Positions 1 through 64,000 of a DNA stretch of 64,000 bases are shown one piece after another; position 1 is the first letter of the stretch; every line of letters starts with the position of its first letter. Source of the stretch: an uncultured Carboxylicivirga sp. (GTDB lineage: Bacteria; Bacteroidota; Bacteroidia; Bacteroidales; Marinilabiliaceae); contig NZ_OY764327.1 in the NCBI RefSeq assembly GCF_963668385.1, positions 3,630,501-3,694,500 of the forward strand, in the 5' to 3' direction. The notes beneath the pieces are model-generated. The model made no database searches, had not been told where the DNA came from, and was given only the letters and a program-made list of their open reading frames with translations. The position numbers and the translations under genes are program-made.

Positions 1-456
1 GCTTATGCTTTGATGAATCAACTGGGCGAGGCAGAATTGGAAAACACAGATAAGGCTTCGTGGGCCTGTAAAAATGACGAAGGCAGCGTTCAGTTACTGT
101 TATGGGATTACACTCATACTTTACCTGATTCAATCAACAATCAGGACTATTACAACAACGATTTACCTGCAAAAGATAAGGGAGTTGTTGATGTTAAGGT
201 AAAAGGTTTAACCACAGGAATCTATAGCTTAAAAATACATAAAGTGGGTTACAGATGCACCGATGCTTATACAGCTTATAGCGATTTGGGTAGCCCGGAT
301 CAGTTAAGTAAAAAGCAGGTTGATCTTTTAAAGGAGATGACTAACGAATCACTGGTATCCACTGAGATTATTAAAATAGGAACTAATGGTACATATACTT
401 CAGAATTGAAGATGAGGGAAAACGATGTGTACTTTATCGATATAGAAAAATTGTAA
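1..456 (+). CDS. GH39 beta-xylosidase-like, C-terminal part (cut by left edge)
   Basis: The frame is open from the first base, so only the last ~151 residues are present. They contain a beta-sandwich-like tail with LLLWDYTH, a DVKVKGL strand, and a long stretch on Tyr/Asp/Gly placement (KVGYRCTDAYTAYSDLGSP) followed by QVDLLKEMT, which I recognise as the C-terminal accessory region of GH39 xylosidases. GH39 enzymes remove xylose from the non-reducing ends of xylo-oligosaccharides with retention; the catalytic barrel lies outside the window. The stop is 10 bp before the next gene, a GH43, so the two are probably co-transcribed in a xylan-type locus. The family call rests on the tail only and could be wrong at subfamily level. 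Confidence 0.7.
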   Translation, partial: AYALMNQLGEAELENTDKASWACKNDEGSVQLLLWDYTHTLPDSINNQDYYNNDLPAKDKGVVDVKVKGLTTGIYSLKIHKVGYRCTDAYTAYSDLGSPDQLSKKQVDLLKEMTNESLVSTEIIKIGTNGTYTSELKMRENDVYFIDIEKL

Positions 457-466
457 AAAAGATAGA

Positions 467-2080
467 ATGATAAAAGTAAGTTGGTTTACACTTTTCATTC
501 TCTTTGTTTTTGTCGGATGTAAAACAGAAACGGCAAGAACTTACGAGAATCCGATTATAAGAGGAATGAATCCCGACCCAAGCATATGCAGGGTAGGAGA
601 TGATTTTTACCTGGTAACGTCAACATTCGAATACTTTCCGGGTATTCCCATCTATCACAGTAAAGATCTGGTAAATTGGAAACAGATTGGTCATGTATTG
701 CATCGACCGGAAAATTGTCTGGCAGAAGGAGCTTATTCTTCCGGAGGTAATTATGCTCCGGCTATTCGTTATAATAATGGCACTTTCTATGTGACTTGTA
801 CTAATTATGGTGGTAAAGGATCTCAGGGTGCTTATTATGTAACAGCAAAAGATCCTGCAGGTCCTTGGTCCGATCCAATTTGGGTTGGAAACTGGAATGT
901 AGATCCTTCCATCATGTTCGCCAATGACAGCATGTACTGGATTAGTCCTGATAATAAGGGGAGTTTTATGGTTGGTACCATCAAGCCCGAAACAGGAGAA
1001 ACCATTACACCTTTGCGTTTGGTGGCCTCGGGCTTAGGTGGTTCATCGCCAGAAGGGCCGCATATGTATAAAATAAACGATTATTATTACCTGATGTCGG
1101 CTGAGGGAGGAACGGGTTACGAGCATCGTGAGGTTATTCAACGAAGCAAATCTCCTTATGGTCCATTTGATCCTAGTCCTTATGGACCTGTTATCACCAA
1201 TATGAATCATCCCGAGAGTCCTTTTCAGGCAATTGGTCATGCCGATTTGGTTCAATTGCCTGACGATAGTTGGTGGTTGGTTTGTTTGGGAATTCGTCCG
1301 CAAGGAGGGAAGTTTCAACACTTAGGACGTGAAACGTTTTTAGCCCCTGTTACCTGGACGGAAGATGGTTGGCCAATAGCCGGCACCAATGGTATGATGG
1401 ATACCACTTATCCTGTACCTAATTTACCTGAACATAAATGGGCAGCAGTTCCGGTTCGTGATAATTTCGACATGGCAACATTAGGATTTGACTGGACTTT
1501 TATTCGCCAACCCTATGATCAGGATTGGTCGTTGACTCAGCGAAAAGGTTATTTGCGCCTGAACGGATCAGCTATCACATTAAAAGAGATGGATTCGCCA
1601 GCTTTTGTTGGTCGTCGTCAATCAGCTTTAAATATTGCTGCATCCACTAAAATGAGTTTCTCACCAACTGCCGATAATGAAGAGGCCGGTTTAGTTATCA
1701 GGGCTAACGATGCCAATCATTATGCTTTGGTGGTGACACAAAATGAAGGAAAGCGAGTAGTCAAGTTTCGTAAGTTTTTGAAGGAGAAAGTGGAAGATGA
1801 AATTTTTACAGCTATTCCGGATGGAGATGTCATACTACGAATCACTGCCACTCCCTTGGAATATCAATTTTGGGTACAGGCCAAAGGTGTTGAAACAAGT
1901 TTAATTGCATCTTCCCCAACCAAAGAGCTTTCGACCGAAAAAGTGGGTGGTTTTATTGGCGTTTTTATTGGTATGTATGCATCGGGTAACGGCCAAGCTA
2001 ATACTAATCCTGCTGATTTTGATTGGTTCGATTTTGAGATCAATCCACAGGTACCATATGTTTGGAACAATAAAGATTGA
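467..2080 (+). CDS. GH43 lipoprotein (beta-xylosidase / alpha-L-arabinofuranosidase type)
   Basis: 537 residues. The N-terminus is a lipoprotein signal with the lipobox cysteine at residue 18, so the enzyme is predicted to be membrane-anchored. The five-bladed propeller shows the three GH43 acidic residues: Asp37 in NPDPSI (base), Asp146 in VDPSIM (pKa modulator) and Glu196 in SPEGPH (acid). After residue ~320 there is a beta-sandwich domain (DNFDMATLGFDWTFIR onward), as in two-domain GH43 xylosidases/arabinofuranosidases. It sits between the GH39 tail and a second GH43, consistent with arabinoxylan side-chain and xylo-oligosaccharide trimming. The substrate is inferred from family and neighbours; GH43 specificity cannot be read from sequence alone. 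Confidence 0.9.
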   Translation: MIKVSWFTLFILFVFVGCKTETARTYENPIIRGMNPDPSICRVGDDFYLVTSTFEYFPGIPIYHSKDLVNWKQIGHVLHRPENCLAEGAYSSGGNYAPAIRYNNGTFYVTCTNYGGKGSQGAYYVTAKDPAGPWSDPIWVGNWNVDPSIMFANDSMYWISPDNKGSFMVGTIKPETGETITPLRLVASGLGGSSPEGPHMYKINDYYYLMSAEGGTGYEHREVIQRSKSPYGPFDPSPYGPVITNMNHPESPFQAIGHADLVQLPDDSWWLVCLGIRPQGGKFQHLGRETFLAPVTWTEDGWPIAGTNGMMDTTYPVPNLPEHKWAAVPVRDNFDMATLGFDWTFIRQPYDQDWSLTQRKGYLRLNGSAITLKEMDSPAFVGRRQSALNIAASTKMSFSPTADNEEAGLVIRANDANHYALVVTQNEGKRVVKFRKFLKEKVEDEIFTAIPDGDVILRITATPLEYQFWVQAKGVETSLIASSPTKELSTEKVGGFIGVFIGMYASGNGQANTNPADFDWFDFEINPQVPYVWNNKD

Positions 2081-2206
2081 TTCAATAAAGAAACTCGCTT
2101 TGAGAATTATTTGCTAAAAGCTTAAATTTAAAAATATAAAAGGTAGAAGATGAGATCACTGATTTTTTTTGCCTGAAAACTAACAATATAATATAAACTT
2201 TAATTA

Positions 2207-3736
2207 ATGAATAAACTTTTTTTTAGCATTCTTTTAGTTGTAGGTTTTATCTCAACTAACTGTACGATGCAACAAGAACAACAACAGCAAAAGGAGCAGG
2301 TAAACAATGAGGAAACTTTTATGAATCCTGTGTTTGCCGGTGATTATCCCGACCCAAGTATTTTAGTTGATGGTGAAGATTATTATATGGTTCATTCATC
2401 ATTTGAATATTACCCCGGCTTGTTAATCTGGCATTCCACCGATCTATTAAACTGGACACCGGTTGTTAGCACGCTTCATAAGTATGTAGGCTCTGTGTGG
2501 GCTCCTGACTTAGTGAAGTACGATGATAAATATTACATCTATTTTCCGGCTTCTAATACCAACTATGTGATATGGGCTGATCAGATTGAAGGCCCCTGGA
2601 GCGATCCAATTCAGTTGGATATTACCATGATTGATCCGGGACATGTGGTAGATGAAAATGGCAACCGTTATTTGTATTTCAGTAGCGGTAGTTATGTACC
2701 CTTGTCTCCTGATGGACTTTCTATCGACGGACCGGTAGTTCATAGTTATGATGGTTGGGAAATTCCACGCGAATGGTCTATTGAGTGTTTCTGTATGGAA
2801 GGGCCTAAATTGTGTAAAAGAGGTGAGTATTATTATCTGACAGTTGCCGAGGGTGGTACAGCAGGACCTGCAACTGGTCATATGGTTATATCAGCCCGTT
2901 CGAAATCACCACTCGGCCCTTGGGAGAATTCGCCTTATAATCCAATAGTACGTGCTAAAAGTAATAAAGACAGATGGTGGTCTTTGGGGCATGCTACACC
3001 TTTTGAAGATGCCTATGGCGATTGGTGGATGATTCTTCACGGATACGAAAAGGATTATTATAATATGGGGCGTCAAACCATGTTGGCACCTCTTGAATGG
3101 ACTGAAGACGGATGGTTTAAACTACCTGATGGATATACAGTAGAAACTCCAACAAAGAAGCCTAAAGGTAAGAAAACAGGTGAAGATTTTACTTTATCGG
3201 ATGATTTCTCGGGTAAAACATTAAATCCATCATGGAGATTCTTTAAAGAAGATAATCCTGACAGATTTGAAATCAAAGACAACAGCATTATAATCAAAGG
3301 AAAAAGTGATAACGTTGCTGCATGCTCGCCAATGTTATGTGTTCCTGAAGATCATTCATATACAACCGATGTGGAGATGGAAATAAAAGGAGATGCTGTT
3401 GGTGGAATGGTATTATTCTATAACGAAAGAGCATTCTCTGGTATTTTAGCTGATAAAGAAAATGTATTGGCTAACCTGCGTGGATGGCAGTTTGCTACAG
3501 AACCTAATGTGTTGGATCGTCATGTTTATCTGAGATTAAAAAACATTGAAAATACTGTAGATATGTATTATAGCCTGGATGGCAAAGAATGGAAAAAGAT
3601 AGAGAATTCATTTGAAGCATCGGCATATCATCACAATGTATTAAGTGGATTTATGAGTTTACGCATCGGACTTTGTTCAATGGGTGATGGTGAAGTTGTC
3701 TTCAAGAATTTTAAGTATACACCTATTAAAGATTAA
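2207..3736 (+). CDS. GH43 lipoprotein, second copy (different subfamily)
   Basis: 509 residues with a lipoprotein-type signal (Cys19), then a Gln-rich linker (residues 22-31). Catalytic triad by motif: Asp49 in YPDPSI, Asp143 in MIDPGH, Glu198 in MEGPKL. The C-terminal ~180 residues form a beta-sandwich (DDFSGKTLNPSWRFF). It is clearly a GH43 but only distantly similar to the preceding one, so the two likely act on different linkages (xylosyl and arabinosyl) of the same polymer. A 126-bp gap with no obvious terminator separates it from the upstream GH43. It is convergent with the next gene, only 23 bp away. Confidence 0.9.
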   Translation: MNKLFFSILLVVGFISTNCTMQQEQQQQKEQVNNEETFMNPVFAGDYPDPSILVDGEDYYMVHSSFEYYPGLLIWHSTDLLNWTPVVSTLHKYVGSVWAPDLVKYDDKYYIYFPASNTNYVIWADQIEGPWSDPIQLDITMIDPGHVVDENGNRYLYFSSGSYVPLSPDGLSIDGPVVHSYDGWEIPREWSIECFCMEGPKLCKRGEYYYLTVAEGGTAGPATGHMVISARSKSPLGPWENSPYNPIVRAKSNKDRWWSLGHATPFEDAYGDWWMILHGYEKDYYNMGRQTMLAPLEWTEDGWFKLPDGYTVETPTKKPKGKKTGEDFTLSDDFSGKTLNPSWRFFKEDNPDRFEIKDNSIIIKGKSDNVAACSPMLCVPEDHSYTTDVEMEIKGDAVGGMVLFYNERAFSGILADKENVLANLRGWQFATEPNVLDRHVYLRLKNIENTVDMYYSLDGKEWKKIENSFEASAYHHNVLSGFMSLRIGLCSMGDGEVVFKNFKYTPIKD

Positions 3737-3759
3737 GGATTGTATTAATTATAATCCAC

Positions 3760-6700
3760 TTATTGAGAGCTAACCGGATGATGTTTGCTATATTCAGAAG
3801 GAGAAACTCCAAAGTGATTTTTAAAACATTTGCTGAAATAAAAAGGGTTGTTATTACCAACGCGGTATGAGACTTCAGATACATTTAAATCTGTTGTTAG
3901 AAGTAATTCGGCAGCCCTTTTTAATCGAATAACCCGTAAGTATTCATTGGGAGTATAATTGGTCAATGATTTTACTTTTTTATAAAACAGAGTTCGTCCC
4001 ATATTCATATGTTCATAGAAGTCTTCTATCGAAAATTCGGGATTGTCAATATTCTGCTCAATAATAGAATTTATTTGCTTAATAAATCTATTGTCTTTAT
4101 CAACTGCAAGTTTCGGATTTGAAGATATACCGGGTTCCTTCATGAATTTTTTCTGCAGAGTTTCGCGTTGCTCTAATAATTTAATGATTCTTGTTAGTAA
4201 AAATTCATTGTTAAATGGTTTGGTAATATAGGCATCAGCTCCGGATTTTATACCTAGTAATTGATGCTCGGGTGTAGTATATGCAGTAAGCATAACAACC
4301 GGAATATGACATGTTTCAAAATTATTTCTCACTTCTTTGATTACGTCAAATCCATTCATTATAGGCATCATAGCATCACAAATAATGATTTGTGGATTTA
4401 ATGATTTGCATTTTTTTAATCCATCAACACCGTTAACCGCAACATCAACACTAAAGTATTGCGATAAATAATCTGATAGATATTCCGAAATATCATCATC
4501 ATCTTCAATAATTAAAAGATTGTAATGTTCGTATTTAGAGTCTGTTTTAATGGGCTCAGTATCTTGTAATGTCGAATCAATAGTTTCATTATTTAATTGG
4601 GTTATTGATTCGGAAGTGATGGAATCAGATACAATAGAATAGTTAGGTTGCAAAGGAATAGAAACAATAAAAGTGGCTCCCCCATTAGGAGTGTCTTTGT
4701 ACGTAATGGTTCCATTAAGCAATGTTACTAATTCTTGGGCAAAATTAAGACCAATGCCGGTTCCTGTTTCTGTAGGTTTAACTTGTTGAAAACGATTGAA
4801 TAAAGTCTTTTGATCTTTACTTGAAATACCAATGCCATTGTCAGCTACTGAAAACGTTAGATTGTTATTTTGTGGCGAAATGTGGATTTTAACATCAATA
4901 ATTCCATTTGGCGAAACGAATTTGAATGCATTTGAAAGCAGGTTATAAAGAATTTTTTCAACTGTTCCTTTATCTGTCGACATTTCATAAGTGGGGTAAT
5001 TGGATGAAAACTGATAGCATATATGCTTCTTATTTGCTATTTCTTCAAACTGAACGAAAATATCATTCATAAATGATACTACTTCAGTTTGTTCTGTTTT
5101 TAAAGTAGTTTGGTTGGCCTGAAGAGAACGATAGTCGAGCAGTTGATTTATCAGTTTAAGTAAGCGTTTTGAGCTTTTTTCAAGGTATGAAAACTGTTTG
5201 TTCAATTCTTTTGTCGCATCCGGATGATTTCGTAAACTATCAACTATACTTGTAATAATGGTTAGAGGCGTTCTAAACTCATGCGAAATATTGGTAAAAA
5301 AGCGTAGCTTGTAATCGGTAAGCTGATGTTCTAACTTTATGGCAGTATTAAGATTAGATATTCTTTTTTGCGTTTTTGTTATAATGTAAAAGATTGAAAT
5401 AAGAGTGATTAGATAGAATATAATCGCTTGTGTCGATTTCCAAAAAGGGCGTTGAATTTTTATGTGTAAAATAGTTTCCTGGGGTGTGTTCTTTTCACCT
5501 GCAGACATGGATTTAACTCTAAAAATGTAGTTGCCCGGAGGCAGGTTTCGATACCTTGCTTCATGGTATTTAGTTGATGTATTCCACGAGTCTTCATAGC
5601 CATCAAGTATAAAAGAATAAGTATTGGATAAGCTGAAGTTTAAGGCCGAGAACTTGATGTTAATAGAGTTTTGGTTGAATTTAAGGTTGATGTTACTGGT
5701 TTTTGATAAAGAATTACGAAGGATTTGATTCTCATCGTTGGTCACTATTTTAGTGCCATTAATTCTAATCTCGGTAAGTGATATTTGAGTATTGGTTTTC
5801 TTTTTTTGTTCAATGTCATTGTGGTTTATTGTATAAAGCCCATTGTAGCTTCCCATAAGCATTTGATTGATATGGCTGCAGTAAATTGCCGATTCGCAAA
5901 ATAAATTATCCTGCCATTCATTTGAAAGGTCGTAATTCTCAAATTGATTGTTTCTGGTATTTAAAATCGAAATACCATCTTCAGTTGTAATCCATAGATT
6001 CTGGTCGGCATCTTGTGCTATACCTTGCACAACGTCATTAATTAGACCATGACGAGTTGTAATGTGCTTAAATAGAATCTTTTTGGTTTCGTCGTAAGTT
6101 ATTTTGTTGATTCCTCCACCGGAAGTGCCAATCCATATTGTGTCATTAATATCTTTGAATATGGTTTTAACTTCGTTGTTGTTTAATGAGTTAGGGTTGT
6201 TCTTGTCAAATGTAAAACTGTGTATAATGGCACTGTTATTTATTAATTCATTAGGATCAAAAACAATAATGCCGTTATTTCCACCAACCCACAATAATCC
6301 ATTTTTATCTTGTTCAATAGTTCTTATTCTATCTTGTTTCTTACTTAAATGCGGAAAGCTTTTAAGTGCCAACTTATTATTGTTGAATTCAGCAAGAATA
6401 AGACCATAACCAAAAGTACCTAGCCACATACGATCCATATTATCAATAAAAACGCAATAAATATTGGTTGCTAAAGGATCTAATTGTTTAAATTCAGAGT
6501 TAAAAACAGTGTAATGTTTGTAATCATCATTCTTAAATAAGAGCAGACCATTGCCTTTTGTGCCAACCCATTTATTTCCATCTTTATCTTGTGTTATACA
6601 ATATGCGCTTCCTCCTATAAGATTGTTACTCGAAATTAGCTCATTACCTGAATTGTATATGTATAGCTTACCGCTTTTTGTACCAATCCATTTACATGTA

Positions 6701-8028
6701 TCTGAATCTTCAAAAATGGATCGAATAATTTTATCGTTAAGATCAGTTGAGTTTTTTTCAGGGATGAAAGGAGGATGCTGATTTTGCGAAATTGTAATTT
6801 TAGTAATTCCTGCATTTTCTGTTCCAATCCATATATTACCACTCTTATCTTCAAAAATCGAAAGTAAATAATTGGTTTTTAATCCTTCACCCGTTTTGTC
6901 AGCTTGGGTAAAATGTTTAACAGTTTGATCTGGAAAAATAGCATACAAACCATTACCATAGGTAGTAATCCATATAATATTACGCGAATCCTGATAGATT
7001 GAATAACGTTCCAAATCGATATTTGAAATAATGGAAGGGGGCATCAATCGAAATGGAGTAAATTTATTGATGTCAGCATTATACTGCCATAATATTCCAC
7101 TTTTATTATACAACCAGCAATAACCTTTATTATCCTTTAAAATATTGGCATTTTTTGGAAGGTTTTTATTAAATAATTCTGTGGCAGGTCTAATGCTTAA
7201 TGATTTAGAGTTAAATAAATAGGTCGATTGTTTTGTGGTTATTAAAAAGTGATTCGTACAGAGGAATGTGTTACTAATAAATACTTCGTCATTGATGAAT
7301 TTACTGGTCGCAGTTTTTATTATTCTCTTGGTGTTTTTGCATACCTGATAGATTTTATTACTCTCGGTAAAAACAAACAAATAATCGTCGGATTCAATAA
7401 TTGATTGTATGTTGTTTATTTCGTCAATTTTGTAAATCTCTTCTCTTTCGAGATAGAGTAAGTGAGATTTTGTACCAATCCATATAATATTGTTTTTGTC
7501 TTCGTTTAAGAAGTTAACAGAGTGGGCCTCTAATTCGCGAAAACCAAAGTATCGGGTCGATAGTCCATCCGAAGTATGTGTTATTCTCAAACAATTTGAT
7601 TTATTGCCCCATAACCAGATATCGCCATTGGAGGCAATATTAATTTTTTCGTGCTGAATACTCCAGGGATGTATTTCTACAAATTTTTCATTATGAGTAT
7701 CATAACAATTAATGTTATTGGTGTTTGTGGTAATCCATAGATAGCCATATGCATCTTCAATTATATTTTTGATTCTACTATCAGTTAATGTGTTTGCATC
7801 TCCGTATTCGGAATTTAAGCACATAAATTCATATCCATCATATCTGTTTAGTCCATTTAAGGATCCAAACCATAAAAAACCGTGGTCATCCTGTATTATT
7901 GAACTAATGGTATTTTGAGATAGACCATCTTTAGTAGTTAAATTGCTAAAGGTAATCGTGGTTTCACCTTTTAACGATGATAGAAAAAATGATAATAGAA
8001 TAGTAATGAATACAAGCTTATCTCTCAT
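3760..8028 (-). CDS. Hybrid two-component system sensor/regulator (HTCS)
   Basis: 1422 residues in one chain. After a signal peptide (MRDKLVFITILLSFF) come two seven-bladed propellers built of LWIGT/IWIGT-type repeats, a Y_Y_Y domain (LDGYEDSWN...LPPGNY), one membrane helix (STQAIIFYLITLISIFYII), a HisKA domain with phospho-acceptor His916 in ISHEFRTP, a HATPase (NLLSNAFKF, DNGIGI, GTGIGLN), a receiver with Asp1218 in CDAMMP and Lys in TKPFNN, and a C-terminal AraC-type HTH ending GVSPSEYSK. Such proteins sense oligosaccharides in the periplasm and activate the adjacent susCD operon. It is divergent from the pectin operon. The longest frame starts at a TTG (8079), but the ATG at 8028 directly precedes the signal peptide and was chosen. 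Confidence 0.95.
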   Translation of the reverse strand: MRDKLVFITILLSFFLSSLKGETTITFSNLTTKDGLSQNTISSIIQDDHGFLWFGSLNGLNRYDGYEFMCLNSEYGDANTLTDSRIKNIIEDAYGYLWITTNTNNINCYDTHNEKFVEIHPWSIQHEKINIASNGDIWLWGNKSNCLRITHTSDGLSTRYFGFRELEAHSVNFLNEDKNNIIWIGTKSHLLYLEREEIYKIDEINNIQSIIESDDYLFVFTESNKIYQVCKNTKRIIKTATSKFINDEVFISNTFLCTNHFLITTKQSTYLFNSKSLSIRPATELFNKNLPKNANILKDNKGYCWLYNKSGILWQYNADINKFTPFRLMPPSIISNIDLERYSIYQDSRNIIWITTYGNGLYAIFPDQTVKHFTQADKTGEGLKTNYLLSIFEDKSGNIWIGTENAGITKITISQNQHPPFIPEKNSTDLNDKIIRSIFEDSDTCKWIGTKSGKLYIYNSGNELISSNNLIGGSAYCITQDKDGNKWVGTKGNGLLLFKNDDYKHYTVFNSEFKQLDPLATNIYCVFIDNMDRMWLGTFGYGLILAEFNNNKLALKSFPHLSKKQDRIRTIEQDKNGLLWVGGNNGIIVFDPNELINNSAIIHSFTFDKNNPNSLNNNEVKTIFKDINDTIWIGTSGGGINKITYDETKKILFKHITTRHGLINDVVQGIAQDADQNLWITTEDGISILNTRNNQFENYDLSNEWQDNLFCESAIYCSHINQMLMGSYNGLYTINHNDIEQKKKTNTQISLTEIRINGTKIVTNDENQILRNSLSKTSNINLKFNQNSINIKFSALNFSLSNTYSFILDGYEDSWNTSTKYHEARYRNLPPGNYIFRVKSMSAGEKNTPQETILHIKIQRPFWKSTQAIIFYLITLISIFYIITKTQKRISNLNTAIKLEHQLTDYKLRFFTNISHEFRTPLTIITSIVDSLRNHPDATKELNKQFSYLEKSSKRLLKLINQLLDYRSLQANQTTLKTEQTEVVSFMNDIFVQFEEIANKKHICYQFSSNYPTYEMSTDKGTVEKILYNLLSNAFKFVSPNGIIDVKIHISPQNNNLTFSVADNGIGISSKDQKTLFNRFQQVKPTETGTGIGLNFAQELVTLLNGTITYKDTPNGGATFIVSIPLQPNYSIVSDSITSESITQLNNETIDSTLQDTEPIKTDSKYEHYNLLIIEDDDDISEYLSDYLSQYFSVDVAVNGVDGLKKCKSLNPQIIICDAMMPIMNGFDVIKEVRNNFETCHIPVVMLTAYTTPEHQLLGIKSGADAYITKPFNNEFLLTRIIKLLEQRETLQKKFMKEPGISSNPKLAVDKDNRFIKQINSIIEQNIDNPEFSIEDFYEHMNMGRTLFYKKVKSLTNYTPNEYLRVIRLKRAAELLLTTDLNVSEVSYRVGNNNPFYFSKCFKNHFGVSPSEYSKHHPVSSQ

Positions 8029-8396
8029 TACAAATAGTACTGAATTAGTATTGAAACAAAAAGGTGATGAAAAGTACAATCAAAGATATTATTTAGTTGT
8101 ATTAAACAAAAATTAAGAAAATATATTGTTTAGCATGTGTACAAAAGTACATGAAAATGAATAGATGTATAGGCATTTAGCTTGCATAATAAATTTGATT
8201 TAAAACATTGTATTTATTGTTGTGTAATAAAAGGGTATTGTGTAATATGCAGGTAATCAGTGTAAAATAATTGGTGTGTATTAGATTGTATGTATGTGAA
8301 CGATTGTTGATGTAAGGGTTCGTTAAGGAATTTAAATTTGGTGACGTAAAATGTTATTAAATGTTAATTCAGATTAGCTATCTAAATTTAAATTCT
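8029..8396. promoter_or_regulatory. Divergent control region between the HTCS and the susC operon
   Basis: No gene in 368 bp. Two perfect matches to the Bacteroidota -7 box TAnnTTTG lie at 8190-8197 and 8333-8340 (both TAAATTTG, plus strand), the second 57 bp before the susC ATG; neither has a clear TTTG -33 box at the usual distance. A symmetrical element TGTAC-AAAA-GTACA occupies 8138-8151 and is the best visible candidate for the HTCS binding site. The box matches are sequence facts; promoter and operator function are inferred. Confidence 0.45.
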
Positions 8397-11300
8397 ATGA
8401 AAAGAACGCACAAAAATGGGCGTTACACACTGTTAGTTCTGATTTTATTCGGATTTAATATGTATGCAAGCTCTCAAATAAATGTTACAGGTACAGTAAC
8501 AGATGGACAAAATCCTATTCCTGGTGTTACTATTCTTGAAGAAGGAACATTAAACGGTACCCTAACAGGTATTGATGGTACATTCTCTTTAAAGGTTGCC
8601 AATCAGCAATCGAAAATTGTATTTTCTTTTATTGGATACAATACTCAAACAGTATCGGTAGGAACTAATACCAACTTTAAAATTGTACTTATCGAAGATA
8701 TTACTGAATTAGATCAAGTGGTGGTAATTGGATATGGTACATCAAAGAAAAGAGATTTAACCGGAGCGGTTAGCTCTGTTAAAGGTGGTGATTTAGCAAC
8801 AGTACCAGTAACAACAGCAGCACAGGCAATAACAGGTAAAATTGCCGGTGTAAATGTAGTTACTCAAAGTGGTGCTCCGGGTGCTGATATTAATGTTGTG
8901 GTTAGAGGGGGAACTTCTATTACGCAGGGATCAGCACCATTATATATTGTTGATGGTTTCCAAATGGACGATGGTCTTAAAAATATTGATATCAACGATA
9001 TTGAATCCATTGATGTAATGAAAGATGCATCAGCTACAGCAATTTATGGGGCCCGAGGTTCGAATGGTGTAATTATTATTACAACCAAATCGGGTAAAAA
9101 GGGCAAAACTGAAGTTAGCTATAATGCTTACATGAGTTTTGAAAAACTAGGATCTAAACTGGATCTGTTAAATACTCAGCAATATGTCGAGTATCAGTAT
9201 GAATTTCAATCTCTAAATGGACAAATCAATAGTTGGGCTGATATTTACGGTGGCGATATTGAATCAAGCGATTTTTACACAGGTGCTTATGCAAGAATTG
9301 CTGATGAATATGGTAACGTTGCGCCAATTGATTGGCAGGATGTTGTTTTTGGAGGTACAGCCATGATTACTAATCACAATGTTAATATTACTGGTAGTAG
9401 TGAAAAAACTCAATATATGTTGAGTTATAATTATACCGGGCAAGATGGTTTATTAGATAAATCGGGTTATAATCGTAATGGTGTTAGAACCAAAATTAAT
9501 CATGAGCTTAATGATCGTATTCGACTTTCATTTGGATCCAGTTTCTTAGGAACCAAACTTGATGGTGGTGGATCATTAGGTGGTTTGTTAAAAATGTCTA
9601 TTCTACAGCCTGTAACTGGTGGTATCCGTTATACAAACGATGAGTTGATTAACTCAGACATCAGTGATGAAATGCAGGATATTGATTCTCAATATGATAT
9701 TTACAATCCACTGATACAAAACGATGCTGTTACTCAGGAAAAATACACTCGTTTATTTACTGTAAATACTGCCTTTGATGTTGATATTACAGATCACTTG
9801 CTTTTTAGAACAGCTGGAAGTTACATGTGGCAGCAGGTGCGCAGCGATTATTGGGATGATGGCAGAACTAAATCAGCTCAGAATAATGGAGGGCCCTATG
9901 GATCTAGAAATAATAGTGAAAAATTCAATTGGCAAATAACTAATACTTTAAATTGGAATCGTCAGTTTGGAGGTCATAAATTGAATGTATTAGTTGGACA
10001 GGAAACTTATTATACCGAATCGATGAATCTTAATAATACCTATTATGAGTTTCCCGAAAATAACTTTGGCTTGAATGATGTAAGTATGGCTGGACAGGTT
10101 TATTCTTATAAATCAGGGAAAAACAACAGTGGTATAGTTTCGGTATTTAGCCGCGTTAATTATAATATTAACGAGAAATATTTATTAACTGGCACCATTA
10201 GGGGCGATGGATCATCAAAATTTTCGAAAGGAAATCAGTGGGGATACTTCCCATCGGTGTCTGGAGCTTGGAGGATTTCAGAAGAATCATTTATGGACAA
10301 TGTTGAAATGATCAATAATTTAAAACTTCGTATTGGTTATGGAACAACCGGTAACTGCGATATTGCAAATAATATGTATGCTACCGATTATCAGTCTGGC
10401 TATTATGCAATCAATAATCAGCAAGTGTCGACATTAAAACCAGGAAATACTGTTGGTAATCCTGAATTGAAGTGGGAAACTACTAAATCAACCAATATTG
10501 GTTTAGATATTTCGTTGCTTGATAGTCACATTAATTTAACTGCTGAATACTATAAAAATATTTCTGACGACTTATTAATTAAGAATTCTATTCCAACATC
10601 AACAGGTTATAGTTACCAATATCAAAATGTTGGGTCTGTTCAAAATAAAGGATTCGAATTTGTATTAAATACTTCGAATATTAGAAATGAGAGATTTAAA
10701 TGGACTACAGACTTTAATATTTCTTTCAACAAATCAAAAGTACTAGGTATTTATGGTAAAGATGAAGATGATTATTTCATACAAAATTACGATCATGTTA
10801 ATTTCATGATTGAAAAGGATAAGCCTCTTGGACAGTTCTATGGCTATAAATATGCAGGAGTGTACACAACTGATGATTTTACTCAAAATGCCGATGGAAC
10901 TTATTCATTAAAAGATGGTATAGCAAGTATGAAGGGGGCTGTACGTAGTTCAATTAAACCTGGTGATGTTAAATATTATACAACAGCCGATCAAACTGAT
11001 GATGATGGAAATCCGGTGTGGTCAACTGACGACAGAGCGGTTATTGGTAATGCAGAGCCTTTGTTTACCGGTGGTATGGTAAATACATTTACATATAAAG
11101 GATTTGATTTCAGTGTATTTATGAGTTTCTCATATGGTAATGAGGTTTTCAATATGAACTCTCAACGATTTATAGGCCCTTATTTACCTAACCAGAATTC
11201 AATGGAAGTAATGGCCGATAGATTTGTCTTAGTTGATCCCAATACGGGTAAAGAAACAACCGACCTAAATAGGTTGGCTGAATTAAACCCACAGCAGAAC

Positions 11301-11621
11301 AATGGAGATGCAATGTGGAGCTTAAATCCCGATAATAAAATTGCTATTACAGATGCATTGGATTATTACGTAGAAGATGGATCGTTCTTACGCTTAAATA
11401 CGATAACATTGGGATATACATTTCCTTCTCAATTATTAAATAAAGTGAGGGTAAGCAACTTTAGATTGTATTGTACGCTGAATAATATTCACACGTTTAC
11501 AAAGTATTCAGGATACGATCCTGAAGTATCTGCAACTTCAAGTCTTCTAACACGTGGAGTTGATAACTCAGCTTATCCAAGAGCGAAGAGTTTTGTAGTT
11601 GGACTAAACCTTACTTTCTAA
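8397..11621 (+). CDS. SusC-like TonB-dependent outer-membrane transporter (pectin locus)
   Basis: 1074 residues. Signal peptide (YTLLVLILFGFNMYASSQ), an N-terminal carboxypeptidase-regulatory-like domain (VTGTVTDGQNPIPGVTI, to about residue 105), a plug with the typical IVDGFQMDDG, IESIDVMKDASATAIYGARG and GVIIITTK motifs, and a C-terminal 22-stranded barrel ending in Phe (VGLNLTF). It imports oligosaccharides across the outer membrane together with the SusD lipoprotein encoded 19 bp downstream. First gene of a seven-gene operon continuing to GH28. The longest frame begins 36 bp upstream at a non-ATG codon; the ATG at 8397 precedes the signal peptide and was chosen. Confidence 0.95.
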   Translation: MKRTHKNGRYTLLVLILFGFNMYASSQINVTGTVTDGQNPIPGVTILEEGTLNGTLTGIDGTFSLKVANQQSKIVFSFIGYNTQTVSVGTNTNFKIVLIEDITELDQVVVIGYGTSKKRDLTGAVSSVKGGDLATVPVTTAAQAITGKIAGVNVVTQSGAPGADINVVVRGGTSITQGSAPLYIVDGFQMDDGLKNIDINDIESIDVMKDASATAIYGARGSNGVIIITTKSGKKGKTEVSYNAYMSFEKLGSKLDLLNTQQYVEYQYEFQSLNGQINSWADIYGGDIESSDFYTGAYARIADEYGNVAPIDWQDVVFGGTAMITNHNVNITGSSEKTQYMLSYNYTGQDGLLDKSGYNRNGVRTKINHELNDRIRLSFGSSFLGTKLDGGGSLGGLLKMSILQPVTGGIRYTNDELINSDISDEMQDIDSQYDIYNPLIQNDAVTQEKYTRLFTVNTAFDVDITDHLLFRTAGSYMWQQVRSDYWDDGRTKSAQNNGGPYGSRNNSEKFNWQITNTLNWNRQFGGHKLNVLVGQETYYTESMNLNNTYYEFPENNFGLNDVSMAGQVYSYKSGKNNSGIVSVFSRVNYNINEKYLLTGTIRGDGSSKFSKGNQWGYFPSVSGAWRISEESFMDNVEMINNLKLRIGYGTTGNCDIANNMYATDYQSGYYAINNQQVSTLKPGNTVGNPELKWETTKSTNIGLDISLLDSHINLTAEYYKNISDDLLIKNSIPTSTGYSYQYQNVGSVQNKGFEFVLNTSNIRNERFKWTTDFNISFNKSKVLGIYGKDEDDYFIQNYDHVNFMIEKDKPLGQFYGYKYAGVYTTDDFTQNADGTYSLKDGIASMKGAVRSSIKPGDVKYYTTADQTDDDGNPVWSTDDRAVIGNAEPLFTGGMVNTFTYKGFDFSVFMSFSYGNEVFNMNSQRFIGPYLPNQNSMEVMADRFVLVDPNTGKETTDLNRLAELNPQQNNGDAMWSLNPDNKIAITDALDYYVEDGSFLRLNTITLGYTFPSQLLNKVRVSNFRLYCTLNNIHTFTKYSGYDPEVSATSSLLTRGVDNSAYPRAKSFVVGLNLTF

Positions 11622-11640
11622 TCCGCTAAAAATTAAAGCA

Positions 11641-13467
11641 ATGAAGATTAATCAAATAAAATATATTTTAAGTCTTGTGATGGTGAGCTTTTTATTCAGC
11701 TCGTGTGAAGACTGGTTAGATATGCCCTCTGAATCAAAGTTTGATAGTAGCACTGTTTTTGAGTCGGTTGGTAAAGCTGAAATGGCGGTGTTAGCTTGCT
11801 ATCCAAATACATTTAACCGGGAATTATATTACCAGCTGGGTATGGGTACCGATGAGTGTATGTCAACCGAGGGAGATACCAATTCGAAAAACCAGATGGC
11901 GAACTACGTGTATACAACATCAAACATTCCAACATCTACCTACAATGCTTTATATGCCGGTATTGAATATGCAAATGTATGTATAAAAAAACTGGCAATA
12001 ATGAGAGATGCCAGCAGCGAATCAGATCAAAAAAAGATCGATTATTTATTAGGAGAAGCATATGCAATCAGAGCAATGAATTACTCTAATATTGTACGTT
12101 TCTTTGGAGACGTGCCTTATCCTACATCGCCAGTTGAGGATATGGATACATTTACTTCATCGCGGGTTTCACGAGATACCATTTATGATGGAATTATTAA
12201 AGACTTGCAAAAAGCAACTGAACTGTTGCCTTGGCAGAGCGAAGGAGTTTATACAACGCCTGAACGTTTTACAAAAAATGCAGCTTATGGTATTTTAGCC
12301 CGTGTTGCTTTATATGCAGCCGGATATTCATTAAGATGGGATTTGGATTCTTATTCATCATCAAGTGTTGTTTTAGCTCAACGTGATGATCAAAGTAGAA
12401 TTGATGAGCTCTATCAAATTGCTTCTGATGCATGTTATCAGGTTATTCAAAATGGTGAAAATCAGCTGGAACAAAATTATAAAGATGTTTTCTATGATTT
12501 ATTGAATGGAATATATAGCGATGAGTCGTTATTGGAGTTGGGACAGTACGGTCCAAATGTTAATCCATATAGTATTGGATATACCAATGGTATTTACTCG
12601 CATCCAAATTCGATGTTTCAAAAGGCTAAGCCTGCCATGCAAGCAATTCCATCGTATTATTTCGATTTTGAGGAAGGTGATACTCGTCGTGATGTAACCA
12701 TATGTAACTACGATATTACATCAGATAACATTCGTCAGTTAAGTACATTTAACGGATTAACAAATGGTAAATTTAGAGTTGATTGGACAACTGAGTTAAG
12801 AATAGCAGTAAATAAACGTAATATTAACTGGCCAATATTGAGATATGCTGATTTGTTGTTAATGTATGCCGAAGCTGAAAATGAGATTAACAAGGCTCCG
12901 AGTGATGGTGCTATTAACGCACTAAAAGAAGTGAGAAAGAGAGCTTTTGGAGGTGATGAATCTAAAATAGGAACCATCCCAACCAATTACACTGATTTTA
13001 GAAATGCTATAATCGAAGAGCGTAAGTTGGAGTTAGGCTTTGAATCATTCCGAAGAACAGACTTGGTTCGTTGGGGAATTCACTTCGAAACCTTATCTGC
13101 AGCTAAGCAAAAAAATATTGATATAGCCAATCATACGAATGGTTTTGAGAATGTTGATTTGTACCGAGCTTATATGCCCGTTCCTGCTTCTGATTTTGCC
13201 GAAGATATTAAAGCAGTTGATTATATTGGATATAAATACGAATTGTCAGAGACTGAAATTGCCGAATTAGAGGGGCAAGGGTATGTGGTTTTAGATATGT
13301 TTAGCGACAATGATTTATCGAACGGAAAAGCATTTACTGCTGATCAGGTTTGGATTAAATCTTTATTCAGAGGTTTAGAGAAAAATAAAGTAGAACTTTT
13401 GCCTTTAAATCAGAAAATGATTGATGTTAATCCAGGTTTAGAAGGACAGCAGCATCCTCTTTATTAA
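11641..13467 (+). CDS. SusD-like glycan-binding lipoprotein (pectin locus)
   Basis: 608 residues with a lipoprotein signal (lipobox SSC, Cys22) followed by EDWLDMPSESKF. Typical SusD/RagB features: an N-terminal TPR-rich part (LLGEAYAIRAMNYSNIVRFF) and a C-terminal RagB region (RYADLLLMYAEAENE, IIEERKLELGFESFRR, DLVRWG). It caps the SusC barrel from the cell surface and binds the oligosaccharide. It lies 19 bp after susC and 15 bp before the next enzyme gene. Specificity is inferred only from the GH105/GH28 genes in the operon. Confidence 0.95.
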   Translation: MKINQIKYILSLVMVSFLFSSCEDWLDMPSESKFDSSTVFESVGKAEMAVLACYPNTFNRELYYQLGMGTDECMSTEGDTNSKNQMANYVYTTSNIPTSTYNALYAGIEYANVCIKKLAIMRDASSESDQKKIDYLLGEAYAIRAMNYSNIVRFFGDVPYPTSPVEDMDTFTSSRVSRDTIYDGIIKDLQKATELLPWQSEGVYTTPERFTKNAAYGILARVALYAAGYSLRWDLDSYSSSSVVLAQRDDQSRIDELYQIASDACYQVIQNGENQLEQNYKDVFYDLLNGIYSDESLLELGQYGPNVNPYSIGYTNGIYSHPNSMFQKAKPAMQAIPSYYFDFEEGDTRRDVTICNYDITSDNIRQLSTFNGLTNGKFRVDWTTELRIAVNKRNINWPILRYADLLLMYAEAENEINKAPSDGAINALKEVRKRAFGGDESKIGTIPTNYTDFRNAIIEERKLELGFESFRRTDLVRWGIHFETLSAAKQKNIDIANHTNGFENVDLYRAYMPVPASDFAEDIKAVDYIGYKYELSETEIAELEGQGYVVLDMFSDNDLSNGKAFTADQVWIKSLFRGLEKNKVELLPLNQKMIDVNPGLEGQQHPLY

Positions 13468-13482
13468 GCTTATAAAAAATTG

Positions 13483-14637
13483 ATGGTGTTTGTTAATTTT
13501 AATTGTGTTAGACCGATAGTGATTATGCAACTTTTGTTAATTCCTGCAGCCTTTGGCTGTGGGAATTTAACAAGGCATACGAATGTGTCTGATAGTATTT
13601 CAACCACTTTTCAAGCAAACAGTATTCAAAAAGAAGTAATTAGTAAATATCCGGAAGAAAAAATTTCCAATTTTAGTAAGAGGTTAAAACCAAAGGGGAG
13701 AATTTTAGAAACAGAAGAATATTACGTTTGGGGATGTGCTCCAATTTATGATGAAGACGGTAAAGTGCATGTTTATTATTCGCGGTGGCCTGCAAAATAT
13801 GGGATGGGTGGTTGGATTCATCAAAGTGAAATAGCTCACGCTGTAGCCGATCGGCCGGAAGGTCCATACAAATATGTCGAAACAGTGTTAGCTCCGCGTA
13901 AAGGTTATTTCGATGCTACTACCTGTCATAATCCGCATATTCAGTTTAAAGATGGTGCGTATTATCTTTTTTATATGGGGAATTCCGATAAAACAGTATT
14001 CACTAAACGGATTGGCTTGGCCAAATCACATTCATTAAACGGACCTTGGATACGAGCGGATAAACCGGTTGTTGATGTAGGAGAGGATGGTAGTTGGGAT
14101 GATTGTTGTACAACTAATCCTGCCGTTGTATTTGCCATATCAGGAGAGTGTTACTTGTATTATAAATCGTGGAATAAAACAGTTTATCAATCCGAAAAAG
14201 GATCAATTAGGGGAAATAGGAAATATGGATTGGCTATTGCAAAAGATTTAAATAGTCCATTCAAAAAATATAATGAAAACCCAATCATCGATTTGTCATT
14301 GGTTGATGCGAAAATGCAGGTGGAAGATGCATATGTGTTTATTGAGGATGGGGAATATAAGATGTTGATGAGGGATATGGGATTTTACAATCATAAGGTA
14401 GGATTAATCTTTACTTCAAAAGATGGTATTGATTGGTCGCAGCCTAAAATAGCCTGGTTTGAAGCCAAGGTCTATGTTCAAGAGAAACCGGCTCCTGAGC
14501 ATTTGAAAAGATATGGTCGGTTTGAGAGACCACAGGTGTTAATGAAAAATGGGAAACCAGCCTATTTATTTACAGCTATGCAAGGCGGAAAATATGAAAC
14601 ATCAAGTGGTTTCGTTTTTAAAATAAATGAAGAATAA
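13483..14637 (+). CDS. Five-bladed beta-propeller glycosidase-like protein (GH43/GH117-like clan, family uncertain)
   Basis: 384 residues. Signal-like N-terminus with a cysteine in AAFGCGN that may be a lipobox. Propeller blade motifs recur: VWGCAPIYDEDGKVHVYYSR, HNPHIQFKDGAYYLFYMG, TNPAVVFAISGECYLYYKS, VEDAYVFIEDGEYKMLMRD and ERPQVLMKNGKPAYLF. The blades resemble GH43/GH117-clan enzymes, with conserved acidic residues at equivalent positions, but the classic PDPS start motif is missing, so the usual GH43 base is not recognisable. Predicted role: removal of a side-chain sugar from the pectic substrate of this operon. The ATG at 13483 was used; a second in-frame ATG at 13525 would give a shorter signal. 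Activity unknown. Confidence 0.65.
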   Translation: MVFVNFNCVRPIVIMQLLLIPAAFGCGNLTRHTNVSDSISTTFQANSIQKEVISKYPEEKISNFSKRLKPKGRILETEEYYVWGCAPIYDEDGKVHVYYSRWPAKYGMGGWIHQSEIAHAVADRPEGPYKYVETVLAPRKGYFDATTCHNPHIQFKDGAYYLFYMGNSDKTVFTKRIGLAKSHSLNGPWIRADKPVVDVGEDGSWDDCCTTNPAVVFAISGECYLYYKSWNKTVYQSEKGSIRGNRKYGLAIAKDLNSPFKKYNENPIIDLSLVDAKMQVEDAYVFIEDGEYKMLMRDMGFYNHKVGLIFTSKDGIDWSQPKIAWFEAKVYVQEKPAPEHLKRYGRFERPQVLMKNGKPAYLFTAMQGGKYETSSGFVFKINEE

Positions 14638-14667
14638 AAATAATTGATAAAATTAAAATATAACAGT

Positions 14668-16800
14668 ATGTTAAATAAATTTTTTGGAATAGGAGTCATG
14701 TGTTTCACCCTACTGGCATGTACTTCAAATACAACAGAAAAAATTGATAAGTTTACTGTAGTACAACGTAATAACCCTCATATCAACAACTTCGATTCGT
14801 TAAGTTCATTGTCGGTTGGTAATGGAAATTTTGCTCTAACAGTGGATGCAACAGGTCTGCAAAGCTTTCCGGATTATTATAAAAACGGTGTGCCTTTAGG
14901 AACTCAATCAGTATGGGGATGGCATTCGTTTTTAAATCCCGAGGATTACAAATTCGAAGAGACTTTAAAAGATTACAATTTTAGGGGAAAGGATGAGGTT
15001 TATTCTGTACAGTTTAAAGGCAAAGGCAGAGCTCACGATGCTGCCAATTGGTATCGTTGCAATCCGCATCGTTTACATCTGGGTTACGTAGGCCTGGAAT
15101 TTACTAAGAAAGATGGAGGTAAAGCTACTTTGAATGATATCAAGCATATTGATCAAGAATTGAATCTTTGGGATGGAATAATTGAAAGTAACTATACACT
15201 GGATGGAGAGGCGGTTAAGGTTGAAACAGCTTGCGATCCTGATTCTGATAAAATACAATCACGAATTGTATCACATTTAATTGGCGACAATCAATTAAAT
15301 GTGACTTTTAAATTTGCTTATCCAACAGGTAATCACTCTGATGATGCTACTAACTGGAGCTTGCCGCAGAAACACACTACCGAGCTGGTGGCTAGTGGTT
15401 CGGGTTATGGTATTCTAAAGCGTACTTTGGATAACGATGTTTATTACTTGAAAATTCAATGGCTGGGTGATGCTTCATTAAAAGAAGAGGGTAAGCATTA
15501 CTTTGTACTTCATCCCCAATCTGATGATTTTACTTTTTATTGTACGTTTACTGGTGATGCTTCTGATTATAAAAATGTTGTTTCACAAGATGTATTTGTC
15601 AGTGCATCAAATTATTGGCAATCATTTTGGCAAAAAGGTGGTGTGATCGACTTTTCGGAATGTACAGATGAAAGAGCTACTGAGTTGGAGCGTCGTGTAG
15701 TACTTTCGCAGTATTTAATGGCCATTCAATGTTCTGGAATTATGCCTCCACAGGAAACCGGATTGACATATAACAGCTGGTTTGGTAAGTTTCATTTGGA
15801 AATGCACTGGTGGCATGCCGTTCATTTTGCATTGTGGAATCACATCAATTTATTAGAAAGAAGTCTGGATTGGTATTCAAAGGCTTATCCGGTGGCTAGG
15901 TCCATTGCCAAGCGTCAGGGATTTGATGGAGTGCGTTGGATGAAAATGACAGATCCATCTGCATTGGAAGCTCCGTCTTCGGTAGGATCATTTTTAATAT
16001 GGCAGCAACCTCATTTTATTTATATGGCTGAGTTGGTTTACCGCGATCATCCATCTGATGAGGTGATAAATAAATATGGAAAATTAGTGAATGCTACAGC
16101 GGAATTTATGGCATCTTTTGCCACTTACGACGAATTAGGAGACAGATATGTGTTAAAAGGATTGATACCAGCGCAAGAAACACTAAGAGCTGCCGAAACC
16201 ATTAATCCTCCCTTTGAGCTGTCGTACTGGCATTACGCCTTGGAAGTAGCACAAAAATGGAGAGAGCGCGCCGGATTAGAACGCAATAAACAATGGGATA
16301 CCATTATTGCTAAGCTCTCGCCACTAACACAAAAAGAAGGTTTGTACCTGGCTGCTGAAGATGCTGTTGATACCTACAAAGACATTCGTTTTACATCCGA
16401 TCATCCTGCTGTTTTAGGTGCCATGGGCATTTTACCTGAAAGTTCTTTGGTAGAAAATGAAATAATGGATAATACTCTCAATTGGATTTGGGATAACTGG
16501 AACTGGGATAAAACCTGGGGGTGGGATTATCCAATGACAGCGATGTGTGCAGCACGTTTACACGAACCGAAAAAAGCAGTTGGAGCATTATTGATGGATA
16601 AAAGAACCAATACTTATTTGCCCAATGGGCACAATTATCAGGATGAACGATTAAGAGTTTATTTGCCAGGAAACGGTGGCTTATTAACTGCTGTGGCAAT
16701 GATGACTGCCGGATGGGATGGAAACACAATAGATACTCCCGGATTTCCGAAAGATGGCACCTGGAATGTGAAATGGGAAGACATTAAAATGATGCCATAA
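14668..16800 (+). CDS. (alpha/alpha)6-barrel glycosidase-like lipoprotein, family not assigned
   Basis: 710 residues starting at the ATG at 14668 (the longer frame begins at TTG). Lipoprotein signal FTLLACTSN. The first ~300 residues look like a beta-sandwich (LSVGNGNFALTVDATGLQS). The rest resembles the toroid of GH65/GH95-type enzymes: PPQETGLTYNSWFGKFHLEM, HWWHAVHFALWN, LIPAQETLR, WGWDYPMTAMCAARL, LPGNGGLLTAVAMMTAGW. Candidate catalytic acids are the Glu in FHLEMHWW and the Glu in PAQET; this is inference from motif position. The stop is 10 bp before the next gene. No named family could be assigned with confidence; a rhamnosidase, galactosidase or other exo-activity on pectin side chains is possible. 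Confidence 0.65.
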   Translation: MLNKFFGIGVMCFTLLACTSNTTEKIDKFTVVQRNNPHINNFDSLSSLSVGNGNFALTVDATGLQSFPDYYKNGVPLGTQSVWGWHSFLNPEDYKFEETLKDYNFRGKDEVYSVQFKGKGRAHDAANWYRCNPHRLHLGYVGLEFTKKDGGKATLNDIKHIDQELNLWDGIIESNYTLDGEAVKVETACDPDSDKIQSRIVSHLIGDNQLNVTFKFAYPTGNHSDDATNWSLPQKHTTELVASGSGYGILKRTLDNDVYYLKIQWLGDASLKEEGKHYFVLHPQSDDFTFYCTFTGDASDYKNVVSQDVFVSASNYWQSFWQKGGVIDFSECTDERATELERRVVLSQYLMAIQCSGIMPPQETGLTYNSWFGKFHLEMHWWHAVHFALWNHINLLERSLDWYSKAYPVARSIAKRQGFDGVRWMKMTDPSALEAPSSVGSFLIWQQPHFIYMAELVYRDHPSDEVINKYGKLVNATAEFMASFATYDELGDRYVLKGLIPAQETLRAAETINPPFELSYWHYALEVAQKWRERAGLERNKQWDTIIAKLSPLTQKEGLYLAAEDAVDTYKDIRFTSDHPAVLGAMGILPESSLVENEIMDNTLNWIWDNWNWDKTWGWDYPMTAMCAARLHEPKKAVGALLMDKRTNTYLPNGHNYQDERLRVYLPGNGGLLTAVAMMTAGWDGNTIDTPGFPKDGTWNVKWEDIKMMP

Positions 16801-16810
16801 AACTGTGTCA

Positions 16811-19800
16811 ATGAGATTACTAATTTTTAGTTTGTTTGTTCTGAATTGGCTGCCATCCTTTGCTCAAATGAAGAGGATGGCAGCTTATGAAGAGCAGAGA
16901 GAACTTCGCTATACTCCACAAGGTGATTCCTTTGTAATTGAAAATGGTTGTATCAAGTTTAACAAAGCTTTGTATGGAACCAACACCGCTTTTAGGGTCG
17001 AAACAAGTGATATACCTGAGCTGGGATTGTTTATGCCAAACATGGGCGGAAATATTCAGTTCGGTTTGATGATTGGTGATAAAAGCAAATGGTTAAATGA
17101 TGCTGATTATATCAAGTCGACCTACCAGCCCGGTACTCGAATATACGATATCGAGGATTCGATTATTGGTGATGGTTCAATATTGATTAAGGTGTTGGCT
17201 TTGGCTGATAGCGATGGTGTGATTGTTAAGTTCGAGTCTTCGAACATTCCTAAAGATGCTGAGCTGATAATAATGTATGGAGGAGCCAGTAATAAGCGCT
17301 TTTCGCGCAACGGTGATTTAGGAGTGGATAAACCTGATTGTTTCGATTTACAGCCGGAGGCTTGCAAAGGAAATATGTATACAATTAACAAGAATCGTTT
17401 CGACCTTGATTACGGACAAAAGACAAAACAGCCTCGTTCCGTGCAGGGTATCTTTTCAAAAGGAACAAAGATAAAAACAGGTTCTCCTCTGGTCATAAAT
17501 TCTCCCTTGGAATTATGGAACTCAAAAGCTCTTGATGATCAACCCGTGTTAGTGGCTCGATTGGGACTGAATAAGAAAGACGCTGAATATTTTATTATCA
17601 AAGCAAAAGATGAAAGTGATTTAAGAGATTCAGATCTAGCCAAGCTCTTTCAGCAAGCGGATGATAAAAGGTTATTAATCGCTAATACAGTTCAACTTAA
17701 TACTCCCGATGAGTTTATTAATCCCATTGGTGGATTGTTGGGAACTGCTGCTGATGCCATTTGGGATGACTGCTGGATGCATGGAGCAATTGGGTGGAGA
17801 ATGCCATTAAATGGCTGGCGTGCGGCTTATACCGGCGATTGCATTGGCTGGCATCAAAGAGCACGTGAGCATTTTAATAATTATGCAGCGTCGCAGGTTA
17901 CCGATGTTAAACCAACAATCGCACATCCGGCGCAGGATACTTCACGAAATTTTGCCAGAGCAGCTAAGATATGGGGTACGCCCATGTACAGCAATGGATA
18001 CATTTGTCGTAATCCGAACCAAAATACAAAAATGCATCATTACGATATGAATTTGTGTTACATCGATGAGTTGCTATGGCACCTAAATTGGACGGGTGAT
18101 TGGGATTATGCTCGGGAAGTGTGGCCTGTAATTGAACGTCATTTAAAATGGGAGAAACGAAATTTTGATCCCAACGATGATGGCCTGTACGATGCTTATG
18201 CCAGTATTTGGGCCAGCGATGCTCTGTATTACAATAGTGGCGCAGTTACTCATTCGTCGGCATATAATTACAGGGCAAATAAAATGGCAGCTATGATTGC
18301 TGAGGGAATCGGAGTTGATCCTCAACTGTATATCGATGAGGCTGAGAAAATTCATTCGGCGATTCAATCGAAATTATGGTTGGATCATAAAGGGCGATGG
18401 GCTGAGTATGTCGATTTTATGGGGCCTGGTAATGTTCATCCCGATGCGGCCATATGGACCGTTTATCATGCATTGGATTCGGATGTGCCGGATATTTTTC
18501 AGGCCTATGAGGCAACACGTTATATCGATACCGAAATTCCGCATATTCCCGTTGTTGCCAAAGGGTTGACCGGTGACGGTTATCAGACTATTTCTACAAC
18601 CCATTGGTTTCCTTATTCATGGTCGATTAATAATGTGGCTTTTGCCGAAGTTGCTCACACAGCATTGGCATATTGGCAAAGTGGACGCAACGACGAGGCT
18701 TTTAAGCTGTTTAAAAGTTCAGTTCTGGACGGAATGTACTTGGGAAATAGTCCTGGTAATATTGGGCAGATTAGTTTTTACGATAAAGCCCGAGGTGAGT
18801 GTTATCGCGATTTTGGCGATCCGGTAGGAATGTATTGCCGTACGGTAATTCAAGGACTATTTGGGATTCAGCCTGATTTGCTAAACAACCGATTGGTGAT
18901 TCAACCCGGGTTACCAACTGATTGGGAGTTTGCTAAAATTCAAACTTCAGATATCACATTTGATTTTGTAAAATATGAAGTATCAAACACCTATCAAATC
19001 ACAAATCGTTTAAAAGAGGGTGTGGAACTTTCGTTACGAATTAAGGCAGAAAAATCAGGAGTAAAAGAGGTGTTAGTGAATGGAGAACCTCACGATTGGC
19101 AGCTTATCGAAAGTGTTGGCAGACCCATCTTACAAATTACTTGTGACGATTTTACATCGGCTGAGATAAAAGTTGTTTGGGCCGGAAGTTATATCATCCA
19201 TGCAAATTATAACAAAAGCGGCGTAAGTGGTAACCGTTGGCAATTGACATCTAATAATGAAATTATTAAAATCTACGATCCTCAATCAATTCTGAAAGGC
19301 GAAAAAGTAGATTCTCATTCTGTAGAAGCGGAATTACAGGGTGAGTGTGGCCATCATACCTTTTTTATTCAACTTCAGCAGGATGATATGAAATGGTGGG
19401 AGCCCGTTGATATTGAAATCAAAGAACCTTTTACCATTGATTATTTGTCGGAGGACGATCAGCTGAAGTTTCGGATATTAAATAATCAAAATGAGGATTT
19501 TAGTGGTGCTATAAAAATCAATCATTCTAAGGTTTTATCAGATAAATTAATCATTAAGGCAGGAGAATTTAGTCAATGGATTTCAGTATCGGAGGCTGAT
19601 GCTGTTTTTGGAAGTAATTTATTGGAGGTATTTAATCAGGATGCAATAATCTATCAAACCCATTTAGTTAATTGGAATCTTCAAAATGCTGATGCCGTTT
19701 ATGAAATGATTGATTTACATTCAGTTTTTAATGCATCAGTAAGCGATATATTTAAGCAGGAGTATCTTTCGCCCCGATCGCCTTATACCACATTACAAAT

Positions 19801-20422
19801 TCCTACTCAGGGTATTGGCGAGTGGTGTCATCCGTTACAAACAGCAACAATCAACGATGCTGGTTTCAGAGCAAAAGTTAAGGATGTTGTGTTTAATACG
19901 CCTTTTCATATTCCGTTTAAATCGCTTAGTGACACTACCAAGTCGAATATCGCTTACACATCTTTATGGGATAATTATCCTAATCAAATACAAATACCGA
20001 TTGATGGAAAAGCGCGTCATGCCTATCTTTTAATGGCCGGAAGTACAAATCATATGCAATGCCATATACCTAATGGAAAGGTGGTGGTAACTTATACCGA
20101 TGGAAGTTCAGATTCGCTTCAGTTGGTTAATCCCGACAATTGGTTGCCAATAGAGCAGGATTTATATACCGATGATTATGCATTTAAGCTGGAGAGATCT
20201 GCACCTTATCGTGTCGCATTTAAAACGGGTTTGGTAAGCCGCTATTTAGGTGCCGATCTGAATATTAATCCTCATGAAGTGTATGGAAGAGAGATTGATG
20301 GAGGAGCCGGAATAATTGTTGATTTGCCTTTAAATGCATCAAAAGAGTTGAAGAATATTCGAGTAGAGGCTGTTGCTAATGATGTGGTTATTGGCCTTAT
20401 GAGTATAACATTAATGAAATAA
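16811..20422 (+). CDS. Large DUF4450-like (alpha/alpha)6 glycosidase-like protein
   Basis: 1203 residues; signal peptide MRLLIFSLFVLNWLPSFAQ. The N-terminal part (ELRYTPQGDSFVIENGCIKF) matches my memory of the DUF4450 family. The middle (~residues 330-720) is a helical toroid with GWRAAYTGDCIGWHQRAREH, LLWHLNWTGDWDYAREVWPV, FDPNDDGLYDAYASIWASDA and THWFPYSWSINN. Beta-sandwich domains follow to the end. The toroid resembles GH78-type and related clan enzymes, with acidic candidates in DPNDDGLYDAY. It is unusually long for an operon enzyme and probably periplasmic. It sits between an unassigned glycosidase and GH105. A GTG six bases upstream (16805) is an alternative start. Enzymatic activity is inferred, not shown. 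Confidence 0.65.
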   Translation: MRLLIFSLFVLNWLPSFAQMKRMAAYEEQRELRYTPQGDSFVIENGCIKFNKALYGTNTAFRVETSDIPELGLFMPNMGGNIQFGLMIGDKSKWLNDADYIKSTYQPGTRIYDIEDSIIGDGSILIKVLALADSDGVIVKFESSNIPKDAELIIMYGGASNKRFSRNGDLGVDKPDCFDLQPEACKGNMYTINKNRFDLDYGQKTKQPRSVQGIFSKGTKIKTGSPLVINSPLELWNSKALDDQPVLVARLGLNKKDAEYFIIKAKDESDLRDSDLAKLFQQADDKRLLIANTVQLNTPDEFINPIGGLLGTAADAIWDDCWMHGAIGWRMPLNGWRAAYTGDCIGWHQRAREHFNNYAASQVTDVKPTIAHPAQDTSRNFARAAKIWGTPMYSNGYICRNPNQNTKMHHYDMNLCYIDELLWHLNWTGDWDYAREVWPVIERHLKWEKRNFDPNDDGLYDAYASIWASDALYYNSGAVTHSSAYNYRANKMAAMIAEGIGVDPQLYIDEAEKIHSAIQSKLWLDHKGRWAEYVDFMGPGNVHPDAAIWTVYHALDSDVPDIFQAYEATRYIDTEIPHIPVVAKGLTGDGYQTISTTHWFPYSWSINNVAFAEVAHTALAYWQSGRNDEAFKLFKSSVLDGMYLGNSPGNIGQISFYDKARGECYRDFGDPVGMYCRTVIQGLFGIQPDLLNNRLVIQPGLPTDWEFAKIQTSDITFDFVKYEVSNTYQITNRLKEGVELSLRIKAEKSGVKEVLVNGEPHDWQLIESVGRPILQITCDDFTSAEIKVVWAGSYIIHANYNKSGVSGNRWQLTSNNEIIKIYDPQSILKGEKVDSHSVEAELQGECGHHTFFIQLQQDDMKWWEPVDIEIKEPFTIDYLSEDDQLKFRILNNQNEDFSGAIKINHSKVLSDKLIIKAGEFSQWISVSEADAVFGSNLLEVFNQDAIIYQTHLVNWNLQNADAVYEMIDLHSVFNASVSDIFKQEYLSPRSPYTTLQIPTQGIGEWCHPLQTATINDAGFRAKVKDVVFNTPFHIPFKSLSDTTKSNIAYTSLWDNYPNQIQIPIDGKARHAYLLMAGSTNHMQCHIPNGKVVVTYTDGSSDSLQLVNPDNWLPIEQDLYTDDYAFKLERSAPYRVAFKTGLVSRYLGADLNINPHEVYGREIDGGAGIIVDLPLNASKELKNIRVEAVANDVVIGLMSITLMK

Positions 20423-20431
20423 TAGAATAGT

Positions 20432-21583
20432 ATGAGAGTTCTTATTTTGATTTCGATATTACTGGTTACACCTTATTTAAAAGCACAATCAACGGCTGTA
20501 AAGTTTGCTGATTCGGAGATGAAACGATTTCCCGAAGCCTGGCAGTTAGATCATGGTAAACGATTGTATTTTGGCTATTCGCAAGGATTAGGATGTTTGG
20601 CTATGCTAAAAGTGTGGAAACACACTAACGATGAAAAGTACCTCGATTATGTGGTACAGTGGGCCGATACACTTATTAACGATAAAGGCGAAATACATAA
20701 ATACAAAGTTGAGACCTACAACATTGATTATATCAACTCGGGCAAGGTTTTGTTTGATGTGTATAAGGTAACCGGTAATGAAAAATACAAATTGGCGATG
20801 GATCGTTTGATTAATCAACTAAAACATCATCCTCGTACCTTGGAAGGTGGTTTTTGGCATAAACTGATTTATCAGCATCAAATGTGGCTGGATGGATTGT
20901 ATATGGGTGCACCTTTTTACGCACAGTATGCGCTTACCTTTAATCATCCCGAAATGATGAACGATGCCATCAATCAGTTTATCATTTGCGATCGTCATAC
21001 TTACGATGAAAAAACAGGTCTTTACTATCATGCCTGGGATGAAAGCAAAAAGCAAAAATGGGCAGATAAAGAAACCGGGCATTCTCCTAATTTTTGGGGA
21101 CGAAGCATGGGCTGGTGGTTTATGGCTTTGGTTGATGTGTTGGATTTTGTTCCGGAAGATCATCCTCAACGAGCTCAGTTAATTGCAATATTGAATAAAG
21201 TGGCAAAAGGGTTAAAACCCTACCAGAATAGCACCGGATTGTGGTATCAGGTTATTGATCAGGGGCAACGTGAAGGAAATTATCTCGAAGCTTCGGCTTC
21301 ATCCATGTACATGTATGCTTATGCCAAGGCTGTTAATAAGGGCTACATCGATAAATCGTATAAAAAGGTGGCGCTTAAAGCCTATAATGGATTGATGAAG
21401 AACTTGATTGTAACCAACGATGATGGTACATTAACGTTAACAAAGTGCTGTGCGGTGGCCGGTTTGGGAGGCAATCCTTACCGCGATGGTAGTTTTGATT
21501 ACTACGTTAACGAGCGAATCAGAGATAATGATACCAAGGCAACAGGCCCATTTATTATGGGGTGTTTGGAGTTGGGAAAATAA
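20432..21583 (+). CDS. GH105 unsaturated rhamnogalacturonyl/glucuronyl hydrolase
   Basis: 383 residues, signal peptide MRVLILISILLVTPYLKAQ. An (alpha/alpha)6 barrel of the YteR/RhiN type: FGYSQGLGCLAMLKVW near the N-terminus, the catalytic Asp154 in MWLDGLYMG, the sugar-binding HAWDESKKQKWADKETGHSP, WGRSMGWWFMALVDVLD, and a C-terminal CAVAGLGGNPYRDGSFDYY. GH105 enzymes hydrate the unsaturated uronic acid left at the non-reducing end by polysaccharide lyases and so release it. Its place 9 bp after the DUF4450-like gene and 26 bp before GH28 makes the locus pectin-directed. No lyase gene is seen in this window, so the unsaturated products must come from elsewhere, or the enzyme acts on imported oligosaccharides. 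Confidence 0.92.
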   Translation: MRVLILISILLVTPYLKAQSTAVKFADSEMKRFPEAWQLDHGKRLYFGYSQGLGCLAMLKVWKHTNDEKYLDYVVQWADTLINDKGEIHKYKVETYNIDYINSGKVLFDVYKVTGNEKYKLAMDRLINQLKHHPRTLEGGFWHKLIYQHQMWLDGLYMGAPFYAQYALTFNHPEMMNDAINQFIICDRHTYDEKTGLYYHAWDESKKQKWADKETGHSPNFWGRSMGWWFMALVDVLDFVPEDHPQRAQLIAILNKVAKGLKPYQNSTGLWYQVIDQGQREGNYLEASASSMYMYAYAKAVNKGYIDKSYKKVALKAYNGLMKNLIVTNDDGTLTLTKCCAVAGLGGNPYRDGSFDYYVNERIRDNDTKATGPFIMGCLELGK

Positions 21584-21609
21584 CGAATTGATAGTTTAAA
21601 ATTGCAGTT

Positions 21610-23172
21610 ATGAAGATTTTGAAAACAATATATCTGGTATTGATAACGGGACTGATAGTTGCTTGTAGCAGCGCTTCCGAGGAGTCATATCCTTATGAGT
21701 ATTTATATAATAACCTTCCTTTTGAGATGGACAAAGTGCATGAGCCATCTTTCCCGGATAGAAGTATTAATCTGACTGAATTTGGTGGGATAGGTGATGG
21801 TGTGTATAAAAATACCGTTGCTTTTAATAATGCCATCGAAGCATTATCAGGCAAAGGAGGGGGAACTTTAATTGTGTCGCGAGGCATTTGGTTAACGGGG
21901 CCCATTGTACTGAAAAGCAATATTAATTTACATCTGGAAGAAGGTGCATTGGTTTTATTTACCCGCGATTACGATGATTATCCTTTGGTGGAAACCATTT
22001 TTGAAGGGTTGGATACGCGACGCTGTCAATCGCCTATTTCGGGTAGGAATCTTAAGAATATTGCCATAACCGGAGAAGGATGTATTGATGGCTCCGGCGA
22101 TTTTTGGCGTCCGGTAAAAAGGCAGAAGGTAACTGCCAGTATGTGGAAAAAGATAACCTCGCGAGGAGGAGTTTATAAGCGTGATGATTATTGGTTTCCA
22201 TCGCCAAAAGCATTGCACGGCGATACCATCAGCGATATGAATGTGCCTCGCAACTTGCAAACTGACGAAGAGTGGCAAGCGGTAAAAGATTTTCTACGTC
22301 CTGTAATGGTTAGCCTTATTGAGTGCGAAAATGTAATGCTGCGCGGTGTTTGTTTCTCTAATTCTCCAAGCTGGAATCTTCATCCGTTGATGTGTAAAAA
22401 TCTGATTATTGATAATATCAAGGTACGTAATCCGAGCTATGCACAAAATGGTGATGGGCTTGATTTGGAATCGTGCGAAAATGCATTGATCATTAACAGT
22501 CAGTTTGATGTGGGTGATGATGGTATTTGTTTAAAATCGGGTAAGGATGAAGATGGCCGCAAACGTGGTCGCCCAACAAAAAATGTGATTGTTGATAATT
22601 GTATGGTTTACAAGGGACATGGAGGTTTTGTTGTGGGCAGCGAAATGTCTGGAGGAATCGAGAATATCAAGGTCGATAATTGCACCTTTTTGGGTACCGA
22701 TGTGGGACTTCGTTTTAAAAGCAGAAGAGGACGAGGTGGTGTAGTCGAAAATATTTTTATTTCAAATATCACCATGCAAGGTATTGTAACTGATGCACTC
22801 ACTTTTAATTTGTATTATGGAGGTCGATCGGTTTCTGAAGAGCTTGCTTTGGCCGATAAAAAAGGTACTGTAATCGAAATAGAACACAAAGTAACCGAAG
22901 AAACACCTTGTTTCAGAAGTTTACATTTTAAGAATATTACTTCAGTAGGTTCGCGACGATCGATGTATTTTAATGGTTTGCCCGAAATGAAGATTAGTGA
23001 TATTAGCTTGGAAAATGTAAATATGACTTCGGTGTATGGTGCTGAATTTAATTATACCGAGGATGTGAAACTGGATAATGTTCAGTTACATGCAGAAGAG
23101 AGTCTTCCAATATCATTTAAAAACTCAGAAAAATTAAAGTTTAATAATAGCACCATGCCCGAATGTAATTGA
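21610..23172 (+). CDS. GH28 polygalacturonase, lipoprotein
   Basis: 520 residues, lipoprotein signal (LIVACSSA, Cys19). A right-handed beta-helix starts with NLTEFGGIGDG. GH28 catalytic motifs are all present: Asp282 in NGDGLD, the Asp303/Asp304 pair in VGDDGICLKSG, and His337 in GHGGFVVGSE, followed by LRFKSRRGRGG for carboxylate binding. The extended N-terminal insert and missing secretion tail suggest an exo-acting, periplasmic or anchored enzyme cutting galacturonate (or rhamnogalacturonan) oligomers, as is usual for operon-encoded GH28. It is the last gene of the operon; a 152-bp gap follows without a clear hairpin. Confidence 0.93.
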   Translation: MKILKTIYLVLITGLIVACSSASEESYPYEYLYNNLPFEMDKVHEPSFPDRSINLTEFGGIGDGVYKNTVAFNNAIEALSGKGGGTLIVSRGIWLTGPIVLKSNINLHLEEGALVLFTRDYDDYPLVETIFEGLDTRRCQSPISGRNLKNIAITGEGCIDGSGDFWRPVKRQKVTASMWKKITSRGGVYKRDDYWFPSPKALHGDTISDMNVPRNLQTDEEWQAVKDFLRPVMVSLIECENVMLRGVCFSNSPSWNLHPLMCKNLIIDNIKVRNPSYAQNGDGLDLESCENALIINSQFDVGDDGICLKSGKDEDGRKRGRPTKNVIVDNCMVYKGHGGFVVGSEMSGGIENIKVDNCTFLGTDVGLRFKSRRGRGGVVENIFISNITMQGIVTDALTFNLYYGGRSVSEELALADKKGTVIEIEHKVTEETPCFRSLHFKNITSVGSRRSMYFNGLPEMKISDISLENVNMTSVYGAEFNYTEDVKLDNVQLHAEESLPISFKNSEKLKFNNSTMPECN

Positions 23173-23324
23173 TTAAAGGATCTTAAATTTATAAGTCATT
23201 GTAAATGTATTTATAAAGTTTATTCATTGATATGAGGTGTAGATATTTCCAATGATTTAATTTAACGGTATTTAATGTTATATTTATGTGAAATTCAAGT
23301 GAATCACTATCATAATTCGAAATA

Positions 23325-26300
23325 ATGAATCTACCCTTCCCTAAACTTTCTATAATACCTCGATTTTATCTGGTGTTATGTTTTCTTTTTACGATTAGTT
23401 TTTATGCTAATTCTCAAAACTGGCAAATCGATATTCTTAAAAAGTTAGCTCTATATCAAAAAGTTAATCATCAAGAGAAGATATTTATACAAACCGATAG
23501 ACCTGTTTATTTACCCGGAGAAACCATTTGGTTTAATGCTTTTGTTATGAATGCAGTTTCGCAACAGCTCAATAATACCGAAGTAGTATTACATGTTGAA
23601 CTGCTTAAGCCGGACCGCACTATTTATGCAAAAGAGATGTTTAAGATTAATGAAGGTATTGCATCGGGGCAATTAGATGTAAAACCTAATGCACCGGTGG
23701 GTACCTATTATTTAGTTGCGTATACTAACTGGATGCGTAATAGTGGTAGTGAATTCTATTTCTCAAAAGAGATAATAATAAATGATATTCCAGGCAATTC
23801 AGGATCTTCTTCATCAGTAAATAAAGTAACGGACGAAAGAAGGAAGGTGCCATCAGTTTCGGATCAATCTGAAGAGGAAGGCTTGAATATACAATTCTAT
23901 CCCGAAGGAGGTGATTTGTTAGCAGGAGTAAGTTCTAAAGTTGCTTTTGAAGTATGCGATAGTATGGGGATGCCTCAAAACTTTATGGGGGTAGTCGAAA
24001 ATTCAAAAGGCGAATTTGTGGCTGCGGCTAATACATTGTGGAGAGGCAAAGGTTTTTTTATGATAATGCCGGAAGCAGGTCAAAGCTACTATCTTAAATC
24101 GATGGAACAAGAGAGTGTGCGGTTAAAGTATTCATTGCCTGATGTTAAAGATAGTGGGTTGGCTATGTCGGTAGTAGAGAGAGGAAGTGCCATTAATTTA
24201 TCGGTTAGTAGAAATGGTGAGGCAGATGTTGATACATCGTTGTTTGTTTTAGCAGCTCAAAACGGCAAGGCTGTAAATGCAATGAAATTGAATTTAACCG
24301 GTCGTCAGCAGTTGACTGTACAATTCGATAAGAGTGAATTTAACTCTGGCATCGTTCAATTTACTTTATTCGACTCGAATAAAATGCCTCGATGTGAACG
24401 TCTGTTCTTTCTAAAAAGAGAAGGTGCTTTAGCTATATCAATAGTAGAAAATAAACTTCCTCACGAGAGTCGAGATAATGTGAACCTGGGTATCAACGTT
24501 TCCAATTCCACAGGTGAGCCAGTTGAGGGTGTTTTTTCTATATCAGTAACAGATGCAAAGCGAGTTGATAGCCGAAATTATCGGGTGCCGGATATGGTTA
24601 ATTATATGACTTTGAGTTCCGATTTACCTCATTTTAAAATATACGATCCTGTACTTTTTCAAAATACACGTGAAGCTGCAATGAAAACCGAGTTGTTAAT
24701 GTTAACCAATGGATGGCGTCGTTATAGATGGGAAGAAGTTTTGGCTGATACCTTGATTATGCCGACGTATCTTGAAGAACCCGGTATTTATGTTCAAGGC
24801 GAAGTTCGATCGCCTTGGGGAAAAGAAAAAGTACCCAAAGGGGCAGCTGTATCGATGGTGGCCGGAAGTGTTTTTGATAGTTATAGCGAAGAAGTGAACG
24901 ATGAGGGGAGATTTACTTTCATCATGCGTGATTTTTATGATACAAAAAATGTAGTCTTCCAAACAAAAAATAAAAGAGATAGTCAGCGCGATTATAAGTT
25001 GTATATCAAATCAAACTATCAGCCACAAGCTGTTGATCAGTATGCTTATTTAAAAGCTGCCTGGAACAATACTTCCGACGATTTACTGACAGACAAACCA
25101 ATGTTGCAACCCGAAGTGTTGCGAAAACAATTAATGAGGGTGGTGCAAGAGGATACTTTTGTGGTTAGAACAGACAAAGTAATTGGCGATGTTGATATTA
25201 CCGCCGAAAGTAAGAAATCGCCTAAAGGGCAAATGACCGATAAATACGGATCGCCGGAATACTCAGTTGGAGAATCTTCCATTGAAGAACTGGTTGAGGA
25301 GCAACCATGGTGCGATGGGCTTTTTTCGCTGATGTATGATGCGTTTCCAAATATGCGTGTAACTGTAGATTATGACTCGGCTACATCAGCAAGGATTATT
25401 TTTAAACTATTAGGTAAGCCAAGGCATCGTTTTTATGTTTTTATTGACGGCCGTATGGTAGGTGCTTCTAACTTGCGTGGCGAAATGAAGGGAGAGTTGG
25501 GTACTTATAGAGTTGAAGATTTGGTAACCATGGATCCAAAAGAAATTAAATCAATAGATTTATTGATTCCAAATGAATATAAGGCTCAAAGCTCATTAAC
25601 CGAAGATTACCGTTTTTATAGTGAAGAACAACCCGATTTAGGAACTTTTGATGGTGTAATGGCTTTTATGGAAGAAGGGGTTGATGCTATTGCAACACCA
25701 ACCGCAATTATTTCTATTTATACTCAATCGGGTGGTGGTTTGTTTAGTACAACGGCATACAAAGGTATGTCGAATGTTACTTTGCATGGATATAAAAGAG
25801 TAAAGGAGTTTTATAATGTTGATTACTCAACCGCATTAAAAGATAGTGTTATTGCCGATGCTAGAAATACTTTGGCCTGGTTTCCACAAATAAAAACTGA
25901 TGCTAATGGAAAAGCTCAGGTGCAATTTTATGCATCGGATGTGTCTGATAAAATTCGTTTGGAGATAAATGGAGTTTCTAAGTATGGTGAGTTGGGGAGC
26001 TTAATGTATTATTCTGCTGATTCATTGTTTAGTCATCAACCTATTAAAACCGAAGAAATTGAAAGATCAGAGGTTTCAGGTCAACTTGCAGGAAGGCCAG
26101 TTTTGATAATATCACCTGATGTACCCGCTGCGTATGCGCGTATCGGATTAGATGATGGGAGTTGGAGTACTTATTCGTCGGGAACCGGATTATTTTTAAT
26201 AGATACTAATAGGATAGATGCTTACAGTACCTTGCATATTGATAAACCAGGATACCAGACCTTAATTTGTAGCTATTCCGAATTGATATCCGGAAATCAA

Positions 26301-27215
26301 ACCATGCACAAGAAGCCATATGATAAATCTGATGGTGATGTGCAGGAAATTATGAAGCAAGTCTACCGAAACAGAATCAAGAACCGATATTCGAAAAAAG
26401 CCTTTTTTAAAGGGGCATATCGCGAAAAATTATTCGATAACAATCATCTGCATATGGTAAGTGATTATGCCTTTATTCAATCCTGGCCCAATATTGCAGA
26501 AACTACTTTACCAATCGTAACAAAGATTACGGGTGGCCAAATGAATCAATCTGCAGATGCAGATCAGAAGATTCCTTTCCAACCTGTAAAACGAGGTGGT
26601 ACTATCCCTTTAATTGATCCGGTGTGGGAGCTGCAGTCGTTTGTTAATAGTAAATTTCAGAAGTAATATGATTACAAGCTTTTGGGGCAGACTCTGATAA
26701 ATGGACGTGAGATTTATTGCATAGCGTTTGATCAGCATGATGAGGTAAGCTATGCTTTGTTTAAAGGTGAGTTGTGGGTGGATGCTCAGACATATGGTTT
26801 GGTATGGGCTACATGGAAGCATAGTCCAAAAGGACAAAAATATCTGATGCCTGATATGTATATTACCAGTAGGGGGACTAGTAACGATTTTGAAGTGTTG
26901 AACGAACAGCGAGAAATGACCTGGCAATTTAAAGGAGAAGAATGGGAGCCTGATTTTGCTATTTGTAATATACAATTCAATCTAAATGGATATCCTAAGA
27001 AAATAGAGCAGGAGCTAAGTTGGTCGGGTATTACTGCTGATGATTATCAAAGTGTGACGAAAAGCCTGCCTCGAAACTGGAATCAAAAGCTAAGTATACA
27101 ACAAGAGGGAGATTATTTTCCGGCTCAATGGCGTGATAACTGGATATTACCCCCTGATGAAAGTATTATCAATCAAATTAAATACCTAAATGAGGTTACT
27201 ATACTTGATGATTAG
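23325..27215 (+). pseudogene. MG2-domain surface protein (macroglobulin/TonB-plug-like) interrupted by an in-frame TAA
   Basis: The frame reads 1113 residues from ATG 23325 to a TAA at 26664-26666, then continues in the same frame without another stop to 27215 (YDYKLLGQTLINGREIYC onward). The downstream part has no ATG or ribosome site near its beginning, so this looks like one ~1296-residue protein split by a single base change. Features: signal peptide, MG2-like domain (IFIQTDRPVYLPGETIWFNA), several Ig-like regions, a plug-like segment (TPTAIISIYTQSGGGLFSTT) and a final domain (LWVDAQTYGLVWATWKHSPK). Members are envelope proteins of unclear role, often near TonB receptors. The stop may be a true mutation or an assembly error. 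A truncated 1113-residue product could still be made. Confidence 0.75.
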
Positions 27216-27329
27216 TGCCTAACTAAGACAAGGATATGATTTTTCTCAATATGTTGTTTGTTATAAAAATTAGGCATGATAAATGCTTGAAATTCATCCA
27301 ATGTAAACAACAAAATCAATAAAGGAAAG

Positions 27330-27839
27330 ATGAGAAAAGTTGTATTTGCCAAAAGCTTTATAGGAGTTGCTGTAATTGCCCTAACGGTTTTTGGTTGTTC
27401 AAAAGATGATGTATATGATGCTGTTAAGCAAATGGAAATCGATCGTAAAATTATAGAAGATTATATTAGCGATAATGATCTGAACGCAGCAGAGATATTT
27501 ATTGGAGATAAACCCATGGGAGTATTTTATTTTAATCACGAAGTAGCTGATGAAGCAGATACTGACAAGCCTAAAGCCAGTTCTATTGTAGAGGTGAGTT
27601 ATAAAGGATATTTAACTAATGGAAATGTATTTGATCAAACCAAAGAAGATGACACTTTTAGGTATCCGCTTAATGGTTTAATTGCAGGTTGGAAAATTGG
27701 TATTCCGTTAATGAGTAAAGGTGATAAGATATCATTGATTATTCCATCGCCTTTGGCATATGGTAACTATGCTATGAATGGTATACCTGCTAATTCAGTT
27801 CTTGTTTTTGATATTAAGCTGCACGATTTTACTAATTAA
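27330..27839 (+). CDS. FKBP-type peptidyl-prolyl isomerase lipoprotein
   Basis: 169 residues; lipoprotein signal VIALTVFGCSKDD (Cys23). The C-terminal ~100 residues are an FKBP domain: VEVSYKGYLTNGNVFDQTKE, PLNGLIAGWKIGIPLMSKGD, IPSPLAYGNYAMNGIPANSV and LVFDIKLHDF. It would assist folding of exported proteins at proline bonds in the periplasm or at the outer membrane. A purine-rich AAAGGAAAG directly precedes the ATG. It may be co-transcribed with the MG2-domain gene 114 bp upstream; a hairpin terminator follows at 27874. Confidence 0.92.
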   Translation: MRKVVFAKSFIGVAVIALTVFGCSKDDVYDAVKQMEIDRKIIEDYISDNDLNAAEIFIGDKPMGVFYFNHEVADEADTDKPKASSIVEVSYKGYLTNGNVFDQTKEDDTFRYPLNGLIAGWKIGIPLMSKGDKISLIIPSPLAYGNYAMNGIPANSVLVFDIKLHDFTN

Positions 27840-27873
27840 AATCAGGATATTCATATCGAAAGGTATTTTTGAG

Positions 27874-27911
27874 TAATGCACCAGCTTTAAGGATTTTATG
27901 CCGGTGCATTA
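27874..27911 (+). terminator. Hairpin terminator after the FKBP gene
   Basis: Arms TAATGCACCAGC and GCCGGTGCATTA pair over 12 positions with one mismatch around a 14-base loop, 35 bp after the FKBP stop. An AT-rich rather than T-only tail follows, so strength is uncertain. Confidence 0.55.
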
Positions 27912-27950
27912 CTATATATTTATCCCTTCAAAGTTGAAGTGTAATAAAAA

Positions 27951-27987
27951 GCCTACACCTCTTTTAAAGAATAAGTTGAGGGTAGGC
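27951..27987 (-). terminator. Hairpin terminator for the HU-like gene
   Basis: Read on the minus strand: GCCTACCCTC, loop, GAGGTGTAGGC (one bulged base), then TTTTTATTA. It lies 112 bp beyond the HU-like stop and faces the FKBP terminator, as expected between convergent genes. Confidence 0.65.
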
Positions 27988-28098
27988 TGTATAATAAATG
28001 TGGAGTATAAGTATATCAGTTTCCATTACAAACCTTTTTACTGAAACTAAAAAAGATAGCCATAGATTACAATGGAATTTCCTGACGTAGTGGTAAAA

Positions 28099-28473
28099 TT
28101 ATTCTGCCGGTTCGAAAGTAATATCCCGAATGGCATTCTTTAGTGCTTTGCCGGGTAAAAAACGAGGTTTTACAGAATGTATACATGCTGCATTCACCTC
28201 TTCGGGCATATCTTTACCTTCGCTCTTGGCATTAACCGTAAGTGTGCCCAACTCGCCCAATTCAACACGCAAGCCTTTATTCAGGTTGTTGGGTATTACC
28301 TGCATTAAGGCATCTATCACAGCTTTAACATCGGTTTGATTAACCGATGTTAGGTTACCTGCTTCCTTAGCTAGTTGACTGATACTTACTTTACCTCGAG
28401 AACTTACTGATGCATAATATTTACCTTCTTCAGTTCCTGGTTTTTTTCTGAAAACTTTCTTGAATTGATACAT
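28099..28473 (-). CDS. HU/IHF-like DNA-binding protein with extended C-terminus
   Basis: 124 residues. HU-fold elements: SISQLAKEAGNLTSVNQTDV helices, VIDALMQVIPNNLNKGLRVEL, GELGTLTVNAKSEG at the start of the DNA arm, then VKPRFLPGKALKNAIRDITF. This is the Bacteroidota HU-like type, whose arm is reworked compared with classic 90-residue HU. Likely role: nucleoid packaging or DNA bending. It stands alone between a terminator and a non-coding, repeat-bearing upstream region. Confidence 0.88.
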   Translation of the reverse strand: MYQFKKVFRKKPGTEEGKYYASVSSRGKVSISQLAKEAGNLTSVNQTDVKAVIDALMQVIPNNLNKGLRVELGELGTLTVNAKSEGKDMPEEVNAACIHSVKPRFLPGKALKNAIRDITFEPAE

Positions 28474-28895
28474 AGTTAATTGATTTATATGGCATAATGC
28501 CGGTTGTTTATAGTTTGTTTACGATAATTTGCTTCATGCAATATTTATTAGCTAATTCTATTGCCTAACCATAGTAAATTATTGTCCGAGACAATAATTA
28601 AGTGTAGTGCCTGACAATAATTTATTGTGATGCCCGACAATAAATTGGTAAGGTGCCCGATAAGAATTTACTCTGTTGCCCGATAAAAATATAATAGGGT
28701 ATTCAACACCATCAAACAAAGATGTATTGTGTAATACATCGGCTATTAATGCAAGAGAACTTTTTAGTGCTTTACCATTTGATTCACTTGTTAGATGCGA
28801 TGATAATAGTATCATGACAAGGGTTTTAAATGTTTGAAATAAAAGTATGTATAAAAACCTTATCAGAAATGCGTATAAATACCTATTTATGAAGA
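28474..28895. other. Gene-free region upstream of the HU-like gene
   Basis: No convincing gene. It contains the 23-bp repeat block listed separately, and a perfect inverted repeat TTATTGTC-CGA-GACAATAA that begins just before it. A 78-codon minus-strand frame (28579-28815) runs through the repeats, resembles nothing I know, and is not called. Confidence 0.5.
28609..28700. repeat. Four tandem copies of a 23-bp repeat
   Basis: The hexamer GCCTGA/GCCCGA starts at 28609, 28632, 28655 and 28678, exactly 23 bp apart, each followed by CAATAATTT-, CAATAAATT-, TAAGAATTT- or TAAAAATAT-like sequence. A fifth, degenerate unit (GTCCGAGACAATAATT) precedes them. The first units also contain ACAATAA/TTATTGT inverted halves. 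Function unknown; they lie 136 bp upstream of the HU-like start. Confidence 0.75.
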
Positions 28896-29060
28896 TTAAT
28901 TCGTGGTTTGAGCGATATGTTTACGGTAATCGATAGGTGTATGGCTTAGTGTGTATCTCTTATACCTGCGGGGGGGAGTAATACTTTATTGATTGGTTAA
29001 TAGCACATATTTTTATGATGTGTATTATCATTGCAATGATCACTGCATTTGAGCAAGTTG
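28896..29060 (-). pseudogene. Decayed C-terminal fragment of an AraC-family regulator
   Basis: On the minus strand, codons ending at a stop at 28896-28898 read RYKRYTLSHTPIDYRK, close to the usual AraC C-terminus (FKRYTG-TP-YRK). A run of seven C (28970-28976) lies just before it; with six, the upstream frame joins as KICAINQSIKYYSP, like the second HTH of AraC proteins. Nothing further upstream is recognisable. It appears to be a frameshifted remnant rather than a gene. Upstream limit approximate. Confidence 0.4.
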
Positions 29061-29107
29061 TAAAATAGCTTCGCAAACAGGATTGAAAGAGTTTAATAGG
29101 TATGAAA

Positions 29108-29148
29108 ATTGCACAGCCCAGTCGCATGGACTCAATATGCTGTGCAAT
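29108..29148 (-). terminator. Hairpin terminator for the Fib_succ_major-domain gene
   Basis: Perfect 10-bp arms ATTGCACAGC and GCTGTGCAAT, followed on the minus strand by TTTCATA, 20 bp after the stop of the 29168-30223 gene. Confidence 0.6.
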
Positions 29149-29167
29149 ATAAGTATAACATTAGTTG

Positions 29168-30223
29168 TTAATCTTTTATACAGCGAACACTTTGTCCGCA
29201 TTCTTTAGTCATAGTAGGCCATAAGTTAGCTGAACTCCAATTTGATTGTAGCCCCATAAACCACATGTTATTGATATTATCCGAACAATATTCTGTTGTT
29301 GCAAAAAACGCCTCACCACCATTAACATTAGTATAACTTGTTGTGGTATTTTGTGGTTTTGAATGCCATCTCATACCTCCCGGTAAGGCTGTGAAACCAC
29401 TTAGGTTTGTATAACTAAATGGTGGTTTGTAGTAATTATTGCTATAATCCCATACTTCTCGAGATTTTATATAATCTCCTGCAACAGGTGTTCCACCTAA
29501 GTAATCTATTAATGTCTGCCATTCTTCTTTTGAGGGGATATGCCAGCCATCGGGGCAGATACTTCTTTTATCCATAATTGCATAACCATTATATAAGTAT
29601 CCAACTTTATTAGCGTTACTTGGGTCATCATCGTATGCACAGTATGCACCTTTTTTATCTAAGACCCACTCAGAATCTTCCTGTAATGTTAAATAGGCGA
29701 TTGGATCTCCATTCCGGTAGTGTGTAACTTTTAAATTTTCAACCATCCAAGTTTGGTCTCCTATTCTTATTGTTTTGTATTGGTTGTTGTCAATATCCGT
29801 AACAGGTTTATTAGGTTTATTTAACCATAGTGTAAAAGATAGCTCTTCTCCATATGTAGTGCCTACTTTGTTAGTAGCATATGCTCGTACGTAATATTGT
29901 ATGTTAGAATTAAGTTTGGTCATGTCAATGGATATAGTGGTATCATTGTCTGAAGCTTCAGTTTTGTAAAAATCAGATATTGTTGGATTAGGCTCTAAGC
30001 CCCAACAAATGCCACTTTCTTTAATGCTGTCGCCTCCATCTGATAATATTGAACTATTAATTGTTACCTGATTATACATTTTATTTGTTAGTATGGTTGA
30101 TCCTAACTCAGGTAACTCGGGATCAATAATTATGGAATTATCTTTTTTACAGCTTATAGTAAAAAGAAAGAGAGTAGCAGAAAATAGGATGAGAACTCTA
30201 CAAAGGGAATGTTTAGTGTTCAT
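29168..30223 (-). CDS. Lipoprotein with Fibrobacter-type major paralogous domain
   Basis: 351 residues; lipoprotein signal with Cys25 (LFTISCKKD). Residues ~40-130 look like a fibronectin-type fold (GSTILTNKMYNQVTINSSIL, YYVRAYATNKVGTTYGEELS). The C-terminal half is the Fib_succ_major domain: IRIGDQTWMVENLKV, YLYNGYAIM, CPDGWHIPSKEEWQTLIDYL, SGFTALPGGMR, and a final SVRCIKD. This domain is common in surface lipoproteins of Bacteroidota and Fibrobacter and is probably a binding or structural module; no catalytic role is known to me. It stands alone, flanked by hairpin terminators. Confidence 0.88.
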   Translation of the reverse strand: MNTKHSLCRVLILFSATLFLFTISCKKDNSIIIDPELPELGSTILTNKMYNQVTINSSILSDGGDSIKESGICWGLEPNPTISDFYKTEASDNDTTISIDMTKLNSNIQYYVRAYATNKVGTTYGEELSFTLWLNKPNKPVTDIDNNQYKTIRIGDQTWMVENLKVTHYRNGDPIAYLTLQEDSEWVLDKKGAYCAYDDDPSNANKVGYLYNGYAIMDKRSICPDGWHIPSKEEWQTLIDYLGGTPVAGDYIKSREVWDYSNNYYKPPFSYTNLSGFTALPGGMRWHSKPQNTTTSYTNVNGGEAFFATTEYCSDNINNMWFMGLQSNWSSANLWPTMTKECGQSVRCIKD

Positions 30224-30311
30224 TTAAATAAAAGTTAGGTATAATTATTGTGTTAAGTTGATTAAAGATATAAATGTTTTTGAATATATGCATTAAATAT
30301 TCAAAAAAATA

Positions 30312-30349
30312 AAAATCCCGGAAAGCATCGTTATGCAATCCGGGATTTT
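30312..30349 (-). terminator. Strong hairpin terminator after the sialidase-like gene
   Basis: Perfect 11-bp arms AAAATCCCGGA and TCCGGGATTTT around a 16-base loop, with A/T-rich flanks on both sides; it lies 38 bp beyond the stop of the 30387-31436 gene and could work in both directions. Confidence 0.75.
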
Positions 30350-30386
30350 GGTTTAATTATAATCTATCAATCATGAGCAATAATTG

Positions 30387-31436
30387 CTATTCAATTCTGA
30401 ACTGTGTATGCTTAATCCCTTCGCGGTTGAAGGTGTATAAAACATGTATGGTTTTATCCGATGTTTGAATAATGGCAGGATAACTGAACTGGCCTTTCTC
30501 CTCGTTTTCTAAATCAAACAATTTAGTCCAGATAATACCGTCGGTTGAGTACTCAACATCCAGTATATTTCTACCATAGAACCAGTCAGGACCTTGCTTG
30601 AGCGGATTGTTTACCATTAAAAACAAATCATCATCAATGGCAATGGCATCAATGCCCGAGTTGGAATTCACTACATTAATGGTATCTAATTCGCTCCAGT
30701 TGGTACCTGAGTAATCCGACCATGCAGTTACCACTTTGTTGTGTTTACTTCGGCAAAGCATCTCCAATTTATTATCCGGATGAGGTATAAAAGTGGGTTG
30801 AATCACTTCCAGCTGTTTTGCATTGGGTATTTCAACCATCTTCCAAGTGGTGTCTGCCTCATTAAATATCTCAACATGAGCCCTCCATATATTACCTTCA
30901 ACACTTTCGGTGCTCGATCCACAAATAATCTGACCATCAATCAGCTCAACAGGTTTATTCTTGATTGGGCCCAGAAAACCATCGGGCAAATACACCGGTT
31001 CTGTCCACGATTGACCTTCGTCATCCGAAGTAATCATGGCGCCAAACCACTCACGCGGATTTTTACCCGCTTTGTAGAACAAGTACAGCTTATTGCTCTT
31101 GCTTTTAAACAGTACCGGGTTCCAACAGGCAAGAGTATCGTTATTGATAACAGGCGGTTCAATCAATTGAATCGGTTTCTGCCATTTGTTTTGTGTGTAA
31201 AAAGTCGAATAAATACCCACGTCTTTGGCCCCTTCGTAACTGCCGCCAAACCAGGCGGCAATTAATTGGTTGTTGCTGATCTCTTCCAAAGTAGCCGCAT
31301 GCACACTTGGCGGAATGGTATCGTTATATGCAAATTCCGATTGTAGGTCAATTACCTTAATATCTTTTTTTGTGTTACATGATGTAAGCATCAATAGGGT
31401 AATAAGTACCTGAAGTATAAATGTTGGGTTCTTCAT
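30387..31436 (-). CDS. Sialidase-like six-bladed propeller lipoprotein (BNR/Asp-box)
   Basis: 349 residues; lipoprotein signal LLMLTSCNT (Cys20). Asp-boxes SDDEGQSW and STDGIIW, with VHAATLEEISNNQLIAAWFG, VGIYSTFYTQNKW, WNPVLFKSKSNKLYLFYKAG and LEVIQPTFIPHPDNKLEMLC, place it in the sialidase superfamily. True exo-sialidases (GH33) carry an N-terminal Arg motif (FRIP), which I do not see here, so the substrate may be another acidic or deoxy sugar. It follows GH92 by 133 bp on the same strand and probably belongs to the GH3-GH92 group. Activity unproven. Confidence 0.75.
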   Translation of the reverse strand: MKNPTFILQVLITLLMLTSCNTKKDIKVIDLQSEFAYNDTIPPSVHAATLEEISNNQLIAAWFGGSYEGAKDVGIYSTFYTQNKWQKPIQLIEPPVINNDTLACWNPVLFKSKSNKLYLFYKAGKNPREWFGAMITSDDEGQSWTEPVYLPDGFLGPIKNKPVELIDGQIICGSSTESVEGNIWRAHVEIFNEADTTWKMVEIPNAKQLEVIQPTFIPHPDNKLEMLCRSKHNKVVTAWSDYSGTNWSELDTINVVNSNSGIDAIAIDDDLFLMVNNPLKQGPDWFYGRNILDVEYSTDGIIWTKLFDLENEEKGQFSYPAIIQTSDKTIHVLYTFNREGIKHTQFRIE

Positions 31437-31529
31437 TTTTATATTCTTAACTACAGAGTAATTAGTTTTTAGGATTACAAAGAATCTGTTTTAATCCTAT
31501 AATCTGTGGTTTATTATTTAATGATTGAC

Positions 31530-31571
31530 GATCTAATAATCTATCAGTCTAACAATCTAAAGAATCTAATC
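31530..31571. repeat. Short 8-bp tandem repeat (TCTA core)
   Basis: TCTA recurs five times in the gap between the GH92 and sialidase-like genes, at steps of 8, 8, 8 and 9 bases (GATCTAATAATCTA and so on). No gene or terminator is visible in this 133-bp gap besides this block. Confidence 0.5.
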
Positions 31572-33828
31572 AAGGTCTGTCCTTAATCTCTTTACCAAAC
31601 TCTTTGTTAGGTGTGCTAGCCATTTCAAATACCAACTCACCACCCTTCATAATTTCTTTATATGTGATGTAGGTACGAGTTAAATCTGCTCCGTTTAAGC
31701 TGGCTTTTTGAATGTACACGTTTTCTTTGCTTTGGTTATTGGCTGTAATGGTAAACGATTTATCCTCAGGTAATGTGATAGTAGCCTTATCAAATAAAGG
31801 CGAACCAAATACAAATACACCATCGGCAGGGTTCACCTGGTAAAGTCCCATTGACGATAGTATGTACCAAGCCGACATCTGCCCACAATCTTCATTACCG
31901 CAAATACCATCGGGCTGATCGGTAAACATTTCATCCATAATACGACGCACCAATTGTGCCGTTTTCCATTGCTGTCCGGCAAAGGAATACAAGTAAGGGA
32001 TGTGGTGTCCCGGCTCGTTACCTTGTGCATACATACCAATCAAACCACTGATGTCAGGCGAAGCCATATGTCCCATATCTCCCTCAACAATAAACAGGCT
32101 ATCCAACTTGCTGATAAAAGCTTCATCAGAACCAAATAAATCAATTAAGCCGTGTACATCGTGAGGCACTAGCCAGGTGTATTGCCATGCATTACCTTCG
32201 GTATAATCGCCCCATTCGTGAGTTGATTCAAACGGATTGAAAGGAGTTCGGAAGCTGCCATCAGCTTTAACGGCGCGCATAAAACCGGTTTCCTTGTCAA
32301 AGTATTTTTGATAAGCCAATGCTCTGTTTGAATAGTATTCAGCAACCTCTGGTTGATTTAAGGAGTCGGCCAGCTGTGCTGTACACCAGTCGGCAATGGC
32401 ATATTCCAAAGCTTTAGAAACTGATTCTTTCTCCAATTCGGCCGGAATAAATCCTCTTTCTTTTAAATATTTCACTCCGTAATCATCGCGCATCGATGAT
32501 GCCTGCATGGCTTCCAAAGCTAAAGAAGCATCGATATTTGGGAATCCTTTAAAGATAGCATCAGCTACCACCGGAATAGCCGGAAATCCCACCATACAAT
32601 CGGTTTCGTTACCATGCAAAGGCCAGATGGGTAATTTGCCTTGTTGTTGATAAATGGCCAGCAAGGAGTTAATCATATCCGAAACGCGTTCGGGTTGAGC
32701 AATGGTAAACAAAGGCTGTGCAGCGCGGTACGTATCCCAAAGCGAGAAAATAGTATAGTTGTCGAAGCCGGCGTTTTTGTATACTTTTTTATCGGTTCCA
32801 CGGTAGTCGCCATTGGCATCGTTAAATAAAACGGGTGCTGTGTAGGCATGATAAACCGCAGTGTAAAAGGTACGAAGCTGTGCTTCATCCTTCGATTCAA
32901 CCTTTATTCTTGATAGTTCTTTGTTCCATTTATTTTTGGCTTCAGCTACGGTATTATCAAAGTTCCACCCGGCATTCTCCTGTTTGATATTATCCAATGC
33001 ATTATCGGTACTAACCGGCGATACGCCTACTTTTAATAATACCTCTTCGTTGGCTTTTGTATTGAATGATAGAACAGCCACAATGCTATCTTTAATGGCA
33101 CTTTGTCCTTCAATAGATTTTATGCCATCGAATAGTTGAGCCTGCGTAAATGGTTTATTGGTTTGTAGTGCAAAGAACAAGATCTGATCTTTTGCCCATC
33201 CCGATGATTTACGATATCCAACCACTGTTGAATCATTAATGATGGAGATGGATGATTTGCCCGGGCGATCCCAGCCAATGCCTCGCGCCAGATTAATGGC
33301 AATGCGCGCTTCGTCACTTTCGGGATAAGTGTATTGATGAAAAGCGGTACGTTCGGTTGCCGTTAGTTCTGCCTTAATATTGTATTGAAGCAAATCAACA
33401 CTGTAATAACCTGCTTCGGCGGTTTCTTTGTCGTGCGAATATAACGAAGCATAGCCTCCCAAAGGATTGGTTTTGGTTCCGGGAGTTGACTTAAGCTTGC
33501 CAGTGTAGGGTGTGATTAGGATATCGCCCAAATCGCCAATGCCGGTTCCGCTTAGGTGAGTTTGTGCAAAACCTGTCATGATTGAGTCGGAATAATGATA
33601 GCCCGAGCACCAATCCCATCCCCAGGTATAGTTGGTTGGGCCGGTTTGCACGCCTCCAAACGGAACATGAGCACCCAGAAATACATGTCCGTGATAGTCT
33701 GTTCCAATATACGGATCGACGTAATCAGTCAGTGCGACTTCTTTCTTGCTTTCTTGCTTGTTAGTGCACCCAACACCCATTGTTGCCAGTGCTAAAACTA
33801 CTGCTAGTTTGTATGTTGATTTTATCAT
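31570..33828 (-). CDS. GH92 alpha-mannosidase lipoprotein
   Basis: 752 residues; lipoprotein signal ATMGVGCTN (Cys21). The N-terminal beta-sandwich opens with YVDPYIGTDYHGHVFLGA and PFGGVQTGPTN; the (alpha/alpha)6 domain has YTIFSLWDTYRAAQPL, PLHGNETDCMVGFPA, EGNAWQYTWLVPHDV (general acid Glu region) and GNEDCGQMSAWYILSSMGLY (base and calcium-site region). GH92 enzymes are calcium-dependent, inverting exo-alpha-mannosidases, usually alpha-1,2 to alpha-1,4. With fucosidase, sialidase-like and GH3 genes nearby, a mannose-containing glycan is the likely target. It is encoded between GH3 (267-bp gap) and the sialidase-like gene. Confidence 0.95.
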   Translation of the reverse strand: MIKSTYKLAVVLALATMGVGCTNKQESKKEVALTDYVDPYIGTDYHGHVFLGAHVPFGGVQTGPTNYTWGWDWCSGYHYSDSIMTGFAQTHLSGTGIGDLGDILITPYTGKLKSTPGTKTNPLGGYASLYSHDKETAEAGYYSVDLLQYNIKAELTATERTAFHQYTYPESDEARIAINLARGIGWDRPGKSSISIINDSTVVGYRKSSGWAKDQILFFALQTNKPFTQAQLFDGIKSIEGQSAIKDSIVAVLSFNTKANEEVLLKVGVSPVSTDNALDNIKQENAGWNFDNTVAEAKNKWNKELSRIKVESKDEAQLRTFYTAVYHAYTAPVLFNDANGDYRGTDKKVYKNAGFDNYTIFSLWDTYRAAQPLFTIAQPERVSDMINSLLAIYQQQGKLPIWPLHGNETDCMVGFPAIPVVADAIFKGFPNIDASLALEAMQASSMRDDYGVKYLKERGFIPAELEKESVSKALEYAIADWCTAQLADSLNQPEVAEYYSNRALAYQKYFDKETGFMRAVKADGSFRTPFNPFESTHEWGDYTEGNAWQYTWLVPHDVHGLIDLFGSDEAFISKLDSLFIVEGDMGHMASPDISGLIGMYAQGNEPGHHIPYLYSFAGQQWKTAQLVRRIMDEMFTDQPDGICGNEDCGQMSAWYILSSMGLYQVNPADGVFVFGSPLFDKATITLPEDKSFTITANNQSKENVYIQKASLNGADLTRTYITYKEIMKGGELVFEMASTPNKEFGKEIKDRP

Positions 33829-34000
33829 TTTATAATAGTATTAAGTATGTGTGGCCTCAATGAAAATGAGGTGTGTTTATAAAATTAAGCTTTAGTAAGA
33901 CCGGGAAGCTGAGAACTTGTTTGAAGATCACCCGGCCGCACTTAAGGTTAATAAGTAAACAGGCATCATTTTCATTGTAGTCTTGACTTTCTTTGTTTCG

Positions 34001-34045
34001 TTTCTTGTGTCAAGACAAGAAATGAAAAGCCACCGCGGCTTGAGC
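34001..34045. other. Two adjacent hairpins in the GH3-GH92 gap
   Basis: TTTCTTGT-GTCAAG-ACAAGAAA (34001-34022, perfect 8-bp arms) is followed by AAGCC-ACCGC-GGCTT (34027-34041). The whole gap 33829-34095 is locally richer in G+C than the surrounding genes and holds no gene. It may be a copy of a dispersed element, or a processing/attenuation site between GH3 and GH92. Confidence 0.45.
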
Positions 34046-34095
34046 GGAGAAAATCAGTAATGTATTCTTATGGTATAATAAATTTATGTTTCAAT

Positions 34096-36258
34096 TTATT
34101 TAATAACAAATGTATGTTCCAATACCGCTTCATTGGCATTTTTCGAAACCAGAATCTTGTACTCACCTTTATATAAATTCCATTTGCTACGTTTCAGATC
34201 CCACTTTTGCAAATTGTTTGTGTTGATGGTAAATGAAAGGTTAGAAGCACCGTTTGATTTGATGCTGGTGCGCTTAAAGGCTTTTAGCTCTTTAACAGGC
34301 ATACGATCAATATCAGGATACTGAATATAGATTTGTACTACATCGTCACCATCAAAATCACCTACATTACTAACTTTTACATCAAAAGTAATCTCCTGAT
34401 CTTTTTTATATGCTTTGGCAGGTTGATTGATCCACTCATAATCAAAACGGGTATAACTTAACCCAAAACCGAAGGGATAGGCAACTTCGCCATTAAAATA
34501 ACGATAGGTTCTGTTGGCCATGCTGTAATCTTCGTATGCAGGAAGGTCATTCAACGATTTATAAAAAGTTAATGGTAACTTACCCGATGGTGAAACATCG
34601 CCATAAATAATGTTGGCCAAAGCGGTTCCTCCTTGCTCGCCTGAGTACCACGAGTAAATGATGGCATCGGCATAAGGTGCTACTTCTTCAACATCCAAAG
34701 CACTACCGGCTGTTAGTACAGCAATAATTGGTTTATCATGTGATGCACGTAACTTCTTTAGGAATTTTAAATGAGCTTCGGGTATGCTTAAGTCTTCTTT
34801 ATCGCCACCACTTTTCGATAAAAAGGCATCACCTTCCTCGCCTTCAAAAAGAGGAGTAAGGCCTAAAACAACAACTGATACATCTGACATTCCGGCGCCC
34901 CATATTCCTCCAAAATGTGTAGTGTTGGAGTAGCTTACTCCAAAATCGTATTGAACCGCTGTTCCCGGGCCCGCTTTTGAAACCAGGCCTTCAGCGTATG
35001 TTACCATATTTCCCGACATACCATGATAGTTTCCAACCAATACGCTAATATTGGCTGCGTTCTCACCTAATACCATCATCGAACCAGTTTTACTTCTATC
35101 CAATGGTAAAACTCCATCATTCTTTAAAAGGACCATACTTTTTTCGGCTGCTTTCAAAGCTAAATCAACATGGTAGTTGTTATTAATACTATCCGGACCA
35201 AAAGTTGTATAAGGCGATTCACATGGATCGTCGTAAAAACCAAGTTTAATCTGAGTAACTAAAGTTGTATAAATCGAACGATCAATATCTTTTTCGGTGA
35301 TCAAACCTTGGTTGATAGCATTCATAGCCTCGCGCTGCAAAAGAGGAGAGCAGTCCATGTTAACACCTTGCTTGATAGCTGCAGCTGCAACATCAACAGC
35401 GGTAGGCAATGATTTGTGACGAAGATATATATCATCCAGCGACCAGCAGTCGGTAGTTATCTGTCCTTTAAATTTCCATTCTTTGGTTAAAATGGTTTCC
35501 AACAGGTTTTCGGAAGTACAGCAAGGCTCATCGTTTAAACGATTGTAGCCACACATTACAGCTGAAACTCCGTTATCAACTAAGGTTTTGAAAGCTGGTA
35601 AATAAGTTTCGCGCAAGTCTTTTTCGTCTACTACGGCATTAAATTCATGGCGAACTGCCTCGGGGCCACTATGTGCTGCAAAGTGTTTAGCACAGGCTGA
35701 TATTTTATATTTATCAGGATCGTCGCCTTGCAGTCCATGTATAAAAGCTGTTCCTATTTGTCCGGTTAAGTATGGATCTTCACCATAGGTTTCTTGTCCA
35801 CGTCCCCAGCGTGGATCGCGAAAGATATTAATATTAGGTGTCCAGTAGTTAATACCTAAGTATTGTAATCTTTTATCTTTAGCAATGGCCATATTGTGTT
35901 TGGCACGTGCTTCGGTAGAAATAGCATCTGCTACTTGATTAACTAATACCGGATCAAAAGTGGCAGCCATGGCAATAGCCTGTGGAAAAACAGTGGCTTG
36001 TCCTGCACGTGCCGAGCCATGCAATCCTTCATTCCACCAATTATAATAAGGTATCTGAAGGCGTTCAATAGCCGGAGACGAATAACCTAATAATGATATC
36101 TTTTCTTCTAGCGTTAAAGCCTGTAACAAATCGTTGGCTCTCTCATCAATAGAAAGATTGCTTTCTCTGAATTTTGAATGTTGGCTATAAATGGTTTGAT
36201 TAAATAGCAGCAGTGCTGATACCATAATAAATTGTACATGTAATAGTCTTCGTCTCAT
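34096..36258 (-). CDS. GH3 beta-glycosidase (beta-xylosidase/beta-glucosidase type)
   Basis: 720 residues, signal peptide MRRRLLHVQFIMVSALLLF. GH3 N-terminal barrel: IPYYNWWNEGLHGSARAG, NIFRDPRWGRGQETYGEDPY, ACAKHFAAHSGPE, and nucleophile Asp270 in TTDCWSLDD. The alpha/beta-sandwich domain carries EKSMVLLKNDGVLPLD and GLTPLFEGEEGDAF; a fibronectin-III domain closes the protein (VSNVGDFDGDDVVQIYIQYP). The NWWNEGLHG/TTDCW signature is typical of GH3 xylosidase-type enzymes, but the GH92/GH29 context could equally mean another beta-linked sugar. It is divergent from the ROK repressor gene across 318 bp. Confidence 0.93.
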   Translation of the reverse strand: MRRRLLHVQFIMVSALLLFNQTIYSQHSKFRESNLSIDERANDLLQALTLEEKISLLGYSSPAIERLQIPYYNWWNEGLHGSARAGQATVFPQAIAMAATFDPVLVNQVADAISTEARAKHNMAIAKDKRLQYLGINYWTPNINIFRDPRWGRGQETYGEDPYLTGQIGTAFIHGLQGDDPDKYKISACAKHFAAHSGPEAVRHEFNAVVDEKDLRETYLPAFKTLVDNGVSAVMCGYNRLNDEPCCTSENLLETILTKEWKFKGQITTDCWSLDDIYLRHKSLPTAVDVAAAAIKQGVNMDCSPLLQREAMNAINQGLITEKDIDRSIYTTLVTQIKLGFYDDPCESPYTTFGPDSINNNYHVDLALKAAEKSMVLLKNDGVLPLDRSKTGSMMVLGENAANISVLVGNYHGMSGNMVTYAEGLVSKAGPGTAVQYDFGVSYSNTTHFGGIWGAGMSDVSVVVLGLTPLFEGEEGDAFLSKSGGDKEDLSIPEAHLKFLKKLRASHDKPIIAVLTAGSALDVEEVAPYADAIIYSWYSGEQGGTALANIIYGDVSPSGKLPLTFYKSLNDLPAYEDYSMANRTYRYFNGEVAYPFGFGLSYTRFDYEWINQPAKAYKKDQEITFDVKVSNVGDFDGDDVVQIYIQYPDIDRMPVKELKAFKRTSIKSNGASNLSFTINTNNLQKWDLKRSKWNLYKGEYKILVSKNANEAVLEHTFVIK

Positions 36259-36576
36259 TTTTTCAGCTTTTATTATTGATGAAAATCCAAAATTGATTTA
36301 AAATATTTCTGAAATGAATAATTTATTCGTTTAACGTTAGATGATTTCAAGGTTAAGTTCGGTTTTTTCTGAAGTCTTGTAAAGGATTTGTATGATTAAC
36401 CTTTATGCTTCTAAATAGGGTGTTTACTAACACTAGTACTCTATTTGTTGTAAGGCAAAAGTAGAAATATTTAAAAAAGATTAAGATACTTTTATAAAAA
36501 ATTAATAAAAGTTTTGGTTTAATATTAAAAAAATATACTTTTACATTGTCAAAATTACAAAGCGAAATAAAAGTCT
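36259..36576. promoter_or_regulatory. Divergent control region between GH3 and ROK repressor genes
   Basis: No gene. For the plus-strand repressor gene a TTTG box (36513-36516) and TACTTTTA (36536-36543, 7 of 8 to TAnnTTTG) are 19 bp apart, the standard Bacteroidota spacing, 33 bp before its ATG. For the minus-strand GH3, a perfect TACTTTTG lies at 36456-36463, without a clear -33 box and with a ~190-base leader. Repressor operators could not be told apart from the AT-rich background. Confidence 0.5.
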
Positions 36577-37815
36577 ATGGAATACTTACAATTCGATACT
36601 GAACTTGTGAAGCAACTGGATAAAGTTGAAAAGAAGAAGTATGTTCAGCAAATACGAATTGTTAAGACTTTGTATATGGATGGTTTTCAAACAACATCTA
36701 AGCTTTGTAAACGATTAAAGATAAGTGCTCCTAATATGATGTCGGTTCTTTCAGAGATGTTAGATAATAAAATCATTGAAAAGAAAGGACAGGGCAAATC
36801 AATAGGAGGACGAAAACCTGACTTGTTTGGATTAGTATCTGATGGCTTTTTTATAGTAGCTGTAGAGATGAGCATTTATAAAGTGAGCGTTGCTATTTTT
36901 GATGCAGATCACCAACAAGCTTTTGATACAGAAGAAAAATCACTTATATTAAATAATCAGCCTGAAACGCTTGGTGGTATTGTTGAATTCATCGAATCGG
37001 TTATTGAGCGGTCGGGGATTGATAAATCTAAGTTTTTAGCAGTTGGAATTAGTATGCCTGGTTTAGTTGATTCTTTTAAAGGAGTTAATTATACATATCT
37101 GAATTATGGAAACACTTCAGTTGCTCAATTAATGGAAGAAGCAATTGGTATACCCGTTTATATCGAAAATGATGCTAAAGCAATGGCACTAGCCGAATTT
37201 CGATTAGGAAGTGCTAAAGGGAAAAAGGATATTTTGGTTTTATATCTCGATTGGGGTATAGGATTAGGAATGATATTAAACGGTAATCTTTATCGTGGTA
37301 CATCCGGATTTGCAGGTGAATTTAGTCATATACCAATGGTTGAAAATGGTAAATTATGCCGATGTGGTAAATTAGGATGTATCGAAACAGTAGCTTCAGG
37401 AATACGTGTTTTAGAGTTAGCTGAGGAAGGCGTTAAAGAAGGGAAAACGTCTATTTCAATTGGAGAAAGTGACTCGAAACTTAAGTATTTAGAACTAAAG
37501 AATGTTATTAAATCAGCTCTGGAAGGCGATCAATATGCAATCAAAATTTTGCACGAAACAGGAATAAATCTTGGGAAAGCCATTTCTATTTTAATACAGC
37601 TTTTTAATCCGGAACTAATTGTATTGTGTGGTATGTTGTCGCAATCGGGCGATTTAATTACAACACCCATTCAGCAAGGAATAAATACCCATGCAATGAA
37701 ACAAATTAGTGAAAAAACAAACATTGTTATTACTGAATTTGGAAATAACATAGCCATGTTGGGAGCAGTAGCTGTAGTAATGGAAAATGCTTTTGAAAAG
37801 CATATAGCAAACTAG
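36577..37815 (+). CDS. ROK-family transcriptional repressor (NagC/XylR type)
   Basis: 412 residues. The N-terminus is a winged helix (IVKTLYMDGFQTTSKLCKRL, ISAPNMMSVLSEMLDNKIIE), followed by the ROK fold: VGISMPGLVDSF, GIPVYIENDAKAMALAEF, LVLYLDWGIGLGMILNG and GFAGEFSHIP with the zinc motif CRCGKLGCIE. In the kinase position the substrate-binding ENDAKA is kept, as in sugar-sensing ROK repressors. It likely controls the flanking GH3-GH92 and GH29-SusCD genes in response to a sugar or sugar phosphate. A ROK kinase follows 74 bp downstream. Confidence 0.92.
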   Translation: MEYLQFDTELVKQLDKVEKKKYVQQIRIVKTLYMDGFQTTSKLCKRLKISAPNMMSVLSEMLDNKIIEKKGQGKSIGGRKPDLFGLVSDGFFIVAVEMSIYKVSVAIFDADHQQAFDTEEKSLILNNQPETLGGIVEFIESVIERSGIDKSKFLAVGISMPGLVDSFKGVNYTYLNYGNTSVAQLMEEAIGIPVYIENDAKAMALAEFRLGSAKGKKDILVLYLDWGIGLGMILNGNLYRGTSGFAGEFSHIPMVENGKLCRCGKLGCIETVASGIRVLELAEEGVKEGKTSISIGESDSKLKYLELKNVIKSALEGDQYAIKILHETGINLGKAISILIQLFNPELIVLCGMLSQSGDLITTPIQQGINTHAMKQISEKTNIVITEFGNNIAMLGAVAVVMENAFEKHIAN

Positions 37816-37889
37816 ATTGAACCATAGTTTTTATGAGGGGAAAGCAGTGAAAACTGCACATAAATGCTATTTAGAAAAGTTGGGAAGTT

Positions 37890-38774
37890 ATGAATAAAGA
37901 GTGTTACATTGGCGTTGATATAGGGGGTACAAAAATGCACTTTGCCTATGTTGATCAGGGAAAAGTAGTAAAGCAATTCAGAACATCAACAGATGCTTAT
38001 CGATCAAAAACTGAAATTGTTAATGATTTAATTAACGGTGTCCAAAAATTGATGGATAATAATGTTGCAGGCATTGGAATTGGTGTTCCTGGTTTAATTG
38101 ATGTTGAAAAAGGGATTGTTTATAATGTACAGAATATTCCAGCCTGGAAAAATGTTGAGTTAAAATCAGTATTAACTCAATATTTCAGATTGCCTGTGTT
38201 TATTGGTAACGATGCCAATTGCTTTTTATTAGGAGAGAAATTTTACGGCAAGGGGAAAGCCTATACAAATTTGGTAGCACTTGCTTTGGGTACAGGAGTG
38301 GGTGCTGGTGTGCTGGTAAACGGTCAGTTACATGTTGGAAATTTATCAATGGCTGGTGAATTCGGTGGAATTGGTTATCGCGATGCCGATTTTGAAAACT
38401 ATTGTAGTGGAAAATTCTTTCAACGTGCTTGTAACAGCAATGGTAAAGAGATATCTGAAAAAGCGATAGCCGGTGATGCCGAAGCTGTGAGGCTATTTAA
38501 TGAATTTGGTGAGCATGTCGCTCATTTGTTAGAAACAATAATCTATTCATATGGTCCGGAAGCCATTGTGTTAGGTGGCTCGTTGGCTAATGCATTTAAA
38601 CTTTTTGAACCAGGCATGAAGGAAACATTTAAAAAGTTTCCACATCAAAATGCACTGAATACAACAATAATTGTAAGTTCAGAGAATAATGAAATACCTG
38701 TATTAGGTGCTGCTGCACTGGTACCGTATTATTTGAAAGCTTACAAATCGGAAAATATTTTAGAATCGGCATAA
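37890..38774 (+). CDS. ROK-family sugar kinase
   Basis: 294 residues, no signal, so cytoplasmic. ATP-binding GVDIGGTKMHFAYV; GIGVPGLIDVEKG; substrate loop FIGNDANCFLLGE with the catalytic Asp; phosphate loop ALGTGVGAGVLVNG; AGEFGGIGY; and VLGGSLANAF. The zinc motif CxCGxxGCxE of most ROK kinases is absent: the equivalent stretch reads RDADFENYCSGKFF. It likely phosphorylates a monosaccharide released by the locus (mannose, glucose or N-acetyl-hexosamine). The preceding ROK repressor retains the zinc motif, so the two are not recent duplicates. Confidence 0.88.
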   Translation: MNKECYIGVDIGGTKMHFAYVDQGKVVKQFRTSTDAYRSKTEIVNDLINGVQKLMDNNVAGIGIGVPGLIDVEKGIVYNVQNIPAWKNVELKSVLTQYFRLPVFIGNDANCFLLGEKFYGKGKAYTNLVALALGTGVGAGVLVNGQLHVGNLSMAGEFGGIGYRDADFENYCSGKFFQRACNSNGKEISEKAIAGDAEAVRLFNEFGEHVAHLLETIIYSYGPEAIVLGGSLANAFKLFEPGMKETFKKFPHQNALNTTIIVSSENNEIPVLGAAALVPYYLKAYKSENILESA

Positions 38775-38923
38775 GTGTAACTATTACACGTTAAGCGGTA
38801 GATGTGCTTAATGTAGAGTAATATATTGACAAATAGTATTTAATAGCCTATTATAGTTCAAATTCAGGTGAAAATACTATTAAGAGGAAAGAAAGTAGGA
38901 ATAGTGTTATTCGAAATATAGTG

Positions 38924-40351
38924 ATGAAAAAAAATCTGTTTACCTATCTGTTTATAGTATTGTTTTCGGCCCAAATGATGAATGCTCAACATGAGCATCC
39001 CCAAACAGAGCATTATACGGCTCCTAAAGATCCAAAAGTTTTAGAAAAGCTTGATGAATGGCAGGACCTAAAGTTTGGTATCATCATCCATTGGGGATTA
39101 TATGCTGTGCCTGGTATTATTGAATCATGGTCAATTTGTTCTGAAGACTGGATTGAAAGGGACAGTACTATAAGTTATAACGATTATAAAAACTGGTATT
39201 TTGGTTTAAAAGATCAATTTAACCCGATTAAATTTAATCCAGAGCAATGGGCTGTAGCTTCTAAAGCAGCAGGAATGAAATATTTGGTTTTTACAACCAA
39301 GCACCACGATGGATTTTGTATGTGGGATACGAAGCAAACAGATTATAGTATTACGCACTCACCGTTTGGTTCAAACGAAAAATCTGATGTATTAAAATAT
39401 ATTTTAGATGCATATCGTGATCAAGATTTTATGGTTGGTACTTACTTTTCTAAACCAGATTGGCATTCAGAATATTACTGGTGGCCTAAATATGCAACTC
39501 CAAACCGAAATAACAATTACGATGCCAATAAAAATCCATGGAGATGGAATCAATTTAAAAAATACACTTATAACCAAATTCAGGAATTAATGACTGGTTA
39601 TGGTGATGTTGATTTGCTTTGGTTAGACGGTGGTTGGGTTCGTCCACTAGAAACAGTAACTGATGAAGTTAGGGCATGGGGAGCCCCTATTCCATCATGG
39701 AGTCAGGATATTGATATGCCTGCGATAGCAAAAATGGCACGTACAAATCAACCAGGTCTTTTAATAGTGGATAGAACAGTAGGTGGTTTGTATGAAAACT
39801 ATCAAACACCCGAACAAAGAATTCCCGATCATGCTTTAGATCATCCGTGGGAAAGTTGTATAACCTTGGGTGGAGCCTGGGGGTATATTCCAACTGACTC
39901 ATATAAACCAACTTCGCAAATAATCAGAACATTAGTTGAAGTAGTTGCTAAAGGTGGTTCTTTATTGTTGGGGGTAGGTCCAACACCTGAAGGAGAATTT
40001 ACTCCTCAACAAGTAGAAAGTTTAAAGAAAATTGGACAGTGGATGGATAAAAATGGAGAAGCTATCTATGCCACACGTGCCTTAAAAAATTGTCAGAGTG
40101 AAAATGTGTTTTTTACTCAATCAAAAGATAAGAAAACAGCTTATGCAATAGCTTGTTACGATGAAAGTCATGCTTTAGAGTCTACTCTATCGTGGGTTGG
40201 AAATGTGCCTGCTAAGGGAAGTGTAATGAGGTTGGTTAGTAATGGTAAAAAAGTAAAATACAAGGTAGATGGTGATACTGTAACTGTTAGTTTACCTACT
40301 GATTTTAAATTGCCTTTAGCCAAAGCAATTGCTTTTAAATATAAGCAGTAA
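38924..40351 (+). CDS. GH29 alpha-L-fucosidase
   Basis: 475 residues, signal peptide MKKNLFTYLFIVLFSAQMMNAQ. Barrel motifs KFGIIIHWGLYAVPG, MKYLVFTTKHHDGFCMWDT (the conserved His-His), TYFSKPDWHSEYYW, and nucleophile Asp235 in LLWLDGGW; also LGGAWGYIPTD and GGSLLLGVGPTPEGEF. GH29 removes alpha-linked fucose with retention. The C-terminal ~80 residues form a small beta-domain. A GTG three bases upstream (38921) is possible, but the ATG is preferred. A hairpin (arms AATAGTATTT/AAATACTATT at 38832 and 38872) lies between the kinase gene and this one. Confidence 0.94.
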   Translation: MKKNLFTYLFIVLFSAQMMNAQHEHPQTEHYTAPKDPKVLEKLDEWQDLKFGIIIHWGLYAVPGIIESWSICSEDWIERDSTISYNDYKNWYFGLKDQFNPIKFNPEQWAVASKAAGMKYLVFTTKHHDGFCMWDTKQTDYSITHSPFGSNEKSDVLKYILDAYRDQDFMVGTYFSKPDWHSEYYWWPKYATPNRNNNYDANKNPWRWNQFKKYTYNQIQELMTGYGDVDLLWLDGGWVRPLETVTDEVRAWGAPIPSWSQDIDMPAIAKMARTNQPGLLIVDRTVGGLYENYQTPEQRIPDHALDHPWESCITLGGAWGYIPTDSYKPTSQIIRTLVEVVAKGGSLLLGVGPTPEGEFTPQQVESLKKIGQWMDKNGEAIYATRALKNCQSENVFFTQSKDKKTAYAIACYDESHALESTLSWVGNVPAKGSVMRLVSNGKKVKYKVDGDTVTVSLPTDFKLPLAKAIAFKYKQ

Positions 40352-40686
40352 ATAAGCTACTGAAACTAGAGTTAATTAAGCCCGAAGGGGAAACAAATTA
40401 TAAAGAAACTAAAATATCGGAGTGGTAAGTTTCTTTTGGATCAACTTGTTACGATTTGCCCGTTTCAAGTTGATTCCAAGAGATTATAAAAAAGGTAAAT
40501 ACTCTATACAAAGTATAAAGTGATGTATTGTAGTATATGTTGAGTTGGTGATGATAAAATATTTATGAAATATCTATAAAACTTAGTGTATATGAGAAAG
40601 GCTAACAATGAAAAAGGAAATGAAAACTGAGAGATAAATCTTAAAAATTGAATCTATTAAATTATTCACTTAACAAGTTGGAATCT
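40352..40686. promoter_or_regulatory. Gene-free leader before the second susC
   Basis: 335 bp without a gene. Two inverted repeats are visible: AAAGAAACT/AGTTTCTTT (40402-40436), possibly a weak terminator of the fucosidase transcript, and TCAACTTG/CAAGTTGA (40441-40473; the pairing extends to GGATCAACTTG with one extra base on the far arm). The second could be an operator or attenuator. No clean promoter pair was found. Confidence 0.4.
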
Positions 40687-43600
40687 ATGAAAAAGACAAT
40701 TGTTAGAGCAACCATGCGAAGGTTTCGATCAGGCTTGAAACCTCTATTCGTATTGGGTTTGTGTTTAGTCGCTTTTACGCAGTTTGTAAGTGCAGAAGGT
40801 AGTATTACTGGTAATTACAATGCCTTACAACAAGATGGAAAAACAGTTACTGGTAGGGTACTCGATTCAAATGGTGAACCGTTGATTGGGGTATCTATTG
40901 TAATTGAAGGAACAACTCAGGGTGTTATCACCGATTTAGATGGTAATTATTCAATTGTAGTTCCATCAGAAGAAAGTGTATTACTTTTTTCATTTATTGG
41001 TTTTAATGCTGAAAAAGTACCTGTTGCAGGTAAGAGCAGTATTAACATTACTTTAATTGAAGATGTTACAGAACTAGAAGGTGTTGTTGTTACTGCTTTA
41101 GGTATTAAACGCGAAAAGAAAGCGTTAACCTATTCTCAACAGACTGTATCAACAGATGAGTTGAGTGAAGCTCGTTCATTAAACGTTGCTAACTCACTAT
41201 CTGGTAAAGTTGCTGGTTTGAACTTTTCAACAACCGGGGGCGGTGTTGGTAGTTCGTCAAGGGTAACTTTACGTGGTAACCGTTCATTAACTGGTAACAA
41301 CCAACCGTTATATGTTATTGATGGTGTGCCAATGGATAACAATGTAGCTAATACAGCTTCTGCCGATATTGGTGGCCGTACTTCTTCGGATGGTATTTCA
41401 AATATCAACCCAGAGGATATTGAATCAATGTCTGTATTGAAAGGTGCTTCTGCTGCTGCTTTGTATGGTACACGTGCAAGTAACGGTGTTATCATCATCA
41501 CAACTAAAAAAGGTGCAAAAGGTCAGGATGCAAAAATCACAATTTCATCTAACTTGATGTTCTCTAAGGCATATAATATGTTGAATTTGCAAGATACTTA
41601 TGGACAAGGTTCAAAAGGTCTCTATGATCCAACTAGTCGCTTAAGCTGGGGTCCTGAAATGAATGGACAACAAGTTGATGCTTGGCAATTGTCTTTTAAC
41701 CCAAACTATGCCGGTCCTGCTACTTATTCTATGACTCCACAACCGGATAATGGTATGGATTTCTTCGAAACAGGTTACAACTGGGCAAAATCGGTTTCAG
41801 CTTCGATGGGTAACGAAAAAATCCAAGGTTATTTCTCATATACAAATACAACAGCACAAGGTATTGTAAAAGGAAATGAATTGAGTCGTCATAACTTAAA
41901 TATACGTTTGACAAGTGATTTAACTGATAAATTGCATTTGGATGCTAAAACCAACTTCATTTCTCAAACAATTGATAACCCTTTAAATACAGGTGAAAGT
42001 TCAGTGGGTGAAGCGGTATATACAATGCCTCGAAGCATGCAATATTCGCAATACAAAGACTATGATTATATTGATGCAGCAGGTTTATTGCAGTATAATT
42101 ATCCAAATCCGAACTCAATTGGTGGCTTAGGTGGTAACCCATATTGGTATGCATTACGTCAACCATATACCGAGGAAAGAGATCGTTTTATTGGTTTTGC
42201 ATCTGCAAAATATGATTTCACTGAAGATTTAAGTTTAATGATTCGTTCAGGTATTGACCAATCAACTAATAAAAACGTTTCATCACAATACGCATCAATG
42301 TCTGTATTGGGTAATGATGTAGGTAGTTATTCCGAAACAACAGGTCAAACAATGGAACTTAACTCTGATTTCTTATTATCATATAATAAAGATTTAGGAG
42401 ATTTCCGTTTTGGAATTAATTTAGGTGGAAACTCATTATATCAAAGAAGATATTCATTAAATGTAGGAGGACAATTAAGTCGTAGAAACTTCTTTGCTAT
42501 TAGTAATTTAGATACTACAACTCCAACATCAAGCTTCTACGAAAAGAGAATCAATTCAATGTATGCTTTTGGTCAGTTGGGCTATAAAGAATACTTATAC
42601 CTAGATGTTACTGCTCGTAATGATTGGTCTTCAACTTTACCTTCAGATAATAGATCTTATTTCTATCCATCCGTTGGTTTAACTGCTGTTTTAAGCGATA
42701 TGCTTAATATCGAATCTAATTTCCTTACTTTCTTGAAAGCACGCGGATCGTATGCTCAGGTAGGTAACGATACCGATCCATACCGTTTAAGTAATGAGTT
42801 ATTATACTATGGATTCAATGGTGGAGCAGTTCAATCTTCAACTACTAAGAACAACTCGGAATTAAAGCCAGAGATCTCAACTTCAAAAGAAGTGGGTGTT
42901 GACGCTCGTTTCTTCGGTAATAAAATTGGTTTAGACTTTACGTATTTCCAAACAAATACCAAAGACCAAATCTTTACAATCAATGTACCTGAAGTGTCCG
43001 GTTATGCAAATGAGGTAGTAAATGGTGGAGAAATTAAAAATAATGGTTTTGAAATCACTTTCAATGCAGATGTATTGCACCGTGCCGATTTTACATGGGA
43101 TCTATCAGCCAACTTTGCTAAGTACCAAACAAAAGTATTAAGCATTATGGAAGGTCGTGATGAATTAGCTATTACTACAGGATATGAACGTGTAGCTCAA
43201 ACAATTGTAAAAGAAGGTGGTGAATATGGTGATCTATACATTAGAGGTTATGCTCGTGATGATGCCGGTAACATTATTGTAAATGCAGCAACTGGTCTAC
43301 CAGAATTTACATCAGGTTTCGATGTGTTAGCAGGTAACTATAACCCTGATTTTACTGCCGGTTTAACTAACCGTTTTAATTATAAAAACTTCTCATTAAG
43401 CTTTTTGATCGACTTTAGAGTAGGTGGCGAAGTTATTTCGTATACTCAGGCTCGTATGGCTGGTGCTGGTGTTAGCGATATTACTTTAAATGGCAGAACT
43501 AATGGTTTTGTTGTTGATGGTGTTAATGTAGCTGCTGATGGTACTACAACTCGTAACACAACTTCTGTTTTAGCAGAAGACTACTGGACACAAGTGGCAA

Positions 43601-43881
43601 GTCGTGACCCACGATCAGCCGAAGATTTTGTTTTTGATGCTACTAATATTCGTTTACGTGAGCTTGTATTAGGGTATTCTCTTCCTAAAAGTATACTAGG
43701 TAATGGTCCTTTCGCAGGTGTTAGTGTATCTGCTGTTGGTCGTAATTTATTCTTCTTTGTAAATAAAGCTGAGTATTTCGATCCTGAACAAGGCGTTGGT
43801 GTAGGTAACTTGCAAGGTATTGAATCATTCAATATTCCTTCAACACGCGACTTTGGTTTTAATGTGAAATTGGACTTTTAA
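40687..43881 (+). CDS. SusC-like TonB-dependent transporter (mannose/fucose-type locus)
   Basis: 1064 residues. Signal segment LFVLGLCLVAFTQFVSAEG, carboxypeptidase-regulatory-like domain (~53-125, VTGRVLDSNGEPLIGVSIVI), plug with VTLRGNRSLTGNNQPLYVID, MSVLKGASAAALYGTRASNG and VIIITTKKG, and the long barrel ending in FNVKLDF. The Ala-Leu-Tyr-Gly-Thr-Arg-Ala plug variant differs from the Ala-Ile-Tyr-Gly-Ala-Arg-Gly of the other two SusCs in this window, so this is a separate lineage. The longest frame starts at a TTG (40648); the ATG at 40687 is chosen. SusD follows after 12 bp. Confidence 0.94.
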   Translation: MKKTIVRATMRRFRSGLKPLFVLGLCLVAFTQFVSAEGSITGNYNALQQDGKTVTGRVLDSNGEPLIGVSIVIEGTTQGVITDLDGNYSIVVPSEESVLLFSFIGFNAEKVPVAGKSSINITLIEDVTELEGVVVTALGIKREKKALTYSQQTVSTDELSEARSLNVANSLSGKVAGLNFSTTGGGVGSSSRVTLRGNRSLTGNNQPLYVIDGVPMDNNVANTASADIGGRTSSDGISNINPEDIESMSVLKGASAAALYGTRASNGVIIITTKKGAKGQDAKITISSNLMFSKAYNMLNLQDTYGQGSKGLYDPTSRLSWGPEMNGQQVDAWQLSFNPNYAGPATYSMTPQPDNGMDFFETGYNWAKSVSASMGNEKIQGYFSYTNTTAQGIVKGNELSRHNLNIRLTSDLTDKLHLDAKTNFISQTIDNPLNTGESSVGEAVYTMPRSMQYSQYKDYDYIDAAGLLQYNYPNPNSIGGLGGNPYWYALRQPYTEERDRFIGFASAKYDFTEDLSLMIRSGIDQSTNKNVSSQYASMSVLGNDVGSYSETTGQTMELNSDFLLSYNKDLGDFRFGINLGGNSLYQRRYSLNVGGQLSRRNFFAISNLDTTTPTSSFYEKRINSMYAFGQLGYKEYLYLDVTARNDWSSTLPSDNRSYFYPSVGLTAVLSDMLNIESNFLTFLKARGSYAQVGNDTDPYRLSNELLYYGFNGGAVQSSTTKNNSELKPEISTSKEVGVDARFFGNKIGLDFTYFQTNTKDQIFTINVPEVSGYANEVVNGGEIKNNGFEITFNADVLHRADFTWDLSANFAKYQTKVLSIMEGRDELAITTGYERVAQTIVKEGGEYGDLYIRGYARDDAGNIIVNAATGLPEFTSGFDVLAGNYNPDFTAGLTNRFNYKNFSLSFLIDFRVGGEVISYTQARMAGAGVSDITLNGRTNGFVVDGVNVAADGTTTRNTTSVLAEDYWTQVASRDPRSAEDFVFDATNIRLRELVLGYSLPKSILGNGPFAGVSVSAVGRNLFFFVNKAEYFDPEQGVGVGNLQGIESFNIPSTRDFGFNVKLDF

Positions 43882-43893
43882 AAAATTGAAGAA

Positions 43894-45462
43894 ATGAAAA
43901 ATACTATAATAACATTATTATCAGCAGTATTTCTTTTGTATGTAACGGGTTGTACCGACGATTTCGATGAAATCAATACTAACCCTAATACACTTACTTC
44001 TGATCAGTTGGATGCCTCAATGGCCGGACCTTCGTTTGCCAATGCTCAATATAAGGGTTTGGGAAACGCATCATGGAGTATACCTGGTGACGATCATGGT
44101 ACATATGGTTTAGCTACCATGTTACACTCAATGCTTTTTGTACACTATTTCTCTTGTCAATCACCAGGATGGCAAACAGAACGTAATGGTATTAACGATG
44201 GTTGGAGAAGTCGTGGTTGGTTACGTTTTTATACATTAGCTGTTCCATCGTTGCGTAATGCTTACACTGCAGCAGAAGGAAATGCTGAAGCAACAGCTGT
44301 ATTGGATATCTGGAATGCATTTATGTTTCACCGTATGACCGACTCATGGGGACCTGTAGCTTATTCAGAAGCAGGACTTGGGGGTACTTCTATTGCATAT
44401 GATGCTCAAAAAGATATGTACGACGGGTTTTTCGATTTATTAGAAAATGCCAATAATACTTTGAGCGGTGTGAATGGAACAGTTGGTGTTTTTCGCGATT
44501 TCGATGCTATTTATGGTGGTGATTCTGAGCTTTGGAGAAAATTCGCCAATTCATTACGCCTTCGTTTAGCGCTTCGTATTTCAGATGTAGATCCTGCAAG
44601 AGCTAAAAGTATTGCAGAAGCTGCTGTAGCTGCAGGTGTAATGGAAAGTAATGATGATTGTGCATTCTTTAAAGCTACCTCTGATACTTACAATAACTTT
44701 ATTGAAATTGCTGGTGGATGGGGATTTTATATGACTGCTGATATGGAAAGTATCTTAAGTGGTTATAACGACCCTCGCTTATCTATTTGGTATACTTCTA
44801 ATGAGGATGGACAATATGTTGGCCAGCCTAATGGAGGTGGAACCATTCGCGATTGGGATGAAGATAAGTTAAGTGAATTAAACAGAGAATCAGTATTTAG
44901 CGATTCAAATACTAAAGATATCGAAGTGATGATGGCAGCTGAATCATATTTCTCTCGTGCTGAATGTGCATTGAAAGGATGGAATATGAATGGAAGTGCT
45001 AAAGATCTTTACGAAGAAGGTGTTCGTCTTTCATTAAATCAATGGGGAGTAACCGATGGAGAAACTGTTGATACTTATTTAGCGGGTACTTCTACTGGTG
45101 CAGTACCAACTTTAGCTGACGAATATACAAAAGTGGGAAAAAGTACAACACCTCCTGTTGATGTACCTGTAGCATGGGCCAGTACTCAAGCAGAGCAATT
45201 AAAACAAATTGCTGTTCAAAAATATTTGGCTCTTTTCCCTGAATCATGGGAGACCTGGTCGGACTTACGTCGTTCAGATGCTGATATTCTTTATCCTTTG
45301 TTGTATACTGAAGATGCCGATCAAAACGATGGTTTAATGAGACGTTTAACTTATGTGCCATCTGAATATAGTACTAACAAAGCGGCTGTTGATGCTGCAG
45401 TAAGTACATTAAATGGTGGAGCTGATAAAGGTAGCGTTCGTGTTTGGTGGGATGTTAACTAA
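43894..45462 (+). CDS. SusD-like lipoprotein (SusD-like_2 type)
   Basis: 522 residues, lipoprotein signal LLYVTGCTDD (Cys20). It starts with DDFDEINTNPNTL, the hallmark of the shorter SusD-like group that pairs with SusCs carrying the AALYGTRA plug. Other features: MFHRMTDSWGPVAYSEAG, FANSLRLRLALRISDVDP, YFSRAECALKGW, QKYLALFPESWETWSDLRRS, RRLTYVPSEY. It binds glycan at the cell surface as the lid of the SusC encoded 12 bp upstream. Ligand unknown. Confidence 0.92.
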   Translation: MKNTIITLLSAVFLLYVTGCTDDFDEINTNPNTLTSDQLDASMAGPSFANAQYKGLGNASWSIPGDDHGTYGLATMLHSMLFVHYFSCQSPGWQTERNGINDGWRSRGWLRFYTLAVPSLRNAYTAAEGNAEATAVLDIWNAFMFHRMTDSWGPVAYSEAGLGGTSIAYDAQKDMYDGFFDLLENANNTLSGVNGTVGVFRDFDAIYGGDSELWRKFANSLRLRLALRISDVDPARAKSIAEAAVAAGVMESNDDCAFFKATSDTYNNFIEIAGGWGFYMTADMESILSGYNDPRLSIWYTSNEDGQYVGQPNGGGTIRDWDEDKLSELNRESVFSDSNTKDIEVMMAAESYFSRAECALKGWNMNGSAKDLYEEGVRLSLNQWGVTDGETVDTYLAGTSTGAVPTLADEYTKVGKSTTPPVDVPVAWASTQAEQLKQIAVQKYLALFPESWETWSDLRRSDADILYPLLYTEDADQNDGLMRRLTYVPSEYSTNKAAVDAAVSTLNGGADKGSVRVWWDVN

Positions 45463-45562
45463 AGTAGAGGAACAAAGAAATAATTAGGGTAATAAATAAA
45501 TGGATCAAAAGTATATCTTTGTTATTTTGATTCAGGAGATTAAACCCATTAATGATTTAACT

Positions 45563-46645
45563 ATGAAAAATAATATTATATATTCATTTATATTAATGAT
45601 GTTCGTCTTTGCATCGTGTGATGATGATGAACAGGTCGTTAATTTCTTACCGTCAAGCACAGTTACTGTTGATGTAGATAAGGTAACGGTTTTTGATACA
45701 TCTTTTCCTGTGAATTTTACATCAACTAGTGATGACGTTAATGAATTAATTATTTCGGGAGGTGAAATTGAAGGTAGAAGTGTTGCTATATCTAATCATG
45801 TTGGTGCAACAACATTCACCGCCGATGATTTTACTAGTACTAACTGGGTGCCTGGAGAAAGTGAAAGTTTTACTTCTTTAATCAATTTTGAGAACAGTCA
45901 AAGTACAACTGTTTTTAATATTAGTGTTGCAGAAGCTTTATCATTAGAAGCATCAAAAGCTACTGTATCAGAGTATGATTCAACAAGAAGTTATTTAGGC
46001 TTTTTAGCAAATTCGTTTTTCCAAAATATTGGTAATATTACTGTCGAATTAGGTGTTAAAAATGCTGCCCAGCCAGTTCCGGTTTTTGATGTAATTGCAG
46101 AAGGTGCCAATGTGATGGATTATTCTTATAATGATTCAGTAATAGGTGCAGACTATTCGTTAGGAGATACAGTTGTTGTAAAAATTACTGGAGTTTCAGG
46201 CAAATATACAGAATCGAAAGAGGTTGAGATACCTGTTATTTCAAAGGTTCTTGCATCAGAATCAGTAGCTACTTTAACTTCTTCTTCTAATAAATTTGCA
46301 TTTCTACCTGCTGAAGAAGGTGGAGTTGATGCTGGAGTTATTAATCTTTATAACATTAAGGGTTTTAATTCTTCAGATGTGATGTTTGTGAAAATTGAAG
46401 AAGGGGAACAGGTTGAAAGCTTTGATGATTTAGATCAATTTTCAACGTTAGTAAGTGTTGTTGATAAGGCTAATCTTACATCACAAGTTGAGTCTGTTAA
46501 GAAAGGTGAGGTTTATGCTTTTAAATACACCTATATGTATTGGGACTATTATGGATATATGAACATTGATGATGTCTTTTTAACAGATGCTGGTGATGCT
46601 GAAAATGGGTTCTCTTTTATCTATAAGCAAGATAAAAAAGACTAA
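45563..46645 (+). CDS. Lipoprotein of the SusCD operon, putative surface glycan-binding protein
   Basis: 360 residues from the ATG at 45563, which directly precedes the lipoprotein signal (LMMFVFASCDDDE); the longer frame upstream adds 21 unlikely residues. The rest is all beta-rich with no motif I recognise: repeated ~90-residue segments beginning VTVDVDKVTVFDTSFPVNFT and LEASKATVSEYDSTRSYLGF suggest two or three Ig-like domains. Its place right after susD, before a strong terminator, is that of SusE/F-type surface glycan-binding proteins, so this role is inferred from position and architecture only. Confidence 0.7.
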   Translation: MKNNIIYSFILMMFVFASCDDDEQVVNFLPSSTVTVDVDKVTVFDTSFPVNFTSTSDDVNELIISGGEIEGRSVAISNHVGATTFTADDFTSTNWVPGESESFTSLINFENSQSTTVFNISVAEALSLEASKATVSEYDSTRSYLGFLANSFFQNIGNITVELGVKNAAQPVPVFDVIAEGANVMDYSYNDSVIGADYSLGDTVVVKITGVSGKYTESKEVEIPVISKVLASESVATLTSSSNKFAFLPAEEGGVDAGVINLYNIKGFNSSDVMFVKIEEGEQVESFDDLDQFSTLVSVVDKANLTSQVESVKKGEVYAFKYTYMYWDYYGYMNIDDVFLTDAGDAENGFSFIYKQDKKD

Positions 46646-46696
46646 TGATAAAGCAGATGAACTTGTTTTTTAACAAGTGATAAATTTTATAGATCG

Positions 46697-46728
46697 AAGA
46701 GGAAATTCAATTGAATTTCCTCTTTTGT
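46697..46728 (+). terminator. Perfect-palindrome terminator after the SusCD-lipoprotein operon
   Basis: AAGAGGAAATTCAA directly abuts TTGAATTTCCTCTT: 14-bp arms without a mismatch, then TTGTT. It is 51 bp after the lipoprotein stop and 25 bp before the DUF4838 gene. Confidence 0.75.
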
Positions 46729-46752
46729 TATCTGGTTATTAATAAAAGATAG

Positions 46753-49011
46753 ATGGTAAAGATGAAGGTTGTATTAGGTGTTTTATGGGTGGGTGTACTA
46801 TTGCTAACAGGATGTAATAAAGTATCTCCGTTAGTTTCTGTTATTGATAATAATCAGTCGGATTATGTAATTGTTGTAGCTGATGATGCCGATAGTTTAA
46901 CTAATAAAGCGGCTATTCAATTGCAGGAATTTCTGTATAAAGTATCAGGTGTTAAGTTGGCAATCGATACACATAAACAAGACGATTGTGGTAATATATT
47001 TATTGGAAATGAATGGATAACATCATCTATATTAGGGCTAGATACGCTTAAAGAGGATGGATTTGTTATTAGGATCAAAAATGATTCTATTGTTTTAAGT
47101 GGTAATTCAGGTAAAGCAAACTTGTATGCAGTAAATACTTTTTTAGAAGAATATGTTGGATGTAATATGCTAACTCCAACAGAATATTTTATTCCTCAAA
47201 AAGAAACGATTGCCATTAAAGAAGGATTAAAGGCTTTCGAACCTGACTTTTCGCTTCGTAAACTTTGTTTTGATGATGACGAGTTTTATGACTATAAGAA
47301 TTGGAATAAACTGGAAGATTTAGATGAATGGGGACTGTTTGTTCATACTTTTCAGCATCTGCTTCCACCCGAAAAATACTACGATAGTCATCCAGAGTAT
47401 TTCTCATTAGTGGGTAGTCATCGATTAAAGGATGGACAGTTGTGTTTGAGTAATCCGGGGACAATAAAAACATTAATTGAAAACTTGCGCCATATGATGG
47501 CTCAGCATCCCGAGAAGAAATACTGGTCGGTATCGCAAAACGATTGTTTTAATTACTGCCAATGTGAAGACTGTAAAGCAATGTATAAAAAATATGGAAC
47601 TATTTCGGGAGCATACATTCACATGGCTAATCAGATAGCAGCTGAATTTCCGGATAAAGTAATTTCCACATTGGCCTACAATTTTACCCGTTCGGCACCC
47701 AAGAATATTAAACCATTGCCTAATGTAAACATCATGTTTTGCTCTATTGAGTGTAACCGCAGTATGCCATTAGCTGACGACGAGCGAAGTGCCGACTTTG
47801 TCAAAGACATGGAAGATTGGAGCCGGTTATCTGATAATATTTTTGCCTGGGATTATGTGGTTCAGTTTAAAAATTACCTTACACCATTTCCGAACTTTAG
47901 TGTATTGCAGCCCAACCTACAATTCTTTAAAAAGCATGGTGTAAAAATCATGTTTGAGCAGGGAAGTGGTCATAACTGGTCCGATTTAAATGAATTGAAG
48001 CAGTACTTACTTTCAAAATTAATGTGGGATGTAAATGTCAATACTGATTCGATTATTAATGATTTTATTACAAAATACTATGGTGATGCGGCTCCCTATG
48101 TACGTTCGTATTTTGATAGAACGCAGCAAAATTTAAAAAAGTACCAAACAAGTGAAAGATTGGATATTTATGGTTTTCCGGCTGATTATATTGATTCATA
48201 TCTGGCACCTGCCTATTTAAAAGAGTATAAGGCAATAATGGATCAGGCCGAAGATGCTGTTAAGGGAGATTCAATGTATCTAAAAAGAGTTCTACGAGCT
48301 CGCTTGGCTGTTGATTTTGCTTATCTTGATATTGCTTTGAATAAAGAACCGGAGGGTATATCTTATTTTGATAGAAGCGGTGATACAATAACAATACGAC
48401 AAGATATGCTGGATTATCTGGATAGCTTTACTAAAAATTCTGTTGCTACCGGAGCGGTCAATATCAACGAACGTTTATTTAAAACGGAAGAATACCGAAA
48501 GTATGTATTAAATAAGTTGCATCGAATTACTGCTACAAATAAAGCTAAAGGAAGGAATATAGAGATACTTACTCAATACAGTGAAAAATATCCTGTTGGT
48601 GGAGGTAAGGCATTAAATGATGGTATTGTTGGTGAATTGGATTTTCATCAGAAATGGTTGGGTTTTGAAGGACATGATATGGTAGCTCTTGTTGATTTGG
48701 AAGAGAATCAACAAGTAACGGAAGTTAGTATGAATTTCCTGAAGGCTATTAATTCCTGGACCTTTTTACCAATCGAGGTAAAAGTAGAGGGATCTGTTGA
48801 TGGTGAGTCCTTTAGAACCTTAGGTGTAATCAAAACAAGCGACAAGGATAGAGGTTTTTTAGTGCAGTCTGTACCCTATGTCGTTACATTTCAATCTACG
48901 GCTATTCGTTATGTTAAGGTATCGGCAAGTTCATTAAAGCAATGCCCCAAGTGGCATCGTGGTTATGGTAATCCATGCTTTATGTTTATCGACGAATTAA
49001 TAGTAGAATAA
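46753..49011 (+). CDS. DUF4838-family putative glycosidase lipoprotein with C-terminal discoidin-like domain
   Basis: 752 residues, lipoprotein signal VGVLLLTGCNK. The N-terminal ~150 residues (IVVADDADSLTNKAAIQLQE, VSGVKLAID) resemble the GH20/GH67 N-terminal alpha/beta domain. Then comes the DUF4838 region: YYDSHPEYFSLVGSHRLKDG, CLSNPGTIKTLIENLRHMMA, SVSQNDCFNYCQCEDCKAMY (a Cys cluster), IMFCSIECNRSMPLADD, FAWDYVVQFKNYLTPFPNF. From ~610 onward an F5/8-type (CBM32-like) beta-sandwich follows (GGKALNDGIVGELDFHQKWL). The architecture suggests an exo-acting barrel enzyme on N-acetyl or uronic sugars, but no reaction is established to my knowledge. A terminator on each side makes it a single-gene unit. 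Confidence 0.8.
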   Translation: MVKMKVVLGVLWVGVLLLTGCNKVSPLVSVIDNNQSDYVIVVADDADSLTNKAAIQLQEFLYKVSGVKLAIDTHKQDDCGNIFIGNEWITSSILGLDTLKEDGFVIRIKNDSIVLSGNSGKANLYAVNTFLEEYVGCNMLTPTEYFIPQKETIAIKEGLKAFEPDFSLRKLCFDDDEFYDYKNWNKLEDLDEWGLFVHTFQHLLPPEKYYDSHPEYFSLVGSHRLKDGQLCLSNPGTIKTLIENLRHMMAQHPEKKYWSVSQNDCFNYCQCEDCKAMYKKYGTISGAYIHMANQIAAEFPDKVISTLAYNFTRSAPKNIKPLPNVNIMFCSIECNRSMPLADDERSADFVKDMEDWSRLSDNIFAWDYVVQFKNYLTPFPNFSVLQPNLQFFKKHGVKIMFEQGSGHNWSDLNELKQYLLSKLMWDVNVNTDSIINDFITKYYGDAAPYVRSYFDRTQQNLKKYQTSERLDIYGFPADYIDSYLAPAYLKEYKAIMDQAEDAVKGDSMYLKRVLRARLAVDFAYLDIALNKEPEGISYFDRSGDTITIRQDMLDYLDSFTKNSVATGAVNINERLFKTEEYRKYVLNKLHRITATNKAKGRNIEILTQYSEKYPVGGGKALNDGIVGELDFHQKWLGFEGHDMVALVDLEENQQVTEVSMNFLKAINSWTFLPIEVKVEGSVDGESFRTLGVIKTSDKDRGFLVQSVPYVVTFQSTAIRYVKVSASSLKQCPKWHRGYGNPCFMFIDELIVE

Positions 49012-49053
49012 GGCTTTCTTATTGATGGAATTTTAATTAAGAATGATTAATGT

Positions 49054-49093
49054 AAAAAAGTCGGAATCTACAATCGGAGGTTCCGACTTTTTT
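49054..49093 (+). terminator. Terminator after the DUF4838 gene
   Basis: Arms AAAAAAGTCGGAA and TTCCGACTTTTTT, 13 bp, perfect, with a 14-base loop and T-run; 43 bp after the stop. Confidence 0.85.
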
Positions 49094-49220
49094 ATTGAAG
49101 GGATATATGATATGTATTTTTTCTTTAGAGCAAATACTTCTGGTAAAGGTTAACTAAAACTTAACTGAAAGTTTGGTAAATGATAAACCAATTCTTTAGA
49201 ACTTACCTAATCAAACGCTA

Positions 49221-49228
49221 TAGATTTG
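49221..49228 (+). promoter_or_regulatory. Candidate -7 box for the ECF sigma gene
   Basis: TAGATTTG matches TAnnTTTG exactly, 23 bp before the ATG at 49251. A TTTA at 49195-49198 is the only nearby -33-like element, at a 22-bp spacing that is longer than usual. Confidence 0.4.
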
Positions 49229-49250
49229 TACTAAACCTAAACAGATCTGA

Positions 49251-49784
49251 ATGGCTATGGAATTATTACAAAGCGATGCTGATTTATGGCGCTTAATTAA
49301 ACAAGAAAATCAAAAAGCATTCGATACTTTATTTGGCCGTTATTGGAAACCTATGTTCTACTGGGCCCTAAAACTCACCAACCAAAACGAAGTTGCACAA
49401 ACCATTGTGCAAGACATTTTTATTACACTGTGGGAGCGCAAAGCTGAAATTAGCATTGATAATGTCGAAGCTTATTTGTTCAAAGCCGTTAAGTTTCAAT
49501 CCTATAAATATTATCGCGATAATCAGCAATTTAATTTGTCGATAAATGAAGTTGATCACTTAGAAGAGCCCATTGAAGAAGTGGCAGAGGATGATGAGCG
49601 TGTTGAAAAGTTGAATAGGGCTGTGGATGCATTGCCCGAAAAGTGTCGCGAAATATTTGTAATGCGTAAGATACATGATTTTAGTATCGAACAAATAGCT
49701 GCTCAGTTGGGATTGTCTCCACAAACCGTAAAAAATCAAATTGGTAAAGCATTTAAGCAGATACGTACATCCATTGATGTTTAG
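49251..49784 (+). CDS. ECF-family RNA polymerase sigma factor (SusC/FecR-associated type)
   Basis: 177 residues. Region 2: AFDTLFGRYWKPMFYWALKL and AQTIVQDIFITLWERKAEI; region 4: RAVDALPEKCREIFVMRKIH, FSIEQIAAQLGLSPQTVKNQ. This is the group that in Bacteroidota is paired with FecR anti-sigma factors and STN-domain SusC proteins and directs transcription of the linked susCD. The FecR gene follows after 158 bp. A second ATG two codons in is equally possible as start. Confidence 0.94.
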   Translation: MAMELLQSDADLWRLIKQENQKAFDTLFGRYWKPMFYWALKLTNQNEVAQTIVQDIFITLWERKAEISIDNVEAYLFKAVKFQSYKYYRDNQQFNLSINEVDHLEEPIEEVAEDDERVEKLNRAVDALPEKCREIFVMRKIHDFSIEQIAAQLGLSPQTVKNQIGKAFKQIRTSIDV

Positions 49785-49866
49785 TTGTTGAGCTTAATTA
49801 ATTTCCTCTATACATAATACTTTGTTTTTGCTTAATAGTAAGTTAACTTTTTGGTAATGTTAAAAG

Positions 49867-49897
49867 ATGGTACTTATAGCGTGTGTATGGTACTTAT
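49867..49897. promoter_or_regulatory. Direct repeat ATGGTACTTAT x2 upstream of fecR
   Basis: ATGGTACTTAT occurs at 49867-49877 and 49887-49897, a 20-bp period (about two helical turns), 46 bp before the FecR start. It may be a binding site or a start site for the cognate sigma factor; function is inferred. Confidence 0.4.
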
Positions 49898-49942
49898 CAA
49901 TGTATATGAGGGAAGAAGCATCGAACCTTATAATCATAAATA

Positions 49943-50860
49943 ATGAATAAAAAGATAGATACATATCATCGTCAATCAGAAGAAGAAATTACTGTACCAG
50001 ACTGGTTTCATCAGAAAGCAGATGGAATAAAAGAAGAATATGCAAGAGATAAAAGCTTGCTTCAGGATGTAGATGATCTGGAATTTCAGATGTTAAATCA
50101 TATACATAATCGCGTTACATTTAAAAGTAAGCAACAAAAGACATTACAATGGTTAGCTAACTTTGCTGCAGCTAGTGTTATATTGGCAATACTTGCCGGA
50201 GGTTATTTACTTATAAAACCTGCAAAAATGATAACGGCTTCAAATATAACTGAGCAAATCGATTCGGTGCTATTGGCTGATGGTAGTATTATTTATTTGA
50301 GTCCTAATGCTGTATTTCAATATCCTGATAATTTTAAAGGCAAAACGCGCTCTGTTTATCTTTTATCGGGTAATGCCTTTTTTAAAATCGCTCGTAATCC
50401 AGCTAAGCCTTTTCTGGTTAAGTCAGGGGTTATGACAACGCGTGTATTAGGTACCTCTTTTAACATACATTTATCATCACAGGAGTATGAAGTTACAGTG
50501 CATACCGGAAAAGTAAATGTTTCGTCAGATCATCAAAAGGTTGATTTGGTTCCAATGCAACAGGCGCATTTCGATTTTGCTAATAATAAGTTGACCTATA
50601 ATAAAGTACCTGCTAATGCTGTATTACCCTGGTATAATCATAATCTTAGTCTGGTAGAGACTTCATTGCATGATATTATCGAAATATTGGAAAAGAAGTT
50701 TGGATGCGAATGTGGAAATCTGAGCGACGACCTTCTTTCCAAAAGAGTAACTATTCATATTGGTAAATCAGCCACCTTATTAAGTGTGTTAAATCAAATT
50801 AATTATATCTCAAACCTAAAACTTAGCATTAATGAAAATAACCTGATAGAAGAATTGTAA
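49943..50860 (+). CDS. FecR-family anti-sigma factor
   Basis: 305 residues. Cytoplasmic N-terminus (~1-70), one membrane helix (AAASVILAILAGGYLLIKP, ~residues 73-92), then the periplasmic FecR domain (VLLADGSIIYLSPNAVFQYP, KTRSVYLLSGNAFFKIARNP, VLGTSFNIHLSSQEYEVTVH) and a C-terminal domain of the DUF4974 kind (ETSLHDIIEILEKKFGCECG). It holds the sigma factor inactive until the STN domain of the loaded SusC signals through the periplasm. It lies between the sigma gene and susC, from which it is separated by a hairpin. Confidence 0.94.
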   Translation: MNKKIDTYHRQSEEEITVPDWFHQKADGIKEEYARDKSLLQDVDDLEFQMLNHIHNRVTFKSKQQKTLQWLANFAAASVILAILAGGYLLIKPAKMITASNITEQIDSVLLADGSIIYLSPNAVFQYPDNFKGKTRSVYLLSGNAFFKIARNPAKPFLVKSGVMTTRVLGTSFNIHLSSQEYEVTVHTGKVNVSSDHQKVDLVPMQQAHFDFANNKLTYNKVPANAVLPWYNHNLSLVETSLHDIIEILEKKFGCECGNLSDDLLSKRVTIHIGKSATLLSVLNQINYISNLKLSINENNLIEEL

Positions 50861-50886
50861 ATACCAATTAGAGAGCAATAAAAACA

Positions 50887-50918
50887 AAAACCACAGTTGC
50901 TGCAACAACTGTGGTTTT
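50887..50918 (+). terminator. Hairpin between fecR and susC
   Basis: Perfect 13-bp arms AAAACCACAGTTG and CAACTGTGGTTTT around CTGCAA, followed by AATTAAAG rather than a T-run. It separates the sigma/anti-sigma transcript from susC, which begins 31 bp later, so it may be an attenuator or allow independent expression. Confidence 0.65.
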
Positions 50919-50948
50919 AATTAAAGTAACTTTAATTACAATTTTAAA

Positions 50949-53900
50949 ATGTATTCAAAATTAAATTATTTCAAACAGAAAACCATCATTTTACTGATGT
51001 TTTTTGCAGCTGGTATGAGTGTTATGGCTGCCGGAAATAGAAAACATCAGACAGAAGTAAGCGGAATCGAGCGGCGTGCTACCTTAACAAATATCTTTAC
51101 AGATCTTCAGATCCATACGCATTATCAGTTTAGTTATGGCGAAGAGGTGATGGCTGATAAGAACACATACGAACTTACTCAGAATATTTCTGATATGAAG
51201 ATGGTAATGGATGACTTGTCGGAGCAGGCCAACTTAAGTTATAGTATGGAAGATATGTTGGTGATGGTTCGAAAAAACGAATCAGCAACGACTATGCAAG
51301 CTCAGAAAAAACTCATTAAAGGTAGAGTAATTGACGAGAGTAAATTACCGTTGCCAGGGGTTAATATTTTAGAAGAAGGAACAACTAATGGTGTAGTAAC
51401 TAATCTTGATGGAACATTTAGTATTCAATTGAGTGGTGTTAGTAACAACTTGGTATTTTCTTTCATAGGTTATAAAGATCAGGTGGTGCTTGCTCAGGAT
51501 GATATGAGTGTGCAGATGGAACCTGAATTTGAAGGATTAAACGAAGTAGTGGTTGTGGGTTATGGTAGTGTTAAGAAAACTGATGTTACAGGTTCGTTAA
51601 GCAAGATTTCGGAAAAAAGCTTCCGCGACGGATTGAATACTTCTGCCGAAAACCTGATACAAGGTAAAGTGCCGGGCGTACGCATTGTTAATTCAAGTGG
51701 AGAGCCAGGTGCCGGTGTAGATGTAATGATTCGGGGTGCCGGTTCTATTCGTAGTGGTAACTCACCTTTGTTTGTGATTGATGGAGTACCTTTAAGTAAC
51801 GAAGATGTTAGCCCGGGTGGACCAAATGGAGGTGTAGGTAGTTCAAGAGCCCGTAACCCGCTTAACTTTTTAAACCCTAACGATATTGAATCGATAAGTG
51901 TATTAAAAGATGCTTCTGCTGCTGCAATATACGGTGCCCGGGGATCGAATGGTGTTGTTTTAATCACTACCAAAAAAGGATTGACTCAAAAACCAACTTT
52001 TACAATGGATTCGTATGTAGGTGTATCGCAGGTGGCTAAGAAGATTGATTTACTGGATGGTGCAAAGTATGCACAAGTTAATCCCGATCAAACTTACGAT
52101 TCGAATGTATCTACCGATTGGCAGGATGTAATGTTTCGTAACGCTATTACCACCAGCAATAACCTGTCGTTTTCAAACGGTACCGAAACAGGTAACTATT
52201 ATGTATCACTAAGTCATCTCGATCAGGAAGGTATTATTCAGGAAAGCAACTTTAGCCGTTTATCGGGTAGGGTTAATGTAAATGAGTCGTTTTTGGATGA
52301 TCAACGATTAAGAATCAAGGTGAATCTAACAGCATCTCAAACCAAAGACAACGGTATACCAAACAGCGAAAATGCAGGAGCAACCGGTGAGGTGATAACA
52401 CATATGCTAAAAGCTAACCCAACGCGTCCGGTATATGACGAGAATGGTAATCTTTTTGATTTTGATACCGAAGGAAGTTACAACCCTATGTATATGCTCG
52501 ATTTTTTTGATGACGAAACACGTACCATGCGCGTGCTTGGTAACTTCGAAGCTAAGTTTCGTATTATTGATGGATTAGAGTACCAGTTTAACTATGGTGT
52601 TGATAAATCATTCTCAGAAAGAAATACAACCTATTACCCCAATACAACCGAAATTGAAAGTATAGGTGCTTACTATCAGCAGAACTACGAAAATTACAAT
52701 TATCTATTGGAGCACTACCTTACCTTTTCACGAACATTCAATAGTCATCATTTCGATGCCATGGGTGGTTTTTCTTATCAAAAGTTTAATCGTTCGGGCA
52801 CTACATTTGGTGTGAAAGGAATAGATGATAAAAGCATCAATCCAGCCAATAACCCTGGTGTGGGAAGCGATCAGCAGGCTGTAGAAACGGTTGGTTTTGC
52901 AGAAGAGAATGAATTGCAATCGGTTTTTGGTCGTGTTAATTACAACTACAAAAGCAAGTATTTACTTACCGCTTCGTTACGTGCTGATGGTTCAACACGC
53001 TTTGGTGAAAATAACAAATATGGTTACTTCCCTTCTTTCGCTTTGGGTTGGAATTTATCCAAAGAATCGTTTCTGGAGAACAGTTCGCTTATCGATAATT
53101 TAAAATTACGTGGTAGCTGGGGACAAACCGGTAATCAGGAGGTGCCTAACAAAGTAACTCAAGCTACGTATTCGGTATCTTCTTCGTCGGGTTATTACCT
53201 GGGGGGCGAATCCAATGCCTTAACCGATGGTATTAACTATACACGTACTGCTAATCCTGATTTGAAATGGGAGGTAGTGTCGCAGTTAAACTTTGGGGTG
53301 GATTTTGATTTAATGGGAGGTAAGTTGTACGGTACCTTAGATTATTTCAATAAAACTACGACTGATGCCATTCTTTTGGTTCCGGCTGTTCAGCCTAACT
53401 TTTCGGATATGTGGACTAACATAGATGGTGAGATCATTAACAAAGGATTTGAGTTTACTTTAGGAAGTAATATTATTAAATCAAAGGATGTAAAGTGGAC
53501 GGTGGATGTTAACGGAGCAACGCTGAATAACGAAGTAAAAGGATTACCTGTAACCGAGATTTTGTCGGGTGGTGTATCTGGTTCGGGAGTTTCGGGTGAA
53601 ACGGTTAATATATACAAAAACGGATATGCGGCCGGATCGTTTTATATGTTACATCATATGGGATTTGATGCCGATGGTAATTCAATCTATAGCGATGATA
53701 AACAAATTACAGAAGGGGCCTTGCCAACGTTTACCTATGGTTTAAACACTTCTTTGAGTTATAAAAATGTGGAACTAACCATGTCGTTGGTGGGACAATC
53801 GGGTGCCTACCTCTTTAATAATACCAAGTTGGCTACCAATCATATGTCTAACTTGCTGTCGAGCAAAAACGTTACCAACGATGTATTAAACTCCGGTCAA

Positions 53901-54191
53901 TCAGAAAACGATGCCTTGCGCGTGAGTGATTATTATCTTGAGAGTTCTGATTACCTAAGGTTAAATAACCTTAGAGTAGCTTATCATTTTAATACTTCAA
54001 AAGTTGAATGGCTCGAAGGTCTTACGTTGTATGCATCAGGTCAGAATTTATTTACCATTACCGATTACAGTGGTTACGATCCTTCGGTGAATACATCTAA
54101 AAGTGTTGGAGGAAACTCATCGTTAGGTATGGATTACGCATCCTATCCATCATCGCGTACTTATTTGTTTGGTGTTAACTTTAAATTTTAA
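50949..54191 (+). CDS. SusC-like TonB-dependent transducer with STN domain
   Basis: 1080 residues. Signal segment TIILLMFFAAGMSVMAAG, an STN domain (~38-95: GIERRATLTNIFTDLQIHTH, LSEQANLSYSMEDMLVMVRK), a carboxypeptidase-regulatory-like domain (~118-195), plug (SPLFVIDGVPLSNED, ISVLKDASAAAIYGARGSNG) and a barrel ending in FGVNFKF. The STN domain contacts FecR, so this transporter doubles as the signal receiver for the sigma system encoded just upstream. SusD begins 5 bp after its stop. Confidence 0.95.
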   Translation: MYSKLNYFKQKTIILLMFFAAGMSVMAAGNRKHQTEVSGIERRATLTNIFTDLQIHTHYQFSYGEEVMADKNTYELTQNISDMKMVMDDLSEQANLSYSMEDMLVMVRKNESATTMQAQKKLIKGRVIDESKLPLPGVNILEEGTTNGVVTNLDGTFSIQLSGVSNNLVFSFIGYKDQVVLAQDDMSVQMEPEFEGLNEVVVVGYGSVKKTDVTGSLSKISEKSFRDGLNTSAENLIQGKVPGVRIVNSSGEPGAGVDVMIRGAGSIRSGNSPLFVIDGVPLSNEDVSPGGPNGGVGSSRARNPLNFLNPNDIESISVLKDASAAAIYGARGSNGVVLITTKKGLTQKPTFTMDSYVGVSQVAKKIDLLDGAKYAQVNPDQTYDSNVSTDWQDVMFRNAITTSNNLSFSNGTETGNYYVSLSHLDQEGIIQESNFSRLSGRVNVNESFLDDQRLRIKVNLTASQTKDNGIPNSENAGATGEVITHMLKANPTRPVYDENGNLFDFDTEGSYNPMYMLDFFDDETRTMRVLGNFEAKFRIIDGLEYQFNYGVDKSFSERNTTYYPNTTEIESIGAYYQQNYENYNYLLEHYLTFSRTFNSHHFDAMGGFSYQKFNRSGTTFGVKGIDDKSINPANNPGVGSDQQAVETVGFAEENELQSVFGRVNYNYKSKYLLTASLRADGSTRFGENNKYGYFPSFALGWNLSKESFLENSSLIDNLKLRGSWGQTGNQEVPNKVTQATYSVSSSSGYYLGGESNALTDGINYTRTANPDLKWEVVSQLNFGVDFDLMGGKLYGTLDYFNKTTTDAILLVPAVQPNFSDMWTNIDGEIINKGFEFTLGSNIIKSKDVKWTVDVNGATLNNEVKGLPVTEILSGGVSGSGVSGETVNIYKNGYAAGSFYMLHHMGFDADGNSIYSDDKQITEGALPTFTYGLNTSLSYKNVELTMSLVGQSGAYLFNNTKLATNHMSNLLSSKNVTNDVLNSGQSENDALRVSDYYLESSDYLRLNNLRVAYHFNTSKVEWLEGLTLYASGQNLFTITDYSGYDPSVNTSKSVGGNSSLGMDYASYPSSRTYLFGVNFKF

Positions 54192-54195
54192 TGCA

Positions 54196-55947
54196 ATGTT
54201 TGATTTAAAATTTCGATATAAAAATATACTGATGGCAGGAGCATTGTTAGCCATTAGTGCAGTGGGATGTACCGATCTTGAAGAAAAAGTAATTGACGAA
54301 ATAGTATCGGGAGATATTAGTGAGGTTGAAGGAGCAGAGGCTTCGTTGCTGGCAGCCACATACAGCAAAAGCGAATCTATCTTTGGTGATTATGGCGGAT
54401 CGTGGTGCTTGCAGGAGATGACAACCGATGAAGCCATGCTTCCGGTGCGCGGCGAAGACTGGCGCGATGGAGGCAAGTGGAAAATGTTGCACGAGTTTGG
54501 ATGGGATGCCTCATCTGTTAAAGTGGAAGATAACTGGCTACAGTTAAATGGAGCCATTGCACAGGCGGCTTCGGCAATAAATGTTATTAAAAGCAGTAGT
54601 ATAGCTGAGCGCAATTTATACTTAGCCGAAGCGCGAGGTATGTGGGCTTTGTATTCGTATAACCTGGTTGATTTATTTGGGCAAATGCCTTATCGCGATC
54701 CTATGAATCTTACTTTTGTGCAAGATCCGGTGATAATGGACACACAGGATGCGATCAGCATTATAGTAAACACTTTGTATGATATCATACCTGATTTGGC
54801 TACCATTGGTACACAAGGTACCCATGCCGGACGTTTTACCAAAGAAGGGGCTTATGCTTTGTTGGCAAAAATATATCTAAACAAAGCTGTGTACAATGAT
54901 CGTTACAATGCATCATCAAGCTTTGATTTTACAGCCAACAATAACATGGACTCGGTAATCTATTTTGCTAATAAGCTGATTGATTCACCTGCTTTTGATC
55001 TCGAACCAGACTATTTTGAAATATTTGGTGTTGATAATCAGAATAATTCGGAGTTGATTCTGGCTTATATTCAAAAAGCTACCGGGGCTAATACAGGGCA
55101 AAACGATTTTACCTATTTAAGTATGGGGCGTAATCAAAAAGCCAATCCGGAGAATAATCGTGGTTCGAATGCTACCTGCACAACTCCCGATTATTTAGCT
55201 ACTTGGGACGGTAATACCAACGATCCGCGTTACCATAAGCATACCATTAAAAATGGGGGCGAGGCTTTTAAAAACGATGGTACCGATTATAGCTTGCCCT
55301 ACGATGGTACATTCCATTTTAACCGGGGTTTTCAGGAGGGACAACAATATGGACCTATCATTGTAAATGGAGCGTTTGAGATGGATCCGGATGCTGCTGG
55401 AAGAGTGCTGGTACAAATGCTATACACCGAAAAAACACAAACATTGCCAATGGATTTCACCCGGGAGTTAAACTTTGATGTAGCCAATGATGCCGCTTTC
55501 TCGCAGAACCAGATTAACCGAGGAGTAAGAGTTTTTAAGCAGGAATATGATGCCGAAAACACCCGAAGTAAAGGAGGAGTTGATATCTCTATATTCCGCC
55601 TGGGAGGAATATACACCATGCGTGCCGAGGCTTTGTATCGCAAAGGTAATGTTCCGGGTGCTTTAGCAGATATTAATACCTTGCGTACTTCTCGCTTTAG
55701 TATTGACAAAGAGGGGAATCGTTATTATGGACAACCCATCGAAACATTGGATGAAGAGACCCTTTATAACGAAATAAGTTACGAGATGTACTGGGAAGGT
55801 GAGCGTCGTCAGGAGATGATTCGTTTTGGTACCTTTGATAAGGCTTATACCGCCAAACCTGCTACTGAGCCAATGTTCAGAGTTTTTCCTATTCCTCAAT
55901 CGGAATTGGATGTAAATAAAAACTACATTCAAAACAAAGACTATTAA
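54196..55947 (+). CDS. SusD-like lipoprotein of the sigma/FecR locus
   Basis: 583 residues from the ATG at 54196, 5 bp after the susC stop; the longer in-frame extension overlaps susC and lacks a signal. Lipoprotein signal ALLAISAVGCTDLEEK. SusD features: LYLAEARGMWALYSYNLVDL, FTKEGAYALLAKIYLNKAVY, IFRLGGIYTMRAEALYRKGN, EISYEMYWEGERRQEMIRFG, RVFPIPQSELDVNKNYIQN. Surface binding partner of the STN-SusC. No enzyme gene follows before the terminator, so the substrate is open. Confidence 0.94.
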   Translation: MFDLKFRYKNILMAGALLAISAVGCTDLEEKVIDEIVSGDISEVEGAEASLLAATYSKSESIFGDYGGSWCLQEMTTDEAMLPVRGEDWRDGGKWKMLHEFGWDASSVKVEDNWLQLNGAIAQAASAINVIKSSSIAERNLYLAEARGMWALYSYNLVDLFGQMPYRDPMNLTFVQDPVIMDTQDAISIIVNTLYDIIPDLATIGTQGTHAGRFTKEGAYALLAKIYLNKAVYNDRYNASSSFDFTANNNMDSVIYFANKLIDSPAFDLEPDYFEIFGVDNQNNSELILAYIQKATGANTGQNDFTYLSMGRNQKANPENNRGSNATCTTPDYLATWDGNTNDPRYHKHTIKNGGEAFKNDGTDYSLPYDGTFHFNRGFQEGQQYGPIIVNGAFEMDPDAAGRVLVQMLYTEKTQTLPMDFTRELNFDVANDAAFSQNQINRGVRVFKQEYDAENTRSKGGVDISIFRLGGIYTMRAEALYRKGNVPGALADINTLRTSRFSIDKEGNRYYGQPIETLDEETLYNEISYEMYWEGERRQEMIRFGTFDKAYTAKPATEPMFRVFPIPQSELDVNKNYIQNKDY

Positions 55948-56020
55948 GCTGGTTTAGTAATAAAAAAAAGAATGATAAAGTTAAAAACTGTAGCTTAAAT
56001 AACTTGGTACAGTGTTTGTT

Positions 56021-56052
56021 AGTCGCTTAGGTATACCTGAGCGACTTTTTTG
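56021..56052 (+). terminator. Terminator after the third susCD pair
   Basis: AGTCGCTTAGGTA and TACCTGAGCGACT pair fully (one G-T) with no spare loop bases, then a run of six T and TGTTG; 73 bp after the SusD stop. Confidence 0.85.
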
Positions 56053-56176
56053 TTGTTTATTCGGTAATAACCCCTTTGAAATAAAATTAATAGTTTTATA
56101 TTTAGTGATAATACACTGAATAATAGTTGAATAGGTATTTATACCTGGTTTATTGTTTCACTTTCAATTTTGTTTT

Positions 56177-57031
56177 ATGATAAGGACTAATTGGCTCGTA
56201 ACATCCATCGCTTCGTTTTTTCTTCGTTTTTTCTGTGGTTTTAAAAATTCCAATGATATTGTAGATTCACAGGAGGAACGATCTGATTATTCGGATTATA
56301 AGTTGTATTCTATTTATAATACTGAACAAGATTTGGATACAAAGAAGAATGTGGTTAGTAAAATTATTGTGAAACCGATATTGGCTGAAATATTTCAAAA
56401 CGAAAAAGATACAGATATTCGTAGGTTAGCCATTCATAAAATTGCATTCGATGCCCGATTAGCTGAATTCATTCAAAGTGAGCAAGACCCCGAAATAAAG
56501 AAGTTGGCGGTAAAAAAGATAAATAATCAGCCATTTTTAATAAGAATTGCGCAAACCGAAGAAGATGTTGAAATGCGTAAGCTTGTTGTAAGTCGCATTA
56601 CTTATAATCCTGGATTATCGCGAATTGTAAAAAAGGAGAAAAACAAAGAAGTACGAAAAATTGCTGTAAGTAACATGAGCTATTGTCCTAGTTTGGCAAG
56701 GATTGCTCGCAAAGAAGAAGATGCAGAGATTAGAAAAATAGCGGTAAGTAAAATTACGTTTGGACCATTGCTAACCCAAATAGCTCAAAAAGATAAGAGT
56801 GCCGAGATACGAAAATTAGCAGTGCGAAGAATGACCTTCGGGCCTAGCTTATTAAAGATAGTGAAGACACATGCCGATACTGAAGTAAGAAAATTGGCAT
56901 TAAAGCGTATTACTTATAAACCAACATTGCTCGATTTAGCTAATAATCACGAGGATTCAGATATTAGACGACAGGCAGTTAATCAGTTAAGACGATTGGA
57001 AATGTATAAATCGAGACTTGTAGGATTATAA
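56177..57031 (+). CDS. Protein of nine exact 26-residue HEAT-like repeats
   Basis: 284 residues from the ATG at 56177 (the longer frame starts at a TTG). A hydrophobic N-terminal segment (WLVTSIASFFLRFFCGF) could be a membrane anchor. Residues 44-277 are nine consecutive 26-residue units with no insertion or deletion, consensus roughly xxIAxxExDxEIRKLAVSKITxxPxL; seven residues follow. The pattern (helix, turn, helix with EIRK-AV) resembles HEAT or leucine-rich-variant repeats, forming a superhelical binding surface rich in Lys/Arg. The repeats differ at the DNA level, so they are not recently expanded. Function unknown; no operon partner is evident. Confidence 0.75.
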   Translation: MIRTNWLVTSIASFFLRFFCGFKNSNDIVDSQEERSDYSDYKLYSIYNTEQDLDTKKNVVSKIIVKPILAEIFQNEKDTDIRRLAIHKIAFDARLAEFIQSEQDPEIKKLAVKKINNQPFLIRIAQTEEDVEMRKLVVSRITYNPGLSRIVKKEKNKEVRKIAVSNMSYCPSLARIARKEEDAEIRKIAVSKITFGPLLTQIAQKDKSAEIRKLAVRRMTFGPSLLKIVKTHADTEVRKLALKRITYKPTLLDLANNHEDSDIRRQAVNQLRRLEMYKSRLVGL

Positions 57032-57363
57032 AAATATTTGTGTTATTCAGAATAGAAAGTAAAAGTTTGAAATGAAACAGAAAGGCAGGTACAGCCTTGA
57101 TTTTCATGGCTTACCAAATCAGTGCAGGCTGGTTTTTTGCAGCAAGGTGATAATCATCAATACCATAAAAAATAAATACTTGTGAGCTAAATGGTGTCGG
57201 GTTGGGCTAAAGGGCCAATTTGACAAATAATGCGGACAAAACTGAATGGTTATATTATTATTGATATGATTTTTTTGTAACGAATTGTTTGAAAATTCAA
57301 TAGTAGGTAGTGTGGTTATGTAATTATTTACTATGTTTAGTATCGAAAACAAAACACCCTGTT
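57032..57363. other. Gene-free region before GH5
   Basis: No gene, and no convincing promoter pair. A CAGCCT/AGGCTG inverted pair with a long loop ends in GGTTTTTTG near 57130 and might be a weak terminator for the HEAT-like gene. Confidence 0.3.
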
Positions 57364-58590
57364 ATGAAAATTACTACCTTAATTGTACTTATTTATCTAT
57401 CTACTATTTATGTGGCCGCACAAACGCCAGTTGAAAAAAATGGTCAACTATCGGTAAGTGGCAATCGAATTGTTAATAAAAATGGAGTACCTGTTTCGCT
57501 GGCAGGTAACAGTCTTTTCTGGAGCAATACCTACTGGGGGGGAGAAAAATATTACAATGCCGATGTGGTTGATTGGCTAGCATCTGATTGGAATTGTAGC
57601 ATTGTGCGGGCAGCCATGGGAGTGGATGATGACTGGGGGTATTTGCACGATGCCACTAATAAGCAAAAGGTAACTACTGTGGTTGATGCTGCTATTGACG
57701 CAGGAATATATGTGATTATTGACTGGCACTCGCATCATGCCGAAGATTACCAGCAACAGGCTGAGACTTTTTTTGAAGAGATGGCGCAGCTTTATGGCGC
57801 TTATCCAAATATTATTTACGAGATATATAATGAGCCACTTCAGGGGGTATCGTGGTCGAGTACCATTAAACCTTATGCCGAAGCTGTAATTGGTGCCATT
57901 AGAAGCTATGATACCAATAATCTGATTGTAGTGGGCACACCCAGTTGGTCGCAAGAGGTAGATGTTGCCTCTAATGATCCTATTACATCGTACGGTAATA
58001 TTGCCTATGCTTTGCATTTTTATGCGGCTACCCATCATCAGGAAATAAGAGATAAAGCCTTAACAGCTCTCAATAATGGAATTGCCTTAATGGTTACCGA
58101 GTGGGGAACGGTACAATCCAGTGGCGATGGTGCGGTGGATGAAGCCGAGGTTGACACATGGATGAATTTCTTGTATGAGCATAAATTGAGTCATTGTAAC
58201 TGGGCAATAAACGATAAAGCCGAAGGTGCTTCTGCTCTTAAGCAAGGAGCATCAGTTGCAGGTAATTGGACCGACGATAATTTAACTACATCGGGTTTGC
58301 TTGTAAAAGATATTGTTACCAATTGGAATAGTCGTTTTAGCACCTCTGTTAGTCAACCTGATGTTTCAACTTTTAAAATGTATCCTAATCCGGCAAAGAA
58401 TTGGATAACTATAGAAGCCAGTGGAATCAATCAGATTGAACTTATAGATATGGCTGGAAATAAGGTGAAACAGCTGAGTGGAGCTGGAAATCAAACTCAG
58501 ATCGATTTGCATACGTTTGCCAAAGGTATTTACCTGGTTAAAGTAAGTTGTGTAAATCAGGTTGTGCTTAAAAAGTTGGTAGTGCAGTAG
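57364..58590 (+). CDS. Secreted GH5 endoglucanase-type enzyme with T9SS sorting domain
   Basis: 408 residues from the ATG at 57364 (the longer frame begins upstream with 18 non-signal residues). Signal peptide MKITTLIVLIYLSTIYVAAQ. GH5 barrel: VSLAGNSLFWSN, YVIIDWHSHHAEDY, acid/base Glu157 in EIYNEPLQG, ALHFYAATHH, nucleophile Glu246 in VTEWGTV, and HCNWAINDKAEGAS. It is closest to the bacterial GH5_2 endoglucanases by these motifs. Residues ~336-408 are a Por/T9SS C-terminal sorting domain (MYPNPAKNWITIE, IDLHTFAKGIYLVKV, KKLVVQ), so it is exported through T9SS to the surface or medium, unlike the lipoprotein enzymes elsewhere in the window. A repeat array begins at the base after its stop. 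Confidence 0.93.
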   Translation: MKITTLIVLIYLSTIYVAAQTPVEKNGQLSVSGNRIVNKNGVPVSLAGNSLFWSNTYWGGEKYYNADVVDWLASDWNCSIVRAAMGVDDDWGYLHDATNKQKVTTVVDAAIDAGIYVIIDWHSHHAEDYQQQAETFFEEMAQLYGAYPNIIYEIYNEPLQGVSWSSTIKPYAEAVIGAIRSYDTNNLIVVGTPSWSQEVDVASNDPITSYGNIAYALHFYAATHHQEIRDKALTALNNGIALMVTEWGTVQSSGDGAVDEAEVDTWMNFLYEHKLSHCNWAINDKAEGASALKQGASVAGNWTDDNLTTSGLLVKDIVTNWNSRFSTSVSQPDVSTFKMYPNPAKNWITIEASGINQIELIDMAGNKVKQLSGAGNQTQIDLHTFAKGIYLVKVSCVNQVVLKKLVVQ

Positions 58591-60264
58591 GGATTAGGAA
58601 TTAGAGTTTAGGTGTTAGAAGCTAGAAGCTGGATCTTGTTGAAGTCTGTATCGATGCCTAAGTAGCTATGTTTTGATTATCACCCCTCCGGAACAGACAG
58701 AAAAGCTATAGGCTAGCAGCTATTAGCTCTTAGGTTCTAGGTTTTAGGGATTAGGAATTAGAAGTTAGAAGATGGATCCCGCTGAAAGCCGTATTGCATT
58801 AGTGGCATTTAAGATAACTCCGGAGGAGTTAAATATTAATAGCCCGGTGCGTAGCACGGGGAATGTGTACCAAAAGAATACCAACCCCAGAGAGGGTTGA
58901 ATAATAATAGGGATTAGGAATTAGAGTTTAGGTGTTAGAAGTTTGAAGCTGGATCTTGTTGAAGGCCGTATTGCATTAGTGGCATTTAGATAACTCCGGA
59001 GGAGTTAAATATTAATAGCCCGGTGCGTAGCACGGGGAATGTGTACCGAAAGTATACCAACCCCAGAGAGGGTTGAATAATAATAATAGGAATTAGGATC
59101 TAGGGTTTAGGTGTGAAGCTAGAAGCTGGATCTTGTTGAATTCTGTATTGATCAGTAAGTAACTTTGTCTTTACTATCATTCCACTGGAACAGACAAAAA
59201 AGCTATAGACCAATAGCTATTAGCTCTTAGGATCTAGGTTTTAGGGATTAGGTTTTAGGGATTAGGGTTTAGGCTTAAGAAGTCCGATATCGCCGAAGGC
59301 CGTATTGCGTTAGTGGCATTTAAGATAACTCCGGAGGAGTTAAATATTAATAGCCCGGTGCGTAGCCCGGGGATTGTGTACCAAAAGAATACCAATTCCA
59401 GAGAGGTTGAATAATAATAGGGATTAGGATCAAGAGTTTAGGTGTTAGAAGCTAGAAGCTGGATCCCGTTGAATTCTGTATTGATGCCTAAGTAGCTATG
59501 TTTTGATTATCACCCCTCCGGAACAGACAGAAAAGCTATAGGCCGGGAGCTATTGGCTCTTAGGATCTAGGGTTTAGGTGTTAGAAGCTAGAAGCTGGAT
59601 CTTGTTGAATTCTGTATTGATCAGTAAGTAACTTTGTCTTTACTATCATTCTACTGGAACAGACAGAAAAGCTATAGGCCGGGAGCTATTGGCTCTTAGG
59701 TTCTAGGTGTTAGGCTTAAGAAGTCCGATCCCGCCGAAGATTGTATTACATTAGTGGCATTTTGATAACTCCGGAGGAGTTAAATATTAATAGCCCCGTG
59801 CGTAGCACGGGGAATGATTAACAAAGAAATACCAACCCCGGAGAGGGTTGAATAATAATAGGTTTTAGGGATTAGAGTTTAGGTGTTAGAAGCTAGAAGC
59901 TGGATCTTGTTGAAGTCTGTATTGATCAGTAAGTAACTTTGTCTTTACTATCATTCCACTGGAACAGATAAAAAAGCTATAGACCAATAGCTATTAGCTC
60001 TTAGGATCTAGGTTTTAGGGATTAGGGTTTAGGCTTAAGAAGTCCGATATCGCCGAAGGCCGTATTGCGTTAGTGGCATTTAAGATAACTCCGGAGGAGT
60101 TAAATATTAATAGCCCGGTGCGTAGCCCGGGGATTGTGTACCAAAAGAATACCAACCCCGGAGAGGGTTGAATAATAATAATAGGAATTAGGATCTAGGG
60201 TTTAGGTGTGAAGCTAGAAGCTGGATCTTGTTAAAGTCTGTATTGATCAGTAAGAAGCTATGTT
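58591..60264. repeat. Composite interspersed repeat array 1 (90-bp, ~120-bp and 7-bp units)
   Basis: No gene in ~1.7 kb. Three unit types alternate. (a) A 90-bp module (TCTGTATTGATC ... CTCTTAGG) at 58645-58734, 59142-59231, 59475-59564, 59611-59700 and 59916-60005, each exactly 90 bp, plus a truncated copy from 60237. (b) A ~120-bp module with three hairpins at 58791-58910, 58968-59089, 59302-59420, 59743-59861 and 60062-60184. (c) Linkers of variable numbers of 7-bp units such as GGATTAG, TTTTAGG, AATTAGA. The order is a-b-b-a-b-a-a-b-a-b-a'. The array starts directly after the GH5 stop and ends 26 bp before the 3' end of the exporter gene. No transposase, reverse transcriptase or Cas gene is near. 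Confidence 0.9.
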
Positions 60265-60289
60265 CATCTTCGGTTCTCATATCTCCCCA

Positions 60290-60790
60290 TCAATGCCCCC
60301 TCTTAACGATGTGGGCAACAATTTCACGTGCTGATTCATGACGAGTTAACAGCATGGGTAACGATACACCCACCGATATGGATAACAATACAAAAATGGC
60401 TTTTAAACCATTACTGGTAACATTGTGAAGCACCTCAAGGTATTGATCAGTTTGTAGTTCTTCGGTTAGTTGTATTAACCCAAGTATGGTGCGATATGCA
60501 AAGGCTCCGGGTATCATTGATATGATTGACGGAATAGCAAAAACATACATGGGCGATAATTTATTTTGAGCCGCTGCAATACTTAAGAAACCAACTGTTA
60601 TAGCTGCCACAAAAGTGGCCGATATAACTTGTAACCCCAGTTGCATCGATAGGTATTTGGTAAGACCACAAATGGCCCCCATACCCAGTATTACTATTAA
60701 AGTACGTTTTGGAACATTAAATAAAATGGCAAAACCAATGGAGGCTAATGCCGGGTATAGCATATGTTCGAAAATAGATAGTGCTGTCAT
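60290..60790 (-). CDS. ThrE/YjjB-type small exporter subunit
   Basis: 166 residues with four to five membrane segments (PALASIGFAILFNVP, LIVILGMGAICGLTKYLSM, ISATFVAAITVGFLSIAAA, VFAIPSIISMIPGAFAYR, IFVLLSISVGVSLPMLLT). The PxxxxMIPGAFAYR motif is typical of the C-terminal half of the threonine/serine exporter family, here a separate protein as in YjjB. It starts 4 bp after the stop of its partner and likely forms one transporter with it; in related systems the substrate is a small organic or amino acid (threonine, or succinate for YjjPB), which is inference here. Its 3' end abuts repeat array 1. Confidence 0.85.
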   Translation of the reverse strand: MTALSIFEHMLYPALASIGFAILFNVPKRTLIVILGMGAICGLTKYLSMQLGLQVISATFVAAITVGFLSIAAAQNKLSPMYVFAIPSIISMIPGAFAYRTILGLIQLTEELQTDQYLEVLHNVTSNGLKAIFVLLSISVGVSLPMLLTRHESAREIVAHIVKRGH

Positions 60791-60794
60791 GGTT

Positions 60795-61568
60795 TTAGAT
60801 TTTATAAATTAATAAAGCTAAAGCCAATCCTAATGCAATGGCCAATACAGTAACAAAACCACTTACCCCTCTTACAATACCATTCATGATGTTACCATCA
60901 ATAATATCCGAAAAAGAGTTAACCAGTGGTACCCCGGGTATCAGGTATAATACCGATGTTGCAAAGGCATATTGCGGATTATCACCCAGATTAAGCTTAA
61001 CCGACAATCCCGAAATAAGTGATGAAGTAAGCGATGCAAACAAAATACATACAAAAGGGTTAAACATCCTCTTCATTGATTCTTGTCGTACGTATAAACC
61101 TGCAATGGTAGCTCCAAATGCCACGCTCATCTCAATAATACATCCGCCAAATAAACGACAAAACGATAAATCGGCCAAACCAACGAAGATAAGTACAATA
61201 TAACGCGGATAGTGGGGTAGATTCTTTAGTCGGGTTAATTCTCTTTCGATATCGTCTAAGGTCCATTTCTCGGTAACCATGCGCCAACTCATATTGCTGA
61301 TACCACTTACCAAACGAAAATTAACGCCATGGGGCGATGTGCGTTTAAGTTGATTAAATGAGTGTTTGTCGTCTTTGTTTTCGAGGTGAAGCATTAATGC
61401 GCGGTGAGTAATTAAGAGCTCCATGTCGAAGCCAAAGGCACGGGCTATGCGGTTGAGTGTTACCCTAATTCGCATGCTATTAGCACCAAAACTCATTAAT
61501 AAGGCACCTATCTCGAGAAGTATAGAACCAAAACGTTCTATTTGCGTGGTATGGATGTTATCCTTCAT
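60795..61568 (-). CDS. ThrE/YjjP-type exporter subunit (DUF1212)
   Basis: 257 residues from the ATG at 61568; a GTG at 61613 would add 15 residues and cannot be excluded. A cytoplasmic N-terminal part (GALLMSFGANSMRIRVTLNR, FDMELLITHRALML) is followed by about five membrane segments (YIVLIFVGLADLSFCRLFGG, IEMSVAFGATIAGLYV, FVCILFASLTSSLISGL, TSVLYLIPGVPLVNSFSDII, GFVTVLAIALGLALALLIY). LIPGVPLVNSFSDII is the family signature. First gene of a two-gene operon with the YjjB-like subunit, lying as an island between two repeat arrays. Confidence 0.88.
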   Translation of the reverse strand: MKDNIHTTQIERFGSILLEIGALLMSFGANSMRIRVTLNRIARAFGFDMELLITHRALMLHLENKDDKHSFNQLKRTSPHGVNFRLVSGISNMSWRMVTEKWTLDDIERELTRLKNLPHYPRYIVLIFVGLADLSFCRLFGGCIIEMSVAFGATIAGLYVRQESMKRMFNPFVCILFASLTSSLISGLSVKLNLGDNPQYAFATSVLYLIPGVPLVNSFSDIIDGNIMNGIVRGVSGFVTVLAIALGLALALLIYKI

Positions 61569-61650
61569 ATCAGTACACAGTTGTTTTGTTCGATTTATAT
61601 GATCGAAATCCACCTTTTATTTTTCCAGTATCCACAATTCTTTGAAGGCG

Positions 61651-61658
61651 CAAAGATA
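61651..61658 (-). promoter_or_regulatory. Candidate -7 box for the exporter operon
   Basis: Read on the minus strand, TATCTTTG matches TAnnTTTG exactly, 38 bp before the GTG and 83 bp before the ATG start candidate. No clear -33 TTTG is seen. Confidence 0.35.
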
Positions 61659-61709
61659 AAAAGAGTATTTTAATCTGCAGGGTTAGGTGGTGTAAATTTT
61701 GTGGTTAGG

Positions 61710-62330
61710 CTTTAGGAATTAGAGTTTAGGAATTAGAAGTTAGAAGGTGGAACTTGTTCAATTCTGTATTGATCAGAAAGCAGCTATGTTTTGATTATCA
61801 TCCCTGCTGGAACAGACAGAAAAGCTATAGGCTAGCAGCTAGCAGCTATTAGCTCTTAGGATTAGGAATTAGAGTTTAGGAATTAGAAGTTAGAAGGTGG
61901 AACTTGTTGAATTCTGTATTGATCACTAAGCAGCTATGTTTTGATTATCATCCCTCCGAAACAGACAGAAAAGCTATAGGCTAGCAGCTATTAGCTCTTA
62001 GGGTCTAGGTTTCAGAGATTAGGGATTAGAGTTTAGGTGTTAGAATCTAGAAGCTGGATCTTGTTAAAGTCTGTATTGATCAGAAAGTAGCTATGTTTTT
62101 ACAATCATCCCTGCTGGAACAGACAGAAAAGCTATAAGCCGGCAGCTATTAGCTCTTAGGATTAGGAAATAGAGTTTAGGAATTAGAAGTTAGAAGGTGG
62201 AACTTGTTGAATTCTGTATTGATCACTAAGCAGCTATGTTTTGATTATCACCCCTCCGAAACAGATAGAAAAGCTATAGGCTAGCAGCTATTAGCTCTTA
62301 GGATCTAGGTTTTAGGGATTAGGCTTAAAA
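61710..62330. repeat. Composite repeat array 2 (90-bp modules and 7-bp units only)
   Basis: Four more copies of the 90-bp module of array 1: 61763-61860 (98 bp, with an extra CTAGCAGC), 61913-62002, 62070-62160 (91 bp) and 62213-62302, in the same orientation as array 1, joined by 7-bp-unit linkers (GGAATTAGAGTTTAGG and similar). The three-hairpin ~120-bp module is absent. Copies 2 and 4 here are nearly identical to each other, including their left linkers. It lies between the exporter operon and the 62362-63069 gene. No gene is contained. Confidence 0.9.
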
Positions 62331-62361
62331 AGCCTGATCCCCTTGAAGCCTGAACGTAGTT

Positions 62362-63069
62362 CTAAACAATCAACACCGAATAAACCCGGCTCCACGGGCC
62401 AGCCAAAGCCTGATAACTGGTGTGGTACCATCTAAAATATAAGTAAATACGTTTGCCGGCATTGTTGGCTCCGGTTTCGAGTACAAAAGTAGCACGTGTT
62501 GAAAGACCTTGTTTCAATGCTTCATCATGTACCGATTCCGGAGGGGTATCGCTAATAATATATCGATACTGTACACAATTGGCCTCTTTTAAAATGGCAG
62601 TACGTTCGTCGTGGTTATTCTTAGACTTAATAGATAAGCTACCACCTCCTATCTGCTGTATCATGGGCACAACCTGTGTGTCAATTGGAGTAACAGGTTT
62701 GCTGCGCGATGACTTTGCTAAATCACCACTTTTAATATTGAAAACAGTAAGGTCGGTAAGCGTAACATTTGGCGAAGACGCTATGCGATCGAGTAGATGA
62801 CTTGTTTGATCAAACAGTTTAGTTTTTTTAATTACCGAGTGTAATTCCTCCGTAACCAGCATGGTTCGTTCACTTCTTTTGTTGGAGTACGAAGAGAAAA
62901 AATTATTCCATTCGGTTAAAAAACTATGCCAGATTTCTTGTTCCTGGGCTAATATGCCCAGTCGTGTGGCATTGGTTTCGGGTGTTCCTTCAGTTAAATA
63001 GCTATCGGTAGCAATTAAGTAGGTATTAAACTCATTAATCGATACAGGTATTCGGGATTTGCTTGGCAT
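62362..63069 (-). CDS. Unrecognised protein, 235 residues, C-terminal fibronectin-like segment
   Basis: Not a family I can name. No signal peptide, so probably cytoplasmic. Residues ~5-60 look helical (INEFNTYLIATDSYL, ILAQEQEIWHSFLTEWNNFF), then a linker with SSRSKPVTPIDTQVV, and a beta-rich C-terminus whose RIYLYFRWYHTSYQALAGPW and SRVYSVLIV resemble the ARW...GPWS strand pair of fibronectin-like modules in other short Bacteroidota proteins. Codon use looks like the neighbours. It ends 32 bp from repeat array 2 and is divergent from the LuxR-type regulator across 222 bp. Confidence 0.65.
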   Translation of the reverse strand: MPSKSRIPVSINEFNTYLIATDSYLTEGTPETNATRLGILAQEQEIWHSFLTEWNNFFSSYSNKRSERTMLVTEELHSVIKKTKLFDQTSHLLDRIASSPNVTLTDLTVFNIKSGDLAKSSRSKPVTPIDTQVVPMIQQIGGGSLSIKSKNNHDERTAILKEANCVQYRYIISDTPPESVHDEALKQGLSTRATFVLETGANNAGKRIYLYFRWYHTSYQALAGPWSRVYSVLIV

Positions 63070-63153
63070 GTTATAAAAGTTTAAATGAATAATAAAACAA
63101 ATAGAAATATTTATTGATTATAAATGTACTTTAAGGATAAAACATAAAAAATA

Positions 63154-63172
63154 GTAGAATTCTACATGTAGA
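63154..63172. promoter_or_regulatory. Two overlapping perfect 12-bp palindromes in the divergent gap
   Basis: GTAGAATTCTAC (63154-63165) and TCTACATGTAGA (63161-63172) share five bases, giving three alternating half-sites of the GTAGA type. A second, A/T-only perfect inverted repeat (10-bp arms) lies at 63245-63267. They are candidate operators between the 62362 gene and the regulator gene. Confidence 0.4.
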
Positions 63173-63291
63173 CATTTTGTATGTGCTGCTATTACTGGCT
63201 TATGGCGGTTTTTTGATGGTGTATTAGTTGAGTATAATAATATGATATAATTATAAAATAATTATATTAGTAATTATCATTTATGTAACGT

Positions 63292-64000
63292 ATGAAGAAT
63301 AAGGTAAAAATAAATTGTGTCGAGAATTATACTTCTTCTCATGGAGATAAGATACTGGCCGAGGTTGGTAAGCAAATGAAGGGTGTTTATTTGAATGAGC
63401 ATGCTTACTGTGGAATACTTAACCTCAATACTCATCTGTTTACTTTATATAAGTGTTCGTTAAACAATGAATTGGCCTTTAGTCCAAACATTGATTTTTG
63501 GAAACAGCCATCGCTACCCTTTTTATTGCAGCTAATGCCCAATCAGCATAAAAAACTATTAATTAAAAGCATGAACGAGATTGATTCTTTTTTTCAGAAA
63601 AATCATTCAGTTAATCGTTCTCATTACCGCTTTAGTTTTGATACTAATGTAAGTATTACAAATAAGGGTACATGGCGCGTACTGGTACATATGCAATATT
63701 TGCAAAAAGTGCCGGACATAAGTTATGATAGTTGCCTGTTTACCATGTTAACTATGCGTAAAATAGCTAAACCAACACCCTTTTTGCGTAGTTTTTATAA
63801 GCACCCATCTTATAAGTTAGCATTGTTTAAGCGCGGAGAGGGGCGAAGCCCTTCTTTTACACAAAATAAAATTAATGTAATTAAGTTGTTGGCTTTGGGC
63901 TATAGTCAAAAAGAAATTGCAGCACGTTTGAAATGTTCCGAGTCAAATATTAATAATACATTGGCTAATACCCGTAAAAAGCTACATTTGTTTAATAATT
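63292..64000 (+). CDS. LuxR-type HTH regulator (cut by right edge)
   Basis: The frame is open from the ATG at 63292 to the window end (236 complete codons). The first ~170 residues (GKQMKGVYLNEHAYCGILNL, FWKQPSLPFLLQLMP, YRFSFDTNVSITNKGTWRVL) suggest a PAS-like sensory domain as in cytoplasmic Bacteroidota regulators. Residues ~193-233 are a GerE/LuxR HTH: INVIKLLALGYSQKEIAARL followed by KCSESNINNTLANTRKKL. No membrane segment or receiver is seen. Only a few residues can be missing after the HTH if the protein is of usual length. Confidence 0.8.
   Translation, partial: MKNKVKINCVENYTSSHGDKILAEVGKQMKGVYLNEHAYCGILNLNTHLFTLYKCSLNNELAFSPNIDFWKQPSLPFLLQLMPNQHKKLLIKSMNEIDSFFQKNHSVNRSHYRFSFDTNVSITNKGTWRVLVHMQYLQKVPDISYDSCLFTMLTMRKIAKPTPFLRSFYKHPSYKLALFKRGEGRSPSFTQNKINVIKLLALGYSQKEIAARLKCSESNINNTLANTRKKLHLFNN

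Follow-up and report, generated by a model that had tools for sequence, protein, structure and literature searches.

A tandem array of three-hairpin cassettes in a Carboxylicivirga genome, probably a REP/REPIN-like cluster with a candidate subclass 1.2 TnpA partner

The intergenic array downstream of a GH5 cellulase gene (array 1) probably consists of a mobile DNA palindrome of the REP/REPIN-like kind, clustered in tandem, for which sequence comparison points to a TnpAY1 of subclass 1.2 as the most likely cognate enzyme. Array 1 lies in the window, the whole stretch of 64,000 nucleotides that was analysed (C1:3630501-3694500; the genome, a single contig of 6.27 Mb, is labelled G000 and referred to here as the own genome). 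The new point is the probable partnership of a hairpin-cassette family with subclass 1.2 TnpA, its candidate enzyme; in the open-licence literature, outside which most subscription journals lie, we found neither a published hairpin partner of this subclass nor the cassette.

Array 1 consists of five three-hairpin cassettes (93-94 nt), five 90-bp modules of equal length and heptamer linkers, all in a single orientation (Table 1). An earlier note on this DNA had described an array of direct repeats at these coordinates, running in one orientation and containing five full 90-bp modules of strict length. This description holds: self-BLAST detected no inverted copy in the arrays, and the modules of array 1 align with each other without indels. 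Its account of the 90-bp copies is right for array 1, and four more modules exist in a second array (array 2). The linkers are made of heptamers as it had proposed; however, they do not start at the base after the GH5 stop, since the run opens with the stop codon itself. The note had also seen no mobility gene here, and indeed none of the five ORFs near the arrays is a transposase by comparison with family libraries, and the window contains no Y1_Tnp gene, all four of the genome lying elsewhere.

Table 1. Positions of the repeat units and neighbouring genes in the window
Feature	Position	Strand	Remark
GH5 cellulase with T9SS sorting tail	57310..58590	+	upstream neighbour of array 1
Heptamer run TAGNNNN	58588..58638	+	opens with the TAG of the GH5 stop (58588-58590)
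Array 1: cassettes, 90-bp modules and heptamer linkers	58591..60264	+	between convergent GH5 and ThrE_2 genes
90-bp module copy 1, with heptamer edges	58619..58745	+	alignment A5
Three-hairpin cassette copy 1	58815..58908	+	R3 111.4 bits (copy in R3 training set)
Copy 1 hairpins	hp1 58815-58831, hp2 ~58843-58861, hp3 58882-58899	+	
Three-hairpin cassette copy 2	58991..59084	+	R3 108.4 bits
90-bp module copy 2	59114..59240	+	alignment
Three-hairpin cassette copy 3, hp3 with 1-nt deletion (alignment)	59326..59418	+	R3 95.4 bits
90-bp module copy 3	59450..59576	+	alignment
90-bp module copy 4	59587..59712	+	alignment
Three-hairpin cassette copy 4	59766..59859	+	R3 111.5 bits
90-bp module copy 5	59890..60016	+	alignment
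Three-hairpin cassette copy 5	60086..60179	+	R3 109.8 bits
Sixth 90-bp module, truncated	60200..60264	+	closes array 1; partial BLAST match 3690696-3690764
ThrE_2 half of split threonine/serine exporter	60290..60790	-	convergent neighbour of array 1
Array 2: four 90-bp modules and heptamers	~61712..62323	+	no cassette match; beyond thrE genes

The cassette comprises three hairpins: hp1 with a 3-nt loop and an AT-rich tail like AATATTAATAR, the GC-rich hp2 with a 3-nt loop, and hp3 of the form CAACCC...GGGTTG. Folded as single-stranded DNA, a single cassette proved much more stable than its shuffles (z -3.8). A covariance model of the cassette, termed R3, gave 70 matches in the own genome at E ≤ 0.05 (150 of 5852 candidates scored), the weaker of which, at about 32-45 bits, take in shorter forms; nucleotide BLAST, in contrast, recovered only five full copies, all in the window, and nine partial ones. 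R3 matches at E ≤ 0.01 occur in 55 of 119 genomes, the own genome included and 12 of 13 congeners among them (with no more than 35 candidates scored in any genome). A BLAST search over 80 genomes was positive in nine, again including the own, and yielded five loci of other genomes (L161, L162, L166, L167 and L168), two of them in congeners, with the complete hp1-hp2-hp3 order. In an alignment of these five loci with the five window copies (A9), 10 of 21 pairs have changes on both sides, amounting to 16 cells. All five covariation measures were reached in 0 of 500 shuffles, and structures slid along the alignment gave at most 3 pairs; hp3 is without a double change and therefore says little. 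Thirty cassette matches, including the five copies in the window, were compared with ORFs of at least 120 aa: 29 fall outside such ORFs, compared to 630 of 1500 random positions at the same loci.

Of the four Y1_Tnp genes in the own genome, one (C1:4863985-4864446, 154 aa, motif YIENQKVHH) encodes its sole TnpA with the subclass 1.2 motif, a protein that NCBIfam names IS200/IS605 family transposase above cut-off. The signature Y---Q--HH marks TnpAY1 subclass 1.2, proteins of ~150 aa from Bacteroidetes; in the survey that defines them, typical terminal IS200 structures are generally absent and REP-like structures are tabulated as “no” (PMC6006769). The HuH motif reads NHIH in the own protein and DHIH, DHLH, NHIH, DHTH and the like in others, compared with DH[IV]H in that survey (PMC6006769). 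At E ≤ 1e-15, 155 of the 295 genomes sampled from the order contain homologues of the own TnpA, and most, not all, of those checked have the subclass 1.2 motif: a regular expression for Y---Q--HH hit 25 of 30 fetched tnpA loci of the order, and the columns Y114, Q118, H121 and H122 are invariant in 10 of 10 aligned proteins. The own-genome gene is the likely candidate for the partner that the earlier note had expected elsewhere in the genome. Six matches to R1, a model of hp1, lie within ~330 bp of it, units of that locus being in the R1 training set. The best R3 match beside the gene scores 24.7 bits and looks like a two-hairpin form, so that for the three-hairpin copies of the window no exact partner gene is known in the own genome, a point against the main reading. 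The three RAYT genes of the own genome (L002, L003 and L004; NF047646) were rejected as partners: the hairpins around them are of other sequence, and R3 gave no match there at E ≤ 0.05. Each of the three has its own flanking hairpin type, namely CACGAT..ATCGTG, CTCCTCGAT..ATCGAGGAG, and CGAAGT..ACTTCG together with GGTAGT..ACTACC.

Hairpin units of this kind also lie beside tnpA in other genomes of the order. At the 30 tnpA loci we found 71 hairpins with a tail at most 2 mismatches from ATATTTATAG, distributed over 24 loci; none overlaps the gene match, 59 lie within 300 bp of it and 67 within 600 bp. Dinucleotide shuffles gave a mean of 1.0 and a maximum of 2 such units, and positions 1-56000 of the window and locus L031 of Marinilabiliaceae bacterium A049 gave none. 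When the tail was not preset, the commonest 7-mers after hairpins were TTATAGA and TATAGAA, each with 25 occurrences, followed by TTTATAG and TGTTTAT with 23 each. Against the main reading, the best of 200 scrambled tails in a 10-locus subset equalled the 22 matches of the true tail (mean 3.3). At other genes of the 30-locus set (L094, L100 and L103), a two-hairpin form of ~76 nt is present, which scores at most 44.6 bits with R3.

The 28-nt unit of hp1 and its tail, searched as the pattern AACTCCNNNGGAGTTNAATATTNATAG with at most 3 mismatches, has 37 matches genome-wide including the window copies, compared to 0 for the reversed pattern. R1, trained on 19 rows that held the window hp1 and units from the own tnpA locus, gave 106 own-genome matches at E ≤ 10 and 57 at E ≤ 0.01. 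In the alignment of 19 distinct units (A8), 96.9% of cells pair and 23 are double-changed, with a covariation score reached in 0 of 500 shuffles; the tail is kept while the stems vary. The number of further pair types in A8 is within that of shuffles (208/500), a point against the main reading. A second model, R2, was trained on 61 hairpins adjoining tnpA genes at 17 of the 30 loci, with the window excluded. In its alignment (A2), 97.3% of cells are paired and 102 are double-changed, the score again being reached in 0 of 500 shuffles; on two of the five covariation measures, A2 does not stand out from shuffles (402/500 and 113/500), which counts against the main reading. R2 picks up all five window hp1 at 40.0 bits and the unit by the own tnpA, a member of its training set, at 40.6 bits, though it is not wholly independent: R1, with the window hp1 among its rows, had selected the hairpins on which R2 was trained. 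Eighty selected genomes were surveyed under strict filters, with 94 candidates scored per genome. R2 has matches in 21 of the 40 that carry tnpA versus 6 of the 40 without (p 0.0004), and in 20 of 39 versus 6 of 40 when the own genome is left out (p 0.0006), by a statistic that in both cases ignores phylogeny. In genomes G138, G080 and G073, there are pairs of matches, plus then minus strand, about 92 bp apart.

Several further loci were recorded alongside. The six genomes with R2 matches and no tnpA count against the main reading; among them, G081 and G065 have 15 and 9 R2 matches, respectively, and no tnpA match at E ≤ 1e-15, perhaps owing to a diverged enzyme or to loss. In the own genome, L149 (G000:C1:2637000-2643500) is another array, with six hp1 units spaced 395-442 bp apart; it also has a CTGCCGCA...TGCGGCAG hairpin and hairpins tailed like GTCTGTAAAT, possibly a second REP family. 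At L122 (G000:C1:5684000-5693000), a long locus, hairpin units are numerous and blocks of several hundred bp recur.

The cassette itself stands beside tnpA in some genomes. Among 30 loci, out of 42 Y1 matches in ten genomes chosen for their many cassettes, a cassette of at least 40 bits lies beside the gene at five, in four genomes (G012, G305, G354 and, with two copies, G313), against ~0.5 loci expected by a rough estimate that assumes 70 cassettes per 5 Mb. The other 25 loci of these cassette-rich genomes have no cassette of at least 40 bits beside the gene, which counts against the main reading. At L229 (G012), the gene at 1411-1860 sits between cassettes at 1316-1411 and 1860-1950; at L216 and L223 (G313:C446), two tandem tnpA copies 802 bp apart alternate with inverted cassettes; the remaining two loci are L207 (G305) and L209 (G354). 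At L188 (G297), the gene also lies between two inverted cassettes, a further case, but one found via its cassette. The motif Y---Q--HH was read in L229, L216, L223, L209 and L188, whereas the gene of L207 was missed by the expression. The L229 protein is above the cut-off of the NCBIfam IS200/IS605 family transposase model, and that of L216, at 53.3 bits, is under the cut-off of 55. Around L229 and L188, the two loci compared by eye, there are no evident common outer ends.

The inverted pairs of the own genome count against the main reading in its simple form and suggest a different mobiliser. Among the 70 R3 matches, 34 form 17 inverted pairs with a gap of 3 nt in every pair, and 11 of the 13 pairs read have inverted-repeat ends like GCGAATCAAYAGTT...AACTRTTGATTCGC with 2 mismatches allowed (GCGAATCAA-type ends). 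The same ends occur in the congener locus L176. Nine MITE-like elements (L239, L241, L242, L243, L244, L248, L250, L254 and L259) measure ~211-225 bp between GCG and CGC, and each contains two inverted three-hairpin cassettes. Flanking duplications of ~7 bp agree at 54 of 63 positions in nine tested elements (0 of 20000 permutations; three perfect, three 6/7, three 5/7), a length that was picked from the data, 5 or 6 bp fitting about equally, with the flanks of L250 and L259 nearly identical. Left out of this test were L253, whose flanks equal those of L250, and L238, which has an altered right end and no duplication seen. Target duplications are a mark of DDE transposases, and Y1 enzymes make none; the inverted-pair subfamily has thus been moved by something else, and a second, DDE-type mobiliser is likely for these 17 pairs on the evidence of their ends and flanks. 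These ends and duplications favour a rival reading, in which the cassettes are the cores of ordinary DDE-transposase MITEs bounded by terminal inverted repeats and the TnpA link is incidental or secondary. We consider this reading rather unlikely: such ends were not seen by eye at the window cassettes or at those of L162, L166, L167, L168 and L173, cassettes abut tnpA in G012 and G313, and single-hairpin units flank tnpA at those 24 loci of the 30.

The position of array 1 between convergent genes, its hairpins, and an excess of terminator-like sites on the minus strand (4 versus 1.6, sd 1.3, in shuffles) would suit a structured RNA locus downstream of GH5, such as a 3' UTR stabiliser, a bidirectional terminator or an attenuator. 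G-U pairs, as RNA would allow, occupy 10 of 209 cells in the cassette alignment A9; they are rare in the single-hairpin alignments, with 0 of 129 cells in A8 and 9 of 406 in A2, seven of those nine in the outermost pair. As G-U cells are commoner in the cassette alignment, this argument does not settle the RNA question. What weighs against such a locus is that cassettes occur in both orientations and adjoin ORFs of either strand, and that no Rfam family model matches, at gathering threshold or at E ≤ 1. An RNA function as the explanation of the array is thus quite improbable in our view.

The 90-bp module behaves differently from the cassette. Its 12 BLAST matches in the own genome all fall within the two window arrays, no pair is changed on both sides among nine modules compared, and the three modules folded as single-stranded DNA have no stable fold (z 0.2, -0.4 and 0.6 against shuffles). 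The heptamers give a lag-7 self-identity of 0.392 in array 1 and 0.462 in array 2, compared to 0.261 in a control stretch. Heptamer stretches are also common around own-genome hairpin loci: 29 loci contain 54 stretches of period 7, of which 29 lie in two loci, compared to 5, 12, 17, 10 and 3 stretches of periods 5, 6, 8, 9 and 10; positions 1-56000 of the window contain 2 of period 7. The blocks 58921-59502 and 59696-60264 are 87% alike over 588 columns, matching blocks are 77-92% alike overall, and stretches of array 1 and array 2 are up to 91.5% alike (self-BLAST). Whole blocks that repeat one another, together with the likeness of the two arrays, point to local duplication. A purely local minisatellite, born of chance sequence by slippage and unequal recombination without any element ancestry, would fit the confinement of the 90-bp module, the alikeness of the blocks and the heptamers, and it stands for the module and the linkers; for the cassette, found across genera with compensatory changes, it is contradicted, which makes it most improbable as an account of the whole. 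CRISPR was set aside, as the linkers are heptamers and repeated modules and not unique spacers.

The earlier note had treated the three repeat classes as one element family, and this finds no support, given the confinement of the 90-bp module in the own genome and its want of covariation and fold. For the hairpin module, membership of an element family is borne out by dispersed matches in 55 of 119 genomes and by compensatory changes. The copy search and the covariation analysis that it had proposed divide in the same manner: the cassette is dispersed in the own and related genomes and covaries by all measures, whereas the 90-bp module, searched in the own genome, occurs there in the two window arrays only and shows no double-changed pair. 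Its alternatives of a replicating or recombining element and a structured RNA come out in favour of the element for the cassette, the RNA side being the weaker for want of an Rfam match and, in the single-hairpin alignments, for stem changes that are almost all Watson-Crick. As for orientation relative to genes, the window copies all run in one direction, and elsewhere cassettes run in both. Its caveat, units confined to this place and multiplied there by recent duplication, agrees with the 90-bp module and the array architecture, but not with the cassette, the structure of which is conserved elsewhere. Its search for empty sites gave a partial answer. The ThrE protein has 77% identity in Marinilabiliaceae bacterium A049 (pattern-based scan with the ThrE protein), and thrE is present at E ≤ 1e-60 in 1 of 13 congeners (G300, L231), where L231 is the same region as the A049 locus L031 (6 of 6 60-mers in common). 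The thrE flanks of both contain no heptamer stretch, and L031 has no hairpin+tail unit and no array by eye. The upstream neighbour differs at L231/L031, however, so this is not a strict empty site.

We return to the REP/REPIN-like reading of array 1. The dispersed unit would be the three-hairpin cassette, often as an inverted pair, and a Y1 (HUH) single-strand transposase of subclass 1.2 would recognise the hairpins in single-stranded DNA and copy or move them. Upstream of each window hp1, only a putative decayed left hp1 was seen by eye, with no intact left half; the window would thus retain only right halves, each starting in the decayed left hp1. These right halves may have become fused to heptamer repeats, alternating with the 90-bp module as a spacer, and local duplication with slippage would have multiplied the composite. 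The structure, the dispersal, the compensatory changes and, in some genomes, the proximity to tnpA are observed; we infer both the action of TnpA on the cassettes and this route of array growth. The window array itself is a modest derivative and probably a passive by-product between convergent genes, with a weak terminator role as a possibility. In a wider scenario, subclass 1.2, described without REPs, could be the enzyme of a REPtron lineage of its own in the order. It would co-evolve with compound REPs, in which two or three hairpins with an ATRTTTATAG-like tag form a chain; secondarily, a DDE-type MITE would have captured such cassettes, and composite tandem clusters like that of the window would have grown from them. 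On this we are evenly divided.

TnpA homologues are present in about half of the order's sampled genomes, yet in its description the subclass lacks partners of the REP or IS type; with a candidate DNA substrate, the function of subclass 1.2 TnpA becomes directly testable. The substrate also touches on the question of a single origin of REP systems (RAYT, class 2) as opposed to several origins from IS200-like enzymes. Moreover, an intergenic repeat that is frequent in the order, and that plain BLAST largely misses, now has a model.

Among known systems, the TAACTGA heptamer repeats are likewise intergenic 7-bp direct repeats, present in some Bacteroidetes too, but they differ in sequence, and the window heptamers are degenerate (PMC4679880). 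BrickBuilt of Porphyromonas gingivalis is described as a minisatellite inside a MITE, a likeness of description (PMC4596501). TIR-type MITEs and TIRtrons (PMC3733652) resemble the own inverted-pair subfamily with its inverted-repeat ends and ~7 bp duplications; such ends were not seen by eye at the window cassettes. IS200/IS605 elements and their non-autonomous relatives share the transposase family name and subterminal hairpins; here, however, the hairpins alternate around the gene in a BIME-like manner, and no defined IS ends were evident by eye around L229 and L188. TnpAY1 subclass 1.2 as surveyed (PMC6006769) agrees in the Y---Q--HH motif and in size, and differs in what surrounds the gene: here hairpin units, and cassettes as well in some genomes. 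The closest likeness in kind is to REP clusters and REPtrons, with another tag and another enzyme class, while no described family was matched in Rfam. As in REP, REPIN and BIME systems and in REPtrons (RAYT = TnpA-REP, class 2 TnpAY1), the units are short intergenic hairpins with a conserved unpaired tag, frequently in inverted pairs, in clusters reiterated in tandem with flanking DNA, and concentrated beside a Y1 transposase gene. Two inverted units at a fixed spacing, as in a REPIN, are seen in the 17 own-genome pairs, whereas the window copies are not inverted. The tag is ATRTTTATAG-like and on the 3' side of the hairpin, instead of GTAG, with no canonical GT[AG]G foot, so this is not a canonical GTAG REP; moreover, each unit combines two or three hairpins, and the candidate partner is class 1-like (Y---Q--HH) rather than a RAYT.
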